Source: Marinobacter sp. LA51 (GTDB lineage Bacteria; Pseudomonadota; Gammaproteobacteria; Pseudomonadales; Oleiphilaceae). Taken from it: 64,000 bases of DNA. This document shows positions 1-64,000 of the stretch, in pieces; the first letter of the stretch is position 1; the number at the start of each line of letters is the position of its first letter. Under the pieces are notes generated by a model. The model was not told where the DNA came from and ran no database searches. It worked only from the letters and a program-made list of their open reading frames with translations. The stretch is from positions 2,976,001-3,040,000 of the forward strand of contig NZ_AP028070.1 of NCBI RefSeq assembly GCF_030297175.1. Direction: 5' to 3'. Position numbers and translations under genes: made by a program.

Positions 1-646
1 TGATGTCGGAGACGATGGCTTGCCAGTTGGAGTGACCAAACGGCGTGTAGTTGATCATGATGTCGTCGGCGGCCACGCCCTTATCCTTGAGGTAGGTCTC
101 GAGGATTTTGTTGGTGGTGCGCGGGTAGACGTAGTCGGTGCCTGCCAGAACCCAGCGCTCAACGCCGATGTCGTTCATCAGGTAGTCCACCGCCGGAATC
201 GCTTGCTGGTTGGGCGCGGCACCGGTGTAGAACACGTTCTCGGAGGATTCTTCACCTTCGTACTGCACCGGATAGAACAGCAGGCCGTTCAGCTCTTCCA
301 CCACCGGCAGTACGGACTTACGGGAAACCGAGGTCCAGTTGCCGAAGATTACGTCTACTTCTTCTTTCGCAAGCAGCTCGCGGGCTTTCTCGGCAAACAG
401 CGGCCAGTTGGAGGCGGGGTCCACAACCACCGGCTCAAGCTGACGGCCCAGAACACCGCCGGCCTCGTTCTGCTTTTCAATCAGCATCAGCATGGTGTCT
501 TTCAGGGTGGATTCACTGATCGCCATAGTGCCGGACAAAGAGTGCAGGATGCCGACTTTGATGGGGTCTTCGGCGGCCAGGGAGTTGAAAGAGATGGAAA
601 GCGCCAGTGCAGAGAGGCCCAGTTTCACGTGTTTTTTGATGCTCAT
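1..646 (-). CDS. urtA: Urea ABC transporter substrate-binding protein UrtA (5' part, runs off the left edge)
   Basis: Reading the minus strand from the ATG at 644-646 gives [17 protein letters not shown] followed by SFNSLAA and mature [20 protein letters not shown]. The N-terminus is a typical Sec signal peptide, so the protein is expected in the periplasm. The mature sequence has the Leu/Ile/Val-type binding fold start and UrtA/FmdD hallmarks ([47 protein letters not shown]). UrtA captures urea or short amides for the UrtBCDE ABC transporter. About 215 codons are present, roughly half of a normal UrtA. The ribosome site AAGGATG lies just upstream. A sigma-54-like promoter and NtrC-type sites lie further upstream, which fits nitrogen control. 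The rest of the operon would be outside the window. Confidence 0.93.
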
Positions 647-705
647 TTCGTCATCCTTTTCGTTTTTAGGGAGGTTGTGCAATTCGTCTGAAGCACCTCC
701 TGCTC

Positions 706-721
706 TGCATTAGTCGTTCCA
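706..721 (-). promoter_or_regulatory. Candidate sigma-54 promoter of urtA
   Basis: On the minus strand this reads TGGAACGACTAATGCA, against the RpoN consensus TGGCACGNNNNTTGCA. The GG and GC doublets have the required 10-base spacing and only two consensus positions differ. The start point would be near 696, giving a leader of about 50 bases before the urtA ATG. NtrC-like sites upstream support the call. This is a pattern match by eye. Confidence 0.65.
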
Positions 722-830
722 GCACCAAAATAATCCAATTATTTTCAGTTAGTTAGCGCTAAACCCAAGACTCTCATCAGCACTTTTGCCCCATCAAAAC
801 GCACCAAAACCTATACCTGCGGTGCACGTT

Positions 831-848
831 CGCACGTTGCTGGTGCAC
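831..848. promoter_or_regulatory. NtrC-type binding site 1
   Basis: The site contains GCAC-GTTGCT-GGTGC (832-846), matching the enteric NtrC core GCAC-N6-GGTGC exactly in the half-sites and spacing. It lies about 110 to 140 bases upstream of the sigma-54-like promoter, the usual distance for an enhancer-binding protein. Confidence 0.6.
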
Positions 849-986
849 AAGCCTTCGGTCATAGCTTTCCCATCCATTAAATATCAATGACTTGTAAAAT
901 TTCGAGGGAAGGGAATGGCAGGTTTCAGGCATAAATAGCATGCTTCTTATTGTGCGCTGGCCTGTCCTGCTTGCCCAGCATTGGTG

Positions 987-1003
987 CGCACAATGCTGGT
1001 GCT
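987..1003. promoter_or_regulatory. NtrC-type binding site 2
   Basis: GCAC-AATGCT-GGTGC at 988-1002 has the same half-sites and N6 spacing as the site at 832-846. It lies about 270 bases upstream of the urtA promoter and about 105 bases upstream of the predicted start of the GGA-rich RNA, so it could serve either transcription unit. Confidence 0.5.
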
Positions 1004-1108
1004 CTCTGGCATCCGATAAGCAGCACTTACACCGCCGTAGGAGATGTCTCACACGCTCTGGCGCGATTGTCCGGTTTTGCCAAAATGTGTCGTCGATAGA
1101 ATCGTATC

Positions 1109-1302
1109 TGTCAGGGATGACAAGCCAGCAAGGATCGTTGGCTCAAGGACGATAACTCCAGGGATTTGGAGTTGCCCTAAGGATCAGGGGCTTGCAGGGA
1201 AGATCGCAAGGATGAAGTGCTCAGGATGAGCACATGGCCTGAAGGATCAGGCGAGGGTCAGCCACGGAAAACGGGACCACAAGGAGTGTGGTCCTGTCCG
1301 TG
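1109..1302 (+). ncRNA. CsrB/RsmZ-family regulatory RNA (CsrA/RsmA sponge)
   Basis: This stretch folds by eye into consecutive hairpins with GGA in the loop, the signature of RNAs that sequester CsrA/RsmA. Stems: TGTCA/TGACA (1109-1122, loop GGGA); GCCAGC/GTTGGC (1124-1142, loop AAGGATC); AACTCC/GGAGTT (1154-1173, loop AGGGATTT); CCCT/AGGG (1175-1189, loop AAGGATC); CTTGC/GCAAG (1191-1210); GTGCTCA/TGAGCAC (1217-1233, loop GGA); GCCTGA/TCAGGC (1237-1252, loop AGGA); and CACGGA/TCCGTG enclosing GGACCAC/GTGGTCC (1263-1302, loop AAGGAGT). Unpaired AAGGA motifs lie between. About a dozen GGA triplets occur in under 200 bases. A -10-like TAGAAT is at 1097-1102. I see no U-tract after the last stem, so the 3' end is uncertain. 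Confidence 0.85.
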
Positions 1303-1373
1303 CATTCGTTCCGGCTGTTTGCGTCCCGACAACACTAAAAAGACGACAACTCAGCATCAGGAACTCACTTTCG

Positions 1374-1643
1374 ATGAAACGCACTCCTTTTTTTGCCACT
1401 CTCGTACTGCTGTTCAGCCTGGTTACCGGATTTGCTCACGCTGAACCGGCCGCCATCAATATCAACACTGCCGATGTTGCCACGCTGGCCGAACTGACCG
1501 GTGTTGGCCAGAGCAAGGCCGAAGCCATTGTGGCCTACCGCGAAGCCAATGGTCCTTTCAGCGCGCCGCAGGATCTGGCCAATGTGAAAGGTATTGGCGA
1601 ACGCACCGTTGAAAAGAACGCAGCACGCCTGGCCGTGAAATAA
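1374..1643 (+). CDS. ComEA-like helix-hairpin-helix DNA-binding protein
   Basis: This 89-residue secreted protein has an N-terminal signal peptide (MKRTPFFATLVLLFSLVTGFAHA, residues 1-23) and a ComEA-type helix-hairpin-helix pair. The key segments are ININTADVATLAELTGVGQSKAEAIVAYR and DLANVKGIGERTVEKNAARL, described here only by their GVG and GIG hairpins. ComEA family proteins bind double-stranded DNA in the periplasm during natural transformation. Such short single-domain forms are common in gammaproteobacteria, where they may act in DNA uptake or have other roles. An AGGAAC ribosome site precedes the ATG. The gene stands alone between the GGA-rich RNA and the lut operon. Confidence 0.88.
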   Translation: MKRTPFFATLVLLFSLVTGFAHAEPAAININTADVATLAELTGVGQSKAEAIVAYREANGPFSAPQDLANVKGIGERTVEKNAARLAVK

Positions 1644-1731
1644 TCTGCTCCGTGGGCGGCGGCACCCGCCGCTGCCTACGTACTACTACCTACCTAAAAG
1701 TCGTCTGGCATCAGCGGTTCCCGATTCCTAT

Positions 1732-1756
1732 CATTAGTGGAACAACAACACTAATG
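1732..1756. promoter_or_regulatory. Perfect inverted repeat overlapping the lutA start codon
   Basis: CATTAGTG (1732-1739) and CACTAATG (1749-1756) form a perfect 8-base inverted repeat with a 9-base spacer, and the final ATG is the preferred lutA start codon. It could be an operator for a lactate-responsive repressor or an mRNA hairpin that hides the start. If translation begins at 1775 instead, the repeat is simply upstream. Function is inferred only. Confidence 0.45.
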
Positions 1757-2554
1757 AGCGTGAGCATCGGCGTCATGGCTGACCCTATTAAGCTTTACCC
1801 CTCGAAACCCTCCAAAGTGTATTTCTTCGGTACCTGCCTGGTGGACATGTTTTACCCGGACGCGGGCATGGCGGGCATTCAGCTGCTCGAGCGCGAAGGC
1901 ATTGAGGTGATTTTCCCGCAGGACCAGACCTGTTGCGGCCAACCGGCCTTCACCTCCGGCTACCACGACGAAGCCCGCGCTGTCGCCAGGGCCCAGCTGG
2001 GTCTGTTTCCCGAGGACTACCCCATTGTGGTGCCCTCCGGCTCCTGCGGCGGCATGATGCGCAAGCACTACCCGGACCTGTTCAAGGGCACTGAGGACGA
2101 AGTTCGGGCCGCGGAAGTGGCCGGCCGGATCTGGGAACTCACCGATTTCCTGCTCAACGTTTGCCATATCAAGCTCAAAGATGCGGGCGAGCCCACCACC
2201 GTGGCCATGCACACTTCCTGTTCTGCACGCCGGGAAATGGGCGTGGCCGAAGTGGGGCCGAAACTGCTGGGCCAACTCGATAACGTCAACCTGGTTGAGC
2301 AGGTTCGCGCAGAGGAATGCTGCGGGTTTGGCGGCACCTTTGCCATCCGGCACCCCGAGATTTCTAGCGCCATGGTGAGCGAAAAAGTGGACGCCCTGGT
2401 GGACACCGGCGCCAGGGAGTTTGTCACCACCGATTGCGGCTGCCTGATGAACATTCATGGCTATGCGGAGAAAAACCAGAAGGCCATGTCCGGCCAGCAC
2501 ATTCTCAGTTTCCTGTGGGACCGCACCGGCGGCGATAAGGGAGAGCGGTCATGA
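1754..2554 (+). CDS. lutA: L-lactate utilization protein LutA (CCG-domain Fe-S oxidoreductase subunit)
   Basis: LutA is one of three subunits of the LutABC complex that oxidises L-lactate to pyruvate in the cytoplasm. The protein has two cysteine-rich CCG domains typical of heterodisulfide-reductase-like subunits: DQTCCGQPAF and SGSCGGMM in the first half, EECCGFGG and TTDCGC in the second, plus CSARREMG. From the ATG at 1754 it is 266 residues, near family length. An alternative ATG at 1775 (MADPIKLYPSKPSKV) is equally plausible because neither has a strong ribosome site. The stop overlaps lutB by four bases (ATGA). Confidence 0.9.
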   Translation: MSVSIGVMADPIKLYPSKPSKVYFFGTCLVDMFYPDAGMAGIQLLEREGIEVIFPQDQTCCGQPAFTSGYHDEARAVARAQLGLFPEDYPIVVPSGSCGGMMRKHYPDLFKGTEDEVRAAEVAGRIWELTDFLLNVCHIKLKDAGEPTTVAMHTSCSARREMGVAEVGPKLLGQLDNVNLVEQVRAEECCGFGGTFAIRHPEISSAMVSEKVDALVDTGAREFVTTDCGCLMNIHGYAEKNQKAMSGQHILSFLWDRTGGDKGERS

Positions 2555-3990
2555 GCGACACCGCCCGGCACTCACCTCACCACGTTGATGTAAAAGAGTT
2601 CCACCCACGGGCCCACGAAGCGTTGCACAACCCGCAGATTCGCCAGAACTTCCGCAAGGCGATGGACGGGCTGATGACCAAGCGCAAGAGCGCCTTTGAA
2701 GGTTGGGATCTGGAAACCCTGCGTGATCTCGGTGCCAACGTGCGCATGCGCGCCCTGGCCAATCTGCCCGACCTGCTCGAGCAGCTGGAGCAGAAGCTGA
2801 CCGAGAACAGTATCAAGGTGCACTGGGCCGTGGACGGTGACGAGGCCTGCCGCATTGTGCGCGATATCTGCAAGGCGCGGGATGCCAAGACAGTGATTAA
2901 GGGCAAGTCGATGGTGTCTGAGGAAATGGAACTGAACCATTACCTCAAGGAACAGGGCATCGAAGCCCTTGAATCCGATTTGGGCGAGTACATTGTGCAG
3001 CTGGCCGAGGAAACGCCCTCTCACATCATCATGCCAGCGATCCACAAGAACACCGGTGAGATCTCCAAGCTGTTGCACGAGAAAACCGGCACCGACCTGT
3101 CGAATGATGTGGAATACCTGACCGCCGCTGCTCGCCTGCAGCTGCGCGAGAAATTCATGAACGCCGATGTCGGCGTGTCCGGGGTGAACTTTGCCGTGGC
3201 CGAAACCGGCACCCTGTGCCTGGTGGAAAACGAAGGCAATGGCCGCATGACCACCACCGTGCCAAAGTGCCACATTGCGGTTACGGGTATCGAAAAAGTG
3301 GTGCCGAACCTTGAGGATGTCTCTGCCCTGCTCGCCCTGCTGACCCGCTCTGCCACCGGCCAGCACATCACAACCTACTTCAACATGATCTCCGGGCCCC
3401 GCAAGGCCGAAGAGCTGGACGGCCCGGAAGAAGTGCACGTGGTACTGGTGGACAATGGCCGGTCGTCGATTTATCAGGACGATGAACTGCTGGACACCCT
3501 GCGTTGCATCCGCTGCGGCGCCTGCATGAATCATTGCCCGGTGTATACCCGCGTTGGCGGCCACACCTACGGCACCACCTACCCCGGCCCGATCGGCAAG
3601 ATTCTGATGCCGCACCTGATTGGCCTGGACGAAGGCCGACACCTACCCAGCGCCTCCAGCCTGTGTGGTGCCTGCGGCGAAGTATGCCCGGTGAAGATCC
3701 CGATCCCCGATCTGCTGGTGCGCCTGCGCCAGGAATCGGTGGATGGCGACAAACTGCACCCAGCCAAGGTTCGTGGTCACGGCGCCAAGCGCAATGCGGT
3801 GGAAGCCATGATCTGGAAAGGCTGGAGCTGGATGCACGCGCACCCCGGCGCCTATCGGTTTGGCACTAACCTGGCCGCGCGCTTTCGCATGCTGCAGCCC
3901 GGCAAGATGGGCAGCTGGACCCAGTTCCGCACCTCGCCCAAGCTAGCGCCCAAAACCCTCCACGAACAGCTCAAGGAGCGCGGCCAGTGA
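2551..3990 (+). CDS. lutB: L-lactate utilization iron-sulfur protein LutB
   Basis: LutB is the large iron-sulfur subunit of the LutABC lactate dehydrogenase complex. The 479-residue protein has an N-terminal LUD (DUF162) domain (about residues 60-300, with GVNFAVAETGTLCLVENEGN) followed by two 4Fe-4S motifs, C319-x2-C322-x2-C325-x3-C329 and C372-x2-C375-x3-C379. A C-terminal LutB extension rich in Trp and Lys follows. It is translationally coupled to lutA and lutC by four-base ATGA overlaps, indicating one operon and likely fixed stoichiometry. Length and motif order are normal for the family. Confidence 0.95.
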   Translation: MSDTARHSPHHVDVKEFHPRAHEALHNPQIRQNFRKAMDGLMTKRKSAFEGWDLETLRDLGANVRMRALANLPDLLEQLEQKLTENSIKVHWAVDGDEACRIVRDICKARDAKTVIKGKSMVSEEMELNHYLKEQGIEALESDLGEYIVQLAEETPSHIIMPAIHKNTGEISKLLHEKTGTDLSNDVEYLTAAARLQLREKFMNADVGVSGVNFAVAETGTLCLVENEGNGRMTTTVPKCHIAVTGIEKVVPNLEDVSALLALLTRSATGQHITTYFNMISGPRKAEELDGPEEVHVVLVDNGRSSIYQDDELLDTLRCIRCGACMNHCPVYTRVGGHTYGTTYPGPIGKILMPHLIGLDEGRHLPSASSLCGACGEVCPVKIPIPDLLVRLRQESVDGDKLHPAKVRGHGAKRNAVEAMIWKGWSWMHAHPGAYRFGTNLAARFRMLQPGKMGSWTQFRTSPKLAPKTLHEQLKERGQ

Positions 3991-4646
3991 GTTCTCGCGA
4001 CACCATTCTGCAGCGCCTGCGCAACCGGACTGGCGGCGAGCTGACCGCCCCGGAGTGCGATTTTTCCGTGCTGAAACGACCGGACTGGTCAACCACCGAA
4101 AGGATTGCCCTGTTCGAGAAAATGATCGAATCCGTTCACGGCGAGGTGCACCACTGCACCGAGGACAGCTGGGTAGACCGGCTTGCAGAAATACTCGGCA
4201 CTCGCGGCGCTCGCAATCTGCTAATACCCAAGGAGCATGAGATCGGCGTAAAACTCCGCTCCGCCACCCTCGGGCGGGAAGACCTGCCCCACCTGCTGAT
4301 TTACGACGAGCCCATCGAAAGCTGGCAGTCGGTTCTGTTCAATGACGTGGATGCCAGCATCACCTCCACCCGGGGCGGCATCGCCGAAACCGGCTCGCTG
4401 ATTCTATGGCCGAACTCGGACGAACCCCGGCTGATGAGCCTGGTGGCTCCAATTCACATAGCGGTGCTGTTTGCCAGCGAGCTGTACACCACTTTCCACG
4501 AGGCCATGCAGGTCCAGAACTGGAAAGCTGGCATGCCCACCAATGCCCTGCTAATCTCCGGGCCATCCAAAACGGCGGACATTGAGCAAACCCTTGCTTA
4601 CGGTGTCCACGGTCCCAAAGAGCTGATTGTGTTGATTATTGAATGA
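3987..4646 (+). CDS. lutC: Lactate utilization protein LutC (LUD domain)
   Basis: This 219-residue protein is a single LUD (DUF162) domain, the third component of the LutABC complex. The conserved stretch ASITSTRGGIAETGSLILW is the family core, followed by LVAPIHIAVLFASELY. It starts inside the lutB stop (ATGA-type overlap) and ends overlapping the next gene the same way. No cofactor-binding cysteines are visible, as usual for LutC. The family assignment is secure; the exact biochemical role of LutC is poorly defined in general. Confidence 0.93.
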   Translation: MSSRDTILQRLRNRTGGELTAPECDFSVLKRPDWSTTERIALFEKMIESVHGEVHHCTEDSWVDRLAEILGTRGARNLLIPKEHEIGVKLRSATLGREDLPHLLIYDEPIESWQSVLFNDVDASITSTRGGIAETGSLILWPNSDEPRLMSLVAPIHIAVLFASELYTTFHEAMQVQNWKAGMPTNALLISGPSKTADIEQTLAYGVHGPKELIVLIIE

Positions 4647-5605
4647 TTCGAGGCGCTCTACTGATCGCCCTGGCAGCCCTGCTCTGGGCGACCACGGGCA
4701 TTGTCGCAAAATTCCTGTTTACCGGTACCGAGCTGGAAGCCATAACTCTGGGCTTCCTTCGGTTGGCTGTCGCCTTGCCGTTTTTCTGGCTGCTGATGCG
4801 CCGGGAACAGCGGCAACTGGAACGCGCCAACCCCGGAGCCCGGGTGCCGGGCAGCTCCCTGCGTCACCTGGGCAAGAAAGCCCTGATCCCGCTGGCTGCA
4901 CTGGGCCTGTTCCAGGCGTTCTACCAGGGCAGCTACCTGCTGGCCGTTGATCTCACCGGTGCCGGCATCGCCACCCTGATTGCCCTGTGCCTTCCGCCGG
5001 TATTCGTTGCCTTGCTGGCCGCGCCACTGCTCGGCGAAAAACCGGGGCTGCTGACTGTACTGTCTCTGGTCGCCGCCATCTTCGGTACCTCTATGCTGGT
5101 ACTGAGCGACATGGACACCGCGGGCACCTTGCGCCTCGCTGGCATTTTGATCGCGCTTTTTGCCGCGCTGGTTTACACAGGTTTTACCCTGACCAGCCGC
5201 TACAGCTCTACAGGTACACCGGTGTTCACAACCGCGTTCATCTGCTTTTTCACCGCGGCCCTGATCCTGTTTCCAGTGGTGTGGCTGTCCGGCGGCTTCG
5301 AAGGCCTGGACACCCTGGCGTTTCATCAGTGGCTGATGGTGGTGTACGTGGGTGTGGTGCCCACCTGCATCGGCTACGTGAGTTTCTTCGCAGGCATGCA
5401 AACCACGCCTGCAACACTGTCCAGCATCATCGTGACCCTGGAACCATTGTTCGTGGCGTTGTTGGCGTGGGTGTTTCTGGGCGAGATTCTGGGCCCCATC
5501 GGCATTGCCGGGGCGTTCATTTTGACGGCAGCGGTGATCGTGGCATCCCGCTACGGAGGAAAAGCCGGCACCGACACCAAGAAAGGTGCCGATACCGCAG
5601 GCTGA
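4643..5605 (+). CDS. EamA/DMT-family transporter coupled to lutC
   Basis: This 320-residue integral membrane protein has ten predicted hydrophobic segments and the internal EamA duplication typical of the drug/metabolite transporter superfamily (RGALLIALAALLWATTG at the start of repeat 1; second repeat from about residue 165, ending LEPLFVALLAWVFLGE). Its ATG overlaps the lutC stop, so it is translated from the lut mRNA. The substrate cannot be read from sequence; the context suggests a lactate-related or pyruvate-related metabolite, which is inference. It ends only six bases before the convergent gloA stop. Confidence 0.88.
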   Translation: MIRGALLIALAALLWATTGIVAKFLFTGTELEAITLGFLRLAVALPFFWLLMRREQRQLERANPGARVPGSSLRHLGKKALIPLAALGLFQAFYQGSYLLAVDLTGAGIATLIALCLPPVFVALLAAPLLGEKPGLLTVLSLVAAIFGTSMLVLSDMDTAGTLRLAGILIALFAALVYTGFTLTSRYSSTGTPVFTTAFICFFTAALILFPVVWLSGGFEGLDTLAFHQWLMVVYVGVVPTCIGYVSFFAGMQTTPATLSSIIVTLEPLFVALLAWVFLGEILGPIGIAGAFILTAAVIVASRYGGKAGTDTKKGADTAG

Positions 5606-5611
5606 CGGGTA

Positions 5612-6160
5612 TCAGCCGTTTTTGCTTTGCTTCTGCATCATGTCCGGCTGCAGGATTTCAATCCAGTAGCCGTCCGGGTCTTTGATAAAGGCCAGTCCCT
5701 TCATCTTGCCGTCGTCCGGCTTCTTCACAAACTCTACGCCGAGGTGTTCGAAACGCTCACAGGCGGAGTACACGTCGGGCACAGCGATTCCAATATGACC
5801 AAAGCCCTGAGGCTGGTCGTTGCCATTGTGGTAGGCGAAATCATTGTCGTCCTCGGTGCCCCAGTTGTGGGTCAGCTCGAGCATGGCTTCGCGACCAAAG
5901 GTAAAGGTCGTCCGATAAGCGTCGTCGGACGGCACCTGATTGGCCTGGCGGTCATCCAGGTAGCCCAGGAAATACAGGCTGAATTTCATCTCCGGGAAGT
6001 CCAGCTTGCGAACCAGGCGCATGCCCATTACACGGGTGTAGAAATCCATGGAGCGCTCTGGGTCTTTGATGCGCATCATGGTCTGGTTGAAGACGTAGCC
6101 TTCGGTTTCCGGTACGGGATCCTCATATAGGCCGGCGGCCTGTTCGAAATGCTTGGGCAT
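5612..6160 (-). CDS. gloA: Lactoylglutathione lyase (glyoxalase I)
   Basis: Glyoxalase I converts the methylglyoxal-glutathione hemithioacetal to S-lactoylglutathione in the cytoplasm. The 182-residue protein carries the expected metal ligands at Q26 ([12 protein letters not shown]), E95 ([11 protein letters not shown]), H122 (GFGHIGIAV) and E168 (GYWIEIL). This is the long, roughly 180-residue eukaryote-like form also found in pseudomonads, often Zn-dependent. It begins at ATG 6158-6160 behind an AAGGGA ribosome site. It is convergent with the lut operon, and its product (after GloB) is D-lactate, although LutABC is normally L-specific. Confidence 0.95.
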
Positions 6161-6228
6161 GGTATTTCCCTTCGTTATTCGCAGGATTCAAAGCATATAC
6201 CTGCGTGCGTTTCAAAGGGATTTCAAGG

Positions 6229-6244
6229 GGGGCCGCCCGGCCCC
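6229..6244 (-). terminator. Possible weak terminator hairpin downstream of alkB
   Basis: GGGGCC-GCCC-GGCCCC forms a GC-rich stem 22 bases after the alkB stop. There is no clear U-tract in the minus direction, so this may be a weak or Rho-assisted terminator. Confidence 0.35.
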
Positions 6245-6265
6245 TAATCAATCGAATCGAACGAA

Positions 6266-7405
6266 TCAAGAAGCCAACTGATGCTCCTCCCCCCGATAAT
6301 AAGCCTCAACACGGGGGTTCATGATGCGCTTCCACAGCGGCGGGATGGTGGCCAGGACGATCATGGCGGCGTAGCCGGCCGGCAACTGCGGGGCGATGTC
6401 GTGGTGGCGCAGTACCTGGTAGCGGCGTTTGGCGTAGGCGTGGTGGTCGCTGTGGCGCTGAAGGTGGAACAGGAACACGTTGGTGAGGAAGTAATTGCTG
6501 TTCCAGCTGTGCTCAGGCGCGGTGCGTTCGTAGCGGCCATTGTCCAGCTTGCGGCGGTGCAGACCGTAGTGTTCCAGGTAGTTGACGATTTCCAGCAGGG
6601 TGAAGGCGATGAAGCTCTGGACCAGGAAGAAAGCGGCACCCAGCCAGCCGAAGGCGACAGTGAAAGCAATGAATACCAGGGCACTGATGCTGTACCACCA
6701 GATCAATTCGTTGCGCCAGCTGAAGGCTTTTTCGCCTTTGCGCTCCAGGCGCTGGGCTTCCAGTTTCCAGGCATTCAGGAAATTACGCAGGTAGGCCTGA
6801 GGCAGAAAGTTGTACAGGGACTGGTTGTAGCGAGAAGACGAGGCATCGCCCGGCGTGGATACATGCACATGGTGGCCGCGCAAGTGCTCCACTTTGAAGC
6901 CCGCATAGCAGACCAGGGAAAGCAGGAAGCCGCCGGCTCGGGTTTCCAGTTTGCCGTCTTTGTGGATCAGTTCGTGGGCGACGTTGATGCCTAGGCCGCC
7001 GACAATACCAATGGAAATCACCCAGCCGATGCCCCCGATAGCATTGAACTGGCCCGAGGCCAACTCCAGCATGCTCCACACCAGCAGCACCGCGTATCCG
7101 ACCACCCACCCGAGCGTGATTACCCGATAGAAGGCTTCGCTGTTCATCTTCGGCACGTCCACCTCTTCATCGGGGTTCAGGGCGTCTTTTCCCAAGAGCA
7201 GGTCCAGCACCGGGATGATCCCGAACACCACCACCGGTACGCCCCAGGCAAACAGGTTCTCCAGGCTGGTGGCCTGCCCGGCCGCCAGCAGCAAAGGTGG
7301 TAACGCCAGCGGGAGCATGGCGATCAGGTAGCTGTACTTCTTCAGGGTTAGCAGGATTCTTCGGCGGGTAGCCTCTCGGCTGATCGATAGGTGGCTGGTA
7401 TTCAT
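6266..7405 (-). CDS. alkB: Alkane 1-monooxygenase AlkB
   Basis: AlkB is the inner-membrane non-haem di-iron hydroxylase that converts medium-chain n-alkanes to 1-alkanols, fed by rubredoxin. The 379-residue protein shows all diagnostic histidine boxes: H144-E-L-I-H148, EHLRGHH (173-179), the AlkB-specific NYLEHYGLH (275-283) and LQRHSDHH (315-322). Hydrophobic segments lie between about residues 25-70, 95-145 and 235-272. It is divergent from a GntR-family regulator, an arrangement I recall for Alcanivorax alkB2. No rubredoxin gene is in the window. A consensus GntR operator lies across the predicted promoter. Confidence 0.97.
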   Translation of the reverse strand: MNTSHLSISREATRRRILLTLKKYSYLIAMLPLALPPLLLAAGQATSLENLFAWGVPVVVFGIIPVLDLLLGKDALNPDEEVDVPKMNSEAFYRVITLGWVVGYAVLLVWSMLELASGQFNAIGGIGWVISIGIVGGLGINVAHELIHKDGKLETRAGGFLLSLVCYAGFKVEHLRGHHVHVSTPGDASSSRYNQSLYNFLPQAYLRNFLNAWKLEAQRLERKGEKAFSWRNELIWWYSISALVFIAFTVAFGWLGAAFFLVQSFIAFTLLEIVNYLEHYGLHRRKLDNGRYERTAPEHSWNSNYFLTNVFLFHLQRHSDHHAYAKRRYQVLRHHDIAPQLPAGYAAMIVLATIPPLWKRIMNPRVEAYYRGEEHQLAS

Positions 7406-7464
7406 TGTGCACTCTCCTTCGACTGTTTTCGTGGCGACGGGTCATTCGCCTCTTGTTTTATGCA

Positions 7465-7493
7465 TTATTGTCCTACAATACATCAGTCGTCAA
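7465..7493 (-). promoter_or_regulatory. Predicted alkB promoter
   Basis: Minus strand -35 TTGACG (7488-7493), 17-base spacer, -10 CAATAA (7465-7470). Transcription would start near 7458, leaving a leader of about 50 bases. The FadR-type operator at 7466-7480 covers the -10 and spacer, which suggests repression. Confidence 0.55.
7466..7480. promoter_or_regulatory. FadR/GntR-type operator in the alkB-gntR gap
   Basis: TATTGT-CCT-ACAATA is a perfect 6-3-6 palindrome containing TTGTCCTACAA, an exact match to the FCD/FadR-subfamily consensus TNGTNNNACNA. It lies between the divergent alkB and gntR genes, so the adjacent regulator is the obvious candidate ligand-responsive binder. Confidence 0.75.
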
Positions 7494-7632
7494 TTCGTTT
7501 CCGTCCATTTCTTGATCACGCCCACGAAAGCCCAGCCGGATCAGGGGCTTGTGGCTTTTGTGACAGGAGGCTGTGGTAGACTCACCCACACCGATGTCCC
7601 CTTTTCTGAACGCACCTTGCTAGAGAGCCGTT

Positions 7633-8298
7633 ATGGATTTTCAGGCGCCGAATACCCTGGCCGAGCAGATCGCCAATTTCATGGCCGAGCGGATCATGAC
7701 CGGGCACATTCGGCCGGGGGAGCGCATCCAGGAGGCCAGACTGGCCGGTGAGCTGAAAGTGAGCCGGGCCTCGGTCAAGGAAGCCCTGTACACCCTGGAA
7801 CGCTGGCATCTGGTGGACATCACACCCCGTAAAGGCGCTTCGGCAACCCGATTAGATGCGGAACACGCCTCCGAGCTGTACGACGTTTACATGCACCTGC
7901 TGATGATGCTGGTGACGAGGCTGTGCGAACGCTGGCAGGAGAAGCATCGCGAGCCCATGCTTGCCGCTGTGACCAATGTGGTGGAGCTTTCCAAGAAACC
8001 ATCAGCCGACATCACCGCCGTCGTAGAGGCGAGTTTTGGCGTGATGGAAGCCTGCTGTGAGGTGGTGGGCAATCCCTACCTCTCGGAGGCACTGTCCAAC
8101 TTCAAGCCAGCGGTGAGCCGGGCCTACTATTTAAGCGCCGACCGATACCGTCAGGGCCTGAAACACACCAGCGCGTTCTTTACCCAGTTGCCAGCTGTCG
8201 TACTGGCCCGGGACAGCGCCGCCGCCCAGGCCCTGATTCGTGAGTTTGCTGAAACTCAGCAGGCACTCATTCAGCAAGCTCTGGCAGGCAAACCATGA
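7633..8298 (+). CDS. GntR-family (FCD/FadR subfamily) transcriptional regulator, likely controls alkB
   Basis: This 221-residue regulator has an N-terminal GntR winged helix (about residues 8-72; motif TGHIRPGERIQEARLAGEL then VSRASVKEALYTLER) and a C-terminal helical FCD effector domain. It is divergent from alkB with a perfect TNGTNNNACNA operator in between, so control of alkane hydroxylation and autoregulation are likely. Its stop overlaps the next gene by four bases (ATGA), which ties it to a membrane lipid or envelope gene pair. The effector is unknown; an alkane-derived fatty acid or acyl-CoA would be reasonable inference. Confidence 0.9.
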   Translation: MDFQAPNTLAEQIANFMAERIMTGHIRPGERIQEARLAGELKVSRASVKEALYTLERWHLVDITPRKGASATRLDAEHASELYDVYMHLLMMLVTRLCERWQEKHREPMLAAVTNVVELSKKPSADITAVVEASFGVMEACCEVVGNPYLSEALSNFKPAVSRAYYLSADRYRQGLKHTSAFFTQLPAVVLARDSAAAQALIREFAETQQALIQQALAGKP

Positions 8299-9353
8299 GC
8301 GACGTAGCCGAAAGCGATTACTCGAAACAAACGTCCTGGCGGCGACTCGCAGTCTTCAGCCTGATCTTTATCGCCATGACCGCTGCCGGCCTGTACGCGG
8401 TTTACGACCAGTTTGCCGAGCGCAGCCTTACTTTCGATCCGCGCCTCATTGCGCCCACCACGCTGCTGATGGTCGGGCTGCTGTTGCTGGTTTACTTTGT
8501 GTCCGATGGACTGCGGCTGTATTTCACCCTGCGCGCCCTGGGGCACCGGCTGCCGCTCAAGGTGATGTTCCGGCTGGTGTTCATCAACCTGTTCTTCTCC
8601 AACGTGACACCCATGGCCACCGGCGGCGGTTTTGCCCAAATCTGGTACCTGCACCGGCACGGCGTGCCCATGGGCCGGGCAACGGCCGCCACCACCATCC
8701 GCACAGTGCTGGCCGTGATGTTCATCTTCACACTGACCCCGATCTTCCTGCTGACACTCCGGGCCCTGAAAGACCACACGATCACCGGCTCCATTGGTGT
8801 TGCACTGGCGATTTTCATCTTTATCTATCTGGCCTTTTTCGCGGTACTGCTGTTCCGCACTCACTGGTTGATCGCACCCCTGACCCAGATCCTGGTGACC
8901 CTGCACCGCTTCCACCTGATCAGCGATGCCCGACACCGGCGCTGGCAGTTCAAGGCACGCCGGGAGATGCTCCGGTTCTCCGACAGCTTTGGTGATTACC
9001 TGAAGGGCCAGCCGCTGTATGTAGGCCTGTCGGTCCTGTTCACCGCTCTGTTCCTGCTCAGCCTGTTCAGTTTCCCTGCCCTGTTGATGTACAGCCTGGG
9101 TTACACCGTTGATTATCTGGTCTCTTTGGGGCTGCTGGTCGTAACCACCTTCGTCATGTATTTTTCACCCACACCTGGGGCTTCCGGTATTTCCGAAGGT
9201 GTATTTGGAAGCTTCTTTCGGGATATTCTGTCGGGCAACCATCTGGTGCTGGTCACCGTAAGCTGGCGCCTGCTTACCATATACCTGGGCATGATCATCG
9301 GACTGATTGTGCTGCAGAGGGAACTCATTAAAGACCGCAGGAAACCGGAATGA
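8295..9353 (+). CDS. Flippase-like integral membrane protein (lysylphosphatidylglycerol synthase TM region / UPF0104 family)
   Basis: This 352-residue polytopic protein has about eight hydrophobic segments and the UPF0104/AglD-type pattern: NLFFSNVTPMATGGG near residue 100 and FSPTPGASGISEGVFG near residue 298. Members of this family are membrane flippase-like domains, alone or fused to lysyl-transferases; here the transferase domain is absent. The start overlaps the gntR stop, and the stop overlaps the following glycosyltransferase gene by four bases. The three genes therefore form a tight unit, suggesting joint action on a lipid-linked sugar or glycolipid. That function is inferred. Confidence 0.85.
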   Translation: MSDVAESDYSKQTSWRRLAVFSLIFIAMTAAGLYAVYDQFAERSLTFDPRLIAPTTLLMVGLLLLVYFVSDGLRLYFTLRALGHRLPLKVMFRLVFINLFFSNVTPMATGGGFAQIWYLHRHGVPMGRATAATTIRTVLAVMFIFTLTPIFLLTLRALKDHTITGSIGVALAIFIFIYLAFFAVLLFRTHWLIAPLTQILVTLHRFHLISDARHRRWQFKARREMLRFSDSFGDYLKGQPLYVGLSVLFTALFLLSLFSFPALLMYSLGYTVDYLVSLGLLVVTTFVMYFSPTPGASGISEGVFGSFFRDILSGNHLVLVTVSWRLLTIYLGMIIGLIVLQRELIKDRRKPE

Positions 9354-11587
9354 TCTTCCGAAACCCACTGAAACTGCTGTTCTATCTGTGCCTGCTGATC
9401 GTTATTTTTCTGGTCGGCTACAAGGCCTACCTCAACCTGTTCATGAAGGACTTCAAGGGCCTGCATACGGAACAGGTGGAACGTATTCAGCGCGCCACCG
9501 ATCCCGAATCACCGGTCAGTTTCGCGGTGGTGGGCAACATCAACAACTCCATCGGCATCTTCGAGGAACGAATTGTTCCTGAGTTGAATAACTCCGGCAT
9601 CGATTTCATGGTGTCTGCGGGCAACGCGGTCAGCGGTGGTGGTGAGGACAAGTACCGTGCGCTGTATGGCAGCCTGGGGCACTTGGACATTCCCTACCTG
9701 CTGACATTTGGAGCGCACGAGTACGAGGACTTCGGCAGCTTCCGGTTTTACGATCATTTCGGGCCCCATTTTTTCAGCATCCTGGCGGGCAACAGCCGGC
9801 TGATCTTCCTGGACAGCACCGGCAAAACGCCGTGGCAGTGGCAGATTCGCTGGCTCAATGACCTGCTGGCCCAAGACAGCTCCAAGGCCCGGATTCTGTT
9901 CATTGGCCACCCGCCCATGGAGCCAGAGGCGAACGCACCCTTCGATCAACGCAGTGACTACCTGCAGCCTCCGGAATTCCGCAGCGCACTGATGCGGGAG
10001 ATCAAGCGTCACGGTATTGATCTGGTGTTCTCGGCCAACCTGTCGCTCTATTCCGAGGCCACCAGCGACGACACCACCTTCATCACCACCGGCGGCGCCG
10101 GTGGCCTGGTGCTGAACAACGACACCAGCTTTTACCACTTCGTGAAGGTGAACGTGGATGCCGATGGCAACGCCAGCCACTCCCTGGAACGGCTGCAGGT
10201 GGGCCAACACGAGATCCTGAAGCAGCTGGAAAGTTTCTGGTTTTTCATCTACTCGCTGATCTACTCCGGCTACCTGAATTTCATCCTGCTGCTGGCCGTG
10301 TTTGTCGCCATCACCATCAAGCTCTACACCGCGATCTTTATCGGCAAGGACTACTATCCCGATTACGATCTGGACCCTTCGCCCTGGCTCCAGAAGTCGT
10401 TACGGGTGACGATGTTCACCAACAACTACCTGCCGTTTATTGGTGGCGTGCCCATCTCCATTGAACGTCTGCGCCGGGGCCTGGTTGAGCTGGGCGACAA
10501 GCTCCTCATCGTCGCCCCGAGGTACAAGGACCAACCGGAAAACGAGGACCAGGTAGTGCGCGTACCTTCGCTGCTGGCCATGGGTGAAAAGCGGGAATTC
10601 CGACTGGCCAATATTTTCCTGGCTCGCATCCGCAAGGCGGTAAAAGCGTTCCGTCCGGACATTATTCACCTGCATCACCCGTTCTGGCTCGGCTCCCTGG
10701 GGCTATTCATGGCGCGTACCTTGAAGGTGCCCGCCATTTACACCTATCACACCCGGCTGGAGCATTACGCCCACTTCGTACCCCTTCCCGGCATGCTGTT
10801 CCGTAACCTGATCTCCCATGCCCTGATCAAGCGCTTCGCCAACAAGTGCGACGGTGTGATCGTGCCGACCTACTCCACGGAAGAATACCTGCGCATGATC
10901 GGCGTGAAGACCCCCACCTATGTTCAGCCCACGGGCATTGAGTACCAGCGCTTTCAGGACGTGAATGAAGACGACATTCAGCGCTTGCGGGAACAGCTCG
11001 GGCTGAGCAATGAGAAGGTGTTCGTCAGCGTGTCCCGGCTCTCGAACGAGAAGAACATCGACTTCATGATTGAGGCCATCGACAGCCTCCGCTCGGAGAC
11101 CGATGTGCCATTCCGGTTCCTGATGATTGGCGACGGCCACCAGCGTGACCGGCTCAAACAAAAAATCGATGACCTTGGCCTGCAGGAGCATTTCACTCTG
11201 GTGGGCGCGGTGCCACCGGATGAGATGGCAACCTGGTATCGCCTGGGTGATGCCTTCCTGTTTGCTTCAAAATCAGAAACCCAGGGCATGGTAATTCTGG
11301 AGGCCATGGCTGCCGGACTGCCGGTGGTGGCGGTTCGCTCCAGTGGTATAGAAGACGTGGTTCGGCACGGCCACAACGGCTTCAAGACGCCGGAGCGGCA
11401 GGACAAGTGGATTCAGGCCGTGAAGCGGCTGCTGGAAGAAGACAGCCTGCGCGAGGAACTGGCAAAACAGGCACTGGAATTTGCGGAAGAGTTTTCGGTG
11501 GGACAGTTTGCCACGGACGTTCGCACCATTTACGCCAGTACCCTGGCGCTGGCCGAAAAGAGGAAAAACCGACACTGGGATAGTTAG
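9350..11587 (+). CDS. Three-part membrane protein: degenerate metallophosphoesterase domain, TM segment, GT4 glycosyltransferase
   Basis: The 745-residue protein starts with a TM anchor (residues 8-25). A calcineurin-like phosphoesterase fold follows (about 55-275), then a hydrophobic segment (about 295-330) and a GT4 glycosyltransferase domain (about 350-740). The GT4 part is intact: FTNNYLPFIGGVPISIE, HLHHPFWLG, SVSRLSNEKN, and the donor-site motif SETQGMVILEAMAAGLPVV. The phosphoesterase part keeps HE in GAHE (121-124) and GHPP (186-189). It has GN for GD at 91-92, GAHE for GNHE, and ANLS for the usual GHxH (229-232), so metal binding is probably lost. The GT4 half resembles diacylglycerol glucosyltransferases. 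Translation is coupled to the flippase-like gene. Confidence 0.85.
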   Translation: MIFRNPLKLLFYLCLLIVIFLVGYKAYLNLFMKDFKGLHTEQVERIQRATDPESPVSFAVVGNINNSIGIFEERIVPELNNSGIDFMVSAGNAVSGGGEDKYRALYGSLGHLDIPYLLTFGAHEYEDFGSFRFYDHFGPHFFSILAGNSRLIFLDSTGKTPWQWQIRWLNDLLAQDSSKARILFIGHPPMEPEANAPFDQRSDYLQPPEFRSALMREIKRHGIDLVFSANLSLYSEATSDDTTFITTGGAGGLVLNNDTSFYHFVKVNVDADGNASHSLERLQVGQHEILKQLESFWFFIYSLIYSGYLNFILLLAVFVAITIKLYTAIFIGKDYYPDYDLDPSPWLQKSLRVTMFTNNYLPFIGGVPISIERLRRGLVELGDKLLIVAPRYKDQPENEDQVVRVPSLLAMGEKREFRLANIFLARIRKAVKAFRPDIIHLHHPFWLGSLGLFMARTLKVPAIYTYHTRLEHYAHFVPLPGMLFRNLISHALIKRFANKCDGVIVPTYSTEEYLRMIGVKTPTYVQPTGIEYQRFQDVNEDDIQRLREQLGLSNEKVFVSVSRLSNEKNIDFMIEAIDSLRSETDVPFRFLMIGDGHQRDRLKQKIDDLGLQEHFTLVGAVPPDEMATWYRLGDAFLFASKSETQGMVILEAMAAGLPVVAVRSSGIEDVVRHGHNGFKTPERQDKWIQAVKRLLEEDSLREELAKQALEFAEEFSVGQFATDVRTIYASTLALAEKRKNRHWDS

Positions 11588-11667
11588 GCCGTTTCACTCT
11601 TCCGGGCTGATCGGTCTAGACTTTAATCACGTATCAAAAAGACCCTTTTATTTTTCGGAGAGGTTAC

Positions 11668-12615
11668 GTGTCCCAGATTCCCGTTGGTATCAGCACCTGC
11701 CTGCTGGGCAAGGAAGTCCGCCATGATGGTGGCCACAAGCACTCCCGCTACTGCACTCAGGTACTGTCCAAGCACTTCGAATTCCGGTCCATCTGCCCGG
11801 AGCTGGAAGCCGGACTGGGTGTGCCCCGCCCTGCCATCCACTTGCGGGAATACCCGGAAGGCATGCGAATCATCGAGACCAAGGGGCAGGCGGACCACAC
11901 CGCCGCCATGGAAGGGTTTATCGATGACGTCATCCCCACCCTTTCAAACTTGCGCGGCTATATACTGATGGCGAAATCTCCCAGCTGCGGCATGGAGAGA
12001 ATCAAGGTCCATAACGAAAACGGCCAGGTCACCCGCCGCGACGGCCGCGGCATGTTTGCCGATGCGCTCTTAAAGGCCTACCCGCTGATGCCGGTGGAAG
12101 AAGAGGGCCGCCTGAACGACAACATGATTCGCGAAAACTTCATCGAACGGGTGTTCGCCTACGATGACTGGATGCAGAATGTCGCCGGCGAGCAGCTTAG
12201 CGCCAAGGCTCTGATCAACTTCCACACCCGTCACAAGTTCCAGTTACTGGCCCACTCCGAAAAGATTTACCGACAGCTTGGCCCCATGCTCGGCGACCTG
12301 AAATCAGAACCGCTGGAAAGCATTGCCGACCGCTATATCCATCTGTTCATGGAAGCCATGAGCAAGAAAGTCAGCCGTGGTTCGCACATCAATGCCATGC
12401 AGCATCTGCTGGGGTATCTGAAAGACGCCATGGGCGAGGAAGATCGGAAGGTCATGCTGGAACAGATGGACGCATACCACCGCGGCGAGGTCCCATTGGT
12501 AGTGCCCATGACGTTGCTACGCATGGCCCAGCGCCGGGAACCGGTGGATTACCTGAGCGCCCAACAGTACCTGACCCCTTACCCGGATGAGCTGGGGCTG
12601 CGCAACAACGTCTGA
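11668..12615 (+). CDS. DUF523-DUF1722 fusion protein (TudS-like thiouracil desulfidase domain plus YbgA domain)
   Basis: The 315-residue protein starts at GTG 11668 behind GAGAGG. The N-terminal DUF523 domain (1-150) has three conserved cysteines, C11 (ISTCLLG), C43 (SICPE) and C107 (AKSPSCG). In TudS, the characterised DUF523 protein, three such cysteines hold a [4Fe-4S] cluster that removes sulfur from thiouracil. The C-terminal DUF1722 domain (about 180-305) is the YbgA family, of unknown role and often near photolyase genes. No photolyase gene is adjacent here. Sulfur removal from thiolated nucleobases is a family-based inference. Confidence 0.88.
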   Translation: MSQIPVGISTCLLGKEVRHDGGHKHSRYCTQVLSKHFEFRSICPELEAGLGVPRPAIHLREYPEGMRIIETKGQADHTAAMEGFIDDVIPTLSNLRGYILMAKSPSCGMERIKVHNENGQVTRRDGRGMFADALLKAYPLMPVEEEGRLNDNMIRENFIERVFAYDDWMQNVAGEQLSAKALINFHTRHKFQLLAHSEKIYRQLGPMLGDLKSEPLESIADRYIHLFMEAMSKKVSRGSHINAMQHLLGYLKDAMGEEDRKVMLEQMDAYHRGEVPLVVPMTLLRMAQRREPVDYLSAQQYLTPYPDELGLRNNV

Positions 12616-12625
12616 GCCGACACGC

Positions 12626-13357
12626 TTAGAAGGTGTATAGCAGAGTAATCGCCGTTTCCGTGTCCGTCCGCTCCTTACCCTCAGGCGGATCGGAAACGTG
12701 CTTCACCCGGAACGCGGTTTTCATGGACAAGTTGCCAACCACGTTCGCCTGCAAGGCGGTCTCCGACTCACTGATGGTGTTGTTTTCCTCCAGACCTACT
12801 TCCGTGCTGAGTTTCTGACGAAACAAGGCACGGTCTGAGAGAGCATAATCCAGTTGCGTGGCGAAACGGGCGATGACCGAGTCTTCCTTCTCGTTACCTT
12901 CATCATCCGGCTCATCCAAGCGGTTGTATCGGTAACCCATACCGGTCGAGACACTCCAGAATGAGCGTTTGCCGGATTCCCAGAGCCGGTTACCGTAACC
13001 GGCGGTGATTGACGACTCGAAGGCGTAACCGGAAAAACGATCATCTTCCCAGGAGCCGCGCAGAAACCAGTACTGCCGTTCATCGAACTTGTAGTTGGTC
13101 TCGCCTTCGGCTTTATATTGCTCGGCTGTAGTTTCGTCCTCGGCCTCGGTGTGCCGGGCACTCAACTCGGCGCCATTCCGCCAGCGCCTGGATTCCTGAG
13201 TAATCGCGAACCGGCTATTAAAGTTGGTTTCCTCGGTGTTGCCGGACGTCATCAGCACACCCAACTCGAACTCTGCGCCCACTTTGTCCTCGGCGCTTAC
13301 CTGGGCCAGCGGCGCAGCCCCGATTAATGCAACCGCGACTGCTTTTCTGAGCTCCAT
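12626..13357 (-). CDS. DUF481 outer-membrane beta-barrel protein (YdiY-like)
   Basis: The 243-residue protein has a signal peptide (MELRKAVAVALIGAAPLAQVSA) and a DUF481 domain starting GAEFELGVLMTSGNTEETNF. Alternating hydrophobic/polar strands and a terminal aromatic residue (LLYTF) are typical of outer-membrane barrels. Family members are salt- or acid-induced in some bacteria; function is unknown. The gene is convergent with the DUF523-DUF1722 gene, with ten bases between stops. Confidence 0.88.
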   Translation of the reverse strand: MELRKAVAVALIGAAPLAQVSAEDKVGAEFELGVLMTSGNTEETNFNSRFAITQESRRWRNGAELSARHTEAEDETTAEQYKAEGETNYKFDERQYWFLRGSWEDDRFSGYAFESSITAGYGNRLWESGKRSFWSVSTGMGYRYNRLDEPDDEGNEKEDSVIARFATQLDYALSDRALFRQKLSTEVGLEENNTISESETALQANVVGNLSMKTAFRVKHVSDPPEGKERTDTETAITLLYTF

Positions 13358-13401
13358 AACCTCTCCCTATTAGCCGGCGGAACTGCGCAGAATCGGATAC
13401 C

Positions 13402-14412
13402 TCACGTATTCTGGGCAGTTTCGCCGGCCTGGCTTTTCTGGGCGTGTTGCTGGCGCTCGGCCTTTTTTCGGGCCTTGCGCTCTTCGATGATGCGCGCCGC
13501 CTCGCCACCCACGTGGGTTTCACCACGCTGCTCGGCCAGACGCATCTGGCGCTCACGCTCGGCGAAGCGGGCTTTTTGTTCTTCCGTCAGGGTATCGATG
13601 CACTGGTGGCAGCTGACACCCTGCTCGAACTCCGGACGCTGCTTGTCGTCTTCGGTAATCGGCCGACGGCAGGCGTGGCACTGATCGTAATCACCACGTT
13701 CAAGCGAATGATTCACGGTAACCCGATCATCAAATACAAAACACTCACCCTGCCACAGACTCTGCTCTTCCGGCACCTCTTCCAGGTACTTCAGGATGCC
13801 GCCTTGCAGGTGGTACACCTCATCAAAGCCCTGTTCTTTCAGGTACGCGGTGGATTTTTCACAGCGAATGCCGCCGGTGCAGAACATGGCCACCTTCTTG
13901 TGCTTGGAAGGATCCAGATTCTGCTTCACGTACGCCGGGAACTCACGGAAGGTATCGGTGGCCGGGTTTACGGCATTCTGAAAGGTGCCGATCTCCACTT
14001 CGTACTGGTTTCGGGTATCCACCAGCACCACGTCCGGATCCGAAATCAGGTTGTTCCACTCTTTGGGATCGACGTAAGTACCAACGGTACGCTTCGGGTC
14101 GATGCCCTCAACGCCCATGGTGACAATCTCTTTCTTGAGCTTCACCTTGGTGCGCTTGAACGGCTGGATATCAACAAAGGATTCTTTGTAATCGATGCCG
14201 TCGAAACGCTCGTCGTTACCGAGCCAAGCCTTGATGGTATCAACGCCCTCGCGGCTTCCGGCAATGGTGCCGTTAATGCCTTCCCGTGCCAGCAACAGGG
14301 TGCCGTGCACGTCTTTCTCAAGCATCAGGTCCAGCAACGGCTGACGAAGGGTCTTGTAATCATTCAGGACTGCGAACTTATACAGCGCGCAGACAACAAC
14401 GTCATTGCTCAT
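13402..14412 (-). CDS. trhO: tRNA uridine 34 hydroxylase TrhO (rhodanese-like, UPF0176)
   Basis: TrhO hydroxylates U34 of tRNA to 5-hydroxyuridine as the first step of cmo5U synthesis under oxygen. The 336-residue protein contains the N-terminal UPF0176 domain ([15 protein letters not shown] near 43-57), a rhodanese domain with the active loop C178-TGGIRC ([15 protein letters not shown]), and a C-terminal Cys-rich region with CHACRRP and CHQCID pairs. The ATG at 14410-14412 follows AGGAGATATTG and is preferred over the TTG three bases upstream. The tail is Arg/Lys/Gln-rich, extending past the short family members. Confidence 0.93.
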
Positions 14413-14568
14413 CAATATCTCCTGCGGGCCGGACCGTAAATCCGGAGCATGGGTTTGGTCATTTGCTCAATGGCGCAAGCCAGAGCGGGCACAAATTTTA
14501 ACCAACTCTGACCTGCAATCAAGTGCGGGCTGACCGCAGTGCCCCTGTTAGCTACACCTTTCGACCAC

Positions 14569-15297
14569 TTATTGTGCCGCGCTGTTCAGCTCGCGCTCAA
14601 CTACCGCCGACAGCTGGCCCCAACCGGGACGAGACAGGCGAATGTTGTCTACGAGTACCGTTGGGGTACTGCTGACCCGCAGCTGCATGGCCACGCGACG
14701 GCTCTGCTCAACGTCTTCACGGTGCAGTTCGGTGGTCATGCACCGACGAAAACGCCGCTCGTCCAGACCCAGGTCGCCGGCATATCGGCTGAAGGTTTCC
14801 ACCGGATCGCCTGAGCTGCTCCATTCGGTCTGGGCATCAAACAGCTGGTCGTGCATGTCCCAGTAACCGTTCTGATCGCCTGCACATCGAGCTGCCATCG
14901 CCGCTGGCATGGCGTTCTGGTGTTGCTGCAGGGGCAGGTCAAAAAACACGAACCGCACCTTACCCGAATCCACGTACTGCTGTTTCAGCTTCTGGCTGGC
15001 GTCTGAGAAACGGCCACAGGCCGGACACTGATAATCAGCAAACTCGCGCACCACCACCGGAGCGTCCTCCGGCCCTACAGAGACACCGTACTGGTCCAGT
15101 TCTGCCGGGAACGGATCGGCATTGGCGCCGGCCACCGGCAGCTCGTCAGACGTGGGCTCCGGCTGTGCAGTGAGAAAGAACAGTCCCAATACAACAGCCG
15201 CCAGGACCAGCAAGGCCACCCCGATATACAGAGGCTTGTTGCTTGCTTTACGAGGCGCAGGCGCGCCGGTTTCCTTGCGACGTTTGGCTTCACCCAT
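14569..15297 (-). CDS. Membrane-anchored DsbA-like thioredoxin-fold protein
   Basis: The 242-residue protein has a charged N-terminus (MGEAKRRKET), one TM helix (about 22-43) and a periplasmic DsbA/thioredoxin_4 domain. The catalytic pair is C91-P-A-C94 (YQCPACGRFSD), and the cis-proline lies in SSTPTVLVD near residue 215. Such proteins act as thiol oxidases or isomerases for exported proteins. A second cysteine pair (C137, C188 region) is present but not characteristic. It starts at ATG 15295-15297, divergent from the nitronate monooxygenase-like gene. Confidence 0.9.
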   Translation of the reverse strand: MGEAKRRKETGAPAPRKASNKPLYIGVALLVLAAVVLGLFFLTAQPEPTSDELPVAGANADPFPAELDQYGVSVGPEDAPVVVREFADYQCPACGRFSDASQKLKQQYVDSGKVRFVFFDLPLQQHQNAMPAAMAARCAGDQNGYWDMHDQLFDAQTEWSSSGDPVETFSRYAGDLGLDERRFRRCMTTELHREDVEQSRRVAMQLRVSSTPTVLVDNIRLSRPGWGQLSAVVERELNSAAQ

Positions 15298-15439
15298 TGC
15301 GGGCTCCTTCTTGTTCGTTAGGTATTGTGGGGAAGAAATTCCCGGAATTTCGATCGTTGGCTACCGTTTTCACAGCCACCGAGGCAAGCTAAGATCCTTT
15401 ATAACTTAAAAAAGTTCCAACAAAAATTAAGGAAAACTC

Positions 15440-16405
15440 ATGGCCTTACCTGCATCCCTTGCCAATCAGCTCTCCCTGCCCCTGGTGGCGGCGCCCATGT
15501 TTCTGATCTCCGGCCCCGAGCTGGCATTGGCCTGCTGCAAGGAAGGCGTGGTTGGCAGTTTTCCTGCCCTTAACCAGCGTAGCAGTGAAGGCTTCGAAAG
15601 CTGGCTGGAACAGATGAACAGTGAGCTCAACAGTTTCCGCCAGCAAAACCCATCGGCACAAGTAGCTCCTTATGCCGTCAACCTGATCGTGCATCGCACC
15701 AACCCCCGTTGGCAGGCAGACCTGGAGTTGTGCGTAAAGCACCAGGTACCCATCGTGATCACCTCCCTGGGGGCGGCCAGCCAGGTGGTCGATGCGGTCC
15801 ACAGTTATGGCGGGCTAGTGTTCCACGATGTTACCAACCAGCACCATGCCCGTAAGGCGGCGGAAGCCGGCGTTGATGGCATTATTGCGGTGGCAGCCGG
15901 GGCCGGTGGCCATGCCGGCACCATCAATCCGTTTGTGCTGGTGCATGAGATCCGCGAGGTGTTCGACGGCATCATCCTGCTAGCCGGCGGCTTGTCCCAC
16001 GGTGAGGACCTGTTGGCGGCGCAGGCCATGGGTGCCGATCTGGCTTACCTGGGCACCCGGTTCATCAACACTGAGGAGTCCCAGGCTGAGGACGCCTACC
16101 GCAACATGATTATTGAGGCGGTGTCGGCGGACATCATCCACACCCCGGTGGTCTCGGGCATTCCCGCCAGCTTCATGCGTCAGAGCCTGGAAGCCGCCGG
16201 TTACCCGATGGATAAACTGAACCAGGCCGGTGAGATCGATTATGGCGAAAAGCTGAAGCCGGTAAGCGACGAGGCCAAGGCCTGGAAAACCGTGTGGTCC
16301 GCCGGCCAGGGCGTGAGCCAGATTCACGATGTGGTCAGTGTGCAGGCTCTGGTTAATTGCCTGAAGGCGGACTACGCCAAAGCCCATTCGCGCCTGGGCC
16401 AATAA
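15440..16405 (+). CDS. Nitronate monooxygenase / 2-nitropropane dioxygenase-like FMN protein
   Basis: The 321-residue protein is a TIM-barrel flavoprotein of the NMO family: LVAAPMFLISGPELALACC at the N-terminus, GVDGIIAVAAGAGGHAG (about 148-164), and AGGLSHGEDLLAAQAMGADLAYLGTRF (about 181-207) for FMN phosphate binding. It should oxidise nitronates or act as an enoyl reductase-like enzyme; NMO family annotation is often only approximate. The ribosome site AAGGAAAACTC precedes the ATG. It ends just before a strong bidirectional terminator. Confidence 0.88.
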   Translation: MALPASLANQLSLPLVAAPMFLISGPELALACCKEGVVGSFPALNQRSSEGFESWLEQMNSELNSFRQQNPSAQVAPYAVNLIVHRTNPRWQADLELCVKHQVPIVITSLGAASQVVDAVHSYGGLVFHDVTNQHHARKAAEAGVDGIIAVAAGAGGHAGTINPFVLVHEIREVFDGIILLAGGLSHGEDLLAAQAMGADLAYLGTRFINTEESQAEDAYRNMIIEAVSADIIHTPVVSGIPASFMRQSLEAAGYPMDKLNQAGEIDYGEKLKPVSDEAKAWKTVWSAGQGVSQIHDVVSVQALVNCLKADYAKAHSRLGQ

Positions 16406-16439
16406 CAGAAACGGGCACCCGAAGGTGCCCGTTTCTGTT
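16404..16439. terminator. Bidirectional intrinsic terminator between the NMO-like gene and the chemoreceptor gene
   Basis: AACAGAAACGGGCACC-CGAA-GGTGCCCGTTTCTGTT is a perfect 16-base stem with a CGAA tetraloop and T-rich 3' arms on both strands. It serves two convergent genes. Confidence 0.88.
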
Positions 16440-16452
16440 CACTCCGCCCGAG

Positions 16453-18393
16453 TTAAACCCGGAACTGGGACGCCTTGGCCTGAAGCGCCGCCAGCAACTC
16501 ACCAATCTTCTGACTGGCATTGTCGGACCGGTGGATGGCTTCAACGGTGGTTTCGGATGACCGGGCGATGTCGTCAACGCTGACGCTGACCTTGCCGGCA
16601 TGGCGCCCTTCCTGCTCGGCAACTGAGGAAATCGTCAGTGCCCGCTCCTGCAGGTTGCCCAGCAACTGATTGATCTCCTCAAAGTGCTCATCGGCCTTGC
16701 GGAATTCGGTTGAGGAATCGGCAACCTGTCCTGATACCTGATCGATCACCGACACCGCTTCATGGCTGCCACGCTGCAGGCGCGCGATAATGCCTTCGAT
16801 TTCAGTGGTGGACTCCTGGGTTCGGCTGGCCAGCGTGCGCACTTCATCCGCCACCACGGCAAAGCCGCGGCCGGATTCCCCGGCCCGCGCCGCTTCAATT
16901 GCGGCGTTCAGTGCGAGCAGGTTGGTCTGTTCAGCAATCGCACCAATCACCGACAGTACCGACGTTATCTCGGTGCTCTGAGTGTTAAGCGCGTTCACCG
17001 CCTCAACCGCTTTCTCAACCTGTCGCACCACCGCATCCAGACGCTCACGCACATCCCGGGAGATACTGGCGGTTGCCTCGCTCTCTGCACCGATGGTCTG
17101 AACCGAGCCAGCGACTTCCTGAATGCTGTCGGCCACTTCCGAAATACTCTGGGACATGGCGGCCATGGTTTCGGACACCTCAGCCACTTCCCGCTGCTGA
17201 TGATTCACCGCAGCAACTGCGTCCTGGCTGATCTCGCCCTGCTCCCGGGCCTGACCCGCGGCAGATTCGGCAGACGCCTTCACATCGGACACCAGCTCCT
17301 GAATCCGGGCGATGAACTGGTTCATGCCGCGCGCCATTTCAGTCAACTCATCCTTGCCTTTGAGCGTGACCCGGCGGGTCAAATCGGCTTCGCCATCGGC
17401 GATGCTCCAGATCGCCGCACTCAAGCGCAACACGCGGGGCAGGAGCCCGCCACCGAGTACCGCAGCAACCAGAACGATCAGAACAACAATGGAGCCAATC
17501 GCCAGAATCGAAAGGTTGGCGGCCAGGCTGGACGCCTCGTCATTCAGGGACTCCACCGTGCTCTGAATTCGCGCCTGGGTATCGGCGTCCATAGCCGCCA
17601 GCTGCTGTTGCAGCCGCTGGTTTACCAGTTCAGTTTCGGCTTCAAGCGTCTGGCGGGAGGCGTCGATACTGCCGGTGATGGTGGCGCTGAATTCCTGTTC
17701 CAACTGCGCCAGATCCCGGTTAATGCCTTCAAGGGACAAGCCCAGCTTCAGTTGGCCAATGGCTGAACCCTGCGGTTTGATGTCGGCAGTGATGATCACT
17801 ACGTTAGGATCACGGCTGGCCGCATCGAGGACCTTGTTTGCCGCACCACGACCTTCGCCCTGGTCCATAAGAGTGCGTACTCGATCGTCGGTGCGATCGA
17901 CATAGCGGGTCATGCGCTTGCCGTACTGATCGTAGTAAATGGCAAACAGCACCGATTCGCGCGCGTCGGCCAGTTCAACAAGATCGGTCAGGCGGGGTAT
18001 GTCACGATCCCAGATCAGGGGCGCGGCAACCGCCGCCAGAACATTAGCCAGGCCCTGTGCCTCAGCCATGACAGCCGAGCGAACATTGTCTGAAACCCGT
18101 TGCTGTTGCTCGGTTTGTTGTTTGGTCAGGGCACTGGCAAGTTCATCGATGCTCTTCTCCCGCATGGTCTGCAGGCGACCGCGCACGTCCTCCCGGGTTT
18201 CGCCGAAGGAGTCGCTGACTTGATCACTGCTGGCCTCAAGCGCTGAACCTGCGGTCTCTACCAGGCGCTCGACCTGATTTGAAATCAGCCACTGACTGAC
18301 CAGTACCTGAACCAACCCGGCGATGATCAGGATCAGGAATACCGGTCGGAGAAGGCGGCTGGAGATCAGCCGCCGTAGGAAATCAAATGACAT
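16453..18393 (-). CDS. Methyl-accepting chemotaxis protein
   Basis: The 646-residue transmembrane chemoreceptor has TM1 at about 17-36 and a periplasmic sensor of about 255 residues rich in predicted helix. TM2 is at about 295-318, a HAMP domain at about 315-370 ([21 protein letters not shown]), and a cytoplasmic signalling domain ends at the C-terminus. The hairpin tip [18 protein letters not shown], followed by [15 protein letters not shown], is near consensus. No CheR/CheB pentapeptide tether is seen at the end (QFRV). The ligand is unknown. It is a single gene between two terminator-like regions. Confidence 0.95.
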
Positions 18394-18522
18394 ACGGACC
18401 CCGCTAGCGTGTGTGCGTCATGCATCCTGTACAACCGTTACCAGCGTCCTTGCAAAGCATGTTGCCGTATGTATAGCAAACCCCGGGCCTTAGTGGGCCG
18501 TATTTATGTACGGATTTTGTAG

Positions 18523-20040
18523 TCAATCGTCATCGTTTTCCTCGAGTTCGATTTCGTCGGCAATGAAATTGTTCCCATCCCGTGAATATTCAACTTCGAG
18601 AATCAGAGTTTCTCCATTGCCGAATCGGTTAATGACTTCTGCCTGAGAATTATCCGCATAGCTTGCTGGAGCCGCATCTATCGACACCCCGAGAATCATG
18701 ATGGAGCTAGGGGTAATGGCCGTGAGCTTACCTTCCAGTTCATACCGGTCGCGATCGGCAACAGTGGCCGTTTCATCGTCCACTTCGACTTTCAACGCTT
18801 CGATAAAGGTGTCAGTTCCCTGCTGCCTCTCAACCCCCTCAACCTCCACTGTCGTGGAACCAACTGGAAGAGTCAGGAAGGTAACGTCGGAACCGTCTTC
18901 AACGGTAAATGTTGTTGTCGGTGAGACCCGAACTTCAACGCCACCAACAAAAAACACACTGTCAGCAGCTGATGAAATAACCCCTTCGGCCTTTGCATTG
19001 CCATCCCGGCGCTCAATCTCTTCCGCCTCAACAACGGTTTCCGAGATGAAACTGCCTTCCACCTGGACCAGAAGCCCTTCGGTCAAATCCGCGAGCGTGA
19101 CGTCGTCATCAAGCTCGGTGGTTTCCGTCACCCTGACCGTCAGATCTCCCATCCGGAATTCTCCGGGACGAGAGGTAGTCCCGGAAGGCGTGTAAGACGA
19201 ATCGATTGTCGCAGTGAACTCAATATCGCCGGCATTATTACGTCTGAAACGACGGGCGTCGTCCCGATCTATTGTGACTGCAGTCAACACATTTCCAGCG
19301 AGGCTGCCCTCAACTTCCAATGCCGTGATGTTTGCCAAATCCGCCTCTGTCAGCCCGGAACCAAAACTGACTGCACTCTCGTCGTACTGAACGGTAATTG
19401 TGCCAATCGTGACTTCGTTCTGCGCTGCATCAGCCGCCGATACTCTACCCTCCAGCTCAACATCGGTCAGATCTGGAGAGATCGTCTCAATATAGCCAGC
19501 CCGGTAAGAGCCATCAGCCTGGCGCCAGGCGCTGACTCTGACATGGTCACTGATTGGGGAGCCGCCAAGCAGGGTGGCGTAGGTTGTGCCGCGAACGACG
19601 GTCTGACCATCAACCCGCACTGACTGTCCCATGACTGTGAGGGTTACAAACTCACCAGCACCGCTTGGATCAGCAACGACCTGCTCAACCGGACCACGCA
19701 AGGTATCGTCGTAACTAAGTCGATCAGCCGTTCCCGTGCCATCATCTCGCCACTGGCCCTCGACTCTCAGAATCATTCCTTCACTGAGATCTGTCTCTAA
19801 CTGAACACCATCATTACTTTCCACTTCCTGATTCGGGATGCCATCTGTGTTGAACTTCACCCCATTAACAAACACACTCCCGAACCCTGAAACTGGCCCA
19901 ACGCTTGAACCGGTTCCCCGGATTCCTCCATCTGCCACATCCAGCCCGCCGCCTCCGGCACCACCACAAGCGGCAATCACACCAAAGGCCATTGAGCCGG
20001 CGAGCAGCTCGAAAACACGATTACGGAGTTGCCGTGTCAT
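18523..20040 (-). CDS. DUF5666-domain lipoprotein B
   Basis: This 505-residue predicted lipoprotein (lipobox ending VIAAC25, then GG-rich linker) contains tandem DUF5666 small beta-domains. It is a paralog of the product of 20982-22451: shared blocks include VSGFGSVFVNGVKF, YDDTLRGPV, LMGQSVRVDG and RVSAWRQADGSYRAGY. DUF5666 domains have no known biochemical role; the fold is OB-like or beta-barrel-like by family description. The start at 20038-20040 is chosen because it follows GGGGAG and gives the signal peptide. It begins two bases after the stop of the DUF6502 gene, so the two are co-transcribed. Confidence 0.85.
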   Translation of the reverse strand: MTRQLRNRVFELLAGSMAFGVIAACGGAGGGGLDVADGGIRGTGSSVGPVSGFGSVFVNGVKFNTDGIPNQEVESNDGVQLETDLSEGMILRVEGQWRDDGTGTADRLSYDDTLRGPVEQVVADPSGAGEFVTLTVMGQSVRVDGQTVVRGTTYATLLGGSPISDHVRVSAWRQADGSYRAGYIETISPDLTDVELEGRVSAADAAQNEVTIGTITVQYDESAVSFGSGLTEADLANITALEVEGSLAGNVLTAVTIDRDDARRFRRNNAGDIEFTATIDSSYTPSGTTSRPGEFRMGDLTVRVTETTELDDDVTLADLTEGLLVQVEGSFISETVVEAEEIERRDGNAKAEGVISSAADSVFFVGGVEVRVSPTTTFTVEDGSDVTFLTLPVGSTTVEVEGVERQQGTDTFIEALKVEVDDETATVADRDRYELEGKLTAITPSSIMILGVSIDAAPASYADNSQAEVINRFGNGETLILEVEYSRDGNNFIADEIELEENDDD

Positions 20041-20042
20041 AA

Positions 20043-20900
20043 CTAATCTCCCCGTTTCCGGCCTTTGCCGGCAGGTTCTTCGAAAAAGAAGACGCTTACG
20101 CCCGTGCGGACAGGATCCCCGGACAAACAGCCAGAGCCTTGCCCCGAAATGTCTCGATCGTGGGGCCCCAGCCATTTATCCAACTGCTCCAGCAGTGTCT
20201 GGGACTGGGCAGCTGCATGCTTGCGCCAGCTCTCCATCATCTCCGGAGGAATGTTGTTGTAGGTCAAAGTTCTCTGGAACATTGGTGACTGGCCAGATTC
20301 GCCGCTAACCAGATTGTGATCAATTGTCGCTATAAGATCAGACACGTCCTCGCCGAAAATCTGGAGCATTTCCTCGCTGTCTCCGGCCGGAACATAAGCT
20401 CTTTGCTGCAAGATTAGCCCGCCTGATTCCGCATCTATCGAAACGACGCCGACCCGAAGCAATTCATCAAGCACCGCACGGGGAGGCATGTCACCGCTGT
20501 ACCGCTTAACCAATTCGCTGAAGCTCAACGGTCCGTCAAAAGACAAAACGGCTGGCTCTCCGGCTTTGGTCTGGAAGGCCGTATCGTGTACCCAGCCCGA
20601 CACCACCCGCGACGCCCGGTTGGAATGAAGCACATCGCTCGCGCTCGAGCCCGTGTTCTGCCCTGCAAGGATTTCACGCTGACGCTTTACTTCCTTTCGG
20701 GTCAGCCCGGTCATTACCGCAGCACGGGAATCGGTGGGCTTTCGTCGGCCGTCGTCAAAATCCTCCAGAGCGGCTTCTACATAGGCACGCTTCACCAGCT
20801 CGGAGAATTCGCCGAAAGGAATGCCGTTCCTCAACAGCAACCGCGTCAAAGGACGCAGGATGCGGAACAGCGCTTGATGCAGGGAGGAGGTCTTTTTCAT
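20043..20900 (-). CDS. DUF6502 family protein, probable DNA-binding regulator
   Basis: The 285-residue protein matches the DUF6502 pattern: LFRILRPLTRLLLRNGIPFGEFSELVKRAYVE is the family opening, and SRAAVMTGLTRKEVKRQ resembles a winged-helix recognition segment (about 57-75). A middle region (about 120-160) looks like a second small helical domain. The C-terminus is low in similarity to anything I know. A palindrome TGGGA-N6-TCCCA abuts the start codon, and two further copies precede the upstream DUF5666 gene, so autoregulation and control of the lipoproteins are plausible. Function is inferred from context only. Confidence 0.8.
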   Translation of the reverse strand: MKKTSSLHQALFRILRPLTRLLLRNGIPFGEFSELVKRAYVEAALEDFDDGRRKPTDSRAAVMTGLTRKEVKRQREILAGQNTGSSASDVLHSNRASRVVSGWVHDTAFQTKAGEPAVLSFDGPLSFSELVKRYSGDMPPRAVLDELLRVGVVSIDAESGGLILQQRAYVPAGDSEEMLQIFGEDVSDLIATIDHNLVSGESGQSPMFQRTLTYNNIPPEMMESWRKHAAAQSQTLLEQLDKWLGPHDRDISGQGSGCLSGDPVRTGVSVFFFEEPAGKGRKRGD

Positions 20901-20903
20901 GTT

Positions 20904-20919
20904 TGGGATTGTATTCCCA
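20904..20919. promoter_or_regulatory. TGGGA-N6-TCCCA palindrome at the DUF6502 start
   Basis: TGGGA-TTGTAT-TCCCA lies three bases upstream of the DUF6502 ATG. On the minus strand it contains TACAAT, a good -10 hexamer, about eight bases from the ATG. Transcription may therefore begin at or very near the start codon. Two palindromes with the same half-sites and spacing occur at 22515-22530 and 22541-22556. Confidence 0.7.
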
Positions 20920-20942
20920 TAGCTACGTCAAAAGCCAGAATA

Positions 20943-20966
20943 CCTGGCCGGCGCAAACCGGCCAGG
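20943..20966 (-). terminator. Hairpin terminator after DUF5666 lipoprotein A
   Basis: CCTGGCCGG-CGCAAA-CCGGCCAGG gives a perfect 9-base GC-rich stem 15 bases after the stop of the 20982-22451 gene, with a modest U-rich tract following in the minus direction. It separates that gene from the DUF6502 gene, which therefore has its own promoter. Confidence 0.6.
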
Positions 20967-20981
20967 GCTGGCATTGGCTGC

Positions 20982-22451
20982 TCAGACTTGGGAAGCATCC
21001 GCGGGGGTGCTGTCCTCACTGCCATCAACGTCGACATTTCCGGTCAATTCGTACTGACCGCCACCGGTCGGGCGATACTCGATTTCCACTTCATCACCAA
21101 CTTGGACACCGGACAGGCTGAAGCCATTACGAAGGACCTCCAGGTTCATGATCGTCACGGTATCGGCTCCGATCGCGCTCACTCGGGCTTCGAGCTCGAA
21201 ATCGTCATCCTCGTCACTGTCCTCGCGCTCAATACTGATGGCTTCGAGGAATCCGCCCTCAGTACTATTCTGACGACCTTCAATTTCTAGATAGTCACCT
21301 ACCTGGAGGCTCTGGATGTCACGGGCTCGACTGTGGCGGCCATCCTGATCCTGATCGTCATCATCGATCAGGGTATTTCCTGTCAGTTGAACACGAACTC
21401 CACTGACGATCATGGATTCGTTGTCCAGATCGATGGATTCAATACGGCCATCGAGTTCAGCATCAGATTCCCGGCCCTCAATCTCTTCAGCAACGACTAC
21501 GCCGTTGATCGCCTCCCCTTCAACCTTTACGAAAAGTCCATCGACGAGGCTGCCTTCAGAGAGATCGTCAAATTCCGTGTCGCCATTGATCTGTACCCTG
21601 ACACCATTCAGCGAGAACTGACCGCTAGAGGCGTCAAAGTCATAGATGCTTCCGGAGATCTCGACGTCGTCATCGTCGTTGAACAGGTCATCCTCATCAT
21701 CGATTTCCTCGGCCATAATCGTGTTGCCGTCCAGGTAACCCTCCACCTCCACAACGATTCCGTTCGCCAGATCATCAACGGAGAAATCATCATCGCCGAC
21801 AGCGCTGGTGTAATTGATCTGGAAGCCGTTAATGGTGAAAGTCTGGGCGCTTGTGTCCAAGTTGGCGACAACGCCTTCAATCTCGACCTCGTTGTTGTCA
21901 TTGAACTCCACACCGATGGCTCGGGCACCGACAAAGCTTGCCCGGAAGCTGCCATCCTGCAGGCGCCAGGCACTGATCCGAACGCGGTATCCTTGAGGGT
22001 TGCTGGCAATGGCCGTCGGAGTCGCGCCACGGAAAACAGTTTTTCCGTCCAGCGAGATACTTTGGCCTAGAAGGGTCAGAGTTCCTGTGCGGGCTACGTC
22101 ATCCCAGCTCATAACAGAAACAGGGCCGCGGAGCGTATCGTCGTAACTGATTCTGTCTGCCCGGCCCTCGCCCCGCTCATCCCAGTTACCTTCAACCTGC
22201 AAAATCATCCCTTTCTCAAGCTCATCTTCGCGCGCCAAACCGTCGTCGCTGGTAACGCTACCATTGGTCTCAAAGCGGGTGCCGTTGACGTAGACACTGC
22301 CAAAGCCCGAAACCGCACCAACGCTGGCGCCTGATGAGGTACCACCGCCCTCAGAATCTCCGGATCCACCGCCGCCACACGCGACAATGGCACTTGCCAG
22401 GGCGCCGGTCATGGCCAGCTTCACTGCGATAGCTAAAGGTTTGCGATTCAT
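20982..22451 (-). CDS. DUF5666-domain lipoprotein A, acidic
   Basis: The 489-residue predicted lipoprotein (lipobox SAIVAC25, then GGGGSGDSEGGG) carries several tandem DUF5666 units with the recurring pattern VEVEGYLDGNTIMAEEI / VKVEGEAINGVVVAEEI. It is highly acidic, with runs such as DDEDDLFNDDDD and DDDDQDQDG that may bind divalent cations (inference). It is paralogous to the product of 18523-20040. Two TGGGA-N6-TCCCA palindromes lie 64 to 105 bases upstream of the ATG. Surface or periplasmic location is expected from the lipobox. No catalytic motif is visible. Confidence 0.85.
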   Translation of the reverse strand: MNRKPLAIAVKLAMTGALASAIVACGGGGSGDSEGGGTSSGASVGAVSGFGSVYVNGTRFETNGSVTSDDGLAREDELEKGMILQVEGNWDERGEGRADRISYDDTLRGPVSVMSWDDVARTGTLTLLGQSISLDGKTVFRGATPTAIASNPQGYRVRISAWRLQDGSFRASFVGARAIGVEFNDNNEVEIEGVVANLDTSAQTFTINGFQINYTSAVGDDDFSVDDLANGIVVEVEGYLDGNTIMAEEIDDEDDLFNDDDDVEISGSIYDFDASSGQFSLNGVRVQINGDTEFDDLSEGSLVDGLFVKVEGEAINGVVVAEEIEGRESDAELDGRIESIDLDNESMIVSGVRVQLTGNTLIDDDDQDQDGRHSRARDIQSLQVGDYLEIEGRQNSTEGGFLEAISIEREDSDEDDDFELEARVSAIGADTVTIMNLEVLRNGFSLSGVQVGDEVEIEYRPTGGGQYELTGNVDVDGSEDSTPADASQV

Positions 22452-22514
22452 TGTTTTTCTCCAAGCTTGTTATTGCGTCCGCAGGCGGTCGCCATTGATC
22501 AACCAACCCATAAA

Positions 22515-22530
22515 TGGGATTAATTTCCCA
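22515..22530. promoter_or_regulatory. TGGGA-N6-TCCCA palindrome, copy A upstream of DUF5666 lipoprotein A
   Basis: TGGGA-TTAATT-TCCCA, same half-sites and spacing as at 20904-20919. Its centre is 26 bases from the centre of the next copy, so two dimers could bind on nearly the same face of the helix. Confidence 0.7.
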
Positions 22531-22540
22531 AATTTAGAAA

Positions 22541-22556
22541 TGGGAATTTTATCCCA
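22541..22556. promoter_or_regulatory. TGGGA-N6-TCCCA palindrome, copy B upstream of DUF5666 lipoprotein A
   Basis: TGGGA-ATTTTA-TCCCA. Together with copy A it lies in the AT-rich divergent gap between the lipoprotein gene (minus) and the small DUF6435-like gene (plus), so it may influence both. Confidence 0.7.
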
Positions 22557-22656
22557 AAAATTGACAATGTCTAGCTTTCAATCAAAAAATTTTCGTGAAC
22601 TTTATGGGCCAAACAACGTAAGGTTCTCAGTACTCTGTCAATACAGGTCCAAACCG

Positions 22657-22830
22657 ATGCTGGGATTTTTGAAAGGCGATCCGAGAAAGAAGCTCCAGAA
22701 AGCCTATGAAGACAAACTGGAAAAAGCCCTGCACGCGCAACGCAATGGCGACTTGCGCACTCACGGCACGCTGATGGAAGAAGCGGAGAAAATTTACGCC
22801 GAGATCGAGAAGCTGCCGGCCAAAAAGTAA
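22657..22830 (+). CDS. Small DUF6435-like protein
   Basis: A 57-residue, highly charged helical protein beginning MLGFLKGDPRKKLQKAYEDK and ending EKIYAEIEKLPAKK. This pattern (FLKGDP-KKL-K-Y--KLE-A---QRNGD) matches the small DUF6435 family found in marine gammaproteobacteria. The ATG at 22657 is chosen because it gives the family N-terminus; the open frame extends further upstream without similarity. Function unknown. It is divergent from DUF5666 lipoprotein A and shares the palindrome-containing gap. Confidence 0.75.
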   Translation: MLGFLKGDPRKKLQKAYEDKLEKALHAQRNGDLRTHGTLMEEAEKIYAEIEKLPAKK

Positions 22831-22899
22831 GCCTTGATACTTTTCCCCGAGAATCTGACGCTATACTGAGGTGCTGGGACGAGATCAAAGGCATACAAG

Positions 22900-23688
22900 A
22901 TGACACGAACAATTCGGACGTTCGTAAGGTACTTTTTGACACCGGGGCTCCTGGCAATGGGGCTCAGTGCAGCCAGTTCCGCCGACCAAACGCGGACAAC
23001 ATACCGTTTCTGCGAGGACCCCTGGCCCCCTTACACAATAGGAGGCATCGGCAGGCAACCTGAAGCAGGTATTGCCGTCGAGCTATTTGAAGAACTTGAA
23101 CATAGGCTGGGGATGGCATTCAAACTTCGACTGCTGCCCTGGAAACGCTGCCTGCTCTGGGCCAAACAGGGACAGTACGATGGCGTTATGCTACTCACCC
23201 ACAATGACGACCGAGCCACTTATCTTCACTTCCCGATTCCGGTCCATCGCGATGCTAACCTGGTCTGGGCTCGCAGCGACCGCAGCTTTGACCGGGATTT
23301 TCGCTCGTTCAAGGACTTTGAGGGACTCAAGATTGGAGTTACAGACGGTTTCACCTATGGCGAAGCATTCAATCAGGCGGTCACAGAGCACAAACTGACC
23401 CTCGACTCCGCCCCGACAATACTGAGCAATATGCTGCGCCTTTCACTCGGCCGTATCGATATCTTCCTGGTAAACGGAGTTGCCGGAGAATCAGCGCTTG
23501 AAGACCGACCTGATCTCCGGAAATCACTGACGATTTACCAGGGCCCCTTCAAATCCGTACCGTTTTATATCGGCCTGTCCAAGGCCTCTCCGATTAAGGC
23601 GCATTTGCCGTTATTCAACGACGTGCTCACCGACATGAAAGAGGACGGAACCCTAGCGCGGATATTTGGGACTCAATCACCACCCTGA
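22900..23688 (+). CDS. Periplasmic solute-binding protein, family 3-like (PF00497 type), orphan
   Basis: The 262-residue protein has a signal peptide (cleavage near SAASSA/DQT, residue 28) and a family-3 binding fold: FCEDPWPPYTIGG at the N-terminus, GIAVELFEELEHRLGM, and a second-lobe start FEGLKIGVTDGFTYGEAF. No transporter permease or ATPase lies next to it, so it may be an orphan sensor or binding protein, as many pseudomonad and Marinobacter paralogs are. Its last 16 bases overlap the end of the convergent cbpM gene. Confidence 0.85.
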   Translation: MTRTIRTFVRYFLTPGLLAMGLSAASSADQTRTTYRFCEDPWPPYTIGGIGRQPEAGIAVELFEELEHRLGMAFKLRLLPWKRCLLWAKQGQYDGVMLLTHNDDRATYLHFPIPVHRDANLVWARSDRSFDRDFRSFKDFEGLKIGVTDGFTYGEAFNQAVTEHKLTLDSAPTILSNMLRLSLGRIDIFLVNGVAGESALEDRPDLRKSLTIYQGPFKSVPFYIGLSKASPIKAHLPLFNDVLTDMKEDGTLARIFGTQSPP

Positions 23689-24032
23689 TCCCGGGATAAG
23701 TGACGCAGTTGCTGGCGAAGTCGGGCAATGTCCCGCCGCATGATTTCTACTTCGTCTAGAAGATCCAGCGACATCGCCAGCCCTGGCAGGTTCAGTTTCA
23801 GATCCCGCTGCAGTCGTATGGCTTTGTGCAGTCGCATCAGGGCGGCCAGATCGAATTCCCAGGTCTGTTCGGAACCGGACTCTGACGGCTCGATCGGCTC
23901 AATGATGCCGTAGCTCACCATCTTTAAAACCATCTCAGCGTGGCACTCACCCCGGTCACACATTTCCCGGAGTGAGAACGTCACCCTCGAATCGGCAACA
24001 TCAACGGTTAGCACTGAATCTTTCCGGGCCAT
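23673..24032 (-). CDS. cbpM: Chaperone modulator CbpM
   Basis: The 119-residue protein follows cbpA by 15 bases in the same direction. It has the CbpM/MerR-like helix-turn-helix start (VTFSLREMCDRGECHAEMVLKMVSYGIIEP) and a long C-terminal helix (LDLLDEVEIMRRDIARLRQQL). CbpM binds the J-domain of CbpA and inhibits both its co-chaperone and DNA-binding activities. It overlaps the convergent binding-protein gene by 16 bases. Confidence 0.92.
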   Translation of the reverse strand: MARKDSVLTVDVADSRVTFSLREMCDRGECHAEMVLKMVSYGIIEPIEPSESGSEQTWEFDLAALMRLHKAIRLQRDLKLNLPGLAMSLDLLDEVEIMRRDIARLRQQLRHLSRDQGGD

Positions 24033-24047
24033 GCCGTCTCTCCCTGA

Positions 24048-25022
24048 TTAAAGATGCAGTTTGCTGCGTGGATTAAATGGCTTTTCCGCCTTGGCCAGCT
24101 TTTGATAAAGCTGCTCTGCCTCCTTACTGTGCTGCTCGGGCATTACAATCTGCAGAACCACGATCTGATCGCCTGGATGTTTACCGGGAAGCCCCTTGCC
24201 CTTGAGTCTGAGTTTGCGACCGCTGGATGAGTTCTTGGGAACTTTCACACTGACCCTGGAGCCGACGGTTGGTACGGTGACACTGGCCCCAAGCGCTGCT
24301 TCCCATGGGGCTACAGGCACGGTAACCAGCACATCCCTGCCCTCCACGGTAAAGGTGGGGTGCGGCGCCAGCTCTATTTCCAGCAGCAGGTCGCCGGCCT
24401 CGCCGCCGCCAAAGCCCGGTGAGCCCTGACCTTTGAGTCGCAGATGCTGGCCATCTCGCATTCCGGCAGGAATTTTCACATTCAGGGTTTTCTGACGGGG
24501 CCTGAAACGACCCTGCTGGTCGGCCTCGTGCACGGTGAATGACACCTTCTTCTCGCACCCCTGAAAGACTTCTTCCAGAAACAGCGCGAGCCGGGCATGC
24601 ACATCTTCGCCACGCATTTGCTGGCGATAACCGCCGCCTGCGCCGCCGAAGCCACCGCGGGAAAAGCCACCATGGCCGCCGCCTCCGAAGATCTCCTCAA
24701 AGAAGTCACTGAAGCCCCGGGCGTCGGCCTCGGTGTAGCCACCGGCACCAAACCCCGAGGCACTCTGCCAGCCTGGAGGTGGTTCAAACGACCCGTCAGC
24801 CCGAGCACCGTACTTGCGCAACTGGTCATACTCGGCGCGCTTTTCCGGATCTTTCAGTACTTCGTAGGCTTCGCCTACATCCTTGAATTTCTCGTCGGCT
24901 TTCGCCTCTTTGCTGACGTCCGGATGGTATTTTCGGGCCAGTTTCCGGTAGGCCTTTTTAATCTCCTCGGGGGAGGCAGACTCACTCACACCCAGTGCGG
25001 CGTAATAGTCTTTGAAGTCCAT
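24048..25022 (-). CDS. cbpA: DnaJ-type co-chaperone / curved DNA-binding protein CbpA
   Basis: The 324-residue protein has an N-terminal J domain ([22 protein letters not shown] in [11 protein letters not shown] near residue 36), a Gly/Phe-rich linker (about 95-130) and the two C-terminal substrate-binding beta domains without a zinc-finger domain, the CbpA (class B) layout. It stimulates DnaK ATPase. The ATG at 25020-25022 follows GGGGAA at good spacing and gives MDFKDYY, the usual family start. It is followed by cbpM, its inhibitor. Confidence 0.94.
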
Positions 25023-25234
25023 GTTGTTCCCCAAACACGACCAACGATTGAGCCCTGAAACCTCTCGCTCTCTGATACCTATAGTTGTCGCTGATTGCAG
25101 AAATACAAGCAGGAGCGCTGCGGTACTTGCGGTAGGTCAAGTGGGGCATCACTGTGGTAGCCCTTATGGCAGCCCTGTCCTGTTGCAGCGACAATGATCG
25201 GCTTTTCCCGATAGCCCCATGACACGGAGTTCTT

Positions 25235-26443
25235 TTGACTAGCGCATCGATGACCCGACTACAGATCTTCCTGATCGAATTTGCCCTGGCGCTTGGCGGC
25301 TTCGCCATCGGCACCGGCGAATTTGCCATCATGGGACTGATGCCTAACGTGTCCCTGGATCTGGGTGTGACAGAACCCCAGGTGGGTCATCTCATCAGCG
25401 CCTACGCACTGGGCGTGGTGGTCGGTGCACCGGTGCTGGCGATCATTGGCGCCCGGTTTTTCCGCCGCCAGTTGCTGATCTGGCTGATGGCCTTCTACGC
25501 GGTAGGTAACCTGGCGAGCGCCCTGGCCGACGGCTACACCGGGGTGATGATTGCCCGGTTTGTCGCGGGCCTGCCGCACGGTGCCTATTTTGGTATTGCG
25601 TCCCTGGTGGCGGCGTCACTGGTTCCTCCCCATCAGCGGGCCAAAGCCGTGGCCAGGGTGATGATGGGCCTGACTCTGGCACTGCTGATAGGAAACCCTT
25701 TGGCTGCATGGTTGGGGCAATCGCTGGATTGGCGCTACGTGTACGCGTTTGTCGGGCTGATTGCCGTCGTTACCCTCACCATGGTGATCTGGGTGCTCCC
25801 CCCGGATCCGGACGAGCAACGCCAGGGTTCATTTAGCGAGATCTGCTCGTTCAACAAGCCTGGCATCTGGTTCGCACTCGCCATCGGCGCCATCGGCTTT
25901 TCGGGCATGTTCGCGGTGTTGAGCTACCTCGCTCCAACGCTGCTTGAGGTCACTGAAGTGGCCCCGTACTGGATTCCGATTGGCCTTGCAGTATTTGGCC
26001 TGGGAGGCTTCATTGGCAATCTGCTGGGGGGCTGGCTGTTCGATCGACTGGGGTTCCGTGCGGTGGGCGTCATCCTGCTGCTAAGCTCGGGCATTCTGCT
26101 GGCGTTTCCATCGACCACGGGGTCTTTACCAGCATTGTTGGCTGCCTGCTTCCTGGTGGCGATGATGGGCGCTTTGGGGCCTGCCCTGCAGACTCATCTG
26201 ATGGATGTCGCACACGGGGCGCAGACTCTGGCTGCTGCGTCACACCACGCTGCATTCAATATGGCCAATGCCCTGGGGCCCTGGCTCGCCGGCATCGCGA
26301 TAACGGCCGGGTATGGCTGGTCATCCACAGGCTATGTAGGGGCGACGACTGCAGCCATCGGCCTGGTCATTTTTCTGGCGGCCTGGCGACACAACGAAAA
26401 AGGCCTCCGCAGTGCGGAGGCCTATCAAGCATCGGTTTCTTGA
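25235..26443 (+). CDS. MFS transporter (AraJ/YdhP-like, 12 TM)
   Basis: The 402-residue protein has twelve hydrophobic segments and the sugar-efflux/AraJ-like pattern near the start (GTGEFAIMGLMPNVSLDLGV, then GHLISAYALGVVVGAPVLA). Members export arabinose-like sugars, purines or drugs; the substrate here is unknown. The TTG at 25235 is preferred because GGAG lies five bases upstream; the ATG at 25250 has no site at useful spacing. Its last codons contain the terminator of the convergent fba operon (see 26397-26423). Confidence 0.87.
   Translation: MTSASMTRLQIFLIEFALALGGFAIGTGEFAIMGLMPNVSLDLGVTEPQVGHLISAYALGVVVGAPVLAIIGARFFRRQLLIWLMAFYAVGNLASALADGYTGVMIARFVAGLPHGAYFGIASLVAASLVPPHQRAKAVARVMMGLTLALLIGNPLAAWLGQSLDWRYVYAFVGLIAVVTLTMVIWVLPPDPDEQRQGSFSEICSFNKPGIWFALAIGAIGFSGMFAVLSYLAPTLLEVTEVAPYWIPIGLAVFGLGGFIGNLLGGWLFDRLGFRAVGVILLLSSGILLAFPSTTGSLPALLAACFLVAMMGALGPALQTHLMDVAHGAQTLAAASHHAAFNMANALGPWLAGIAITAGYGWSSTGYVGATTAAIGLVIFLAAWRHNEKGLRSAEAYQASVS
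26397..26423 (-). terminator. Intrinsic terminator of the tkt-epd-pgk-fba operon, inside the MFS coding end
   Basis: On the minus strand, AGGCCTCCGC-ACT-GCGGAGGCCT is a perfect 10-base stem followed directly by TTTTT. It lies 49 bases past the fba stop and within the last 16 codons of the convergent MFS gene. Confidence 0.85.
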
Positions 26444-26471
26444 GCTTATCGGACCGGTTTATCGAAGCTGT

Positions 26472-27536
26472 TTATCGGACCTTAGGATCTAGCTCACCGG
26501 AGGCGTAACGCTCGAACATCTGCTCAAGGTTAAGCGCCTTGATCTTGCTGGCGTTGCCGGCAGTGCCGAATGCTTCGTAACGATCGATGCACACGTCCGT
26601 CATGGCCTTCATGGTGGCTTTCAGGAATTTGCGCGGATCGAACTCGGCCGGATTCTCGGCCAGGAAGCGACGGGTAGCGCCAGTGCTGGCCAGACGCAGG
26701 TCGGTGTCGATGTTGACCTTACGCACGCCGTGCTTGATACCTTCCACGATTTCCTCAACCGGAACACCGTAGGTTTCCGGGATCTGACCACCGTATTCGT
26801 TGATGATCTGCAACCACTCCTGGGGTACGGAGCTTGAGCCGTGCATAACCAGGTGGGTGTCCGGGATACGGGCGTGGATGGCCTTGATCTGGTCGATGGC
26901 CAGGATGTCACCAGTCGGCGGACGGGTGAACTTGTAGGCGCCGTGGCTGGTGCCGATAGCGATAGCCAGGGCATCAACGTGGGTCTTCTTGACGAAGTCG
27001 GCAGCTTCTTCCGGATCGGTCAGCATCTGGCTGTGATCCAGGGTGCCTTCTGCACCGATACCGTCTTCTTCACCGGCCTGACCGGTTTCCAGTGAGCCCA
27101 GGCAGCCCAGTTCACCTTCAACAGAAACGCCACAAGCGTGGGCCATTTCTACGGTGCGGCGAGTAACGTCGACGTTGTACTCGTAGTCGGTCGGGGTCTT
27201 GCCGTCTTCACCCAGGGAGCCGTCCATCATCACCGAGCTGAAGCCCAGCTGGATGGAGCGCTGGCACACGGCCGGGCTGGTGCCGTGATCCTGGTGCATT
27301 GCCACCGGAATGTGCGGAAACTCTTCGATGGCCGCCAGGATCAAGTGGCGCAGGAACGGCGCTCCGGCGTACTTACGGGCACCGGCAGAGGCCTGAACAA
27401 TCACCGGGGAGTCGGTCTTATCAGCCGCTTCCATGATGGCGCGCATCTGCTCGAGGTTATTGACGTTAAAGGCTGGCACACCGTAACCACGCTCGGCGGC
27501 GTGGTCCAGCATTTGCCGCAACGAAATCAGGGCCAT
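26472..27536 (-). CDS. fba: Class II fructose-bisphosphate aldolase
   Basis: The 354-residue enzyme interconverts fructose-1,6-bisphosphate with dihydroxyacetone phosphate and glyceraldehyde-3-phosphate, zinc-dependent. Zinc and substrate motifs are present: PVAMHQDHG (His ligand region, about residue 79), [14 protein letters not shown] (about 137-150) and the late [12 protein letters not shown] (about 230). The length and the sequence style are those of the CbbA/FbaA 'Calvin-cycle' class IIB subtype. It is the last gene of the tkt-epd-pgk-fba operon, followed by a strong terminator. Confidence 0.96.
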
Positions 27537-27592
27537 GGGTTGTCTCCTTGGTTTAAACGTTTATGAGTCAGTTGAATTCTTGGCAGACTTGT

Positions 27593-28756
27593 TTAGTCGG
27601 CTCCACGCTCTTCCAGAACAGCGACTGCCGGCAGGGTTTTGCCTTCTACAAACTCCAGGAAGGCACCGCCACCGGTGGAAATGTACGAAATCTTGTCAGC
27701 TATGTCGTATTTGTCAACGGCTGCCACGGTGTCGCCACCGCCGGCCAATGAGAAGCCATCGCTGTGGGCAATGGCATTGGCCAGGGCCTTGGTGCCGTTG
27801 CCAAACTGATCGAATTCAAAGACGCCAACCGGACCATTCCAGAGGATGGTCTTGGCATCTTTCAGAACCTTGGCGAAGCGACCGGCCGTGACCGGGCCAA
27901 CGTCGAGGATCATGTCGTCTTCGGTCACGTCTTCGATGTTCTTGGTGGTTGCAGTGGCGGTTTCGGCGAACTCGCTGGCAACTACCACATCAACCGGCAA
28001 CGGGATATCGACCCGGGCAGCGATGTCTTTGGCGGTGTCGGTCAGGTCGTGCTCGCACAGGGACTTGCCAACGGGATGCCCGGCCGCAGCCAGGAAGGTG
28101 TTGGCGATGCCGCCACCGACGATGATCTGGTCACACACCTTTTCAAGAGCGTTCAGCACGTCCAGCTTGGTGGATACCTTGGAGCCACCAACGATGGCAA
28201 CTACTGGCTTGGCCGGTTTATCCAGAGCCTTTTCCAGAGCTTCCAGCTCGGCTGCCAGCAGCGGGCCAGCGCAGGCTTCCGGGGCGAATCGTGCAACACC
28301 GTGGGTCGAGGCCTGGGCGCGGTGGGCGGTGCCGAAGGCATCCATCACATAGACGTCGCACAGGGCAGCGTATTGCTTGGCCAGTGTTTCGTCGTCTTTC
28401 TTTTCGCCTTTGTTAAAGCGGACGTTCTCGAACAGCACCACTTCGCCATCGGCGACTTCAACACCGCTCAGGTAATCCTTGATCAGGCGAACGTCCTGAC
28501 CCAGAACACCGGACAGGTGGTCCGCAACCGGCTTCATGGAAGAGGCTTCGTCGTACACGCCCTCTTCCGGACGACCCAGATGGGACATCAGCATGACCTT
28601 GGCACCCGCCTCCATGGCAGCCTTGATGGTGGGCAGTGACGCGCGGATACGGGCGTCGCTTGCCACCTGGCCGTTCTTTACCGGCACGTTCAGGTCTTCG
28701 CGAATCAGAACCCGCTTGCCGGCAAGGTTCAGGTCGGTCATTTTCTTAATGGCCAT
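27593..28756 (-). CDS. pgk: Phosphoglycerate kinase
   Basis: The 387-residue enzyme transfers phosphate between 1,3-bisphosphoglycerate and ADP. Motifs: [17 protein letters not shown] at the N-terminus (substrate loop), MSHLGRP (about 58-64), [12 protein letters not shown] (about 191-202) and the nucleotide-binding [11 protein letters not shown] (about 336-346). The length is that of bacterial Pgk. It lies 29 bases after epd and 56 bases before fba in the same operon. Confidence 0.97.
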
Positions 28757-28785
28757 AGTGTTCGTCCCTTCAACAAAATTTCAGA

Positions 28786-29817
28786 TTAAGAATGATGGGT
28801 TAACCAGCTCTTGCTGACGTCGAGCATACGGTTCGCAAAACCCCACTCGTTGTCGAACCAGCACAATACTTTCACCATGGTTCCGCCCGTGACGCGGGTC
28901 TGGCCGCCATCCACCACACCCGAATGGGCATCGTGGTTGAAATCGGAGCTGGCCAGCAATTCGTCGGTGTATCCCAGAATGCCCTTCAGTGAGCCGGCTG
29001 CTGTCTTCTTCAGCAGCTCATTGACGGCTGTCACGTCGGTGGCCTGGGCAACGTTCACCACCATATCAATGGCGGAGACGTTCAGGGTAGGGACTCGCAT
29101 GGCTACAGAACTGAACCGGCCGTGCATGTGCGGCAGCAATCGCTCTATGCCCCGGGCAAGCCCGGTATCGACCGGCACGATGTTATGCAGGGCGCTACGG
29201 GTTCGGCGCAAGTCTTGGTGATGGTAGGCATCGATAACCGGCTGGTCGTTCATCGCCGCATGGATGGTTGTCGTGGTGCCATGCTCGACACCAAAGGCCT
29301 CATCCAGCACCTGAATGACTGGCACCAGGCAGTTGGTGGTGCAGGAACCAGCAGCCACAATCCGATCGATCGCGGCAATCTGGTCTTCATTGATGCCGAA
29401 GACCACGGTGCGATCGACGTCTGATTCCGCAGGCTGTGAAAACAGCAGGCGCTTGGCGCCGGCATCCAGGTGACGCTCAGCCGTGGCCCGGTCGGAATAG
29501 GCACCGGAACACTCGAGCACCAGATCGACATCGAGCAGATCCCACGGCAGCTCGGCCGGTTCCGTGTGGCTAAGCACCCGGATGGGATCGCCATTCACGA
29601 TCAGGTCCTGGCCCTGCACCTCGATCTCGCCCCGAAACCGGCCATGAGTGGAATCATAGCGGGTCAGGTGGGCGATGGTGTCGATGTCCGAGAGTTCGTT
29701 GATCGCGACCACCCGCAGGTGATCGCGAAAACCGTTTTCATAAAGCGCACGCAACACGCACTGGCCAATGCGGCCGTACCCATTGATGGCAATTCGAAAC
29801 GGCGCGGACTTGGTCAT
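28786..29817 (-). CDS. epd: D-erythrose-4-phosphate dehydrogenase (GAPDH family)
   Basis: The 343-residue protein is a GAPDH-fold enzyme with the NAD-binding start INGYGRIGQCVLRAL and catalytic Cys in GSCTTNCLVPVI (about residue 157). Position in the operon behind tkt and ahead of pgk, and sequence features such as HNIVPVDTGLARGIERLLPH, favour Epd, which oxidises erythrose-4-phosphate for pyridoxal phosphate synthesis. A role as glycolytic GAPDH cannot be excluded by eye. Its start overlaps the tkt stop by one base (TGATG). Confidence 0.88.
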   Translation of the reverse strand: MTKSAPFRIAINGYGRIGQCVLRALYENGFRDHLRVVAINELSDIDTIAHLTRYDSTHGRFRGEIEVQGQDLIVNGDPIRVLSHTEPAELPWDLLDVDLVLECSGAYSDRATAERHLDAGAKRLLFSQPAESDVDRTVVFGINEDQIAAIDRIVAAGSCTTNCLVPVIQVLDEAFGVEHGTTTTIHAAMNDQPVIDAYHHQDLRRTRSALHNIVPVDTGLARGIERLLPHMHGRFSSVAMRVPTLNVSAIDMVVNVAQATDVTAVNELLKKTAAGSLKGILGYTDELLASSDFNHDAHSGVVDGGQTRVTGGTMVKVLCWFDNEWGFANRMLDVSKSWLTHHS

Positions 29818-31817
29818 CAGGCTTCCAGCAGTTCTGAGGCCACTTCCAGCACGTTGTCGACGGTAAAGCCAAACTCTTTGAACAGCTCACCGGCGGGCGC
29901 AGATTCACCGAAGGTGGTCATGCCCACAACGCGTCCGTCCAGACCCACGTACTTGTACCAGTAGTCGGCAATGGAAGCTTCGATGGCAACGCGGTTGGTG
30001 ACGTCCAGCGGCAGAACCTTCTGCTTGTACTCGGCGCTCTGGGCATCGAATACGTCGGTAGACGGCATGGAAACCACACGGATGTTCTTGCCCTGCTCCC
30101 GCAGCTTGGCGGCAGCATCCTGCGCCAGGCCTACTTCAGAACCGGTGGCGATCAGGATCAGCTCGGGGGTGCCTTCGCTGTCAGACAGGATGTAACCGCC
30201 CTTGGCCACGTCGGTCAGCTGCTGGGCATCACGCGCCTGGGCCGGCAGACCCTGGCGTGAGAACACCATGGCGGTCGGGCCATCGGTGCGCTCGAGTGCT
30301 GCTTTCCAGGCTACCGCAGATTCAACGGTGTCGGCCGGGCGCCAGGTGCTCATGTTCGGCGTGGTGCGCAGGCTGGCCAACTGCTCAACCGGCTGGTGCG
30401 TGGGGCCATCTTCGCCCAGACCAATGGAGTCGTGGGTGAAGACAAAGATAGAGCGCTGCTTCATCAGGGCCGCCATACGTACGGCGTTGCGGCAGTATTC
30501 CATGAAGATCAGGAAGGTAGCGCCGTAGGGCACAAAGCCACCGTGCAGGGCGATGCCGTTCATGATGGCGGCCATGCCAAACTCACGTACACCGTAGTAG
30601 ATGTAGTTGCCGCTGGCGTCTTCTTTGGTCAGGCCTTCAACGCCACTCCAGATGGTCAGGTTGGAACCGGCCAGGTCGGCGGAACCGCCCAGCAGTTCCG
30701 GCAGCAACGGGCCGTAAGCGTTCAGGGTGTTCTGGGAGGCCTTACGGCTGGCGATGGTCTCGCCCTTGTCCTGACACTCCTGAATGTACGCCTGGGCTTT
30801 TTCTGAGAAATCAGCGGGCAGTTCGCCGGCCATGCGGCGCTTGAATTCAGCCGCCAGCTCGGGCTCAGCCTGCTCGTAAGCAGCAAACTTCTGCTCCCAC
30901 TCGGACTGGGCAGCTGCGCCCTTCTCGCGTCCGTCCCAGGCCGCTGCGATTTCAGACGGGATTTCGAAGGCACCGTGTTCCCAACCCAGTTGCTCGCGGG
31001 TCAGGGCAATTTCGTCTTCGCCCAGCGGAGCGCCGTGGCAGCTTTCTTTACCCTGCTTGTTCGGGGAACCGAAACCGATCACGGTCTTGCAGCAGATCAG
31101 TGTCGGCTGCTCGGCGTTAGCGCGGCCAGCTTCGATGGCGGCGCGGATGGCGTCGGCATCGTGGCCATCAACAGCCGGAATCACCTGCCAGCCATACGAT
31201 TCGAAACGCTGCGGGGTGTTGTCGGTGAACCAGCCGTCCACTTCACCGTCAATGGAGATGCCGTTGTCATCGTAGAACATGATCAACTTGCCAAGCCCCA
31301 GGGTGCCCGCCAGCGAGGAGACTTCGTGGGAGATACCTTCCATCAGGCAGCCATCGCCCAGGAACGCATAGGTGTAGTGGTCCACGATGTCGTGGCCCGG
31401 ACGGTTAAATTGCGCGGCCATGGCCTTTTCCGCAATCGCAAAACCAACGGCGTTGGCAATGCCCTGGCCCAGCGGCCCGGTGGTGGTCTCAACACCCGGC
31501 GTGTAGCCGTACTCCGGGTGACCCGGGGTCTTGGAGTGCAGTTGACGGAAATTCTTCAGATCTTCGATGGAAACGTCATAACCGCTCAGGTGCAGCAGCG
31601 AATACTGCAGCATGGAGCCATGTCCGTTGGACAGCACGAAGCGGTCACGGTTGGCCCACTGAGGGTTGGCCGGGTTGTGGCTCAGGTAATCGTTCCACAG
31701 CACCTCGGCGATATCCGCCATCCCCATGGGCGCACCCGGGTGGCCGGACTTGGCTTTCTGAACCGCATCCATGCTCAGCGCGCGAATGGCGTTGGCGAGA
31801 TCTTTACGAGACGGCAT
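29817..31817 (-). CDS. tkt: Transketolase
   Basis: The 666-residue thiamine-diphosphate enzyme of the pentose phosphate pathway shows [13 protein letters not shown] near the start. The ThDP/Mg motif is [19 protein letters not shown] (about 156-174), and the transketolase signature [21 protein letters not shown] lies near 460. It supplies erythrose-4-phosphate, the substrate of the adjacent epd product. It is the first gene of the operon; a dyad TAACTC-N5-GAGTTA lies 135 bases upstream. Confidence 0.97.
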
Positions 31818-31951
31818 TGACGTTTCTCCAGTATTTGGTCAGCGATAAACGCGATGTGATAGTAACCGCAAAAAATAAGGCGCGTATTTTCGCCGATTAA
31901 GTAGGCAATGGGCAAATGCGCTGACACCGGACCGAAGAAATTTTACGTCTG

Positions 31952-31968
31952 TAACTCCAGTAGAGTTA
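31952..31968. promoter_or_regulatory. Inverted repeat upstream of tkt
   Basis: TAACTC-CAGTA-GAGTTA is a perfect 6-base inverted repeat with a 5-base spacer in the 191-base gap between the thrombospondin-repeat gene and tkt. It could be an operator for the carbon operon, but no regulator is identifiable. Confidence 0.3.
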
Positions 31969-32008
31969 ATACCTCCTGTGAAAGACCTCGCCGAAGTTGC
32001 CGAAACCC

Positions 32009-35000
32009 CTACGGATTCGCGACGCAGGCCTGGTGAACTCGCAGATCCGAGAACACATTTGCCACTCCCCCAAAACGGAGCTCAATGGCATCAAAATCCT
32101 GCGTGGCCATAAAATTCAGGAAGAAGCGGTTAGTGTTTTCCGGCACATCGAACAATTGCAGGGCTAACACCGAACCAGCTCCAGCCCTTTGCTGTAGCAC
32201 TCCATTGCGCCGGGTAAGAATCTCGATGCCACTGAGCGCATCCACTGTAAGAACGGCATTTGGGCGAGAAACCATCATGCCTACGGTACGCCCCTCCATT
32301 GGCGTTGCTGTATAGGCTGCGGGCACTAAGCTGTTCACCGTCAGGTACGAGCCAGCCGCTAGTCCGATGGTGGATGTCATGCCCGCTGCCGTTACCGGAT
32401 CGGCGTCAATGGCAAGTTCCGGATCAGCCACACCACAGAGCGCGCAAAGCACACCAAAAACACCGTCTGACGTTACGGCATTCGGCGCCTGGAGCGGCTG
32501 AAAGGGCGAGCCGCCGCCACAACTTACAGCGTTGGTCTGGTCACAGGCGTCGCCAATCCCGTCAAGATCCCGGTCAAGCTGGTCGAAATTGGCAACGGTT
32601 GGACAATTATCCTCATTATTCAGAACGCTGTCTCCGTCGACGTCTGCATCACAGGCGTCGCCTTCACCATCCCCGTCTGTGTCTACCTGAGTCTGATTCG
32701 CAATTCCGGGACAGTTATCGACCCCATTATCGACGCCGTCACCATCCAGATCCGTATCGCAGGCGTCACCCACCCCATCGTTATCCAAATCTGACTGGTC
32801 GGTATTTGCCAGCAGCGGGCAGTTGTCGCTCGAATCATCAATGGTGTCCGCGTCATCATCGGCGTCACAAGCATCCCCGGCGCCATCGGCATCCAGATCT
32901 GATTGATCGGCATTGGCAACCAGCGGACAGTTATCTGCACCATCATCCCAACCGTCACCGTCTACATCCGCGTCACACGCATCTCCGGCGCCATCAGCGT
33001 CAAGGTCTGCCTGATCCTGATTGGCAACGACTGGGCAGTTATCAATGCCATTGAGAATGCTGTCGCCATCGGTATCGGGATCACAAATGTCGCCGATGCC
33101 GTCCCCGTCACTATCCTCCTGAGCGGGATTCGCCAGCACCGGGCAATTATCCCCACCGTCAGGGATACCGTCCGAATCGCTGTCGGTGTTCACATCACAG
33201 GCATCACCAATACCATCGGCATCCGCATCGGCCTGGGTTGGGTTCGAAATCAACGGGCAATTATCGACACCGTCATCCACGCCATCACCGTCACGGTCGG
33301 CATCGCAACTGTCACCTTCAAGGTCGCCATCCAGGTTGGCCTGGTCCGCGTTCGCGATCACAGGACAGTTGTCTGATCCATTGTCGACGCCATCGCCGTC
33401 GATGTCCGAATCGCAGGCATCGCCCTCGCCATCACCATCGACATCGGACTGATCGCTATTGGTCAGTAGCGGACAATTGTCGACGCCATCGTTAATGCTA
33501 TCGCCATCTCGATCCGTGTCGCAGGCGTCGCCCAGACCATCGTTATCGAGGTCGGCCTGGTCGCTATTAGCATCAATCGGACAATTGTCACTACCGTTAT
33601 CTATCGTGTCACCATCGAGATCCGGATCGCAGATATCGCCGATGCCATCCAGATCCTGGTCCGACTGATCGATGTTCCCGAGGGCGGGACAATTATCCAC
33701 CCCATCAGGGATCGTGTCGCCGTCGCGGTCCGGGTCACAAGCATTACCGACTCCATCGCCATCCAGGTCCAACTGATCGGTATTGATGATTAACGGGCAG
33801 TTATCGGTGGCGTTTTCAATACCATCGTTATCCAGGTCCGAGTCGCAGCTATCCCCCACGCCATCTGTGTCGGTATCGATCTGATTCGAATTGAAGATGT
33901 TGGGGCAGTTGTCGATACCGTCATCGATGCCATCGCCATCCCGATCAACATTGACGTCGCAGGCGTCGCCGACCCCATCGCCGTCAGCATCAACCTGCCC
34001 GGCATTATCAATCAGCGGGCAGTTGTCGACGAGATTTCCTACCCCATCACCGTCAACGTCGTCATCGCAGGCATCGCCCTGACCGTCCAGATCCAAATCC
34101 GCCTGGGTAGGGTTCGGTTCGAATACACAGTTGTCAGCGCCATCCAATACCAAGTCGTTATCGGCATCGCTATCACAGGCGTCGCCGATGCCATCGGCGT
34201 CAGAATCCAGCTGATCAGGGTTAGCGACAAACGGGCAGTTATCAACGGGATCATCTAAACCGTCGTTGTCCGTATCGACCCCGAGATCACAGGCGTCACC
34301 CTCACCATCGCCGTTGCTGTCTTCCTGCGCCGCATTGGGAATCAAAGGGCAATTGTCCACGATATCGAGCACAAGGTCGCCGTCACGGTCGTCATCGCAG
34401 ACATCCCCGACTCCGTCGAGGTCGAGATCGGACTGCCCCGGGTTTGCTATGGCTGGACAGTTATCGAGGGTATCGGGGATCGCGTCGCCGTCCTGATCAA
34501 CGGGCACAGCTGGCTCACAAACATCACCAATGCCATTGGCGTCAGCGTCAATTTGGTCTGCGTTAGGGTCATCCGGGCAGTTGTCTACGGCATCTACTAC
34601 GCCATCATTGTCCCGATCCAAATCACATGCATCACCAATGCCGTCACCGTCTTGATCTTCTTGCAGAGCATTGGCATCGAACGGGCAATTATCAATACCG
34701 TTGACCACACCATCGCCATCGGTATCGACGGACACGTCGCAGGCGTCGCCGATGCCATCACCGTCGAGATCTTCCTGGGTGGCATTGGACACTAAAACGC
34801 AATTGTCAGTGTCGTTATCTACACCATCCCCATCGAGGTCCCCGTCACAAACGTCTCCCAGGCCGTCGCCGTCTTGGTCTATTTGTCCAGCATTGGGCAG
34901 TAGCGGGCAAATATCGATACCGTTATCAAGGCCGTCATTGTCCAGGTCCGGATCACAGGCATCGCCGAGCCCATCCGTATCACCGTCAGACTGATCGGGG

Positions 35001-35473
35001 TTGAAATCGATGATGCAGTTGTCGACGGTATCGTCAACTTGATCACCATCGAGGTCTCTGCCGGTATCACAGGCATCACCAACGCCATCTCCATCGGAAT
35101 CGGCTTGACCTTCGTTATTTATAATGGGGCAATTGTCTTGGCTATCTGCAACGCCATCTCCATCCTGATCGATACGACCGTCGCAGGCGTCACCAACACC
35201 ATCCTTATCAATGTCGGTCTGATCCTCATTCGGAATCAAAGGGCAGTTGTCTCTGTCATTTCGAATTCTGTCCCCATCACGATCCACATCGCAGGCATCA
35301 CCCACGCCATCGTTGTCAGTATCCACCTGAGCAGAATTCGAAGATTCAGGGCAGTTATCCGCCTGCCCCATAACGTTGTCTGAATCCCGGTCTTCCCCTT
35401 CAGCGCGGCAACCGGCAAGCGCCGCTAGCGCCATCAACAAAATGCCTACGGACACTGACAATTGCCTGCTCAT
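32009..35473 (-). CDS. Giant lipoprotein with 26 thrombospondin type 3 repeats
   Basis: The 1154-residue predicted lipoprotein (lipobox ALAALAGC22) contains 26 consecutive thrombospondin type 3 repeats, each about 36 residues and built around DNCP...DxDGDGxGDACD (about residues 39-980). Each repeat holds paired cysteines and DxDxDG-type calcium loops, so it should be a Ca-dependent, disulfide-stabilised rod. A 170-residue C-terminal domain (from SCGGGSPFQPLQ to QACVANP) has four cysteines and no family I recognise. The start follows GGGAGG. The small barrel-like gene upstream (67 bases away) may be co-transcribed. Function unknown; cell-surface adhesion or scaffolding is an inference. Confidence 0.9.
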   Translation of the reverse strand: MSRQLSVSVGILLMALAALAGCRAEGEDRDSDNVMGQADNCPESSNSAQVDTDNDGVGDACDVDRDGDRIRNDRDNCPLIPNEDQTDIDKDGVGDACDGRIDQDGDGVADSQDNCPIINNEGQADSDGDGVGDACDTGRDLDGDQVDDTVDNCIIDFNPDQSDGDTDGLGDACDPDLDNDGLDNGIDICPLLPNAGQIDQDGDGLGDVCDGDLDGDGVDNDTDNCVLVSNATQEDLDGDGIGDACDVSVDTDGDGVVNGIDNCPFDANALQEDQDGDGIGDACDLDRDNDGVVDAVDNCPDDPNADQIDADANGIGDVCEPAVPVDQDGDAIPDTLDNCPAIANPGQSDLDLDGVGDVCDDDRDGDLVLDIVDNCPLIPNAAQEDSNGDGEGDACDLGVDTDNDGLDDPVDNCPFVANPDQLDSDADGIGDACDSDADNDLVLDGADNCVFEPNPTQADLDLDGQGDACDDDVDGDGVGNLVDNCPLIDNAGQVDADGDGVGDACDVNVDRDGDGIDDGIDNCPNIFNSNQIDTDTDGVGDSCDSDLDNDGIENATDNCPLIINTDQLDLDGDGVGNACDPDRDGDTIPDGVDNCPALGNIDQSDQDLDGIGDICDPDLDGDTIDNGSDNCPIDANSDQADLDNDGLGDACDTDRDGDSINDGVDNCPLLTNSDQSDVDGDGEGDACDSDIDGDGVDNGSDNCPVIANADQANLDGDLEGDSCDADRDGDGVDDGVDNCPLISNPTQADADADGIGDACDVNTDSDSDGIPDGGDNCPVLANPAQEDSDGDGIGDICDPDTDGDSILNGIDNCPVVANQDQADLDADGAGDACDADVDGDGWDDGADNCPLVANADQSDLDADGAGDACDADDDADTIDDSSDNCPLLANTDQSDLDNDGVGDACDTDLDGDGVDNGVDNCPGIANQTQVDTDGDGEGDACDADVDGDSVLNNEDNCPTVANFDQLDRDLDGIGDACDQTNAVSCGGGSPFQPLQAPNAVTSDGVFGVLCALCGVADPELAIDADPVTAAGMTSTIGLAAGSYLTVNSLVPAAYTATPMEGRTVGMMVSRPNAVLTVDALSGIEILTRRNGVLQQRAGAGSVLALQLFDVPENTNRFFLNFMATQDFDAIELRFGGVANVFSDLRVHQACVANP
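32539..35359 (-). repeat. Coding tandem repeat, 26 units of about 108 bp
   Basis: DNA-level periodicity of the thrombospondin type 3 repeats. Units are 36 codons, with five longer units of 38 to 40 codons (for example the 2nd, 3rd, 6th, 8th, 10th, 13th and 20th extended by two or more). Units are diverged, so recent expansion is not obvious. Confidence 0.85.
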
Positions 35474-35539
35474 TAACGACCTCCCTGTCGAGCGCTCCCG
35501 TGGCGCCATTGTTGAATCACGTCCAGACTTTCAAAAAGA

Positions 35540-36112
35540 TCAACGAAGCGGCAGCACGAAACTTATGCCGCCCTGCCAATCCAAGACGCCTCCTTGGTAG
35601 TTGTCATAATTTGCCCTTAGACTTCCGCGCACTTTCAGACGCGTATCTGAAAGTGCGGGAGAGGTGACCTGCAAGCCAAAGGTCCCGAACCAGTCGCTAG
35701 CGTCACCGTCATCCGGGACTACGTCGTTATTGACCCAACCACCACCGACGAACGCGCCAGCGGAAAAACCTCTCTCCAGCCCCCAGTTTTGGCCGTAGTC
35801 GACCCCTACTCCTCGGCGATAGAAATCAGAGACGAACCGATCAGTGGTTTCCAGAATTTCGTGAAAGATACGCACCCGCCAGAACCCACGTGAACGTTTC
35901 AACTCCCGCTCGTAAAAAGCGTCATAACCAATACTCGAGGTGTCAGTACCACGTCGGTCATCGGGTAAATACAGCTGCAAAGAGGCACCGACCCGGTCAG
36001 GCGTGTCGCCGTCAGCTTTCTGCTGGGCAACTACCGGGAGCGTGAGGGAAAGACCAAAAACAAGGAAAAATAAACGAACCCTTGAAAAACACATCTCGGG
36101 AGGGGAAAACAA
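35540..36112 (-). CDS. Small secreted beta-strand-rich protein, probable outer-membrane protein
   Basis: The 190-residue protein has a signal peptide (to about PVVAQ, residue 30) and a mature part of about 160 residues with alternating strands ending in ISFVLPLR, resembling a small outer-membrane barrel. I do not recognise the family. A TTG at 36110-36112 has GGAGG six bases upstream; the ATG at 36092-36094 lacks a good site, so the TTG start is preferred. It lies 67 bases upstream of the thrombospondin-repeat lipoprotein in the same direction, suggesting one transcription unit. Confidence 0.7.
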   Translation of the reverse strand: MFSPPEMCFSRVRLFFLVFGLSLTLPVVAQQKADGDTPDRVGASLQLYLPDDRRGTDTSSIGYDAFYERELKRSRGFWRVRIFHEILETTDRFVSDFYRRGVGVDYGQNWGLERGFSAGAFVGGGWVNNDVVPDDGDASDWFGTFGLQVTSPALSDTRLKVRGSLRANYDNYQGGVLDWQGGISFVLPLR

Positions 36113-36306
36113 AGTCGACCTCCTGTCGCAGTTCAGCTCAATGGTGGGACCGAGAAATAAGCGAATAAAAAGCTTGCTAAACAGTCACTCTAGCAAACGT
36201 GCAGCGATCGACTGGATCAATTAGTAATAAAAAATATATCTATATCACCGCGGGCTATATTTCATCTAAACCAAGCCGAGCCCAAGATCTGGAAATCTCC
36301 AAATCT

Positions 36307-36326
36307 ATATCAAAATTTTTTGATAT
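36307..36326. promoter_or_regulatory. SahR-type operator 1 (upstream of sahR)
   Basis: ATATCAAA-ATTT-TTTGATAT is a perfect 8-base inverted repeat, ten bases before the first ATG of the ArsR-methyltransferase gene. The same half-sites and spacing recur before metK (37390-37409). Confidence 0.78.
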
Positions 36327-36335
36327 GGCTATTGA

Positions 36336-37364
36336 ATGACCACCCGAAGCCACCTACACTTCCCAACCATGACATCCATGAACACGCACGCGAACGAAAA
36401 GTCCTCTGTGGACGCCCTGGCCCCGATCTTCAAAGCAAGCGGGGATCCATTGCGCCTGGAGATTTTGCGCGTGCTGCGCCGGGACACCTTTGGCGTATTG
36501 GAACTAAGCCAGCTGTTCGACATGCGCCAGTCCGGCATGAGCCACCATTTGAAGGTGATGAACAAGGCCGGCCTGTTGGAGCCCCAGCGGGAAGGCAACG
36601 CCATTTTTTACCGTCGGCCGCTGCATCTGGATACCGAAAAACTGACGGATCAGACCATCCGCCAGATCTTTGAAACCGTCGACAAGGTGCCGCTGCCGTC
36701 GCATCTGCAAGCGAAAATCGATGCCATCCGAACCCAACGGGCAGATCAGTCCCAGGTGTTCTTTGCCCGGCATTCGGACCAGTTTCGCGAGCAGCAGGAA
36801 TTGATTGCGGCCTTCGATCTTTACGCAGAGCCGGTGGCGGAATTGCTACGCAAGCGTGCCGCTCGGCAGCCGTGGCAAACCACGTTGGAGATTGGCCCGG
36901 GTGAAGGTGCCTTCCTGAAGGTGCTGTCTGAGCTGTCCGGTCATGTCGTCGCCCTGGACAACAGCCGGGACATGCTGGCCAAGGCCACCCGTACCTGCAT
37001 CGATCAGCGGCTAAATAATGTCGACCTGATTGAGGGCGTCACCGACACCCTGCTGGCCCGGGGCGATGCCTTTGATCTGGTGGTTGCCAACATGGTGCTG
37101 CACCACGTGCCTAGCCCGGCCGACATCTTTCTGGACGCGGCGGCACTGATGAATAACCGCGGCTGCTTCGTGATCAGCGAACTGTGCAGTCACGATCAGG
37201 ACTGGGCCAAGGAAAACTGCGGTGATCTCTGGCTCGGCTTTGAGCCGGAAGAGCTGACCGCCTGGGCGGCTGAAGCAGGACTGAAAGCAGGCGAGCAACT
37301 GTTCATCGGCCTACGGAACGGATTTCAGGTGCAGGTTCGGGAGTTCTGGAAGACCACGGACTGA
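36336..37364 (+). CDS. sahR: ArsR-family regulator fused to a SAM-dependent methyltransferase domain, SahR type
   Basis: The 342-residue protein combines an ArsR winged helix (about residues 25-95; [20 protein letters not shown], recognition helix [14 protein letters not shown]) with a class I methyltransferase fold (EIGPGEG at 185-191). Proteins of this layout, SahR, sense S-adenosylhomocysteine and control the methionine cycle in Proteobacteria. The position directly upstream of metK-ahcY-metF and the shared palindromes before both units support the call. No ribosome site is clear: ATGs at 36336, 36369 and 36378 are all possible, and the later two still contain the full ArsR domain. Confidence 0.88.
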
Positions 37365-37389
37365 CAGAATCCCGAGCCCACATCAGTGA

Positions 37390-37409
37390 ATATCAAAAAA
37401 CTTTGATAT
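37390..37409. promoter_or_regulatory. SahR-type operator 2 (upstream of metK)
   Basis: ATATCAAA-AAAC-TTTGATAT is a perfect 8-base inverted repeat, 111 bases upstream of the metK ATG, with half-sites and spacing identical to the site before sahR. Confidence 0.8.
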
Positions 37410-37413
37410 GGGC

Positions 37414-37431
37414 GTACGTAGTATTACGTAC
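37414..37431. promoter_or_regulatory. Second palindrome in the metK leader
   Basis: GTACGTA-GTAT-TACGTAC, a perfect 7-base inverted repeat four bases downstream of the SahR-type site. It overlaps a possible -10 (TATTAC, 37422-37427). Role unknown. Confidence 0.4.
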
Positions 37432-37519
37432 ACCAGGCAAGACCAACAACACGACCGCCGGTATCGGTCGCGCGACACGCACCGGCACGATTATGAATCG
37501 CTCACAGAGGAGCAACCTT

Positions 37520-38710
37520 ATGTCTGACTACAGCATCTTCACGTCCGAGTCGGTTTCCGAAGGCCATCCGGACAAACTGGCCGACCAGATCTCCGACGCG
37601 GTACTGGACGCCATCCTGACCGACGACCCGCACGCCCGGGTTGCGTGCGAAACCATGGTCAAAACCGGCGTGGCCATTGTTGGCGGTGAGATCACCACCA
37701 ACGCGTGGGTGGATCTTGAAGACCTGGTTCGTGGCGTTATCAAGGACATTGGCTACACCTCCTCCAAAGTGGGCTACGACGGTGACACCTGCGGCGTCAT
37801 CAACATTATCGGCAAGCAATCGGTGGACATCGCCCAGGGCGTTGACCGTAAGAAGCCGGAAGAACAGGGCGCCGGCGACCAGGGCCTGATGTTCGGCTAC
37901 GCCAGCAACGAAACCAGCGTGCTGATGCCGGCACCGATCACCTTTGCTCACCGCCTGGTGGAGCGTCAGGCCGAGGCGCGCAAGAGCGGCCTGCTGCCGT
38001 GGCTGCGCCCGGACGCCAAGAGCCAGGTTACCTGCAGCTATGAGAATGGCCGGGTAACGGGCATCGATGCCGTGGTTCTGTCCACCCAGCACGACGAAGA
38101 CGTCAGCCAGGCGGATCTGAAAGAAGCAGTGATGGAGCTGGTGGTAAAGCACACCCTGCCGGCCGAACTGCTGCACAAGGACACCCAGTTCCACATTAAC
38201 CCGACCGGCAAGTTCGTGATTGGTGGCCCAGTGGGCGACTGTGGCCTGACTGGCCGCAAGATCATTGTCGACACGTACGGCGGCATGGCCCGTCACGGTG
38301 GTGGTGCTTTCTCCGGCAAGGATCCGTCCAAGGTTGACCGTTCCGCCGCCTACGCTGGCCGATATGTCGCCAAGAACATCGTAGCCGCCGGCCTGGCCGA
38401 CAAGTGTGAAATCCAGGTGTCCTACGCCATCGGTGTGGCACAGCCTACTTCTATCTCCCTGAACACCTTTGGTACCGGCAAGATCAGCGACGACAAGATC
38501 ATTCAGCTGGTGCGCGAGCACTTTGACCTGCGCCCCTATGCGATCACCAACATGCTGGATCTGCTGCACCCGATGTACCGCGCTACCGCGGCCTACGGCC
38601 ACTTTGGTCGCGAGCCATACGAGATGACCGTGGGCGGCAAAACCTTTACCGCGTTCCCGTGGGAGAAAACCGACCGCGCGGCTGCACTGAAAGACGCCTC
38701 AGGTATCTAA
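37520..38710 (+). CDS. metK: S-adenosylmethionine synthetase
   Basis: The 396-residue enzyme makes SAM from methionine and ATP. Motifs: [17 protein letters not shown] at the N-terminus, [12 protein letters not shown] (about 116-127) and the phosphate-binding [19 protein letters not shown] (about 257-275). The ATG at 37520 follows AGAGGAG and gives the usual start MSDYSIF; the longer open frame upstream has no support. First gene of metK-ahcY-metF, behind a SahR-type operator. Confidence 0.97.
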
Positions 38711-38719
38711 ACCAATTTC

Positions 38720-38745
38720 GGGCGCATGTCAGACGGCATGCGCCC
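38720..38745 (+). terminator. Hairpin in the metK-ahcY gap
   Basis: GGGCGCATG-TCAGACGG-CATGCGCCC forms a perfect 9-base stem ten bases after metK. No U-tract follows, so it may be an attenuator, a processing site or an mRNA-stabilising element rather than a full terminator. Confidence 0.45.
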
Positions 38746-38775
38746 AAGTTAAGACATGACTGACAGGAGAACACC

Positions 38776-40170
38776 ATGAGCACTCCCGCAGAACAACTGA
38801 AGAATTTTGACGACTACAAAGTCCGTGATATTTCCCTGGCCGACTGGGGCCGTAAGGAAATCAAGATTGCCGAAGGCGAGATGCCAGCCTTGATCGCCCT
38901 ACGCGAGAAGTACAAAACCGAGCAGCCGCTGAAAGGCGCCAACATCATGGGCTGCATCCACATGACCATCCAGACCGCCGTGCTGATCGAGACCCTGATT
39001 GAGCTGGGCGCGGATGTTCGCTGGTCTTCGTGCAACATCTTCTCCACCCAGGACCAGGCTGCTGCAGCCATCGCTGCCCAGGGCATTCCGGTCTTTGCCT
39101 GGAAAGGCGAAACCGATGAAGAATACGACTGGTGCCTCGAGCGCACTGTCGGTGCTGACGTGGATGGCTGGCAGCCGAACATGATCCTGGACGACGGTGG
39201 CGACCTGACTGCCCTGCTCCACGAGAAATACCCGGAAATCCTGGCCAACTGCCACGGCGTAACCGAAGAAACCACCACCGGTGTGCACCGCCTGCAGGAA
39301 ATGCTGCGCGAAGGCACCCTGAAAGTGCCGGCCATCAACGTCAACGATGCCGTTACCAAATCAAAGAACGACAACAAGTACGGTTGCCGTCACAGCCTGA
39401 ACGACGCCATCAAGCGTGCTACCGACCATCTGCTGGCGGGCAAGAAAGCACTGGTGATTGGTTACGGCGACGTGGGCAAGGGCTCTGCCGCTTCCCTGCG
39501 CCAGGAAGGCATGATCGTGAAGGTCACCGAAGCGGACCCAATCTGCGCCATGCAAGCCTGTATGGATGGTTTTGAAGTAGTGTCGCCGTATCTGAACGGT
39601 GTTAACACCGGCACCGAAGCCGCTGTCGACAAAGCACTGCTGCAGAACACCGACCTGCTGGTCACCACCACCGGCAACATGAACGTGTGCGATTCGCACA
39701 CGCTCAAGGCCCTGAAGTCTGGCGCTGTGGTGTGCAACATCGGTCACTTCGACAACGAGATCGATACCGCCTACATGCGCAAGAACTGGGAATGGGATGA
39801 AGTGAAGCCGCAGGTACACGTGGTGTATCGCGACAAGGCCGCCAACGACCACCTGATCCTGCTGTCCGAAGGGCGCCTGGTGAACCTGGGCAACGCCACC
39901 GGTCACCCGTCACGGATCATGGACGGCTCGTTCGCCAACCAGGTCCTGGCCCAGATCTACCTGTTCGAGCGCAAGTTTGCGGACCTGCCGGAAGATGCCC
40001 GCGAAAAAGGTGTGTATGTGCAGGTTCTGCCCAAGCACCTGGACGAAGAAGTGGCTCGCGCCATGGTCGAAGGCTTTGGTGGTGTGATCACCAAGATGAC
40101 CCCGGAGCAGGCCAAATACATCGGTGTACCGGTCGAAGGCCCGTACAAGCCAGAAAGCTACAAGTACTGA
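38776..40170 (+). CDS. ahcY: Adenosylhomocysteinase (S-adenosylhomocysteine hydrolase)
   Basis: The 464-residue NAD-dependent enzyme hydrolyses SAH to adenosine and homocysteine, removing the product inhibitor of methyltransferases. Motifs: [16 protein letters not shown] (about 56-71), [21 protein letters not shown] (about 190-210, described by its K and D catalytic residues) and the Rossmann [14 protein letters not shown] (about 231-244). The C-terminus KPESYKY is canonical, contributing NAD-site residues. The ribosome site AGGAGAACACC is strong. It lies between metK and metF, which supports SahR control by its own substrate. Confidence 0.97.
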
Positions 40171-40182
40171 TCGGACGGCAGC

Positions 40183-41052
40183 ATGGAAAGTCAGAAACAG
40201 TTCAAGCGTCGCTTCAGTTTCGAGTTCTTCCCGCCCAAGACCGACCAGGGCAAGGAAAAACTCCAGACTGTGCGCAACAAGCTGGCCGAGGTGGATCCGG
40301 ATTTCTTTTCGGTCACCTTCGGTGCCGGCGGCTCCACCCGGGATCGCACTATTGAAACCGTGCTCAACCTGCACAAGCAGGGCATTTCCACAGCCCCCCA
40401 CCTTTCCTGCGTAGGGGGCACCCGCCAGGAAATCGGCGAACTGCTGGATGTGTACAAGGAAAACGGTATCAACCGCATCGTTGCCCTCCGGGGCGACATG
40501 CCCTCGGGCATGGGGGCGGCCGGTGAGCTACGCTACGCCAATGAACTGGTGGAGTTTATCCGCGAGCACAGCGGCGACACCTTCAACCTGGAGGTGGCCG
40601 CCTACCCGGAGTTTCACCCTCAGGCCCGCAGTGCCGAAGATGACCTGCAGAACTTTGCCCGCAAGGTGAAGGCTGGCGCTAACAGCGCCATCACGCAGTA
40701 CTTCTTCAATGCGGACAGTTACTTCTACCTGATCGACCGTCTGGAGAAGATGGACGTCACCATTCCGGTGGTGCCGGGCATCATGCCCATCATCAACTTC
40801 TCCAACCTGGTACGGTTCTCGGACATGTGCGGTGCCGAAATCCCGCGTTGGATCCGCAAGCAGCTCGAAGCTTACGGTGATGACAGCGACAGCATCCGCA
40901 AGTTCGGCGAAGAAGTTGTAACCGAGATGTGTGAAAAGCTGCTCAAGGCCGGCGCGCCGGGGCTGCATTTCTACACCCTGAACCAGGCCGAGCCCAGCCT
41001 CAGCATCTGGAAGAACCTCGGGATCAGCGAGCAGGAAAAAATCTCCTTCTGA
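40183..41052 (+). CDS. metF: Methylenetetrahydrofolate reductase
   Basis: The 289-residue FAD enzyme reduces 5,10-methylene-THF to 5-methyl-THF for methionine synthesis. Motifs: FSFEFFPPKTDQGKEKL at the start (catalytic Glu), VTFGAGGSTRD (about 46-56), ALRGDMPSG (about 99-107) and TQYFFNADSYF (about 180-190). It starts 12 bases after ahcY and closes the operon ahead of a strong terminator. No methionine synthase gene is in the window. Confidence 0.96.
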   Translation: MESQKQFKRRFSFEFFPPKTDQGKEKLQTVRNKLAEVDPDFFSVTFGAGGSTRDRTIETVLNLHKQGISTAPHLSCVGGTRQEIGELLDVYKENGINRIVALRGDMPSGMGAAGELRYANELVEFIREHSGDTFNLEVAAYPEFHPQARSAEDDLQNFARKVKAGANSAITQYFFNADSYFYLIDRLEKMDVTIPVVPGIMPIINFSNLVRFSDMCGAEIPRWIRKQLEAYGDDSDSIRKFGEEVVTEMCEKLLKAGAPGLHFYTLNQAEPSLSIWKNLGISEQEKISF

Positions 41053-41062
41053 ATTCCGATGA

Positions 41063-41095
41063 GCGGTCGGGGCGCCTGCCCCGACCGCTTCTTAC
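41063..41095 (+). terminator. Intrinsic terminator after metF
   Basis: GCGGTCGGGGC-GCCT-GCCCCGACCGC gives a perfect 11-base stem followed by TTCTTACTT, ending the metK-ahcY-metF unit. Confidence 0.82.
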
Positions 41096-41255
41096 TTGCC
41101 TCCAAGCATCTGATTTCCTGAAATTCCTTTGGCAATACGCTAAGGTGTACGGGATGCAGTTCCCAAATCGCTCCCCGGCAATCTCGGTCATCAACCGTGA
41201 AATCCGGCCCGCCTACGAGGCGAAAGGAGCACTAATAAAAGCGAAAGGAGAAAGC

Positions 41256-42014
41256 ATGAGCACTAAATGGCTGAAAACGATTAGCGCTAGCCTGGCACTT
41301 ACTGTTGCCGCTGGGACCGCCAGCGCAGAGACCCTGCGCGTAGTGACCGACCCCAGCTTCGTTCCGTTTGAAATGATGGATCAGAAAACCGGTGAGATGA
41401 TCGGTTTCGATATGGAAATTATCCGCGAAGTGGGCAAGCGTGCCGGCTTTGAAATCGATCTGAACACCATGGATTTCAATGGCATCATCCCCGCCCTGCA
41501 AACCGGCAACGTTGACATTGCCATCGCCGGCATCACCATCACCGAAGAGCGCGAGCAGATCGTCGATTTCTCCGACCCGTACTACGACTCCGGTCTCCGC
41601 ATCCTGGTCCGCGAAGGTGAAGAAGGCATCAAGGCCCTCGAAGACCTCGAAGGCAAGAAGATCGGCACCAAGATCGGCTCCACCAGCTACGACTACCTGA
41701 TCAAGAACATTGAGCAGGACGATGGTGTAACGCCCTATCCCGGCAGCTCCGACATGTACATGGCGCTGATGTCCCGCGCCATTGATGTGGTGTTCTACGA
41801 CGCACCGAACGTCGGCTACTTTGCTCGCACCAAGGGTGAAGGCAAAGTTAAGACGGTTGGCCAGCTGTACGAAGGCCAGCAGTACGGCATCGCGCTCAAA
41901 GACGGCAGCGAGTGGGTGGACGAAGTGAACGCCGCTCTGGCTTCCATGAAGGAAGACGGCACCTACAAGACCATTTACGAAAAATGGTTTGGCCCGATGC
42001 CGGAAGGCATGTAA
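41256..42014 (+). CDS. Polar amino-acid ABC transporter, periplasmic binding protein
   Basis: The 252-residue protein has a signal peptide (to about GTASA, residue 23) and a family-3 binding fold: LRVVTDPSFVPFEMMD, GFDMEIIREVGKRAGF, and AIAGITITEEREQIVDFSDPYY, the signature of polar amino-acid (glutamine-type) binding proteins. The ATG at 41256 follows AAAGGAG; the open frame upstream has no signal. It is followed by a permease and an ATPase, so the system is complete. The amino acid cannot be read from sequence; glutamine or arginine/histidine-type are both possible. Confidence 0.92.
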   Translation: MSTKWLKTISASLALTVAAGTASAETLRVVTDPSFVPFEMMDQKTGEMIGFDMEIIREVGKRAGFEIDLNTMDFNGIIPALQTGNVDIAIAGITITEEREQIVDFSDPYYDSGLRILVREGEEGIKALEDLEGKKIGTKIGSTSYDYLIKNIEQDDGVTPYPGSSDMYMALMSRAIDVVFYDAPNVGYFARTKGEGKVKTVGQLYEGQQYGIALKDGSEWVDEVNAALASMKEDGTYKTIYEKWFGPMPEGM

Positions 42015-42105
42015 GGGCAACCGGACCTACACGGTCTGATTCCCTGAGCCGGGGTGCCCGCACCCCGGCTATTCCCGACTGTCACCCCCTGCGGAGATTC
42101 TCACT

Positions 42106-42777
42106 GTGGAATTTCAGTTTCAGTTCGACTGGCAAGCTGCCATCGACTCCATCCCTTTTCTTCTTGAGGGTATCCCCTACACCCTGTTGATCTCGTTTGG
42201 CGGCCTGCTGATTGGCTTCGCCCTGGGCATCTTTTTTGGCCTGCTGAGCATCAACAAAAAATGGTTCCTGCGCTGGCCCGCCACGGCCTACATCGAAATT
42301 TTCCGTGGCACGCCAATTCTGGTGCAGGTGCTGTTCATCTTCTACGGCCTGCCCGACCTCATCGGCGGCCCGATCGAGCCCCTGACTGCGGGTATCGCAG
42401 CAATTGCCCTGAACTCCGGTGCCTACATTTCGGAAGTGGTGCGCGGTGGCGTGCAGTCCATCGATAAGGGCCAGACCGAAGCCGGCCTGTCGCTTGGCCT
42501 GTCCCGTACCCAGACCTTCTGGTCTATCGTTTGGCCCCAGGCCTTCCGCCGCATGATTCCGCCACTGGGCAACCAGGCCATCGTCAGCATCAAGGACACC
42601 TCACTGTTCTCAGTCATTGGTGTCGGCGAACTGGTACGCCAGGGCCAGATTTACATTGCCAACACCTTCACGGCATTTGAAGTGTATTTCGTGGTCGCGA
42701 TCATGTATCTCGCCATCACCCTGTCGCTATCCCTGATCCTGCGCCTTGTTGAGCGGCGTGGACTGGCCTCTGTCTGA
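42106..42777 (+). CDS. Polar amino-acid ABC transporter, permease
   Basis: The 223-residue HisM/GlnP-type permease starts with GTG at 42106 behind GGAG. It has five hydrophobic segments and the coupling EAA loop typical of the family: [20 protein letters not shown] (about 114-133), plus [19 protein letters not shown] (about 63-81). A single permease gene suggests a homodimeric membrane channel. It lies 91 bases after the binding protein and 13 bases before the ATPase. Confidence 0.94.
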
Positions 42778-42790
42778 AGGAACGCTGATC

Positions 42791-43537
42791 ATGACTGATA
42801 TCGTACAAATGAAGGGCATGAACAAGTACTTCGGCAGCCTGCATGTCCTGAAAGACATCGACCTGACCGTTGCCAAAGGTGAAGTGGTGGTGATCATCGG
42901 GGCCAGTGGCTCCGGTAAGTCCACCCTGATCCGCTGCGTTAACGGCCTGGAAGAGTTTGAATCCGGCCACCTGACGGTGGACGGGCACCCGCTTGCACCC
43001 AAGAGCGGCAATCCGAAAAGCCTGGCCGAAATCCGCAAGGAAGTCGGCATGGTGTTCCAGCAGTTCAACCTGTTCCCGCACCTGACCGTGAAAAGGAACA
43101 TCATGCTGGCGCCGAAGAAGGTCAAGGACACCTCGGAAACTGTGGCAGCTGCCACAGCCGAGCGACTGCTGAACCGGGTCGGCATTGGCAACCAGGCCGA
43201 CAAGTTCCCAAGCCAACTGTCCGGCGGCCAGCAACAGCGCGTCGCCATCGCCCGCGCCCTGGCCATGGAACCACGGCTGATGCTGTTCGATGAGCCCACC
43301 TCGGCACTTGACCCGGAAATGATCGGTGAAGTGTTGGACGTTATGCGTGAGCTGGCCAAGGAGGGCATGACCATGATGGTGGTTACCCACGAAATGGGTT
43401 TTGCCCGGGAAGTGGCCGACCGCGTGATTTACATCCACGAAGGCCAGATTGTGGAACAGGGCAAGCCGGACGATGTGTTCGACAACCCCCAGAACGAACG
43501 CACCCAGGCGTTCCTGTCGCGGGTGCTGGCGCACTGA
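42791..43537 (+). CDS. Polar amino-acid ABC transporter, ATP-binding protein
   Basis: The 248-residue GlnQ/HisP-type ATPase has Walker [10 protein letters not shown] (about 37-45), Q-loop [15 protein letters not shown] (about 88-102), signature [15 protein letters not shown] (about 142-156), Walker [14 protein letters not shown] and the H-loop [15 protein letters not shown]. The start at 42791 (MTDIVQM) is preferred because AAGGAA precedes it. It completes the transporter with the two upstream genes and ends before a terminator. Confidence 0.95.
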
Positions 43538-43560
43538 AGCCAGCGTTCAACACTCGCAGA

Positions 43561-43591
43561 AAAGCCCTGCCTCATTGGTGGGGCTTTTTTT
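43561..43591. terminator. Bidirectional terminator between the ABC transporter and DUF2505 gene
   Basis: AAAGCCC-12-base loop region-GGGCTTTTTTT forms an A-flanked stem followed by seven Ts on the plus strand and four on the minus strand, positioned between convergent genes. Confidence 0.8.
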
Positions 43592-43602
43592 ATGGGCGCC
43601 GT

Positions 43603-44103
43603 TCAATCCTGCTGCTGCAGCAGGCGGCGCGTGGCCTGGTACTCCTCCTCAATCTTGATACGGGAATCCTCAGCCAGGAATTTGGCAATTTTCTTACCGA
43701 TCAGCGGTAAATCACTGCGCACCTTCAGACTGACCTGATTGGTGCAGGACTGGCTGTCACCCTTCAGCTTCATCATGCCCCGAATCTTGGCCGGAACACC
43801 GTCGATACGGACCCGGAACTCGCAATGCCACTCGTCTTGGCTCTTTCGGAACCAGTGCTCATCCTGGCTGACCTCGTTCCACTCCCGATGGAAACTGGCC
43901 AGGATCGATGGTACGTCGGTGGAACTTGTGACCTCCCGTTCGATGACTATTCTCGCCGAGGCTTCATCAAGACTCAGCTCCCGGACCTTCACGTTGCGAG
44001 ACCCTTCCCGCGTGTTCTTCTCCAGAATCCGGTCCCGACTGAAAAACGTGCCCAGCACGTCGTTCAAACCCGCCTCGTACGGGTGTGTCAGCTCAAGCTC
44101 CAT
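43603..44103 (-). CDS. DUF2505 family protein
   Basis: The 166-residue cytoplasmic protein resembles the DUF2505 family (START-like/SRPBCC-type lipid-binding fold by family description), with MELELTHPYEAGLNDVLGTFF at the start and a mixed strand-helix pattern ending in a long charged helix (EDSRIKIEEEYQATRRLLQQQ). No catalytic residues are evident. It is divergent from bioA. Function unknown. Confidence 0.75.
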   Translation of the reverse strand: MELELTHPYEAGLNDVLGTFFSRDRILEKNTREGSRNVKVRELSLDEASARIVIEREVTSSTDVPSILASFHREWNEVSQDEHWFRKSQDEWHCEFRVRIDGVPAKIRGMMKLKGDSQSCTNQVSLKVRSDLPLIGKKIAKFLAEDSRIKIEEEYQATRRLLQQQD

Positions 44104-44273
44104 AACAACCTCCTGTTAAGATTTACTGGATTGTCCGGTGCCAGCGAAAAGCCCGCATTGGCCGGGAGGTCGAAGGTGCTTGGCAAGGTGGTCAGCCGGC
44201 GCCGTTAACTGTAATATTCGCCAAGGTTAACAGCCGATTCACCCGAACCTGACAGTCTGACCGGAGATATTCC

Positions 44274-45623
44274 ATGCGCAACGCCGATCTCGTCGCCCGC
44301 GGCCTCAAGTCCGTGTGGCACCCGTGCACCCAGATGAAAGACCATGAAACCCTGCCGTTGGTCCCCATCAAACGGGGCGAAGGCGTCTGGCTGGAAGATT
44401 TTGAGAACAACCGCTACATCGACGCGGTCAGCTCCTGGTGGGTCAACCTGTTCGGCCACGCCAACCCGCGCATCAACGCCGCCATTCAGGAACAGATTGG
44501 TCAGCTGGAGCACGTGATCCTCGCGGGCTTCACCCACGAGCCAGTGGTGAATCTTTCGGAGCGGCTAATTGAAGTGACCCCTGAAGGCCTGAACAAGTGC
44601 TTCTACGCCGACAACGGCTCGTCTGCCATTGAGGCAGCGCTGAAGATGAGCTTCCACTACTGGAAGAATCACGGCAAACCAGGCAAGAAAAACTTCGTCA
44701 ACCTGAGCAACAGCTACCACGGCGAAACCCTGGGCGCGCTGGCACTGGGCGACGTGGCGCTGTACAAGGACACCTACCAGCCGTTGCTGATGGAAGTGCT
44801 GACCGCACCCTCACCGGATGCCTTCAACAAGGAAGCCGGTGAAACCGACGAAGCCTACGCCCTGCGCCAGTTCGAAGCCATGGAGCAGTTGCTGGCCGAG
44901 AAGCACGACGAGATCTGCGCGGTGGTGGTGGAACCGCTAATCCAGTGCGCCGGCGGCATGCGCATGCACCACCCGATCTACCACACCAAACTGCGCGAAG
45001 CCTGCGACCGCTACGGCGTTCACCTGATCGCCGACGAAATCGCCGTCGGCTTCGGCCGCACCGGCACCCTGTTCGCCTGTGAGCAGTCCGGGATTACACC
45101 AGATTTCATGTGCCTGTCGAAAGGCCTGACCGCTGGCTACCTGCCACTGTCAGTAGTGCTGACTACCGATAACGTCTACAACGCCTTCTACGACGACTAC
45201 GAAACCCTGAAAGCTTTCCTACATTCACACAGCTACACCGGCAACCCGATTGGCTGTGCCGTGGCACTGGCCACCCTGGACATCTTCCGGGACGACAACG
45301 TGATTGAGCACAATCGCCGGCTTTCCGCCTGCATGGCCGAATCGGTAGCGCACCTGGCCGACCACCCTAACGTGGGCGACATCCGCCAGCACGGCATGAC
45401 CCTGGCGGTGGAAATGGTGAAGGACAAAGCCTCGAAAACCCCTTTCGCCTGGCAGGAACGACGCGGCGTGCGGGTATATCAGCATTCACTGACCCGTGAA
45501 GCCTTGCTTCGCCCCCTGGGTAATGTGGTTTACTTCATGCCGCCTTACGTCATCACCGAAGACCAGATTCGCCATCTGGCCCAGGTCGCGACCGAGGGCA
45601 TCGATATCGCCGTTAGGGACTGA
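44274..45623 (+). CDS. bioA: Adenosylmethionine-8-amino-7-oxononanoate aminotransferase
   Basis: The 449-residue PLP enzyme forms 7,8-diaminopelargonate, using SAM as amino donor, in biotin synthesis. Motifs: VWHPCTQMKDHETLPLV, typical of BioA, at the start; DNGSSAIEAALKM (about 104-116); LIADEIAVGFGRTG (about 247-260); and the PLP lysine in CLSKGLTAGYLPLS (about 283). The ribosome site is GGAGATATTCC. It is paired with rsmE, as in Pseudomonas, apart from the other bio genes. Confidence 0.96.
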   Translation: MRNADLVARGLKSVWHPCTQMKDHETLPLVPIKRGEGVWLEDFENNRYIDAVSSWWVNLFGHANPRINAAIQEQIGQLEHVILAGFTHEPVVNLSERLIEVTPEGLNKCFYADNGSSAIEAALKMSFHYWKNHGKPGKKNFVNLSNSYHGETLGALALGDVALYKDTYQPLLMEVLTAPSPDAFNKEAGETDEAYALRQFEAMEQLLAEKHDEICAVVVEPLIQCAGGMRMHHPIYHTKLREACDRYGVHLIADEIAVGFGRTGTLFACEQSGITPDFMCLSKGLTAGYLPLSVVLTTDNVYNAFYDDYETLKAFLHSHSYTGNPIGCAVALATLDIFRDDNVIEHNRRLSACMAESVAHLADHPNVGDIRQHGMTLAVEMVKDKASKTPFAWQERRGVRVYQHSLTREALLRPLGNVVYFMPPYVITEDQIRHLAQVATEGIDIAVRD

Positions 45624-45638
45624 CCAGGAAAGACAGGC

Positions 45639-46379
45639 ATGCGCATCCCCAGAATCTATACCGACTCGCCACTCAGTGACGGCGTGACAACTGACCTGGA
45701 CGACAACGCCGCCCAGCACGTTGGAAGGGTGCTGCGCATGCAGCCAGGCCAGGAATTGCGCCTGTTCAACGGCGACGGTCAAGACTACCCCGCCACCATC
45801 ACCACCGCCGGCAAGAAACAGGTGGAAGTGCTGGTTGGCGCGCCCGAGGCCAACGCCACCGAATCCCCCCTGGAAATCGTACTCGGCCAGACCCTCTCCA
45901 AGGGCGACCGCATGGATTATGCGGTGCAGAAAGCCGTGGAAATGGGCGTTACCCGCATTGTGCCCCTGACCACCGAACGCTGTGAGGTAAAACTCAAAGG
46001 CGACCGGGAAGACAAGCGCCTGCGCCACTGGCAATCAGTGGCCGTCAGCGCGGCCGAACAATGCGGCCGCGCCCGGGTGCCTGAGATCCTGCCGGTAATG
46101 ACGGTTCAACAGTGGCTGGAACACAGCCGCGACTGCGACGCCCGGCTGGTTTTGCATCACCGCACCGAACAATCCCTGAGCGCCATGGCCAAGCCCGGCC
46201 GCATTGCCCTGATGATCGGCCCGGAAGGCGGTCTGTCCGCGGATGAAATCACCCTCGCCGAGCAAGACGGTTTCCTGCCCGTGGCCCTCGGCCCCCGTGT
46301 TTTGCGCACCGAAACCGCCCCCGTTGCCGCTATGGCCCTATGCCAGTGGTTGTGGGGCGATGTTGGAAGCGAAGCCTGA
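45639..46379 (+). CDS. rsmE: 16S rRNA m3U1498 methyltransferase
   Basis: The 246-residue protein has an N-terminal PUA-like domain and a C-terminal SPOUT knot with MIGPEGGLSADEI (about 192-204) and LGPRVLRTETAPVAAM (about 217-232). It methylates U1498 of 16S rRNA. It begins 15 bases after bioA. A 100-base palindromic repeat follows about 115 bases after the stop. Confidence 0.95.
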   Translation: MRIPRIYTDSPLSDGVTTDLDDNAAQHVGRVLRMQPGQELRLFNGDGQDYPATITTAGKKQVEVLVGAPEANATESPLEIVLGQTLSKGDRMDYAVQKAVEMGVTRIVPLTTERCEVKLKGDREDKRLRHWQSVAVSAAEQCGRARVPEILPVMTVQQWLEHSRDCDARLVLHHRTEQSLSAMAKPGRIALMIGPEGGLSADEITLAEQDGFLPVALGPRVLRTETAPVAAMALCQWLWGDVGSEA

Positions 46380-46496
46380 CGACTCTTCACAACCCCACTG
46401 CCCGCTCTTTATCGGCAGCCAAGTCATTGACACTACACACCAGTACAAACATTATCCTTGCCTGACTGCACGTGCGACTCCCAGATATGGGCCAGT

Positions 46497-46596
46497 CTAC
46501 GGAAAGTTCTCTTCAGAACTGTGCGTAGCCATGGATGGCGGAGCTCAAGCGCCACATGGATGTGCTTGAGCGGGTTCTGAAGAGAACTTTCCGTAG
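46497..46596. repeat. Large nested palindromic repeat (REP/BIME-like)
   Basis: A perfect 23-base inverted repeat (46497-46519 and 46574-46596; CTACGGAAAGTTCTCTTCAG and its mirror) encloses a second stem, GCTCAAGC/GCTTGAGC (46543-46571), with CACATGGATGTG at the tip. The core resembles GCCATGGATGGCGG... elements that I recall as dispersed in Marinobacter genomes. No target-site duplication is clear. It may also act as a terminator or mRNA-stability element after rsmE. Confidence 0.75.
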
Positions 46597-46642
46597 GGTG
46601 GCGACCTCTGCAGTAACACCAACCGGTAATGGCGAGTAGCGG

Positions 46643-47872
46643 ATGACAAGCTTGTTCACCACCCCTGAATTCTGGCAATACCTCAGCATTCCCATCATCG
46701 CGGCGCTGATTGGCTGGACCACCAACTGGCTCGCCATCAAGATGACCTTCTTCCCGCTGGAATTCATCGGCAAGCCGCCGCTATTGGGCTGGCAAGGCAT
46801 CATCCCCTCAAAAGCCCGAAAAATGGCCGCCATCAGTGTCGATGCCACCATTTCCAAAATCGGCACCGTTAACGAAATCTTCCAGCAGATTGACCCGAAA
46901 GTCCTCGCCACCCACATCGTCTATACGGTAGACAGCCGCATCGAAGAATACGTGGACGAAATGATGCTGCGGGAATACCCCACCTTCTGGGAAAACCTGC
47001 CAGCCTCGGCCCGCAACATGGTGTATGACCGGGTTCGAAAATCGACACCCCAGCTTGTCGACAACCTCGTGGAGGATATCTCGGCGAACATCGAAGACCT
47101 GCTCGACATCAAAGGTATGGTCATCGAACGGCTGGCCAGCGACAAAAAGTTGTTGAACAAGATCTTCCTGGAGTGCGGCGAAGTCGAGTTTCGCTTTATC
47201 GTCAATTCCGGCCTCTACTTCGGCTTCCTGTTCGGCCTGATCCAGATGACCGTCTGGTACTTCTACCAGAGCTGGTGGGTACTGCCGTTTTTTGGCCTAT
47301 TGGTAGGCTGGGCCACCAACTGGATAGCCCTGAACGTCATCTTCCGCCCGCTGCAGCCAAAGAAAGTCGGCCCGTTCCGGATACAGGGACTCTTCCTCAA
47401 GCGCCAACCGGCGGTGGCCGAATCCTTCTGCCACATTGTCACCCACGAAATCCTGACCGTCGGCAACATCATTAACGCCATACTGACCGGCCCCAAGGGT
47501 GACCGCGCTCGCAACATGGTGAAAAAACACATCAAGCCTCTAGTGGATGAAACCGCCGGCATGGGCAAAGCACTGACCCAGGTCGCCTTTGGGCCCACTG
47601 GCTTCGCCACCCTGAAAAAGCAGGTGGGCGAAAAAGCCATCGAAATTTCCCAGACCTCCTTCGACAACCCGGTGTTCGAACAGGACCGGGCCCGGGCAGT
47701 CGAATCGATCATGGTGGAACGAATGATCGCCCTGTCCTCAGAAGAGTTTCAGGACTTGCTCCGACCCTGCTTTCAGGAAGACGAAATCAAGCTGATCCTG
47801 GTCGGCGCGTTCCTCGGTATGACGGCAGGTTTCTGTCAGCTGGTGTTCGTATTTGGCCAAGCGGTTTTCTAG
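46643..47872 (+). CDS. DUF445 family membrane protein
   Basis: The 409-residue protein has paired N- and C-terminal membrane segments and an internal repeat: GWTTNWLAIKMTFFPLEFIG near residue 24 and GWATNWIALNVIFRPLQPKK near residue 222, both with the TNWLA/IALK pattern of DUF445 (YheB/YjiN-like). A long helical region (about 60-190) separates them. Function is unknown. It is preceded by the palindromic repeat and followed by an HDOD-domain gene. Confidence 0.88.
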   Translation: MTSLFTTPEFWQYLSIPIIAALIGWTTNWLAIKMTFFPLEFIGKPPLLGWQGIIPSKARKMAAISVDATISKIGTVNEIFQQIDPKVLATHIVYTVDSRIEEYVDEMMLREYPTFWENLPASARNMVYDRVRKSTPQLVDNLVEDISANIEDLLDIKGMVIERLASDKKLLNKIFLECGEVEFRFIVNSGLYFGFLFGLIQMTVWYFYQSWWVLPFFGLLVGWATNWIALNVIFRPLQPKKVGPFRIQGLFLKRQPAVAESFCHIVTHEILTVGNIINAILTGPKGDRARNMVKKHIKPLVDETAGMGKALTQVAFGPTGFATLKKQVGEKAIEISQTSFDNPVFEQDRARAVESIMVERMIALSSEEFQDLLRPCFQEDEIKLILVGAFLGMTAGFCQLVFVFGQAVF

Positions 47873-47983
47873 CCTAGGAACGGTTTCGAGCTGGTTACAG
47901 ACTGTGCAAGTGTCCGGCCGCCGACTATACTGCGCGAGGAAGGATGCGTAACTCTTTACGACTGATTGGCTCGGAGGCAATGG

Positions 47984-49033
47984 ATGCCAGGCTTTCTATC
48001 CTGGATTACGAGTTTATTCTCATCGCCACAACCGCCAACACCGGTGTTACCGGAAGCACGGCTGATCAACCCAGCCAAAGAGCAAACGAACGACGACGAC
48101 CTCGAGAACGGGCTAGAACTGACCCGCAAGCTGGAGGAAAATCTGTTTTGCTGGCTGCTGGATGCCAAACCCTCTGCACTAAACGGAGAGTCTTCGCCTG
48201 CTCCTGAGATTCTGGCCGAACTGGAACATCGCCTGAATGAAGACCAGCTGGACGAGCTGCCCCGGCAACCGCTAAGCCTCCCGATGTTGCTAAGAGCCCT
48301 GACCGATGAGTCCACCGCCCGTCAGCGTGTGACCGAGATTATCCTCAGGGATCCGGGACTGACTGATCAGTTGCTGCAGGTTGCCAACAGTCCCTTTTTC
48401 CGCCACGGCGACAAAATCATCGAGTCGATTGACCAAGCGGTTTTTCTACTTGGTATCGATGGTATCCGGAATGTGGTGTCTGCGGCTGTGATGCGCCCAA
48501 TGATGGCAGCACGTAACAGTGGCGAAGCACTGTTCGCCAAGCGGGTCTGGCGCTGGGGCCTCTCCTGCGCACGGGCCTCCGAACAGATTGCCAAGCTCCA
48601 TAACGCCGACACCAGTGCCCACTTCATGGCAGGGCTTCTGCCGGCCCTGGCCTACATCACCCTGTTCAGGGAGTTGCAGCGGATCTGCCGTGCGCATCAG
48701 AACAGCGCCCCGCCCCCCGCACTGATCCGGCAGGCCATGACCCGTTATCAGTGGTCCACCAGCCAGCTGCTGGCCAAGGCCTGGAATCTTCCTCCGAGGT
48801 TCAGCGCGCTGTTGCTGGCAGCAGAACGTCCGGCCCCAAGACAGGACCACACGCCGCTAAACGACGGCATCATCATCGGCACCCGAGAGGTGCTTCACCA
48901 CGCCAACCAGCGCAATTTGGTTGAGGACGACCTGCCCAAGGTGGTGCAACTTAACCCACAGCAAATCAAACTGGTTCGGGAATCGTTGCTGGCCATGCTG
49001 CGTGATGAGGGGCGCTCACCCGCCCGACTGTGA
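47984..49033 (+). CDS. HDOD-domain signalling protein
   Basis: The 349-residue protein contains an HDOD domain (about 85-285) with LSLPMLLRALTDESTARQRV, ILRDPGLTDQLLQVANSPFF and AVFLLGIDGIRNVVSA, the typical non-catalytic HD-like pattern. HDOD proteins act in signal networks linked to motility, c-di-GMP or stress, often binding partners rather than hydrolysing. The start is placed at ATG 47984 because GGAGG lies six bases upstream; the frame opens earlier at a TTG. Its last 18 bases overlap the convergent YihY gene. Confidence 0.88.
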   Translation: MPGFLSWITSLFSSPQPPTPVLPEARLINPAKEQTNDDDLENGLELTRKLEENLFCWLLDAKPSALNGESSPAPEILAELEHRLNEDQLDELPRQPLSLPMLLRALTDESTARQRVTEIILRDPGLTDQLLQVANSPFFRHGDKIIESIDQAVFLLGIDGIRNVVSAAVMRPMMAARNSGEALFAKRVWRWGLSCARASEQIAKLHNADTSAHFMAGLLPALAYITLFRELQRICRAHQNSAPPPALIRQAMTRYQWSTSQLLAKAWNLPPRFSALLLAAERPAPRQDHTPLNDGIIIGTREVLHHANQRNLVEDDLPKVVQLNPQQIKLVRESLLAMLRDEGRSPARL

Positions 49034-50377
49034 CACCGGATCCTGCTCCGCTTCCTTAACGGTTTGCTGAATAGTCTTACCGGTTTTAAGCAACTCGGAG
49101 AAGGGCGTAGTCAATCGCTCTTCCTCGCCATGCAGCAGGTCAAAAGGCAGGTCAAGCGGCAACCGGTCCACCACCCGATCCTCGTCGCGACGAACCACCT
49201 TGAGCACGTCGGCAATCGAAATGCCATCAAGCGACCGGCCAGGAACCAGCTGGTCACCCTGACGCCCCGCTAGCGACAGCAACCCGGCTCGAATCAGCTT
49301 GTCACTCACGCCCCGAGTCACCTCGCCGGGCACACTCAAGCGATGCTCGAGCACCTCCTGTTGAGGCGCGGCTTCACCCTCTGTGAAGGGTTTCGCCACC
49401 ATCCACATCAAGGCCAAGGCCACTTTCTCCTGCAACTCCGGCGCCAGTTGGACCTGCCGACGCTTGGCAACCGAGCTTGGATTCTGCATATAGAACGCCA
49501 GACTGGCCCCCAACAGCAGGATCATCCAGTTCAGGTAAGTCCATATCAGTAGGATGATACCAATGGCGAAGCTGGAATAGATGGCGGCGTACTTGGCGGA
49601 ACCAGCCACGAACGACGCAAACAGCATCCCCGCAGCCTGCCAGGACACCCCGGCAACCAGACCGCCAATAAAGGCATAACGAAGCTTCACCCGGGTGTTC
49701 GGCATGAAAATGTAGACAAAGGTGAAGGCGCCCACCACCAGGAAGAACGGGGTAAAACGGCTGGCCACCAGAATCAGGGAGCCGAATGGTTCAATCTCGA
49801 TCAGGGTCTGAACAAAGGTAGAGGAGAAGATGGTGGCACTGACACCAATGGCCGACACCATTAACAGCGGTCCCACCATAATGACGCTCAGATAGTTACT
49901 GAACCGCTGCGCCATCGAGCGCATGTCCGGCACCCGCCAGATCATGTTGAACGAACGCTCGATCTTCTGCAGCAACGAAACCACGGTGTAGACCAGCAGC
50001 GCCAGGCCCAGAGACCCCAACACGCCCACCTTCATGTTGTCGACAAACCCCAGGATTTGCTCCGCCAACTCGATCCCCTGAGGTCCCATGGGCTGGAAAA
50101 ACTGGAACAGGAAGGGCTCCATGCGCTGGTGAACACCCAGTGCCTTCAACACAGAGAAACTGAGCGCCAGCAGCGGCACGATACTGAGCAACGTGGTGTA
50201 CACCAAACTCATGGCATGCAGGGTCAACTGGCCACTGATAACATCCCGCGCCAGCGCGTAAACCGAGCGACCTGCCTTATAAAGCCAGGTCCAGGGCCAG
50301 CTGCTCGGTGGGTTGGGATTAGCCAGAATCCAGTCTTCTGCCGCCTGAAGCCGTTCTCTAAATTGGAAAGAAGCCAC
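49016..50377 (-). CDS. YihY/BrkB family inner-membrane protein
   Basis: The 453-residue protein has six hydrophobic segments in the first 300 residues and the YihY/BrkB pattern (LHAMSLVYTTLLSIVPLLALSFS, LVYTVVSLLQKIERSFNMIW, and GSAKYAAIYSSFAIGIILLIW). The C-terminal 150 residues are cytoplasmic, with a winged-helix-like appearance, a common extension in pseudomonad members. The family was once mislabelled RNase BN; the function is unsettled. It overlaps the convergent HDOD gene by 18 bases. Confidence 0.9.
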   Translation of the reverse strand: MASFQFRERLQAAEDWILANPNPPSSWPWTWLYKAGRSVYALARDVISGQLTLHAMSLVYTTLLSIVPLLALSFSVLKALGVHQRMEPFLFQFFQPMGPQGIELAEQILGFVDNMKVGVLGSLGLALLVYTVVSLLQKIERSFNMIWRVPDMRSMAQRFSNYLSVIMVGPLLMVSAIGVSATIFSSTFVQTLIEIEPFGSLILVASRFTPFFLVVGAFTFVYIFMPNTRVKLRYAFIGGLVAGVSWQAAGMLFASFVAGSAKYAAIYSSFAIGIILLIWTYLNWMILLLGASLAFYMQNPSSVAKRRQVQLAPELQEKVALALMWMVAKPFTEGEAAPQQEVLEHRLSVPGEVTRGVSDKLIRAGLLSLAGRQGDQLVPGRSLDGISIADVLKVVRRDEDRVVDRLPLDLPFDLLHGEEERLTTPFSELLKTGKTIQQTVKEAEQDPVSQSGG

Positions 50378-50460
50378 TTAGCATCCTGTTCTCAAGGTTT
50401 CTTACAGGTTATCAGTCAGATAACCAAAAACGCACCTCATTCTGACCATTTTGCGCAAGT

Positions 50461-51396
50461 TCAGTCCACGGAGACGAGATTTCGCGCCGTAATATCGACA
50501 ATTCTCTGTCGAGCTTCGCGACTTGCCCATGCCGAATGTGGGGTCACGATCAGGTTGGGAATATCGCCTGCCAGTAACGGGTTACCGTTTCGGGGCGGCT
50601 CTTCTGTCAAGACATCAAAACCGGCGCCACCGACTTCGCCCGATCTCAGGGCATCCGCCAACGCCTGCTCGTCCACCAGTCCGCCGCGGCTGGTGTTGAT
50701 CAGCAGCGCGTCGTTTTTCATCATCTTTAACTCACGGGCACCGATCAGGTTACGGGTGTCGTCGGTGAGCAGGCAGTGGAGTGACAGCACATCCACCTGT
50801 GGCAGCAGTTCGTCCAGGGGCAGGCGCGGGTAGCCATCCACCTCCGAGGCCGACTGGCCCGGCCGTGCGCCCAACAGGACTTTCATTCCAAAGGCTTCGG
50901 CCCTCTTAATGACCCCCTGGCCCAAATCACCATAACCCAGAACGCCCAGTGTACGGCCCTCAAGTTCCATGATCGGATGGTCCATCAGGCAGAACATGTC
51001 GCTCTTGCCCCAGCGACCGGCGCGCACATCGCGATCGTAATCCAGCAACCGGGTGGCAAGGGCCAGAATCAACGCCATGGTGTGCTGGGCGACCGTTGAG
51101 CGGCCGTAATTCGTCACGTTCAGCACCCGGATACCATGATCGCGAGCTGCGTCTTTATCGATGTTGTTAATCCCGGTGGCCACGACCGCAATGGTGGTCA
51201 GGTCAGGGCAGGCTTCGAAATGCTCTCGCGTGAGCACCACCTTGTTGACGATCACCGTATCGAAGCCGTGAATGCGGCCAACGACCTCATCCGGCGCCGT
51301 TTTACCGTGTTTAACCAGATCTCCGGTGATACGCTCAATGGGAGCGAGATCAACATCGTTGCCCAGTGTATTGGCATCGAGGAATACTGCTTTCAT
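50461..51396 (-). CDS. D-2-hydroxyacid dehydrogenase (glycerate dehydrogenase-like)
   Basis: The 311-residue NAD(P)-dependent enzyme has the Rossmann motif GVLGYGDLGQGVIKRAEAFG (about 148-167), the Arg/Glu/His catalytic set in NTSRGGLVDEQAL, FDVLTEEPP and TPHSAWAS. It most resembles hydroxypyruvate/glycerate dehydrogenases. The start at 51396 follows AGGAGAAAAGC and gives MKAVFLDANTLG. It is divergent from tpm with 77 bases between starts. Confidence 0.9.
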   Translation of the reverse strand: MKAVFLDANTLGNDVDLAPIERITGDLVKHGKTAPDEVVGRIHGFDTVIVNKVVLTREHFEACPDLTTIAVVATGINNIDKDAARDHGIRVLNVTNYGRSTVAQHTMALILALATRLLDYDRDVRAGRWGKSDMFCLMDHPIMELEGRTLGVLGYGDLGQGVIKRAEAFGMKVLLGARPGQSASEVDGYPRLPLDELLPQVDVLSLHCLLTDDTRNLIGARELKMMKNDALLINTSRGGLVDEQALADALRSGEVGGAGFDVLTEEPPRNGNPLLAGDIPNLIVTPHSAWASREARQRIVDITARNLVSVD

Positions 51397-51473
51397 GCTT
51401 TTCTCCTGAATCAAGACAGGCAAAGATTAGGGTAGACTTGAGCATACGTCCAAACCAGAGGGAGTGGAAAACC

Positions 51474-52127
51474 ATGGATCATGAGTTCTGGCACGAACGC
51501 TGGGCCAAAAAGGAAATCGGCTTTCACGAGGGCACCGTTAACCAGTACCTCTACGACCACTGGCCGGAACTGGCCGGCAAAGCCGCCAGCGCCGTTTTTG
51601 TCCCCCTGTGCGGTAAAGCCCACGACATGTGGTGGCTGCACGACCGTGGTCATCCGGTGATCGGCGTCGAGCTGAGCGAAGTCGCCTGCAAAGACTTCTT
51701 CGAAGAAGGCGGCGAAAAAGCCAAGGTCCATCCGGGCGAACCCTTCATTACCTTCAAGCACAACAATCTGGAGCTCTGGTGCGGCGACTTTTTCCAGCTG
51801 GTTCCGGCCGACCTGAAACACACCCGCCTGGTTTATGACCGGGCCGCTCTGATCGCCCTGCCACCCCACATGCGCAAGAGCTACGTGGAGCACCTGACCG
51901 CGATCATCCCGGATGACACCAAGATACTGCTGATCACCCTAGACTACGACACCGAAATCAAAGGCCCGCCATTTAACGTCAGCGATGACGAAGTGATGGA
52001 ACTCTATTCGGCGGACTACACCGTCGAACACATCGTCACCAACACCCTGGCCAAAGACCACCCGTTCACCAAACGCAAAGGCCTGGCCGGTGCCACCGAA
52101 AGCGTGTTCCGCCTGACGAAGAAGTAA
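51474..52127 (+). CDS. tpm: Thiopurine S-methyltransferase
   Basis: The 217-residue SAM-dependent methyltransferase has the TPMT pattern HEFWHERWAKKEIGFHEG at the start, the SAM site VFVPLCGKAHDMWWL (about 42-56) and GVELSEVACKDFFEE. Bacterial Tpm enzymes methylate selenium and tellurium compounds as well as thiopurines. The start is set at 51474 behind GAGGGAG; the frame extends upstream without similarity. A strong hairpin lies 44 bases downstream. Confidence 0.93.
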   Translation: MDHEFWHERWAKKEIGFHEGTVNQYLYDHWPELAGKAASAVFVPLCGKAHDMWWLHDRGHPVIGVELSEVACKDFFEEGGEKAKVHPGEPFITFKHNNLELWCGDFFQLVPADLKHTRLVYDRAALIALPPHMRKSYVEHLTAIIPDDTKILLITLDYDTEIKGPPFNVSDDEVMELYSADYTVEHIVTNTLAKDHPFTKRKGLAGATESVFRLTKK

Positions 52128-52171
52128 CGACACCCTCCCCGGAAACACCCCGCGATTCTGATCGGAGTGTG

Positions 52172-52246
52172 AGGGGTGTCTTTGTGTGACCGCTTGTTTG
52201 TCTGAGCAAAGCGAGTTTCAACAAGCGGTCACACAAAGACACCCCT
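52172..52246. repeat. Long perfect hairpin repeat, 26-base stem
   Basis: AGGGGTGTCTTTGTGTGACC plus CGCTTGT (52172-52197) pairs perfectly with 52221-52246 around a 23-base loop. The stem has no T-tract, so it is more like a REP-type or mobile palindrome than a classical terminator. Its sequence differs from the nested palindrome at 46497-46596, so it would be a second family. Confidence 0.75.
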
Positions 52247-52516
52247 TGCGCTCCAGCCCCACCCTGCCGGCAGCAAGCCTCCCACCCCGTAACACAATTT
52301 AATGAACCTTAACCACTTCCCAACTGTCCTATTTTTCGAGCGTGAACTAAGCTCAAATTAAGCAAGCGGCCGCAGCTCAGTATTTGCCGGGCAGCTTGTA
52401 TGTATCCATTTCTTCCACCCATAACTACACCAACCGCCCTCACAGGCGGAACCGATGCAACGGGGATATTGCGTGAACTGAGAGTCGATTATAAGAGAGC
52501 AAGCGAGGGGCCATCT
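52247..52516. other. Leader region upstream of prkA
   Basis: With the hairpin at 52172-52246 this makes up a gene-free gap of 389 bases. I see no gene, no clear sigma-54 promoter (no GG-N10-GC match), and no strong sigma-70 pair. An AT-rich stretch occurs near 52320-52365. The prkA promoter is presumably here. Confidence 0.5.
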
Positions 52517-54439
52517 ATGACCATCATGCAGCACTTTAAAAACAGGTATGAGAGTACTCAGGAAGAAGAGTTTACCCTGGAGGAATACCTGGAGATCTGC
52601 AAAAAGGACCCAACGGCCTATGCCACGGCCGCTGAGCGAATGTTAATTGCCATTGGCGAGCCAGAACTTGTCGACACCTCCCGTGACCATCGCCTGTCAC
52701 GCATCTTCTCCAACAAGGTTATCAAGCGATACCCTGAATTCTCCGAGTTCTACGGCATGGAAGAAGCCGTGGAAAATATCGTGTCCTTCTTCCGCCATGC
52801 CGCCCAAGGCCTGGAAGAGAAGAAACAGATCCTGTATCTGCTCGGCCCGGTTGGCGGCGGTAAATCGTCCCTGGCGGAAAAACTCAAAGCCCTGATGCAG
52901 AAGGTGCCCTTCTACGCCATCAAGGGTTCGCCGGTGAACGAATCGCCCCTTGGGTTGTTTGACCCCGCGGAGGACGCCCAGATTCTGGAGGAAGAATACG
53001 GCATCCCCTCCCGCTACCTGCAAAACATTATTTCGCCTTGGGCGGTCAAGCGGCTGCACGAATTCGGCGGCGACATCAGCCAGTTCAAGGTTGTAAAAAG
53101 ATATCCCTCGGTACTGGACCAGGTTGGGGTCTCCAAGACCGAGCCTGGTGACGACAACAACCAGGACATCTCTGCCCTGGTGGGTAAGGTTAACATCCGC
53201 ATGCTGGAGGACTTCTCCCAGGACGACGCCGACGCCTACAGTTTCAGCGGCGGCCTGTGCAAAGCCAACCAGGGCCTGCTGGAATTCGTGGAGATGTTCA
53301 AGGCACCGATCAAAGTGCTGCACCCGCTGCTGACCGCGACTCAGGAAGGCAACTACAACACCACCGAAGGCATGGGCTCAGTACCCTTCGACGGCGTCAT
53401 CCTGGCCCACTCCAACGAATCGGAATGGCAGACTTTCCGCAACAACAAGCACAATGAGGCGTTTCTGGACCGGGTCTACATCGTGAAGGTGCCCTACTGT
53501 GTCCGGGTTACCGAAGAGATCGAGATCTACAAGAAGCTATTGAAGAACAGCTCCCTGTCCGGTGCCCCCTGCGCCCCCGATACCCTCGACATGCTGGCCC
53601 AGTTCTCAGTGCTGTCGCGCATCAAGGAACCGGAAAACTCCAGTATCTTCTCGAAGATGCGCGTATACGACGGCCAGAACATCAAGGATACCGACCCCAA
53701 GGCCAAGTCGATTCAGGAATATAGGGATTCCGCCGGCGTAAACGAGGGCATGGACGGCCTGTCCACCCGCTTCGCGTTCAAGATCCTGTCAAAAGTGTTC
53801 AACTTTGATACCGCGGAAGTGGCGGCCAACCCCGTCCACCTGCTGTATGTGATTGAAAAACAGATCGAACAGGAGCAATACACGCCCGAGGTTCAGGAGC
53901 GCTACCTGCGCTTCATCAAGGAATTCCTGGCACCGCACTACGTCCAGTTCATTGGCAAGGAAATCCAGACCGCCTACCTGGAGAGCTACAGCGAATACGG
54001 CCAGAACCTGTTCGATCGCTACGTCACCTATGCCGACTTCTGGATTCAGGACCAGGAATACCGGGATCCCGAAACCGGCGAGATTCTCGACCGCTCATCC
54101 ATCAACGATGAGCTGGAGAAAATCGAGAAACCGGCGGGCATCAGCAATCCGAAAGACTTCCGCAACGAGGTGGTCAATTTTGTCCTGCGGGCGCGGGCCA
54201 ACAACCAGGGCCGCAACCCGTCCTGGCTCAGTTACGAGAAGCTGCGCAGCGTGATCGAGAAGAAAATGTTCTCGAACACAGAGGATCTGCTGCCGGTTAT
54301 TTCCTTCAACCCGAAAGCCAGTCAGGAAGATCAGAAGAAGCACAAGCAGTTCGTCGAGCGAATGGTCGATCGAGGCTACACGGAGAAACAGGTTCGCCTG
54401 CTTGCAGAGTGGTACCTGCGGGTTCGTAAGTCTCACTAA
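52517..54439 (+). CDS. prkA: PrkA (YeaG-type) AAA/serine kinase
   Basis: The 640-residue protein has an N-terminal AAA domain with Walker A GPVGGGKSS (110-118) and the C-terminal PrkA domain. PrkA/YeaG is a stress- and starvation-associated kinase or AAA protein, usually with YeaH and SpoVR-family partners, as here. The ATG at 52517 follows GAGGGG; an in-frame ATG at 52526 is possible. It lies 33 bases before yeaH. Confidence 0.94.
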   Translation: MTIMQHFKNRYESTQEEEFTLEEYLEICKKDPTAYATAAERMLIAIGEPELVDTSRDHRLSRIFSNKVIKRYPEFSEFYGMEEAVENIVSFFRHAAQGLEEKKQILYLLGPVGGGKSSLAEKLKALMQKVPFYAIKGSPVNESPLGLFDPAEDAQILEEEYGIPSRYLQNIISPWAVKRLHEFGGDISQFKVVKRYPSVLDQVGVSKTEPGDDNNQDISALVGKVNIRMLEDFSQDDADAYSFSGGLCKANQGLLEFVEMFKAPIKVLHPLLTATQEGNYNTTEGMGSVPFDGVILAHSNESEWQTFRNNKHNEAFLDRVYIVKVPYCVRVTEEIEIYKKLLKNSSLSGAPCAPDTLDMLAQFSVLSRIKEPENSSIFSKMRVYDGQNIKDTDPKAKSIQEYRDSAGVNEGMDGLSTRFAFKILSKVFNFDTAEVAANPVHLLYVIEKQIEQEQYTPEVQERYLRFIKEFLAPHYVQFIGKEIQTAYLESYSEYGQNLFDRYVTYADFWIQDQEYRDPETGEILDRSSINDELEKIEKPAGISNPKDFRNEVVNFVLRARANNQGRNPSWLSYEKLRSVIEKKMFSNTEDLLPVISFNPKASQEDQKKHKQFVERMVDRGYTEKQVRLLAEWYLRVRKSH

Positions 54440-54472
54440 GTCAGCGGCCAACCGCTGAACTGGAGTAGCGCT

Positions 54473-55768
54473 ATGGGTATGACCCACGTCGTCGACCGGC
54501 GACTGAACGGCAAGAACAAAAGCGCGGTGAACCGGGAACGGTTCCTGCGCCGGTACCGCCACCACATCAAGAAAGCCGTGGCCGATGCTGTGCAACGGCG
54601 CTCGATCACCGACATTGAGCGGGGCGAGAGCGTCAGCATTCCAAGCCAGGATATCGAGGAGCCCATTTTCCATCATGGCCAGGGTGGCAAACGCGAGATG
54701 GTCCACCCGGGCAACCAGGAGTTTGTCGCCGGCGACACCATCCCCAAGCCGCCCGGCGGCGGTGGCGGCGGGCAGGGGCACGGCAAAGCCAGCCCAGATG
54801 GCGAGGGCATGGATGAATTCGCCTTCCAGATCACCCAGGAGGAGTTTCTCGACTTTCTGTTCGACGACCTCGAACTGCCCAACCTGGCCCGCAAGAAACT
54901 GAAAGACACCGAATCCTTCAAGTACGTCCGCTCCGGCTTCACCACCGAAGGTGTCCCGGCCAAACTCGATGTGGTGCGCTCGCTCCGGGGTGCTCATGCC
55001 CGACGGCTGGGTCTGGGTGGCGCCCGTAAGAAAAAGATTCGCGATCTGGAAGACCAGCTTGAGGCGCTGAAAATGGCGCCCGAGGATCTGGACCCGGCCT
55101 TCAGCCACGAAGACCAGATCCAGGTCCTGGAGGAGGAGATCGCCCGCCTGAAAGCCAACATCCGGCGCATTCCGTTCATCGACGAAATTGACTTGCGCTA
55201 CCGCCAGCATCAGAAACACCCGCAGCCGGCCACCAGTGCCGTCATGTTCTGCCTGATGGATGTATCGGGCTCGATGACCCAGATGCACAAGGACATTGCC
55301 AAGCGCTTTTTCATCCTGCTGTACCTGTTCCTGAAGAAGAACTACAAGAAGATCGAAGTGGTGTTCATCCGACACCACACCAGTGCCAAAGAGGTGGACG
55401 AAGAGGAGTTCTTCTATTCCAGGGAAACTGGCGGCACCATCGTCTCCAGCGCCCTGAAGCTGATGAAGAAGATTGTTGAATCCCGGTACCCGCCATCAGA
55501 GTGGAACATTTACGCGGCCCAGGCCTCGGACGGCGACAACTGGAACGACGACTCACCAGTGTGCAGCAAGATCCTGGCCGAGGGCATCCTGCCCCTGGTG
55601 CAGTATTACGCCTACACCGAGATCACGCCCCAGGATCACCAGATGCTGTGGTACGAGTACGAAAAAATCATGGAGCGCTTCCCCAATAGCTTCGCCATGC
55701 AACAGATCGCCGATCCGGGCGAGATCTATCCGGTATTCCGCCAGCTGTTTGAGAGGAAAGCCGCATGA
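54473..55768 (+). CDS. yeaH: YeaH (DUF444) VWA-like protein
   Basis: The 431-residue protein has a basic N-terminal DUF444 region ([20 protein letters not shown]), a Gly-rich linker (about 95-105) and a C-terminal von Willebrand A-like domain with the metal site DVSGSM (about residue 262-267, [15 protein letters not shown]). It is the constant partner of PrkA. Its stop overlaps the next gene by four bases (ATGA), so YeaH and SpoVR are translationally coupled. Confidence 0.93.
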
Positions 55769-57330
55769 CCGACACCATGGATCGTCCCAACCTGCCGGAA
55801 AACGGGCAGTCCGGGGACCGTCAGCCCATATCCACCAGTTCGGAATGGACCTTCGATCTGATTCGCAAATACGACGAAGAGATTGCCAAATGCGCGGCGG
55901 AGTTCGGGCTGGACACCTACCCGAACCAGATCGAAGTGATCAGTGCCGAGCAGATGATGGATGCCTACAGTTCGGTCGGTATGCCGGTCGGCTACCACCA
56001 CTGGTCGTTCGGCAAGCAGTTCCTGAGCACCTCCAAGGGCTATCAGCGGGGCCAGATGGGGCTGGCCTATGAAATCGTCATCAACTCGAACCCCTGCATT
56101 GCCTATCTGATGGAGGAGAACACCCTGCCCATGCAGGCGCTGGTTATTGCGCACGCCTGCTACGGTCACAACTCGTTCTTCAAGGGTAACTACCTGTTCC
56201 GCACTTGGACCGACGCCAGTGCCATCATCGATTATCTGGTGTTTGCCCGTAATTACGTAGCTGAGTGCGAGGAGCGTCACGGCGTAGATGCAGTAGAGCA
56301 GATTCTCGACTCCTGCCACGCCCTGATGAACTACGGCGTTGACCGGTACAAGCGCCCTGCCCCGATTTCCGCCTCCGAGGAGCAGCGCCGGCAACAGGAG
56401 CGAGAGGAATACCAGCAACGGCGCATCAATGACTTGTGGCGCACCATTCCGCGGCTCAACGATGACGACGATGCGGTAAACAATAAGGTTCGCTTCCCAG
56501 AGGAGCCCCAGGAAAACATTCTCTACTTCATCGAGAAGAACGCGCCCCTGCTGGAAACCTGGCAACGGGAGATCGTTCGCATCGTGCGCAAGCTGGGCCA
56601 GTATTTTTACCCCCAACGCCAGACCCAGGTGATGAACGAGGGCTGGGCCTCTTTCTGGCATTACACGCTGTTGCACGCCATGTATGAGAAAGGCCTGGTG
56701 AACGACGGTTTCATGCTGGAGTTCCTGCAGAGCCATACCGCCGTGGTTTACCAACCGCCCTTCAACAGCCCCTGGTATTCCGGCCTGAACCCCTACACCC
56801 TGGGCTTTTCGATCTACACCGATCTGCGGCGCATCTGCGAGCACCCAACCGATGAAGACCGGCAGTGGTTCCCGGACATCGCCGGTACCGACTGGGTCGA
56901 GACCCTGCATTTCGCCATGGCCAACTTCAAGGATGAAAGCTTCATCCAGCAGTTCCTGTCACCGAAGGTGATGCGCGACCTAAAGCTGTTCTCTATCCAG
57001 AATGACGATCAGGAAGACGTGTACCGGGTGACAGCCATTCACGACGAGCCCGGATACCGCATCCTCAGAGAAAAACTGGCGCGGCAGTACAACCTCAGTT
57101 ACCGCGAACCCAACATCCAGGTCTGGAACGTGGATGTGCGCGGCGATCGCTCACTAACCCTCCGACATGTCCCGGTCGACCGAGTGCCTCTGGGAGATGA
57201 AACCGAGGAAGTGTTGCGTCACGTACATCGGCTGTGGGGTTTTGATGTGCACCTGGAGAGTGTTGATGAGGGCACCGTGGTGGAGGAGTACCACTGCCCC
57301 CGGCATTCTCTCGATGAAGACGACGATTGA
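55765..57330 (+). CDS. SpoVR family protein (YcgB-like)
   Basis: The 521-residue protein has the SpoVR pattern: [46 protein letters not shown] (about 131-146), and the second block [20 protein letters not shown] (about 287-306) with metal-ligand-like His/Glu. SpoVR homologs act with PrkA and YeaH in stress or stationary-phase physiology; the molecular activity is not settled. Ends 26 bases before the convergent lrgB stop. Confidence 0.93.
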
Positions 57331-57356
57331 AGTCTTCGACGCGACAAGCTTATCGG

Positions 57357-58088
57357 TCAGAGCAACATCTGCATCCAGTCCACCAGCCAGGGCACTATAA
57401 GAGCCGTGGCGAAGGCCGACAACGCCATCGCCAAGCCCGAAAACGCGCCCATTTGACGGCTGACCTGAAACGCCCGGGCGGTGCCAATGCCGTGGGCGGC
57501 CACGCCCATGGCGATGCCTCGGGCGGCATCGTCTTTCACCCGGAACCAATCAAACAGTTTGGTGCCCAGCACCGCACCGGTGATACCGGTTGCGACCGTC
57601 AGTACTGCCGTCAGCGATGGCAGCCCGCCGATCTTTTCAGAAATGCCCATGGCCACCGGTGCCGTGGCCGATTTCGGCGCCAGCGACATCTGGATTTCCA
57701 GCGAACCGCCCAACAGCCAGGCCAGACCGATGGAGCTGCCGGCTGCAATCAGCACGCCGCAGATCAGGGAAATGGTCACCGGCAGCCAGAGCTGACGCAG
57801 CCGGGAGAACTGCTGATACAACGGCACTGCCAGGGCCACGGTGGCCGGTCCCAACAGGAAGTGAACAAACTGGCCGCCTTCGAAATAGTCGTTGTAGGAG
57901 GTGTCGGTGAGCAGCAGCAGCCCAATCAACATGGCCACCGACGTCACCACCGGGTTGGCCAGCGGGTTGGAGCTGGTGCGCAGGTAAAACCGATAGGCCA
58001 GGCCGTAGGCCACCAGGGTGATAGTCAGCCCCAGCAGAGGCGACGCCGACAGGTAAACCCAGATATCTTTCAGACCGGGATCGTTCAT
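57357..58088 (-). CDS. lrgB: LrgB family protein (antiholin-like)
   Basis: The 243-residue membrane protein has the LrgB pattern (PVVTSVAMLIGLLLLTDTSYNDYFEGG, and SLAPKSATAPVAMGISEKIGG with GIAMGVAAHGIGTARAF). LrgAB/CidAB systems affect murein hydrolase activity and transport of pyruvate or glycolate-like compounds. The start at 58088 is chosen because it overlaps lrgA by four bases; the ORF opening further upstream has no support. It is convergent with the spoVR-type gene. Confidence 0.9.
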   Translation of the reverse strand: MNDPGLKDIWVYLSASPLLGLTITLVAYGLAYRFYLRTSSNPLANPVVTSVAMLIGLLLLTDTSYNDYFEGGQFVHFLLGPATVALAVPLYQQFSRLRQLWLPVTISLICGVLIAAGSSIGLAWLLGGSLEIQMSLAPKSATAPVAMGISEKIGGLPSLTAVLTVATGITGAVLGTKLFDWFRVKDDAARGIAMGVAAHGIGTARAFQVSRQMGAFSGLAMALSAFATALIVPWLVDWMQMLL

Positions 58089-58468
58089 TGCTCCGACCCT
58101 CCCTGCGCAGAGCTGTCGGGCTTGACCAGCCAGCGCGTGGTCACCTGCATGATCAGTGCCGTTGCGATCATGGTGATCACGGTGCTGAACAACAACGCCA
58201 GAGTGATAGGCAGCCACTCATCAGCGATGCGATCGAAGTGTGCCATCATGCCAACACCGGCCGGCACAAACAGCAGTGACAAATGGGCCAGCAATGCGGA
58301 CGATGCCTGCTCAACCGAATCCGGGGTCCGGCCCCGAATCCACAAGGTGATGAACAGCATCACCATACCCAGGACCGGCCCCGGAATGGGCACGCCCGCC
58401 AAGCGCACGGTGATTTCACCGGCCAACTGGTACACCAGCAACAGCGTTATTCCATTGAGAAACTGCAT
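58085..58468 (-). CDS. lrgA: LrgA family protein (holin-like)
   Basis: The 127-residue membrane protein has four hydrophobic segments and the LrgA/CidA pattern (YQLAGEITVRLAGVPIPGPVLGM, and LLFVPAGVGMMAHFD). It is a holin-like partner of LrgB, joined by a four-base overlap. It begins about 200 bases from the divergent wax ester synthase gene. No LytSR-type regulator is next to it. Confidence 0.92.
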   Translation of the reverse strand: MQFLNGITLLLVYQLAGEITVRLAGVPIPGPVLGMVMLFITLWIRGRTPDSVEQASSALLAHLSLLFVPAGVGMMAHFDRIADEWLPITLALLFSTVITMIATALIMQVTTRWLVKPDSSAQGGSEQ

Positions 58469-58665
58469 GGCAAAGGCTCCGGCCGGCGAATACGGTTCTT
58501 TTCAGAGCATAGCCACTTAAGGCTGTACTGAACACTCAACGGAAGTCGAACGAGAAATGTTGCAAAAAACGGAACTTTAGGGGGGCGAGCATCGTGAACT
58601 CAATTCGTTACCAGTATACTTGCAGCTAACAAGTAAATTTTTTAACTCGTGGAGTACAACAAGGA

Positions 58666-60108
58666 ATGAAACGCCTGGGAACATTGGATGCCTCCTGGCT
58701 GGCCGTGGAGTCTGAGGACACCCCGATGCACGTGGGGAACCTGCAAATCTTTTCACTGCCAGAAGGCGCTCCCGACACCTTTTTGCGTGACCTGGTCACC
58801 CGCATGAAAGAAACCGGTGAGGTTGCTCCGCCTTGGAGCTACAAACTGGCCGGCTCCGGATTGTTGGGAAGACTGGTCGCTCCCGGATGGAAGATCGACA
58901 AAGACATCGATCTGGATTACCACGTGCGCCATTCCGCGCTACCCCGCCCCGGCGGTGAGCGTGAGTTGGGTATTCTGGTGTCCCGTCTGCATTCCAACCC
59001 GCTGGATTTTGCCCGGCCGCTGTGGGAATGCCACGTCATTGAGGGCCTCGAAAACAACCGTTTTGCGCTTTACACCAAGATGCATCACTCCCTGATTGAT
59101 GGCATCAGCGGCGTGCGCCTTTTGCAGCGGGTGCTGACCACGGATCCCGACAAGCGCAACATGGCACCACCCTGGTCGGTACAGCCCGAGCGTCGGCGCG
59201 GCAGCAAAACGGACGCGGAAGCCAGCATCCCCGCAGCCATTGCCCAGGCCAAAGATGCCCTCAAGCTGCAGGCCGATATGGCACCACGGCTTTGGCAAGC
59301 TGGCAACCGCTTGCTGCACTCCGTGCGCCACCCTGAGGATGGGCTGGCGGCGCCCTTCATGGGGCCGGTCTCCAAGATTAACCGCCGGGTTACTGGCCAG
59401 CGGCGATTCGCCACCCAGCACTACCAGCTGGACCGCATCAAAGCCGTGGCCCACGAAAGCGGCGGCTCACTGAATGACATCGTGCTGTACCTGTGCGGCA
59501 CTGCCCTGCGCCGGTTCTTGCTGGAGCAGGATGACCTGCCAGATACCGCCATGACAGCCGGCATTCCGGTTAACATTCGCCCGGCGGACGACGAGGGCAC
59601 CGGCACTCAGATCAGCTTCATGATTGCTTCCCTGGCGACCGACGAAGCCGACCCGCTAAACCGTCTGCAGGAGATCAAATCCTCCACCCGGCGCGCCAAG
59701 GAACATTTGCAGAAGCTGCCGAAGAGTGCGCTGACCCAGTACACCATGCTGCTGATGTCGCCCTATATCCTGCAGCTGATGTCCGGGCTGGGTGGTCGCA
59801 TGCGGCCGGTGTTCAATGTCACCATTTCCAATGTGCCAGGCCCGCAGCGCACGCTCTATTATGAGGGCGCGAAACTTGAGGCCATGTACCCGGTGTCGCT
59901 GATTGCACACGGTGGTGCATTGAACATTACCTGCCTGAGCTACGACGGCTCACTAAACTTCGGTTATACCGGTTGCCGGGACACTTTGCCCAGCATGCAG
60001 AAGCTGGCCGTTTATACCGGCGAAGCCCTGGATGAACTGGAGAGCCTGGTGATTCCGCCGAAACCGAAAACGACCCGGCGCGCGACCAAAAAGAAGGTTA
60101 CTGGCTAA
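58666..60108 (+). CDS. Wax ester synthase/diacylglycerol acyltransferase (WS2 type)
   Basis: The 480-residue bifunctional enzyme esterifies fatty alcohols (and diacylglycerol) with acyl-CoA to make wax esters for storage. The catalytic HHxxxDG is at H140-H141-SLI-D145-G146, and the second conserved block is around PVFNVTISNVPGPQRTLYYE (about 385-404). The N-terminus MKRLGTLDASWLAVESEDTP and the following sequence match my memory of Marinobacter WS2 almost residue for residue, the strongest taxonomic clue here. The stop overlaps the end of the convergent desT-like gene by 11 bases. A -10-like TATACT is at 58615-58620. Confidence 0.97.
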   Translation: MKRLGTLDASWLAVESEDTPMHVGNLQIFSLPEGAPDTFLRDLVTRMKETGEVAPPWSYKLAGSGLLGRLVAPGWKIDKDIDLDYHVRHSALPRPGGERELGILVSRLHSNPLDFARPLWECHVIEGLENNRFALYTKMHHSLIDGISGVRLLQRVLTTDPDKRNMAPPWSVQPERRRGSKTDAEASIPAAIAQAKDALKLQADMAPRLWQAGNRLLHSVRHPEDGLAAPFMGPVSKINRRVTGQRRFATQHYQLDRIKAVAHESGGSLNDIVLYLCGTALRRFLLEQDDLPDTAMTAGIPVNIRPADDEGTGTQISFMIASLATDEADPLNRLQEIKSSTRRAKEHLQKLPKSALTQYTMLLMSPYILQLMSGLGGRMRPVFNVTISNVPGPQRTLYYEGAKLEAMYPVSLIAHGGALNITCLSYDGSLNFGYTGCRDTLPSMQKLAVYTGEALDELESLVIPPKPKTTRRATKKKVTG

Positions 60109-60727
60109 CGCTGTTCCAGTTGGCGGCACCTACAAAGATCAGTTGAAGGAAGCGGATGGTCCGCTTCCGGATCTGGTCGATCTGGTAGTCATCGTCGGCA
60201 GACACCCCCAGCAGGTCAGTCAGACTGAAGGCAACACTGCGCACCACCAGATCACAGGTCATGTCCAGATCGCTGTCGCTGAGATGATCCACCAGGCGTA
60301 ACCGGCGCAAGTCGTTGGCCAGTTCGCTGGCAAAGAAACGCATCTCGCTGCGAATCCCCTCCTGAACCGCCCTGCTCTCGCCCGCCAATCCTTGCGCCAT
60401 GAACAGAAAGAAACTGCGGTTGGCCCGGGCGTGGCTGATAAAGATGTCCACTGACTCCTCAATCAACTTATCCGCCTGCGACACATGCTCACGGGCTTCC
60501 CGCATCATGCGGCGCAGCACCAGACCTAACTCGTCCACCAGCTGCAAGCCCAGATCGTCCATGTTGCGGAAATGGCGATAGAACGAGGTGGGTACCACAC
60601 CCGCCTGCCGGGTAACTTCCCGGATGCCTAGACTGGCAAAATGCCGGCCCTTACCCACCAGGGTGAGCGCCGCACTCATCAGTTTTTCGCGGGTCTCACC
60701 CGGCTTTCTGCGTTGTCTTTCCGCCAT
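60098..60727 (-). CDS. desT: TetR-family regulator, DesT/FabR type
   Basis: The 209-residue protein has an N-terminal TetR domain (about 8-60; LGIREVTRQAGVVPTSFYRHF recognition helix) and a C-terminal ligand domain. It is divergent from a desC-desB pair, exactly the arrangement of Pseudomonas DesT, which senses the saturated/unsaturated acyl-CoA ratio and represses desCB. GTGWAC/GTACAC-type dyads lie in the intergenic gap. The stop overlaps the wax ester synthase gene by 11 bases. The symbol is given by context and family resemblance. Confidence 0.87.
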   Translation of the reverse strand: MAERQRRKPGETREKLMSAALTLVGKGRHFASLGIREVTRQAGVVPTSFYRHFRNMDDLGLQLVDELGLVLRRMMREAREHVSQADKLIEESVDIFISHARANRSFFLFMAQGLAGESRAVQEGIRSEMRFFASELANDLRRLRLVDHLSDSDLDMTCDLVVRSVAFSLTDLLGVSADDDYQIDQIRKRTIRFLQLIFVGAANWNSVSQ

Positions 60728-60760
60728 CGTCTACCCGTAGCCATTGCGCTTGAAGCTTTG

Positions 60761-60775
60761 GTGACAAGTGTACAC
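60761..60775. promoter_or_regulatory. DesT-like dyad 1, desT side
   Basis: GTGACAAGTGTACAC resembles the two dyads on the desC side but is one base shorter. It lies 34 to 48 bases upstream of the desT ATG, consistent with autoregulation. Confidence 0.45.
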
Positions 60776-60833
60776 ACCCGAAAAAATTAAGGTACCCAAA
60801 GCAAGTCATTTTGCGCCAGATGTGAACTCCCCG

Positions 60834-60862
60834 TTGTGAGTCCGCAAACTCAGGTGTACAGT
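60834..60862 (+). promoter_or_regulatory. Predicted desCB promoter
   Basis: -35 TTGTGA (60834-60839), a 17-base spacer, -10 TACAGT (60857-60862). The operator at 60854-60869 covers the -10, suggesting repression by the adjacent TetR protein. Confidence 0.55.
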
Positions 60863-60869
60863 CGTACAC
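60854..60869. promoter_or_regulatory. DesT-like dyad 2, over the desCB -10
   Basis: GTGTAC-AGTC-GTACAC is a perfect 6-4-6 palindrome overlapping the -10. A related dyad starts 20 bases further on (60874-60889), two helical turns apart. Confidence 0.65.
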
Positions 60870-60873
60870 ATTA

Positions 60874-60889
60874 GTGAACAACTGTACAC
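60874..60889. promoter_or_regulatory. DesT-like dyad 3
   Basis: GTGAACAACTGTACAC shares the right half-site with the other dyads; its left part AGTGAAC resembles the published DesT operator half as I recall it. It lies 33 to 48 bases before the desC ATG. Confidence 0.55.
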
Positions 60890-60921
60890 AAAGATGCAGA
60901 CTGCATCTCGGAGAACAGATC

Positions 60922-62025
60922 ATGTTGGCACGACAGAACCACAGCACGCCGCTTCAATGGCTTGGCAGGCAGCTCTTTAACCGGGATGACGCGAGTGCGT
61001 TCTTCGATCCTCTGCTCGCGCGCATCAACCCGATGTGGGTACAAGAGTACACACCGGCCAGAGTTCAGCGGATTATCCGGGACACCTCCGACACTCAAAC
61101 CTTCGTGCTAAAACCAGCCCGACGCTGGCAGGGCTTCGCCGCCGGACAGCATGTGAACATCTGTGTCGAGATCGACGGCGTTCGTCACCACCGCACGTTC
61201 AGCCTGTCCAGCTCAACCACACTCTGGCACGACGAGGGACTGGTTACCCTGACCATCAAACGACTACCTGGCGGCCGGGTGACCAACTGGCTGCACGATC
61301 AGCTGAAATCCGGCGCCGTGGTAGGCCTCAGCGAGGCGTTTGGCGACTTCCTGATACCCGAACCTGTCCGCCCCATCCTGTTTATTGCCGGTGGCAGTGG
61401 CATTACTCCGATCCTGAGCCAGCTCAAAACCATGGCGGTCCATGGCTTCCGCGCCCCGGTGACACTGCTGTATTTCGTGCGGGACCACGACCATGCGATC
61501 GCCGGTGAACACCTGCAAAACCTGGCCGCCCTCCATGATCTGCTCACCGTTAAGATCGTCGCTTCCCAGGGTGGCAGCGAACCGCGCTATCTGACCCAAT
61601 CCGATCTTAACGAGATCACCGATCTAGGCTGCCGCGATATTTTTCTGTGCGGCCCGCAGGGCTTGATGGCTTTGGCGGGCGAACTGCTCGATGCCAAGGG
61701 CGTGAGCCGGGACAAGATCCACAGCACTTATTTTTCTGCACCACAAACAGACCTCGACAGCGAGGACCTGGGCGGCAAGGTTCGGTTTGCCCGAAGCAAC
61801 CTGGATGTGGATTCCACCGGTGATGCCCCGCTGTTGGAAATCGCCGAAGCGGCGGGCCTGACGCCACAACACGGCTGCCGCATGGGCATCTGCCACCAAT
61901 GCAGCTGCCGGAAAACCAGCGGCACCGTCGTTAATCGCCTCACCGGCCAAGCATCCGGCCCGGGAGAGGACACCATCCAACTGTGCATCTCCATCCCTCA
62001 GGGGCCAGTGTCCCTGGATATTTAA
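60922..62025 (+). CDS. desC: DesC: ferredoxin reductase-like electron donor to the fatty-acid desaturase
   Basis: The 367-residue protein has an FAD/NAD(P)H reductase module (RTFSLSS at 91-97, GGSGITP at 157-163) and a C-terminal plant-type 2Fe-2S domain with C319, C324, C327 and C355. It should pass electrons from NADPH to the desaturase encoded next. The ATG at 60922 follows GGAG and is preferred to the earlier in-frame ATG at 60874, which lies inside the operator. It is followed 53 bases later by desB. Confidence 0.92.
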   Translation: MLARQNHSTPLQWLGRQLFNRDDASAFFDPLLARINPMWVQEYTPARVQRIIRDTSDTQTFVLKPARRWQGFAAGQHVNICVEIDGVRHHRTFSLSSSTTLWHDEGLVTLTIKRLPGGRVTNWLHDQLKSGAVVGLSEAFGDFLIPEPVRPILFIAGGSGITPILSQLKTMAVHGFRAPVTLLYFVRDHDHAIAGEHLQNLAALHDLLTVKIVASQGGSEPRYLTQSDLNEITDLGCRDIFLCGPQGLMALAGELLDAKGVSRDKIHSTYFSAPQTDLDSEDLGGKVRFARSNLDVDSTGDAPLLEIAEAAGLTPQHGCRMGICHQCSCRKTSGTVVNRLTGQASGPGEDTIQLCISIPQGPVSLDI

Positions 62026-62078
62026 CCTTCTTTTTCGAACAGAACGGTCGTGCCTCAGAGCATGGCAAGGAGCACACC

Positions 62079-63173
62079 ATGAAACAGATGACAGAAGCCC
62101 AGCTCACAGAGCTGGAACAGGATCTCAACGCCATCCGGAATGACGTACTGGCCGATCTGGGCGAACGCGATGCCCGTTACATCCGCCGCGTAGTACGCCT
62201 GCACCGAACCCTGGAGGTAGGTGGCCGGGTTTTGATGCCCTTTGGCTTCATTCCTCCGGTGTTCGTGGCGGCCACCGTGGCCCTGGGGCTGTCCAAGATC
62301 ATCGAGAACATGGAGATCGGCCACAACGTGATGCATGGCCAGTACGACTGGATGAACGATCCCAGCCTGCACTCACAGACCTACGAGTGGGACACCGCTT
62401 GCTCCAGCGACTCCTGGCGCCGTACCCACAATTACGAGCACCACACCTACACCAACATCATCGGTAAAGATCGGGACTACGGCTATGCTGTGCTTCGCCT
62501 GAGCGACGACGAGCCGTGGCGGCCCAGGCACAGCCTGCAGTTTATTAACTACATTCTGCTGAGCACCTTCTTTCAGTGGGGGGTGGGCCTGCACGAACTG
62601 GAAACCGAACGGCTGCACCGTCGGGAAATTACATTAAGATCGAAGCTGCCGTTCTTAAAGGAGTTTTTCAGAAAGGGCGGGCGTCAGGCCTTCAAGGATT
62701 ATGTGTTTTTCCCGCTGCTGACATTCCCGGTCGCGCCCATCGTGTTGGCGGGCAACATCGGCGCCAACCTGATCCGCAACCTGTGGTCGTCCACGGTGAT
62801 TTTTTGCGGTCATTTCACCCAGGATGCCGAAACCTTTACCGAAGAAGAGTGCTGGGGCGATGGCAAAAATGAAAGCAAAGGCCACTGGTACCTGCGCCAG
62901 CTCTCTGGCTCATCCAACTTCACCGGTGGCCGATGGGTGCATTTGCTGAGTGGGCATCTTAGCTTCCAGATGGAACATCACGTGTTCCCGGACCTGCCCG
63001 CCCATCGGTATCCGGAAATATCCGATCGTGTAAGAGAGGTGTGCGCCAAGCACGGCATTCACTACAACACCGGCAGCTTCGCCCGGCAGTACGGCACCGT
63101 GCTCAAACGCATCGCTGCCTTTTCACTGCCCGACCGGCTGCGGGCGCGATTGCCCGCGCTGGATGTGGCCTAG
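62079..63173 (+). CDS. desB: DesB: acyl-CoA delta-9 fatty-acid desaturase
   Basis: The 364-residue membrane enzyme introduces a double bond into saturated acyl-CoA. The three histidine boxes are H82NVMH86, H117NYEHH122 and QMEHH (297-301). Hydrophobic segments flank them at about 55-80, 155-175 and 205-240. It pairs with DesC and DesT as in Pseudomonas. The start at 62079 is chosen as the first good ATG after the desC stop; the frame opens inside desC. The stop overlaps the convergent nsrR stop by four bases. Confidence 0.95.
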   Translation: MKQMTEAQLTELEQDLNAIRNDVLADLGERDARYIRRVVRLHRTLEVGGRVLMPFGFIPPVFVAATVALGLSKIIENMEIGHNVMHGQYDWMNDPSLHSQTYEWDTACSSDSWRRTHNYEHHTYTNIIGKDRDYGYAVLRLSDDEPWRPRHSLQFINYILLSTFFQWGVGLHELETERLHRREITLRSKLPFLKEFFRKGGRQAFKDYVFFPLLTFPVAPIVLAGNIGANLIRNLWSSTVIFCGHFTQDAETFTEEECWGDGKNESKGHWYLRQLSGSSNFTGGRWVHLLSGHLSFQMEHHVFPDLPAHRYPEISDRVREVCAKHGIHYNTGSFARQYGTVLKRIAAFSLPDRLRARLPALDVA

Positions 63174-63607
63174 GCGACCTGAAGCAGTCGTAACAACTGG
63201 GGCCGATGTTGATCCTGAATCACATCGGCCAACGTGTACTTATCCAGCACCTGCAGAAATGCCTCCAGCGCGTCACCGAACATGCCTTTCATTCCGCACA
63301 CCGGCGCGATCTTACAGGCGTTTTTCGAGGTAAAGCACTCGACGATGCTGAGGTCCTGTTCAGTTTCCCGCACCAGCACTCCCACTCGGATTTCAGTCGG
63401 CGCCATCAGCAGGCGCATACCGCCTTTCTTTCCGCGAATGGTCTCGATGTAGCCCTTCTTGTTGAGCTGATGCACCACCTTCATCAGGTGATTCTTGGAG
63501 ATTTCATAACTGTCGGCAATTTCCTGGATGGTAGCCAGGCGGTCACCCTGCACCGCAAGATAGATCAGCACTCGAAGTGAGTAGTCAGTGTATCGGGTGA
63601 TGTGCAT
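63170..63607 (-). CDS. nsrR: Rrf2-family nitric-oxide-sensing repressor NsrR
   Basis: The 145-residue protein has an N-terminal winged helix (MHITRYTDYSLRVLIYLAV, closely NsrR-like) and three cysteines C91, C98 and C104 for an iron-sulfur cluster, in the NsrR spacing (E. coli C91, C96, C102). It likely represses NO-detoxification genes; none is in the window. The ATG at 63605-63607 follows GGAG. It is divergent from moaA. Confidence 0.9.
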   Translation of the reverse strand: MHITRYTDYSLRVLIYLAVQGDRLATIQEIADSYEISKNHLMKVVHQLNKKGYIETIRGKKGGMRLLMAPTEIRVGVLVRETEQDLSIVECFTSKNACKIAPVCGMKGMFGDALEAFLQVLDKYTLADVIQDQHRPQLLRLLQVA

Positions 63608-63859
63608 TCGGTACTCCAGGTCTGCTTTGCATTGATTAGGAGTGTTATATACGGAGAGAGCCAATAACTGGTTTTGTCCACCAACACAGACAGACCGCAC
63701 CCCGCATCCCCGCCCAGACCAATATCCTGTTTAAGGGTTTTCCCAACTGCCATACTTAAACTACCGGACTCACGCGGGGGGATCGGATTCCGGGATTTAA
63801 TCTGCGATACTCGAATTAACGTATTTAAATTCTCACTCAGCCGGCAGGAAGCAAAGCCA
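63608..63859. other. Divergent gap between nsrR and moaA
   Basis: A 252-base gap. A weak dyad-like TATTTAAATTC near 63820 recalls the NsrR core but does not fit the full consensus. No other feature is supported. Confidence 0.4.
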
Positions 63860-64000
63860 ATGGCCCGCAGCAAGCTGACAGATCGCTTTGGTCGCACCGT
63901 GGACTACGTACGCCTGTCCGTGACCGACCGCTGCGACTTCCGCTGTGTTTACTGCATGGCGGAGGAAATGACCTTTTTGCCCCGCCAGCAGATTCTGTCA
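63860..64000 (+). CDS. moaA: GTP 3',8-cyclase MoaA, 5' part (runs off the right edge)
   Basis: The first 47 codons from ATG 63860 (ribosome site GGCAGGAAGC) give [20 protein letters not shown] then [19 protein letters not shown]. The radical-SAM CxxxCxxC motif is C25-DFR-C29-VY-C32. MoaA performs the first step of molybdenum cofactor synthesis. The remainder lies outside the window. Confidence 0.95.

Follow-up and report, generated by a model that had tools for sequence, protein, structure and literature searches.

A DUF6502 protein as a candidate autorepressor acting at a conserved palindromic operator shared with DUF5666 lipoprotein genes

We propose that the DUF6502 protein encoded in the 64-kb window (the whole stretch of DNA analyzed here) is a dimeric, sequence-specific operator binder that represses its own gene and co-represses the adjoining DUF5666 lipoprotein genes, a reading to which we assign a probability of roughly 0.78. 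An earlier note on this DNA had suggested that a DUF6502 regulator controls itself and surface lipoproteins via the palindrome TGGGA-N6-TCCCA, and this model is supported, with DNA binding as its presumed basis, by the genes that the palindrome precedes, its conservation, the co-occurrence of the two families, and a predicted helix-turn-helix (HTH). The accompanying description as a signalling system exceeds the evidence, as no signal or ligand was found. The features of the module are as follows (positions in the window):

18523–20040, minus strand: DUF5666 lipoprotein A (PF18914, E 2e-30; reference with one extra codon)
20043–20900, minus strand: DUF6502 gene, 285 a.a., the proposed autoregulator (PF20112, E 3.4e-61; sole copy in the genome)
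20658–20732, minus strand: predicted HTH of DUF6502, residues 57–81, TDSRAAVMTGLTRKEVKR
20904–20919, minus strand: DUF6502 operator, TGGGAATACAATCCCA, 3 nt 5′ of the start codon and holding a -10-like TACAAT (20908–20913)
20982–22451, minus strand: DUF5666 lipoprotein B, first gene of the module (PF18914, E 6.7e-46; lipobox-like AIVAC)
22515–22530, minus strand: proximal operator of lipoprotein B, TGGGAAATTAATCCCA, spaced 26 bp from its distal partner
22541–22556, minus strand: distal operator of lipoprotein B, TGGGATAAAATTCCCA, carrying a -10-like TAAAAT
22657–22830, plus strand: DUF6435 small protein, 57 a.a. (Pfam), divergent from the operator pair

Read along the minus strand, the module comprises the operator pair, DUF5666 B, the single operator, DUF6502, and DUF5666 A. 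The DUF6502 protein matched PF20112 at 206.9 bits (cut-off 27; model positions 4–263 of 268), while the DUF5666 proteins matched PF18914 above its cut-off (105.3 and 154.8 bits, five stretches apiece), and all nine DUF5666 matches in the Marinobacter genome fall inside these two proteins. With 38% identity across 385 aligned columns, they are indeed the flanking paralogues that had been described. The palindromes precede DUF6502 and the DUF5666 gene at 20982–22451 but not the one at 18523–20040; lipoprotein A starts 2 nt past the DUF6502 stop and has no operator of its own, and we therefore read it as co-transcribed with DUF6502. Both lipoproteins are probably located in the outer membrane. 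A sequence search for DUF5666 relatives with a solved structure returned none (E up to 1), Pfam hints to the OB fold and CusF lay below the cut-off, and the literature passages that name DUF5666 give table entries only. A plasmid origin of the module was considered and rejected, given that a plasmid collection held no match at megablast sensitivity.

All three palindromes reported earlier were found in the window, against 0.07 expected, and none of 100 dinucleotide shuffles reached three copies, bearing out the view that this number is improbable by chance. Tolerating one mismatch gave five sites against 2.8 expected, which is no excess, and the signal is therefore the exact palindrome. Across the complete Marinobacter genome (3,774,518 bases), the exact pattern is not common, occurring only as the three copies of the module; a reversed control pattern occurred once.

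Within Marinobacter, the exact operator lies 5′ of DUF6502 in 50/50 named loci, and in the genus loci L044–L073 it ends 3 nt (28 loci), 2 nt (one), or 4 nt (one) before an in-frame start codon (30/30). The exact operator pair is present in 45 of 51 Marinobacter sequences, the window included, with a spacing of 26 bp in 33, 25 bp in nine, 27 bp in two, and 24 bp in one. DUF5666 occupies both sides of DUF6502 in 45 of the 50 other named loci (in one of these, L110, two frames make up the first copy); the first copy is missing in L140, L144, and L149, only a short remnant is left in L153, and L151 lacks DUF5666. The divergent DUF6435 gene (22657–22830, plus strand) was rejected as the target of the operator pair: L144, L149, and L151 have lost the first DUF5666 gene together with the pair, retaining only the DUF6502 operator, yet keep DUF6435, so that we assign the pair to DUF5666 B. 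We did note that DUF6435 is present in 42 of the 50 named loci, being divergent and less than 400 bp from the first operator in 39.

Two Marinobacter species (L151 and L153) have lost or truncated DUF5666 while keeping DUF6502 and its operator, and offer a natural test of the role of the regulator without its lipoproteins. Of 100 genus genomes, 54 have full-length DUF6502 together with DUF5666, two have DUF6502 only, two DUF5666 only (one weak), and 42 neither (p 3e-23); eight genomes have only short DUF6502-like matches. A short DUF6502-like frame also lies just behind DUF6502 in 27 of the 50 named loci (e.g., L104 6846–7256) and is absent from the window. It is mostly 131–152 a.a. long, matches the middle of the model with no HTH, mostly overlaps DUF6502 by 4 nt, and could be a modulator of DUF6502.

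The operator is not confined to this genus. We enumerated all 1024 five-base arms from -400 to +30 of DUF6502 with spacers of 0 to 14, using stretches inside genes as controls. TGGGA with a spacer of 6 was the commonest arm by far, found upstream of DUF6502 in 50/50 named Marinobacter loci, 22/30 named loci of other genera, and 13/30 loci of the class (a few loci being common to the two 30-locus sets), whereas the next best arm reached five, one, and two loci, respectively. TGGGA arms with any other spacer from 0 to 14 numbered zero in these three sets, as did those in the in-gene controls. Given that the set of other genera spans Gamma- and Betaproteobacteria, Nitrospirota, Desulfuromonas, and SAR324 (by record title, many as MAGs), the palindrome is conserved in relatives of the Marinobacter strain and also beyond its phylum.

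With 95 further regions, 206 DUF6502 genes passed the length filter, of which 200 were distinct. Outside the 50 named Marinobacter loci lie 152 distinct genes (151 non-Marinobacter and that of the window): 57 have the N6 operator, 12 have a variant with a spacer of 5 (N5), and 83 have no exact site within 400 bp. Spacings of 3, 4, 7, 8, and 9 were absent from these 152 genes, as from the in-gene controls; the arms do not vary, and the spacer differs in its letters but has only two lengths. The N5 operator was found by the enumeration of arms and gaps, and the N6 pattern matches nothing in those loci. When 158 genes (the 152 and six from Marinobacter) were sorted, 19 had a one-mismatch N6 site, four a one-mismatch N5 site, one either of these, six had an exact N6 site at a greater upstream distance, and 53 had no site.

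The association of the palindrome with DUF6502 is also seen at the level of genomes. In the class, TGGGA-W6-TCCCA (the AT-spacer site) occurs in 47/99 genomes with DUF6502 vs. 10/270 without (p 4e-22), and the reversed pattern in 3/99 vs. 13/270. In the genus, the reversed pattern is also commoner with DUF6502 (2.3 vs. 1.4; p 0.006), the real pattern showing the stronger difference (5.1 vs. 1.5; p 1e-14). The expected co-occurrence of the two families was found across the 369 class genomes, of which 83 have both, 16 DUF6502 only, 11 DUF5666 only, and 259 neither; the AT-spacer site is present in 43/83, 4/16, 2/11, and 8/259 of these, respectively. We inspected one site in each of 30 genomes (24 with DUF6502, 6 without). 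With DUF6502, ten sites lie before DUF5666 (in L093, the called DUF5666 frame overlaps the site), six before DUF6502, three before other named genes, and five elsewhere; without it, one lies before DUF5666, one before a membrane protein, and four elsewhere. Among the proteins neighboring DUF6502 (90 scanned of 107 called, in 24 of the 30 named loci of other genera), DUF5666 accounts for 25 and the next family, response regulators, for five.

The HTH-like segment noticed earlier in DUF6502 was placed by structure prediction at residues 57–81, where helices H57–64 and H68–81 of the AlphaFold2 model form a predicted HTH; G65 and R68 are invariant across 96 diverse DUF6502 sequences. The operator spacing covaries with the second of these helices, the putative recognition helix. 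A His at residue 67, before the invariant Arg, is found in 12/12 N5 genes vs. 0/63 N6 genes, the helix of the N5 group reading TG(I/V)HR(K/R) or nearly so (a stricter pattern counts 11). This His is likewise carried by the four one-mismatch N5 genes and by 18 genes without any site. In a tree of 153 DUF6502 proteins (68 labelled N6, 11 N5), the spacing changes once (SH-aLRT 98), and the covariation of spacing and helix is a single event. As DUF5666 sits downstream of members of both spacing clades, the operator is tied to DUF6502 rather than to DUF5666.

These data also bear on the idea that another regulator binds the palindrome and that DUF6502 is merely a target, for example an envelope protein partner. 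The site does precede genes with no adjoining DUF6502 (DUF5666, a P-loop protein in three genomes, and a beta-propeller lipoprotein in one), as such a regulator might predict; however, its presence follows that of DUF6502 across genomes, its spacing varies with the recognition helix of DUF6502, and apart from DUF5666 (25/90) no gene is comparably regular beside DUF6502 (5/90 for the next family). We consider this explanation quite improbable, and take DUF6502 itself as the likely binder in what follows.

Two DUF6502 models were compared with known structures, and along the whole protein HetR, the regulator of heterocyst differentiation in cyanobacteria, was unexpectedly their best match and the only one of high probability (PDB 4j00, 4izz, 3qod, 4hri, and 4yrv), although the match of the predicted fold is loose (rmsd 10.3–11.2 Å over 206–228 residues, TM about 0.36), and kinship is putative. 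The proteins are similar in length. In the DUF6502 model, an HTH domain at the N-terminus is followed by a middle domain, and the position of the HetR hood is taken by two long C-terminal helices; the strands of the HetR hood are not seen in the monomer model. The palindromes of both have GGG and CCC half-sites, differing in that HetR requires GGG-N5-CCC according to a passage of PMC4649674, while the DUF6502 sites read GGG-N8-CCC (N6 class) or GGG-N7-CCC (N5 class). Autoregulation, proposed here for DUF6502, is described for HetR in passages of PMC4649674 and PMC4192349. The two differ in that HetR answers to PatS peptides and belongs to a different phylum. About 50 HTH residues of Rrf2/IscR, IclR, and other winged-HTH families superpose on DUF6502 at 2–3 Å with a Z as high as HetR's; most of these match only the HTH (mainly residues 28–84), a few Rrf2 entries reaching 71–86 residues at 3.4–4.9 Å.

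Sequence searches for the same relationship were mostly negative. PF03574 (Peptidase_S48), which we take to be the Pfam HetR model, was absent from the matches listed for 30 DUF6502 members (E up to 10, with filters dropping most matches above 0.1) and had no match in the Marinobacter genome (E up to 10). HetR was not listed (E up to 10) when the PDB was searched with profiles built from 30 and from 96 DUF6502 sequences, an overlap-mode alignment of the two proteins gave nothing, no HetR homologues were found on plasmids, and hhalign against one HetR sequence returned a probability of 0.1. With HMMER, for which 426 real decoys and 500 shuffles were made and 269 and 303 scored, the HetR proteins of Fischerella (4.2 bits; equalled by 0/269 real decoys and 2/303 shuffles) and Anabaena (0.7 bits; 7/269 and 10/303) were at noise level. 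An end-to-end, domain-matched alignment with Anabaena HetR gave z values against shuffles and real segments of 4.3 and 4.1 for the hood (reached by 0/150 and 0/426), 2.3 and 2.1 for the DNA-binding domain (4/150 and 12/426), 2.9 and 2.0 for the flap (1/150 and 17/426), and 4.1 and 2.3 at full length (0/150 and 1/238), with wrong-domain controls between -0.5 and 1.6. These values lend weak support to the likeness and are supportive only, because gap costs and domain borders were self-chosen and the run followed a negative version.

We tentatively suggest, at somewhat under even odds, that HetR and DUF6502 could belong to one superfamily, with DUF6502 as its arm outside the cyanobacteria (Proteobacteria, Nitrospirota, and others). 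It would then be an intertwined dimer with the DNA-binding, flap, and hood domains of HetR, and a small ligand or peptide bound by the hood would set its control of its own gene and of a regulon of outer-membrane lipoproteins. RG(S/T)GR peptides act on HetR, releasing it from DNA. Of the 63 N6-class DUF6502 proteins, 23 (e.g., L018 and L028) have a G[ST]GR motif within their C-terminal 75 residues and nowhere else, which recalls these peptides and may have arisen by chance.

The position of the operator relative to promoter elements speaks to the direction of control. Among 56 non-Marinobacter N6 promoters, 22 have a TTGACA-like box (at least 5/6) that starts precisely 17 bp ahead of the operator and 34 have one somewhere in the vicinity, vs. 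two for a control stretch 150 bp upstream. The operator is followed by the first in-frame start codon at 1–5 nt in 36/56 (mode 3 nt, 23/56) and at no more than 12 nt in 38, 32 of which have TAnnnT at operator offset 6. The plan outside Marinobacter is thus a 17-bp spacer, a -10 box inside the operator, and a transcription start at or beside the ATG, a geometry from which many DUF6502 mRNAs would be leaderless. Lambda CI and the TetR of some transposons are leaderless autorepressors whose operator lies on their own promoter. DUF6502 resembles them in having its operator on the -10 box and its start codon at the expected transcription start, and differs in fold and family and in that its repressor role is deduced.

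The DUF5666 promoters of Marinobacter follow the same plan: their consensus, seen in 33 loci, is TGGACA-N17-TAAATT, whose -10 falls within the distal operator; the window has a promoter-like TAGACA-N16-TAAAAT at 22573–22546, on the distal operator of lipoprotein B, although a consensus promoter scan of the window (two sites vs. 1.2 in shuffles) is not significant alone. The DUF6502 operator in the window and in Marinobacter has the -10-like TACAAT but no good -35, and the scan detected no promoter at that place, which weakens the leaderless reading for this genus.

Being an inverted repeat, the palindrome could in principle form a hairpin in RNA or serve in recombination or integration. We regard this as barely credible: the arms are only 5 bp and fixed, spacer letters vary while only two lengths occur, and the palindrome would not be transcribed, because it ends 1–5 nt before the start codon in 36/56 promoters, mostly with a -10-like box. 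DUF6502 might instead bind the site and activate, as described for HetR, the nearest fold, which the abstract of PMC7377430 calls an activator; the Marinobacter DUF6502 promoter, without a good -35, is what an activated promoter might look like. However, the -10 box itself is covered by the site, 22/56 promoters have a near-consensus -35 at 17 bp, and a protein bound at such a place normally excludes polymerase. HetR too may repress, as one target is derepressed in a hetR mutant according to a passage of PMC4192349. Activation therefore appears unlikely to us, and we favor repression. In this proposed mechanism, a DUF6502 dimer would recognize TGGGA-N6-TCCCA (N5 in one clade) where it overlaps the -10 box of the DUF6502 and DUF5666 lipoprotein promoters, and the bound protein should exclude RNA polymerase, closing a negative autoregulatory loop. 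The same binding would co-repress the lipoproteins until a signal, presumably acting on the C-terminal part of DUF6502, releases repression.

In agreement with the earlier statement that no such system had been described, the open-licence literature yielded no description of DUF6502 or PF20112, nothing on HetR-like proteins or HetR homologues in Proteobacteria, and nothing relevant on TGGGA/TCCCA half-sites in connection with an operator and regulator. With these results, DUF6502 becomes a proposed family of transcription factors whose defined, testable operator is retained in several phyla, and a simple pattern search for this operator gives a regulon of DUF5666 lipoproteins, which are also uncharacterized. 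According to a passage of PMC4649674, the flap and hood of HetR are novel folds; if the likeness to HetR is real, this protein would have relatives outside the cyanobacteria, and the origin of heterocyst control would become directly testable; if the superfamily reading is true, this developmental regulator would derive from an older envelope-linked switch.

The operator was also noted before several other genes. These include related P-loop proteins with sub-cut-off similarity to DUF1611 (L156 5321–5336, L085 1501–1516, and L094 1501–1516), found in a Nitrospiria MAG and two Gammaproteobacteria, with compared pairs 57% and 38% identical, which are possible further members of the regulon. In one genome, it precedes a beta-propeller lipoprotein. 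Related uncharacterized membrane proteins (44% identical) follow the operator at L098 1501–1516 and L281 2544–2559, in genomes where DUF6502 was not found by the class genome scan; L098 also has a divergent gene for a 4Fe-4S/pyridine nucleotide oxidoreductase. Finally, in Variovorax dokdonensis, a DUF4382 protein (L169 6855–8057) replaces DUF5666 behind DUF6502.
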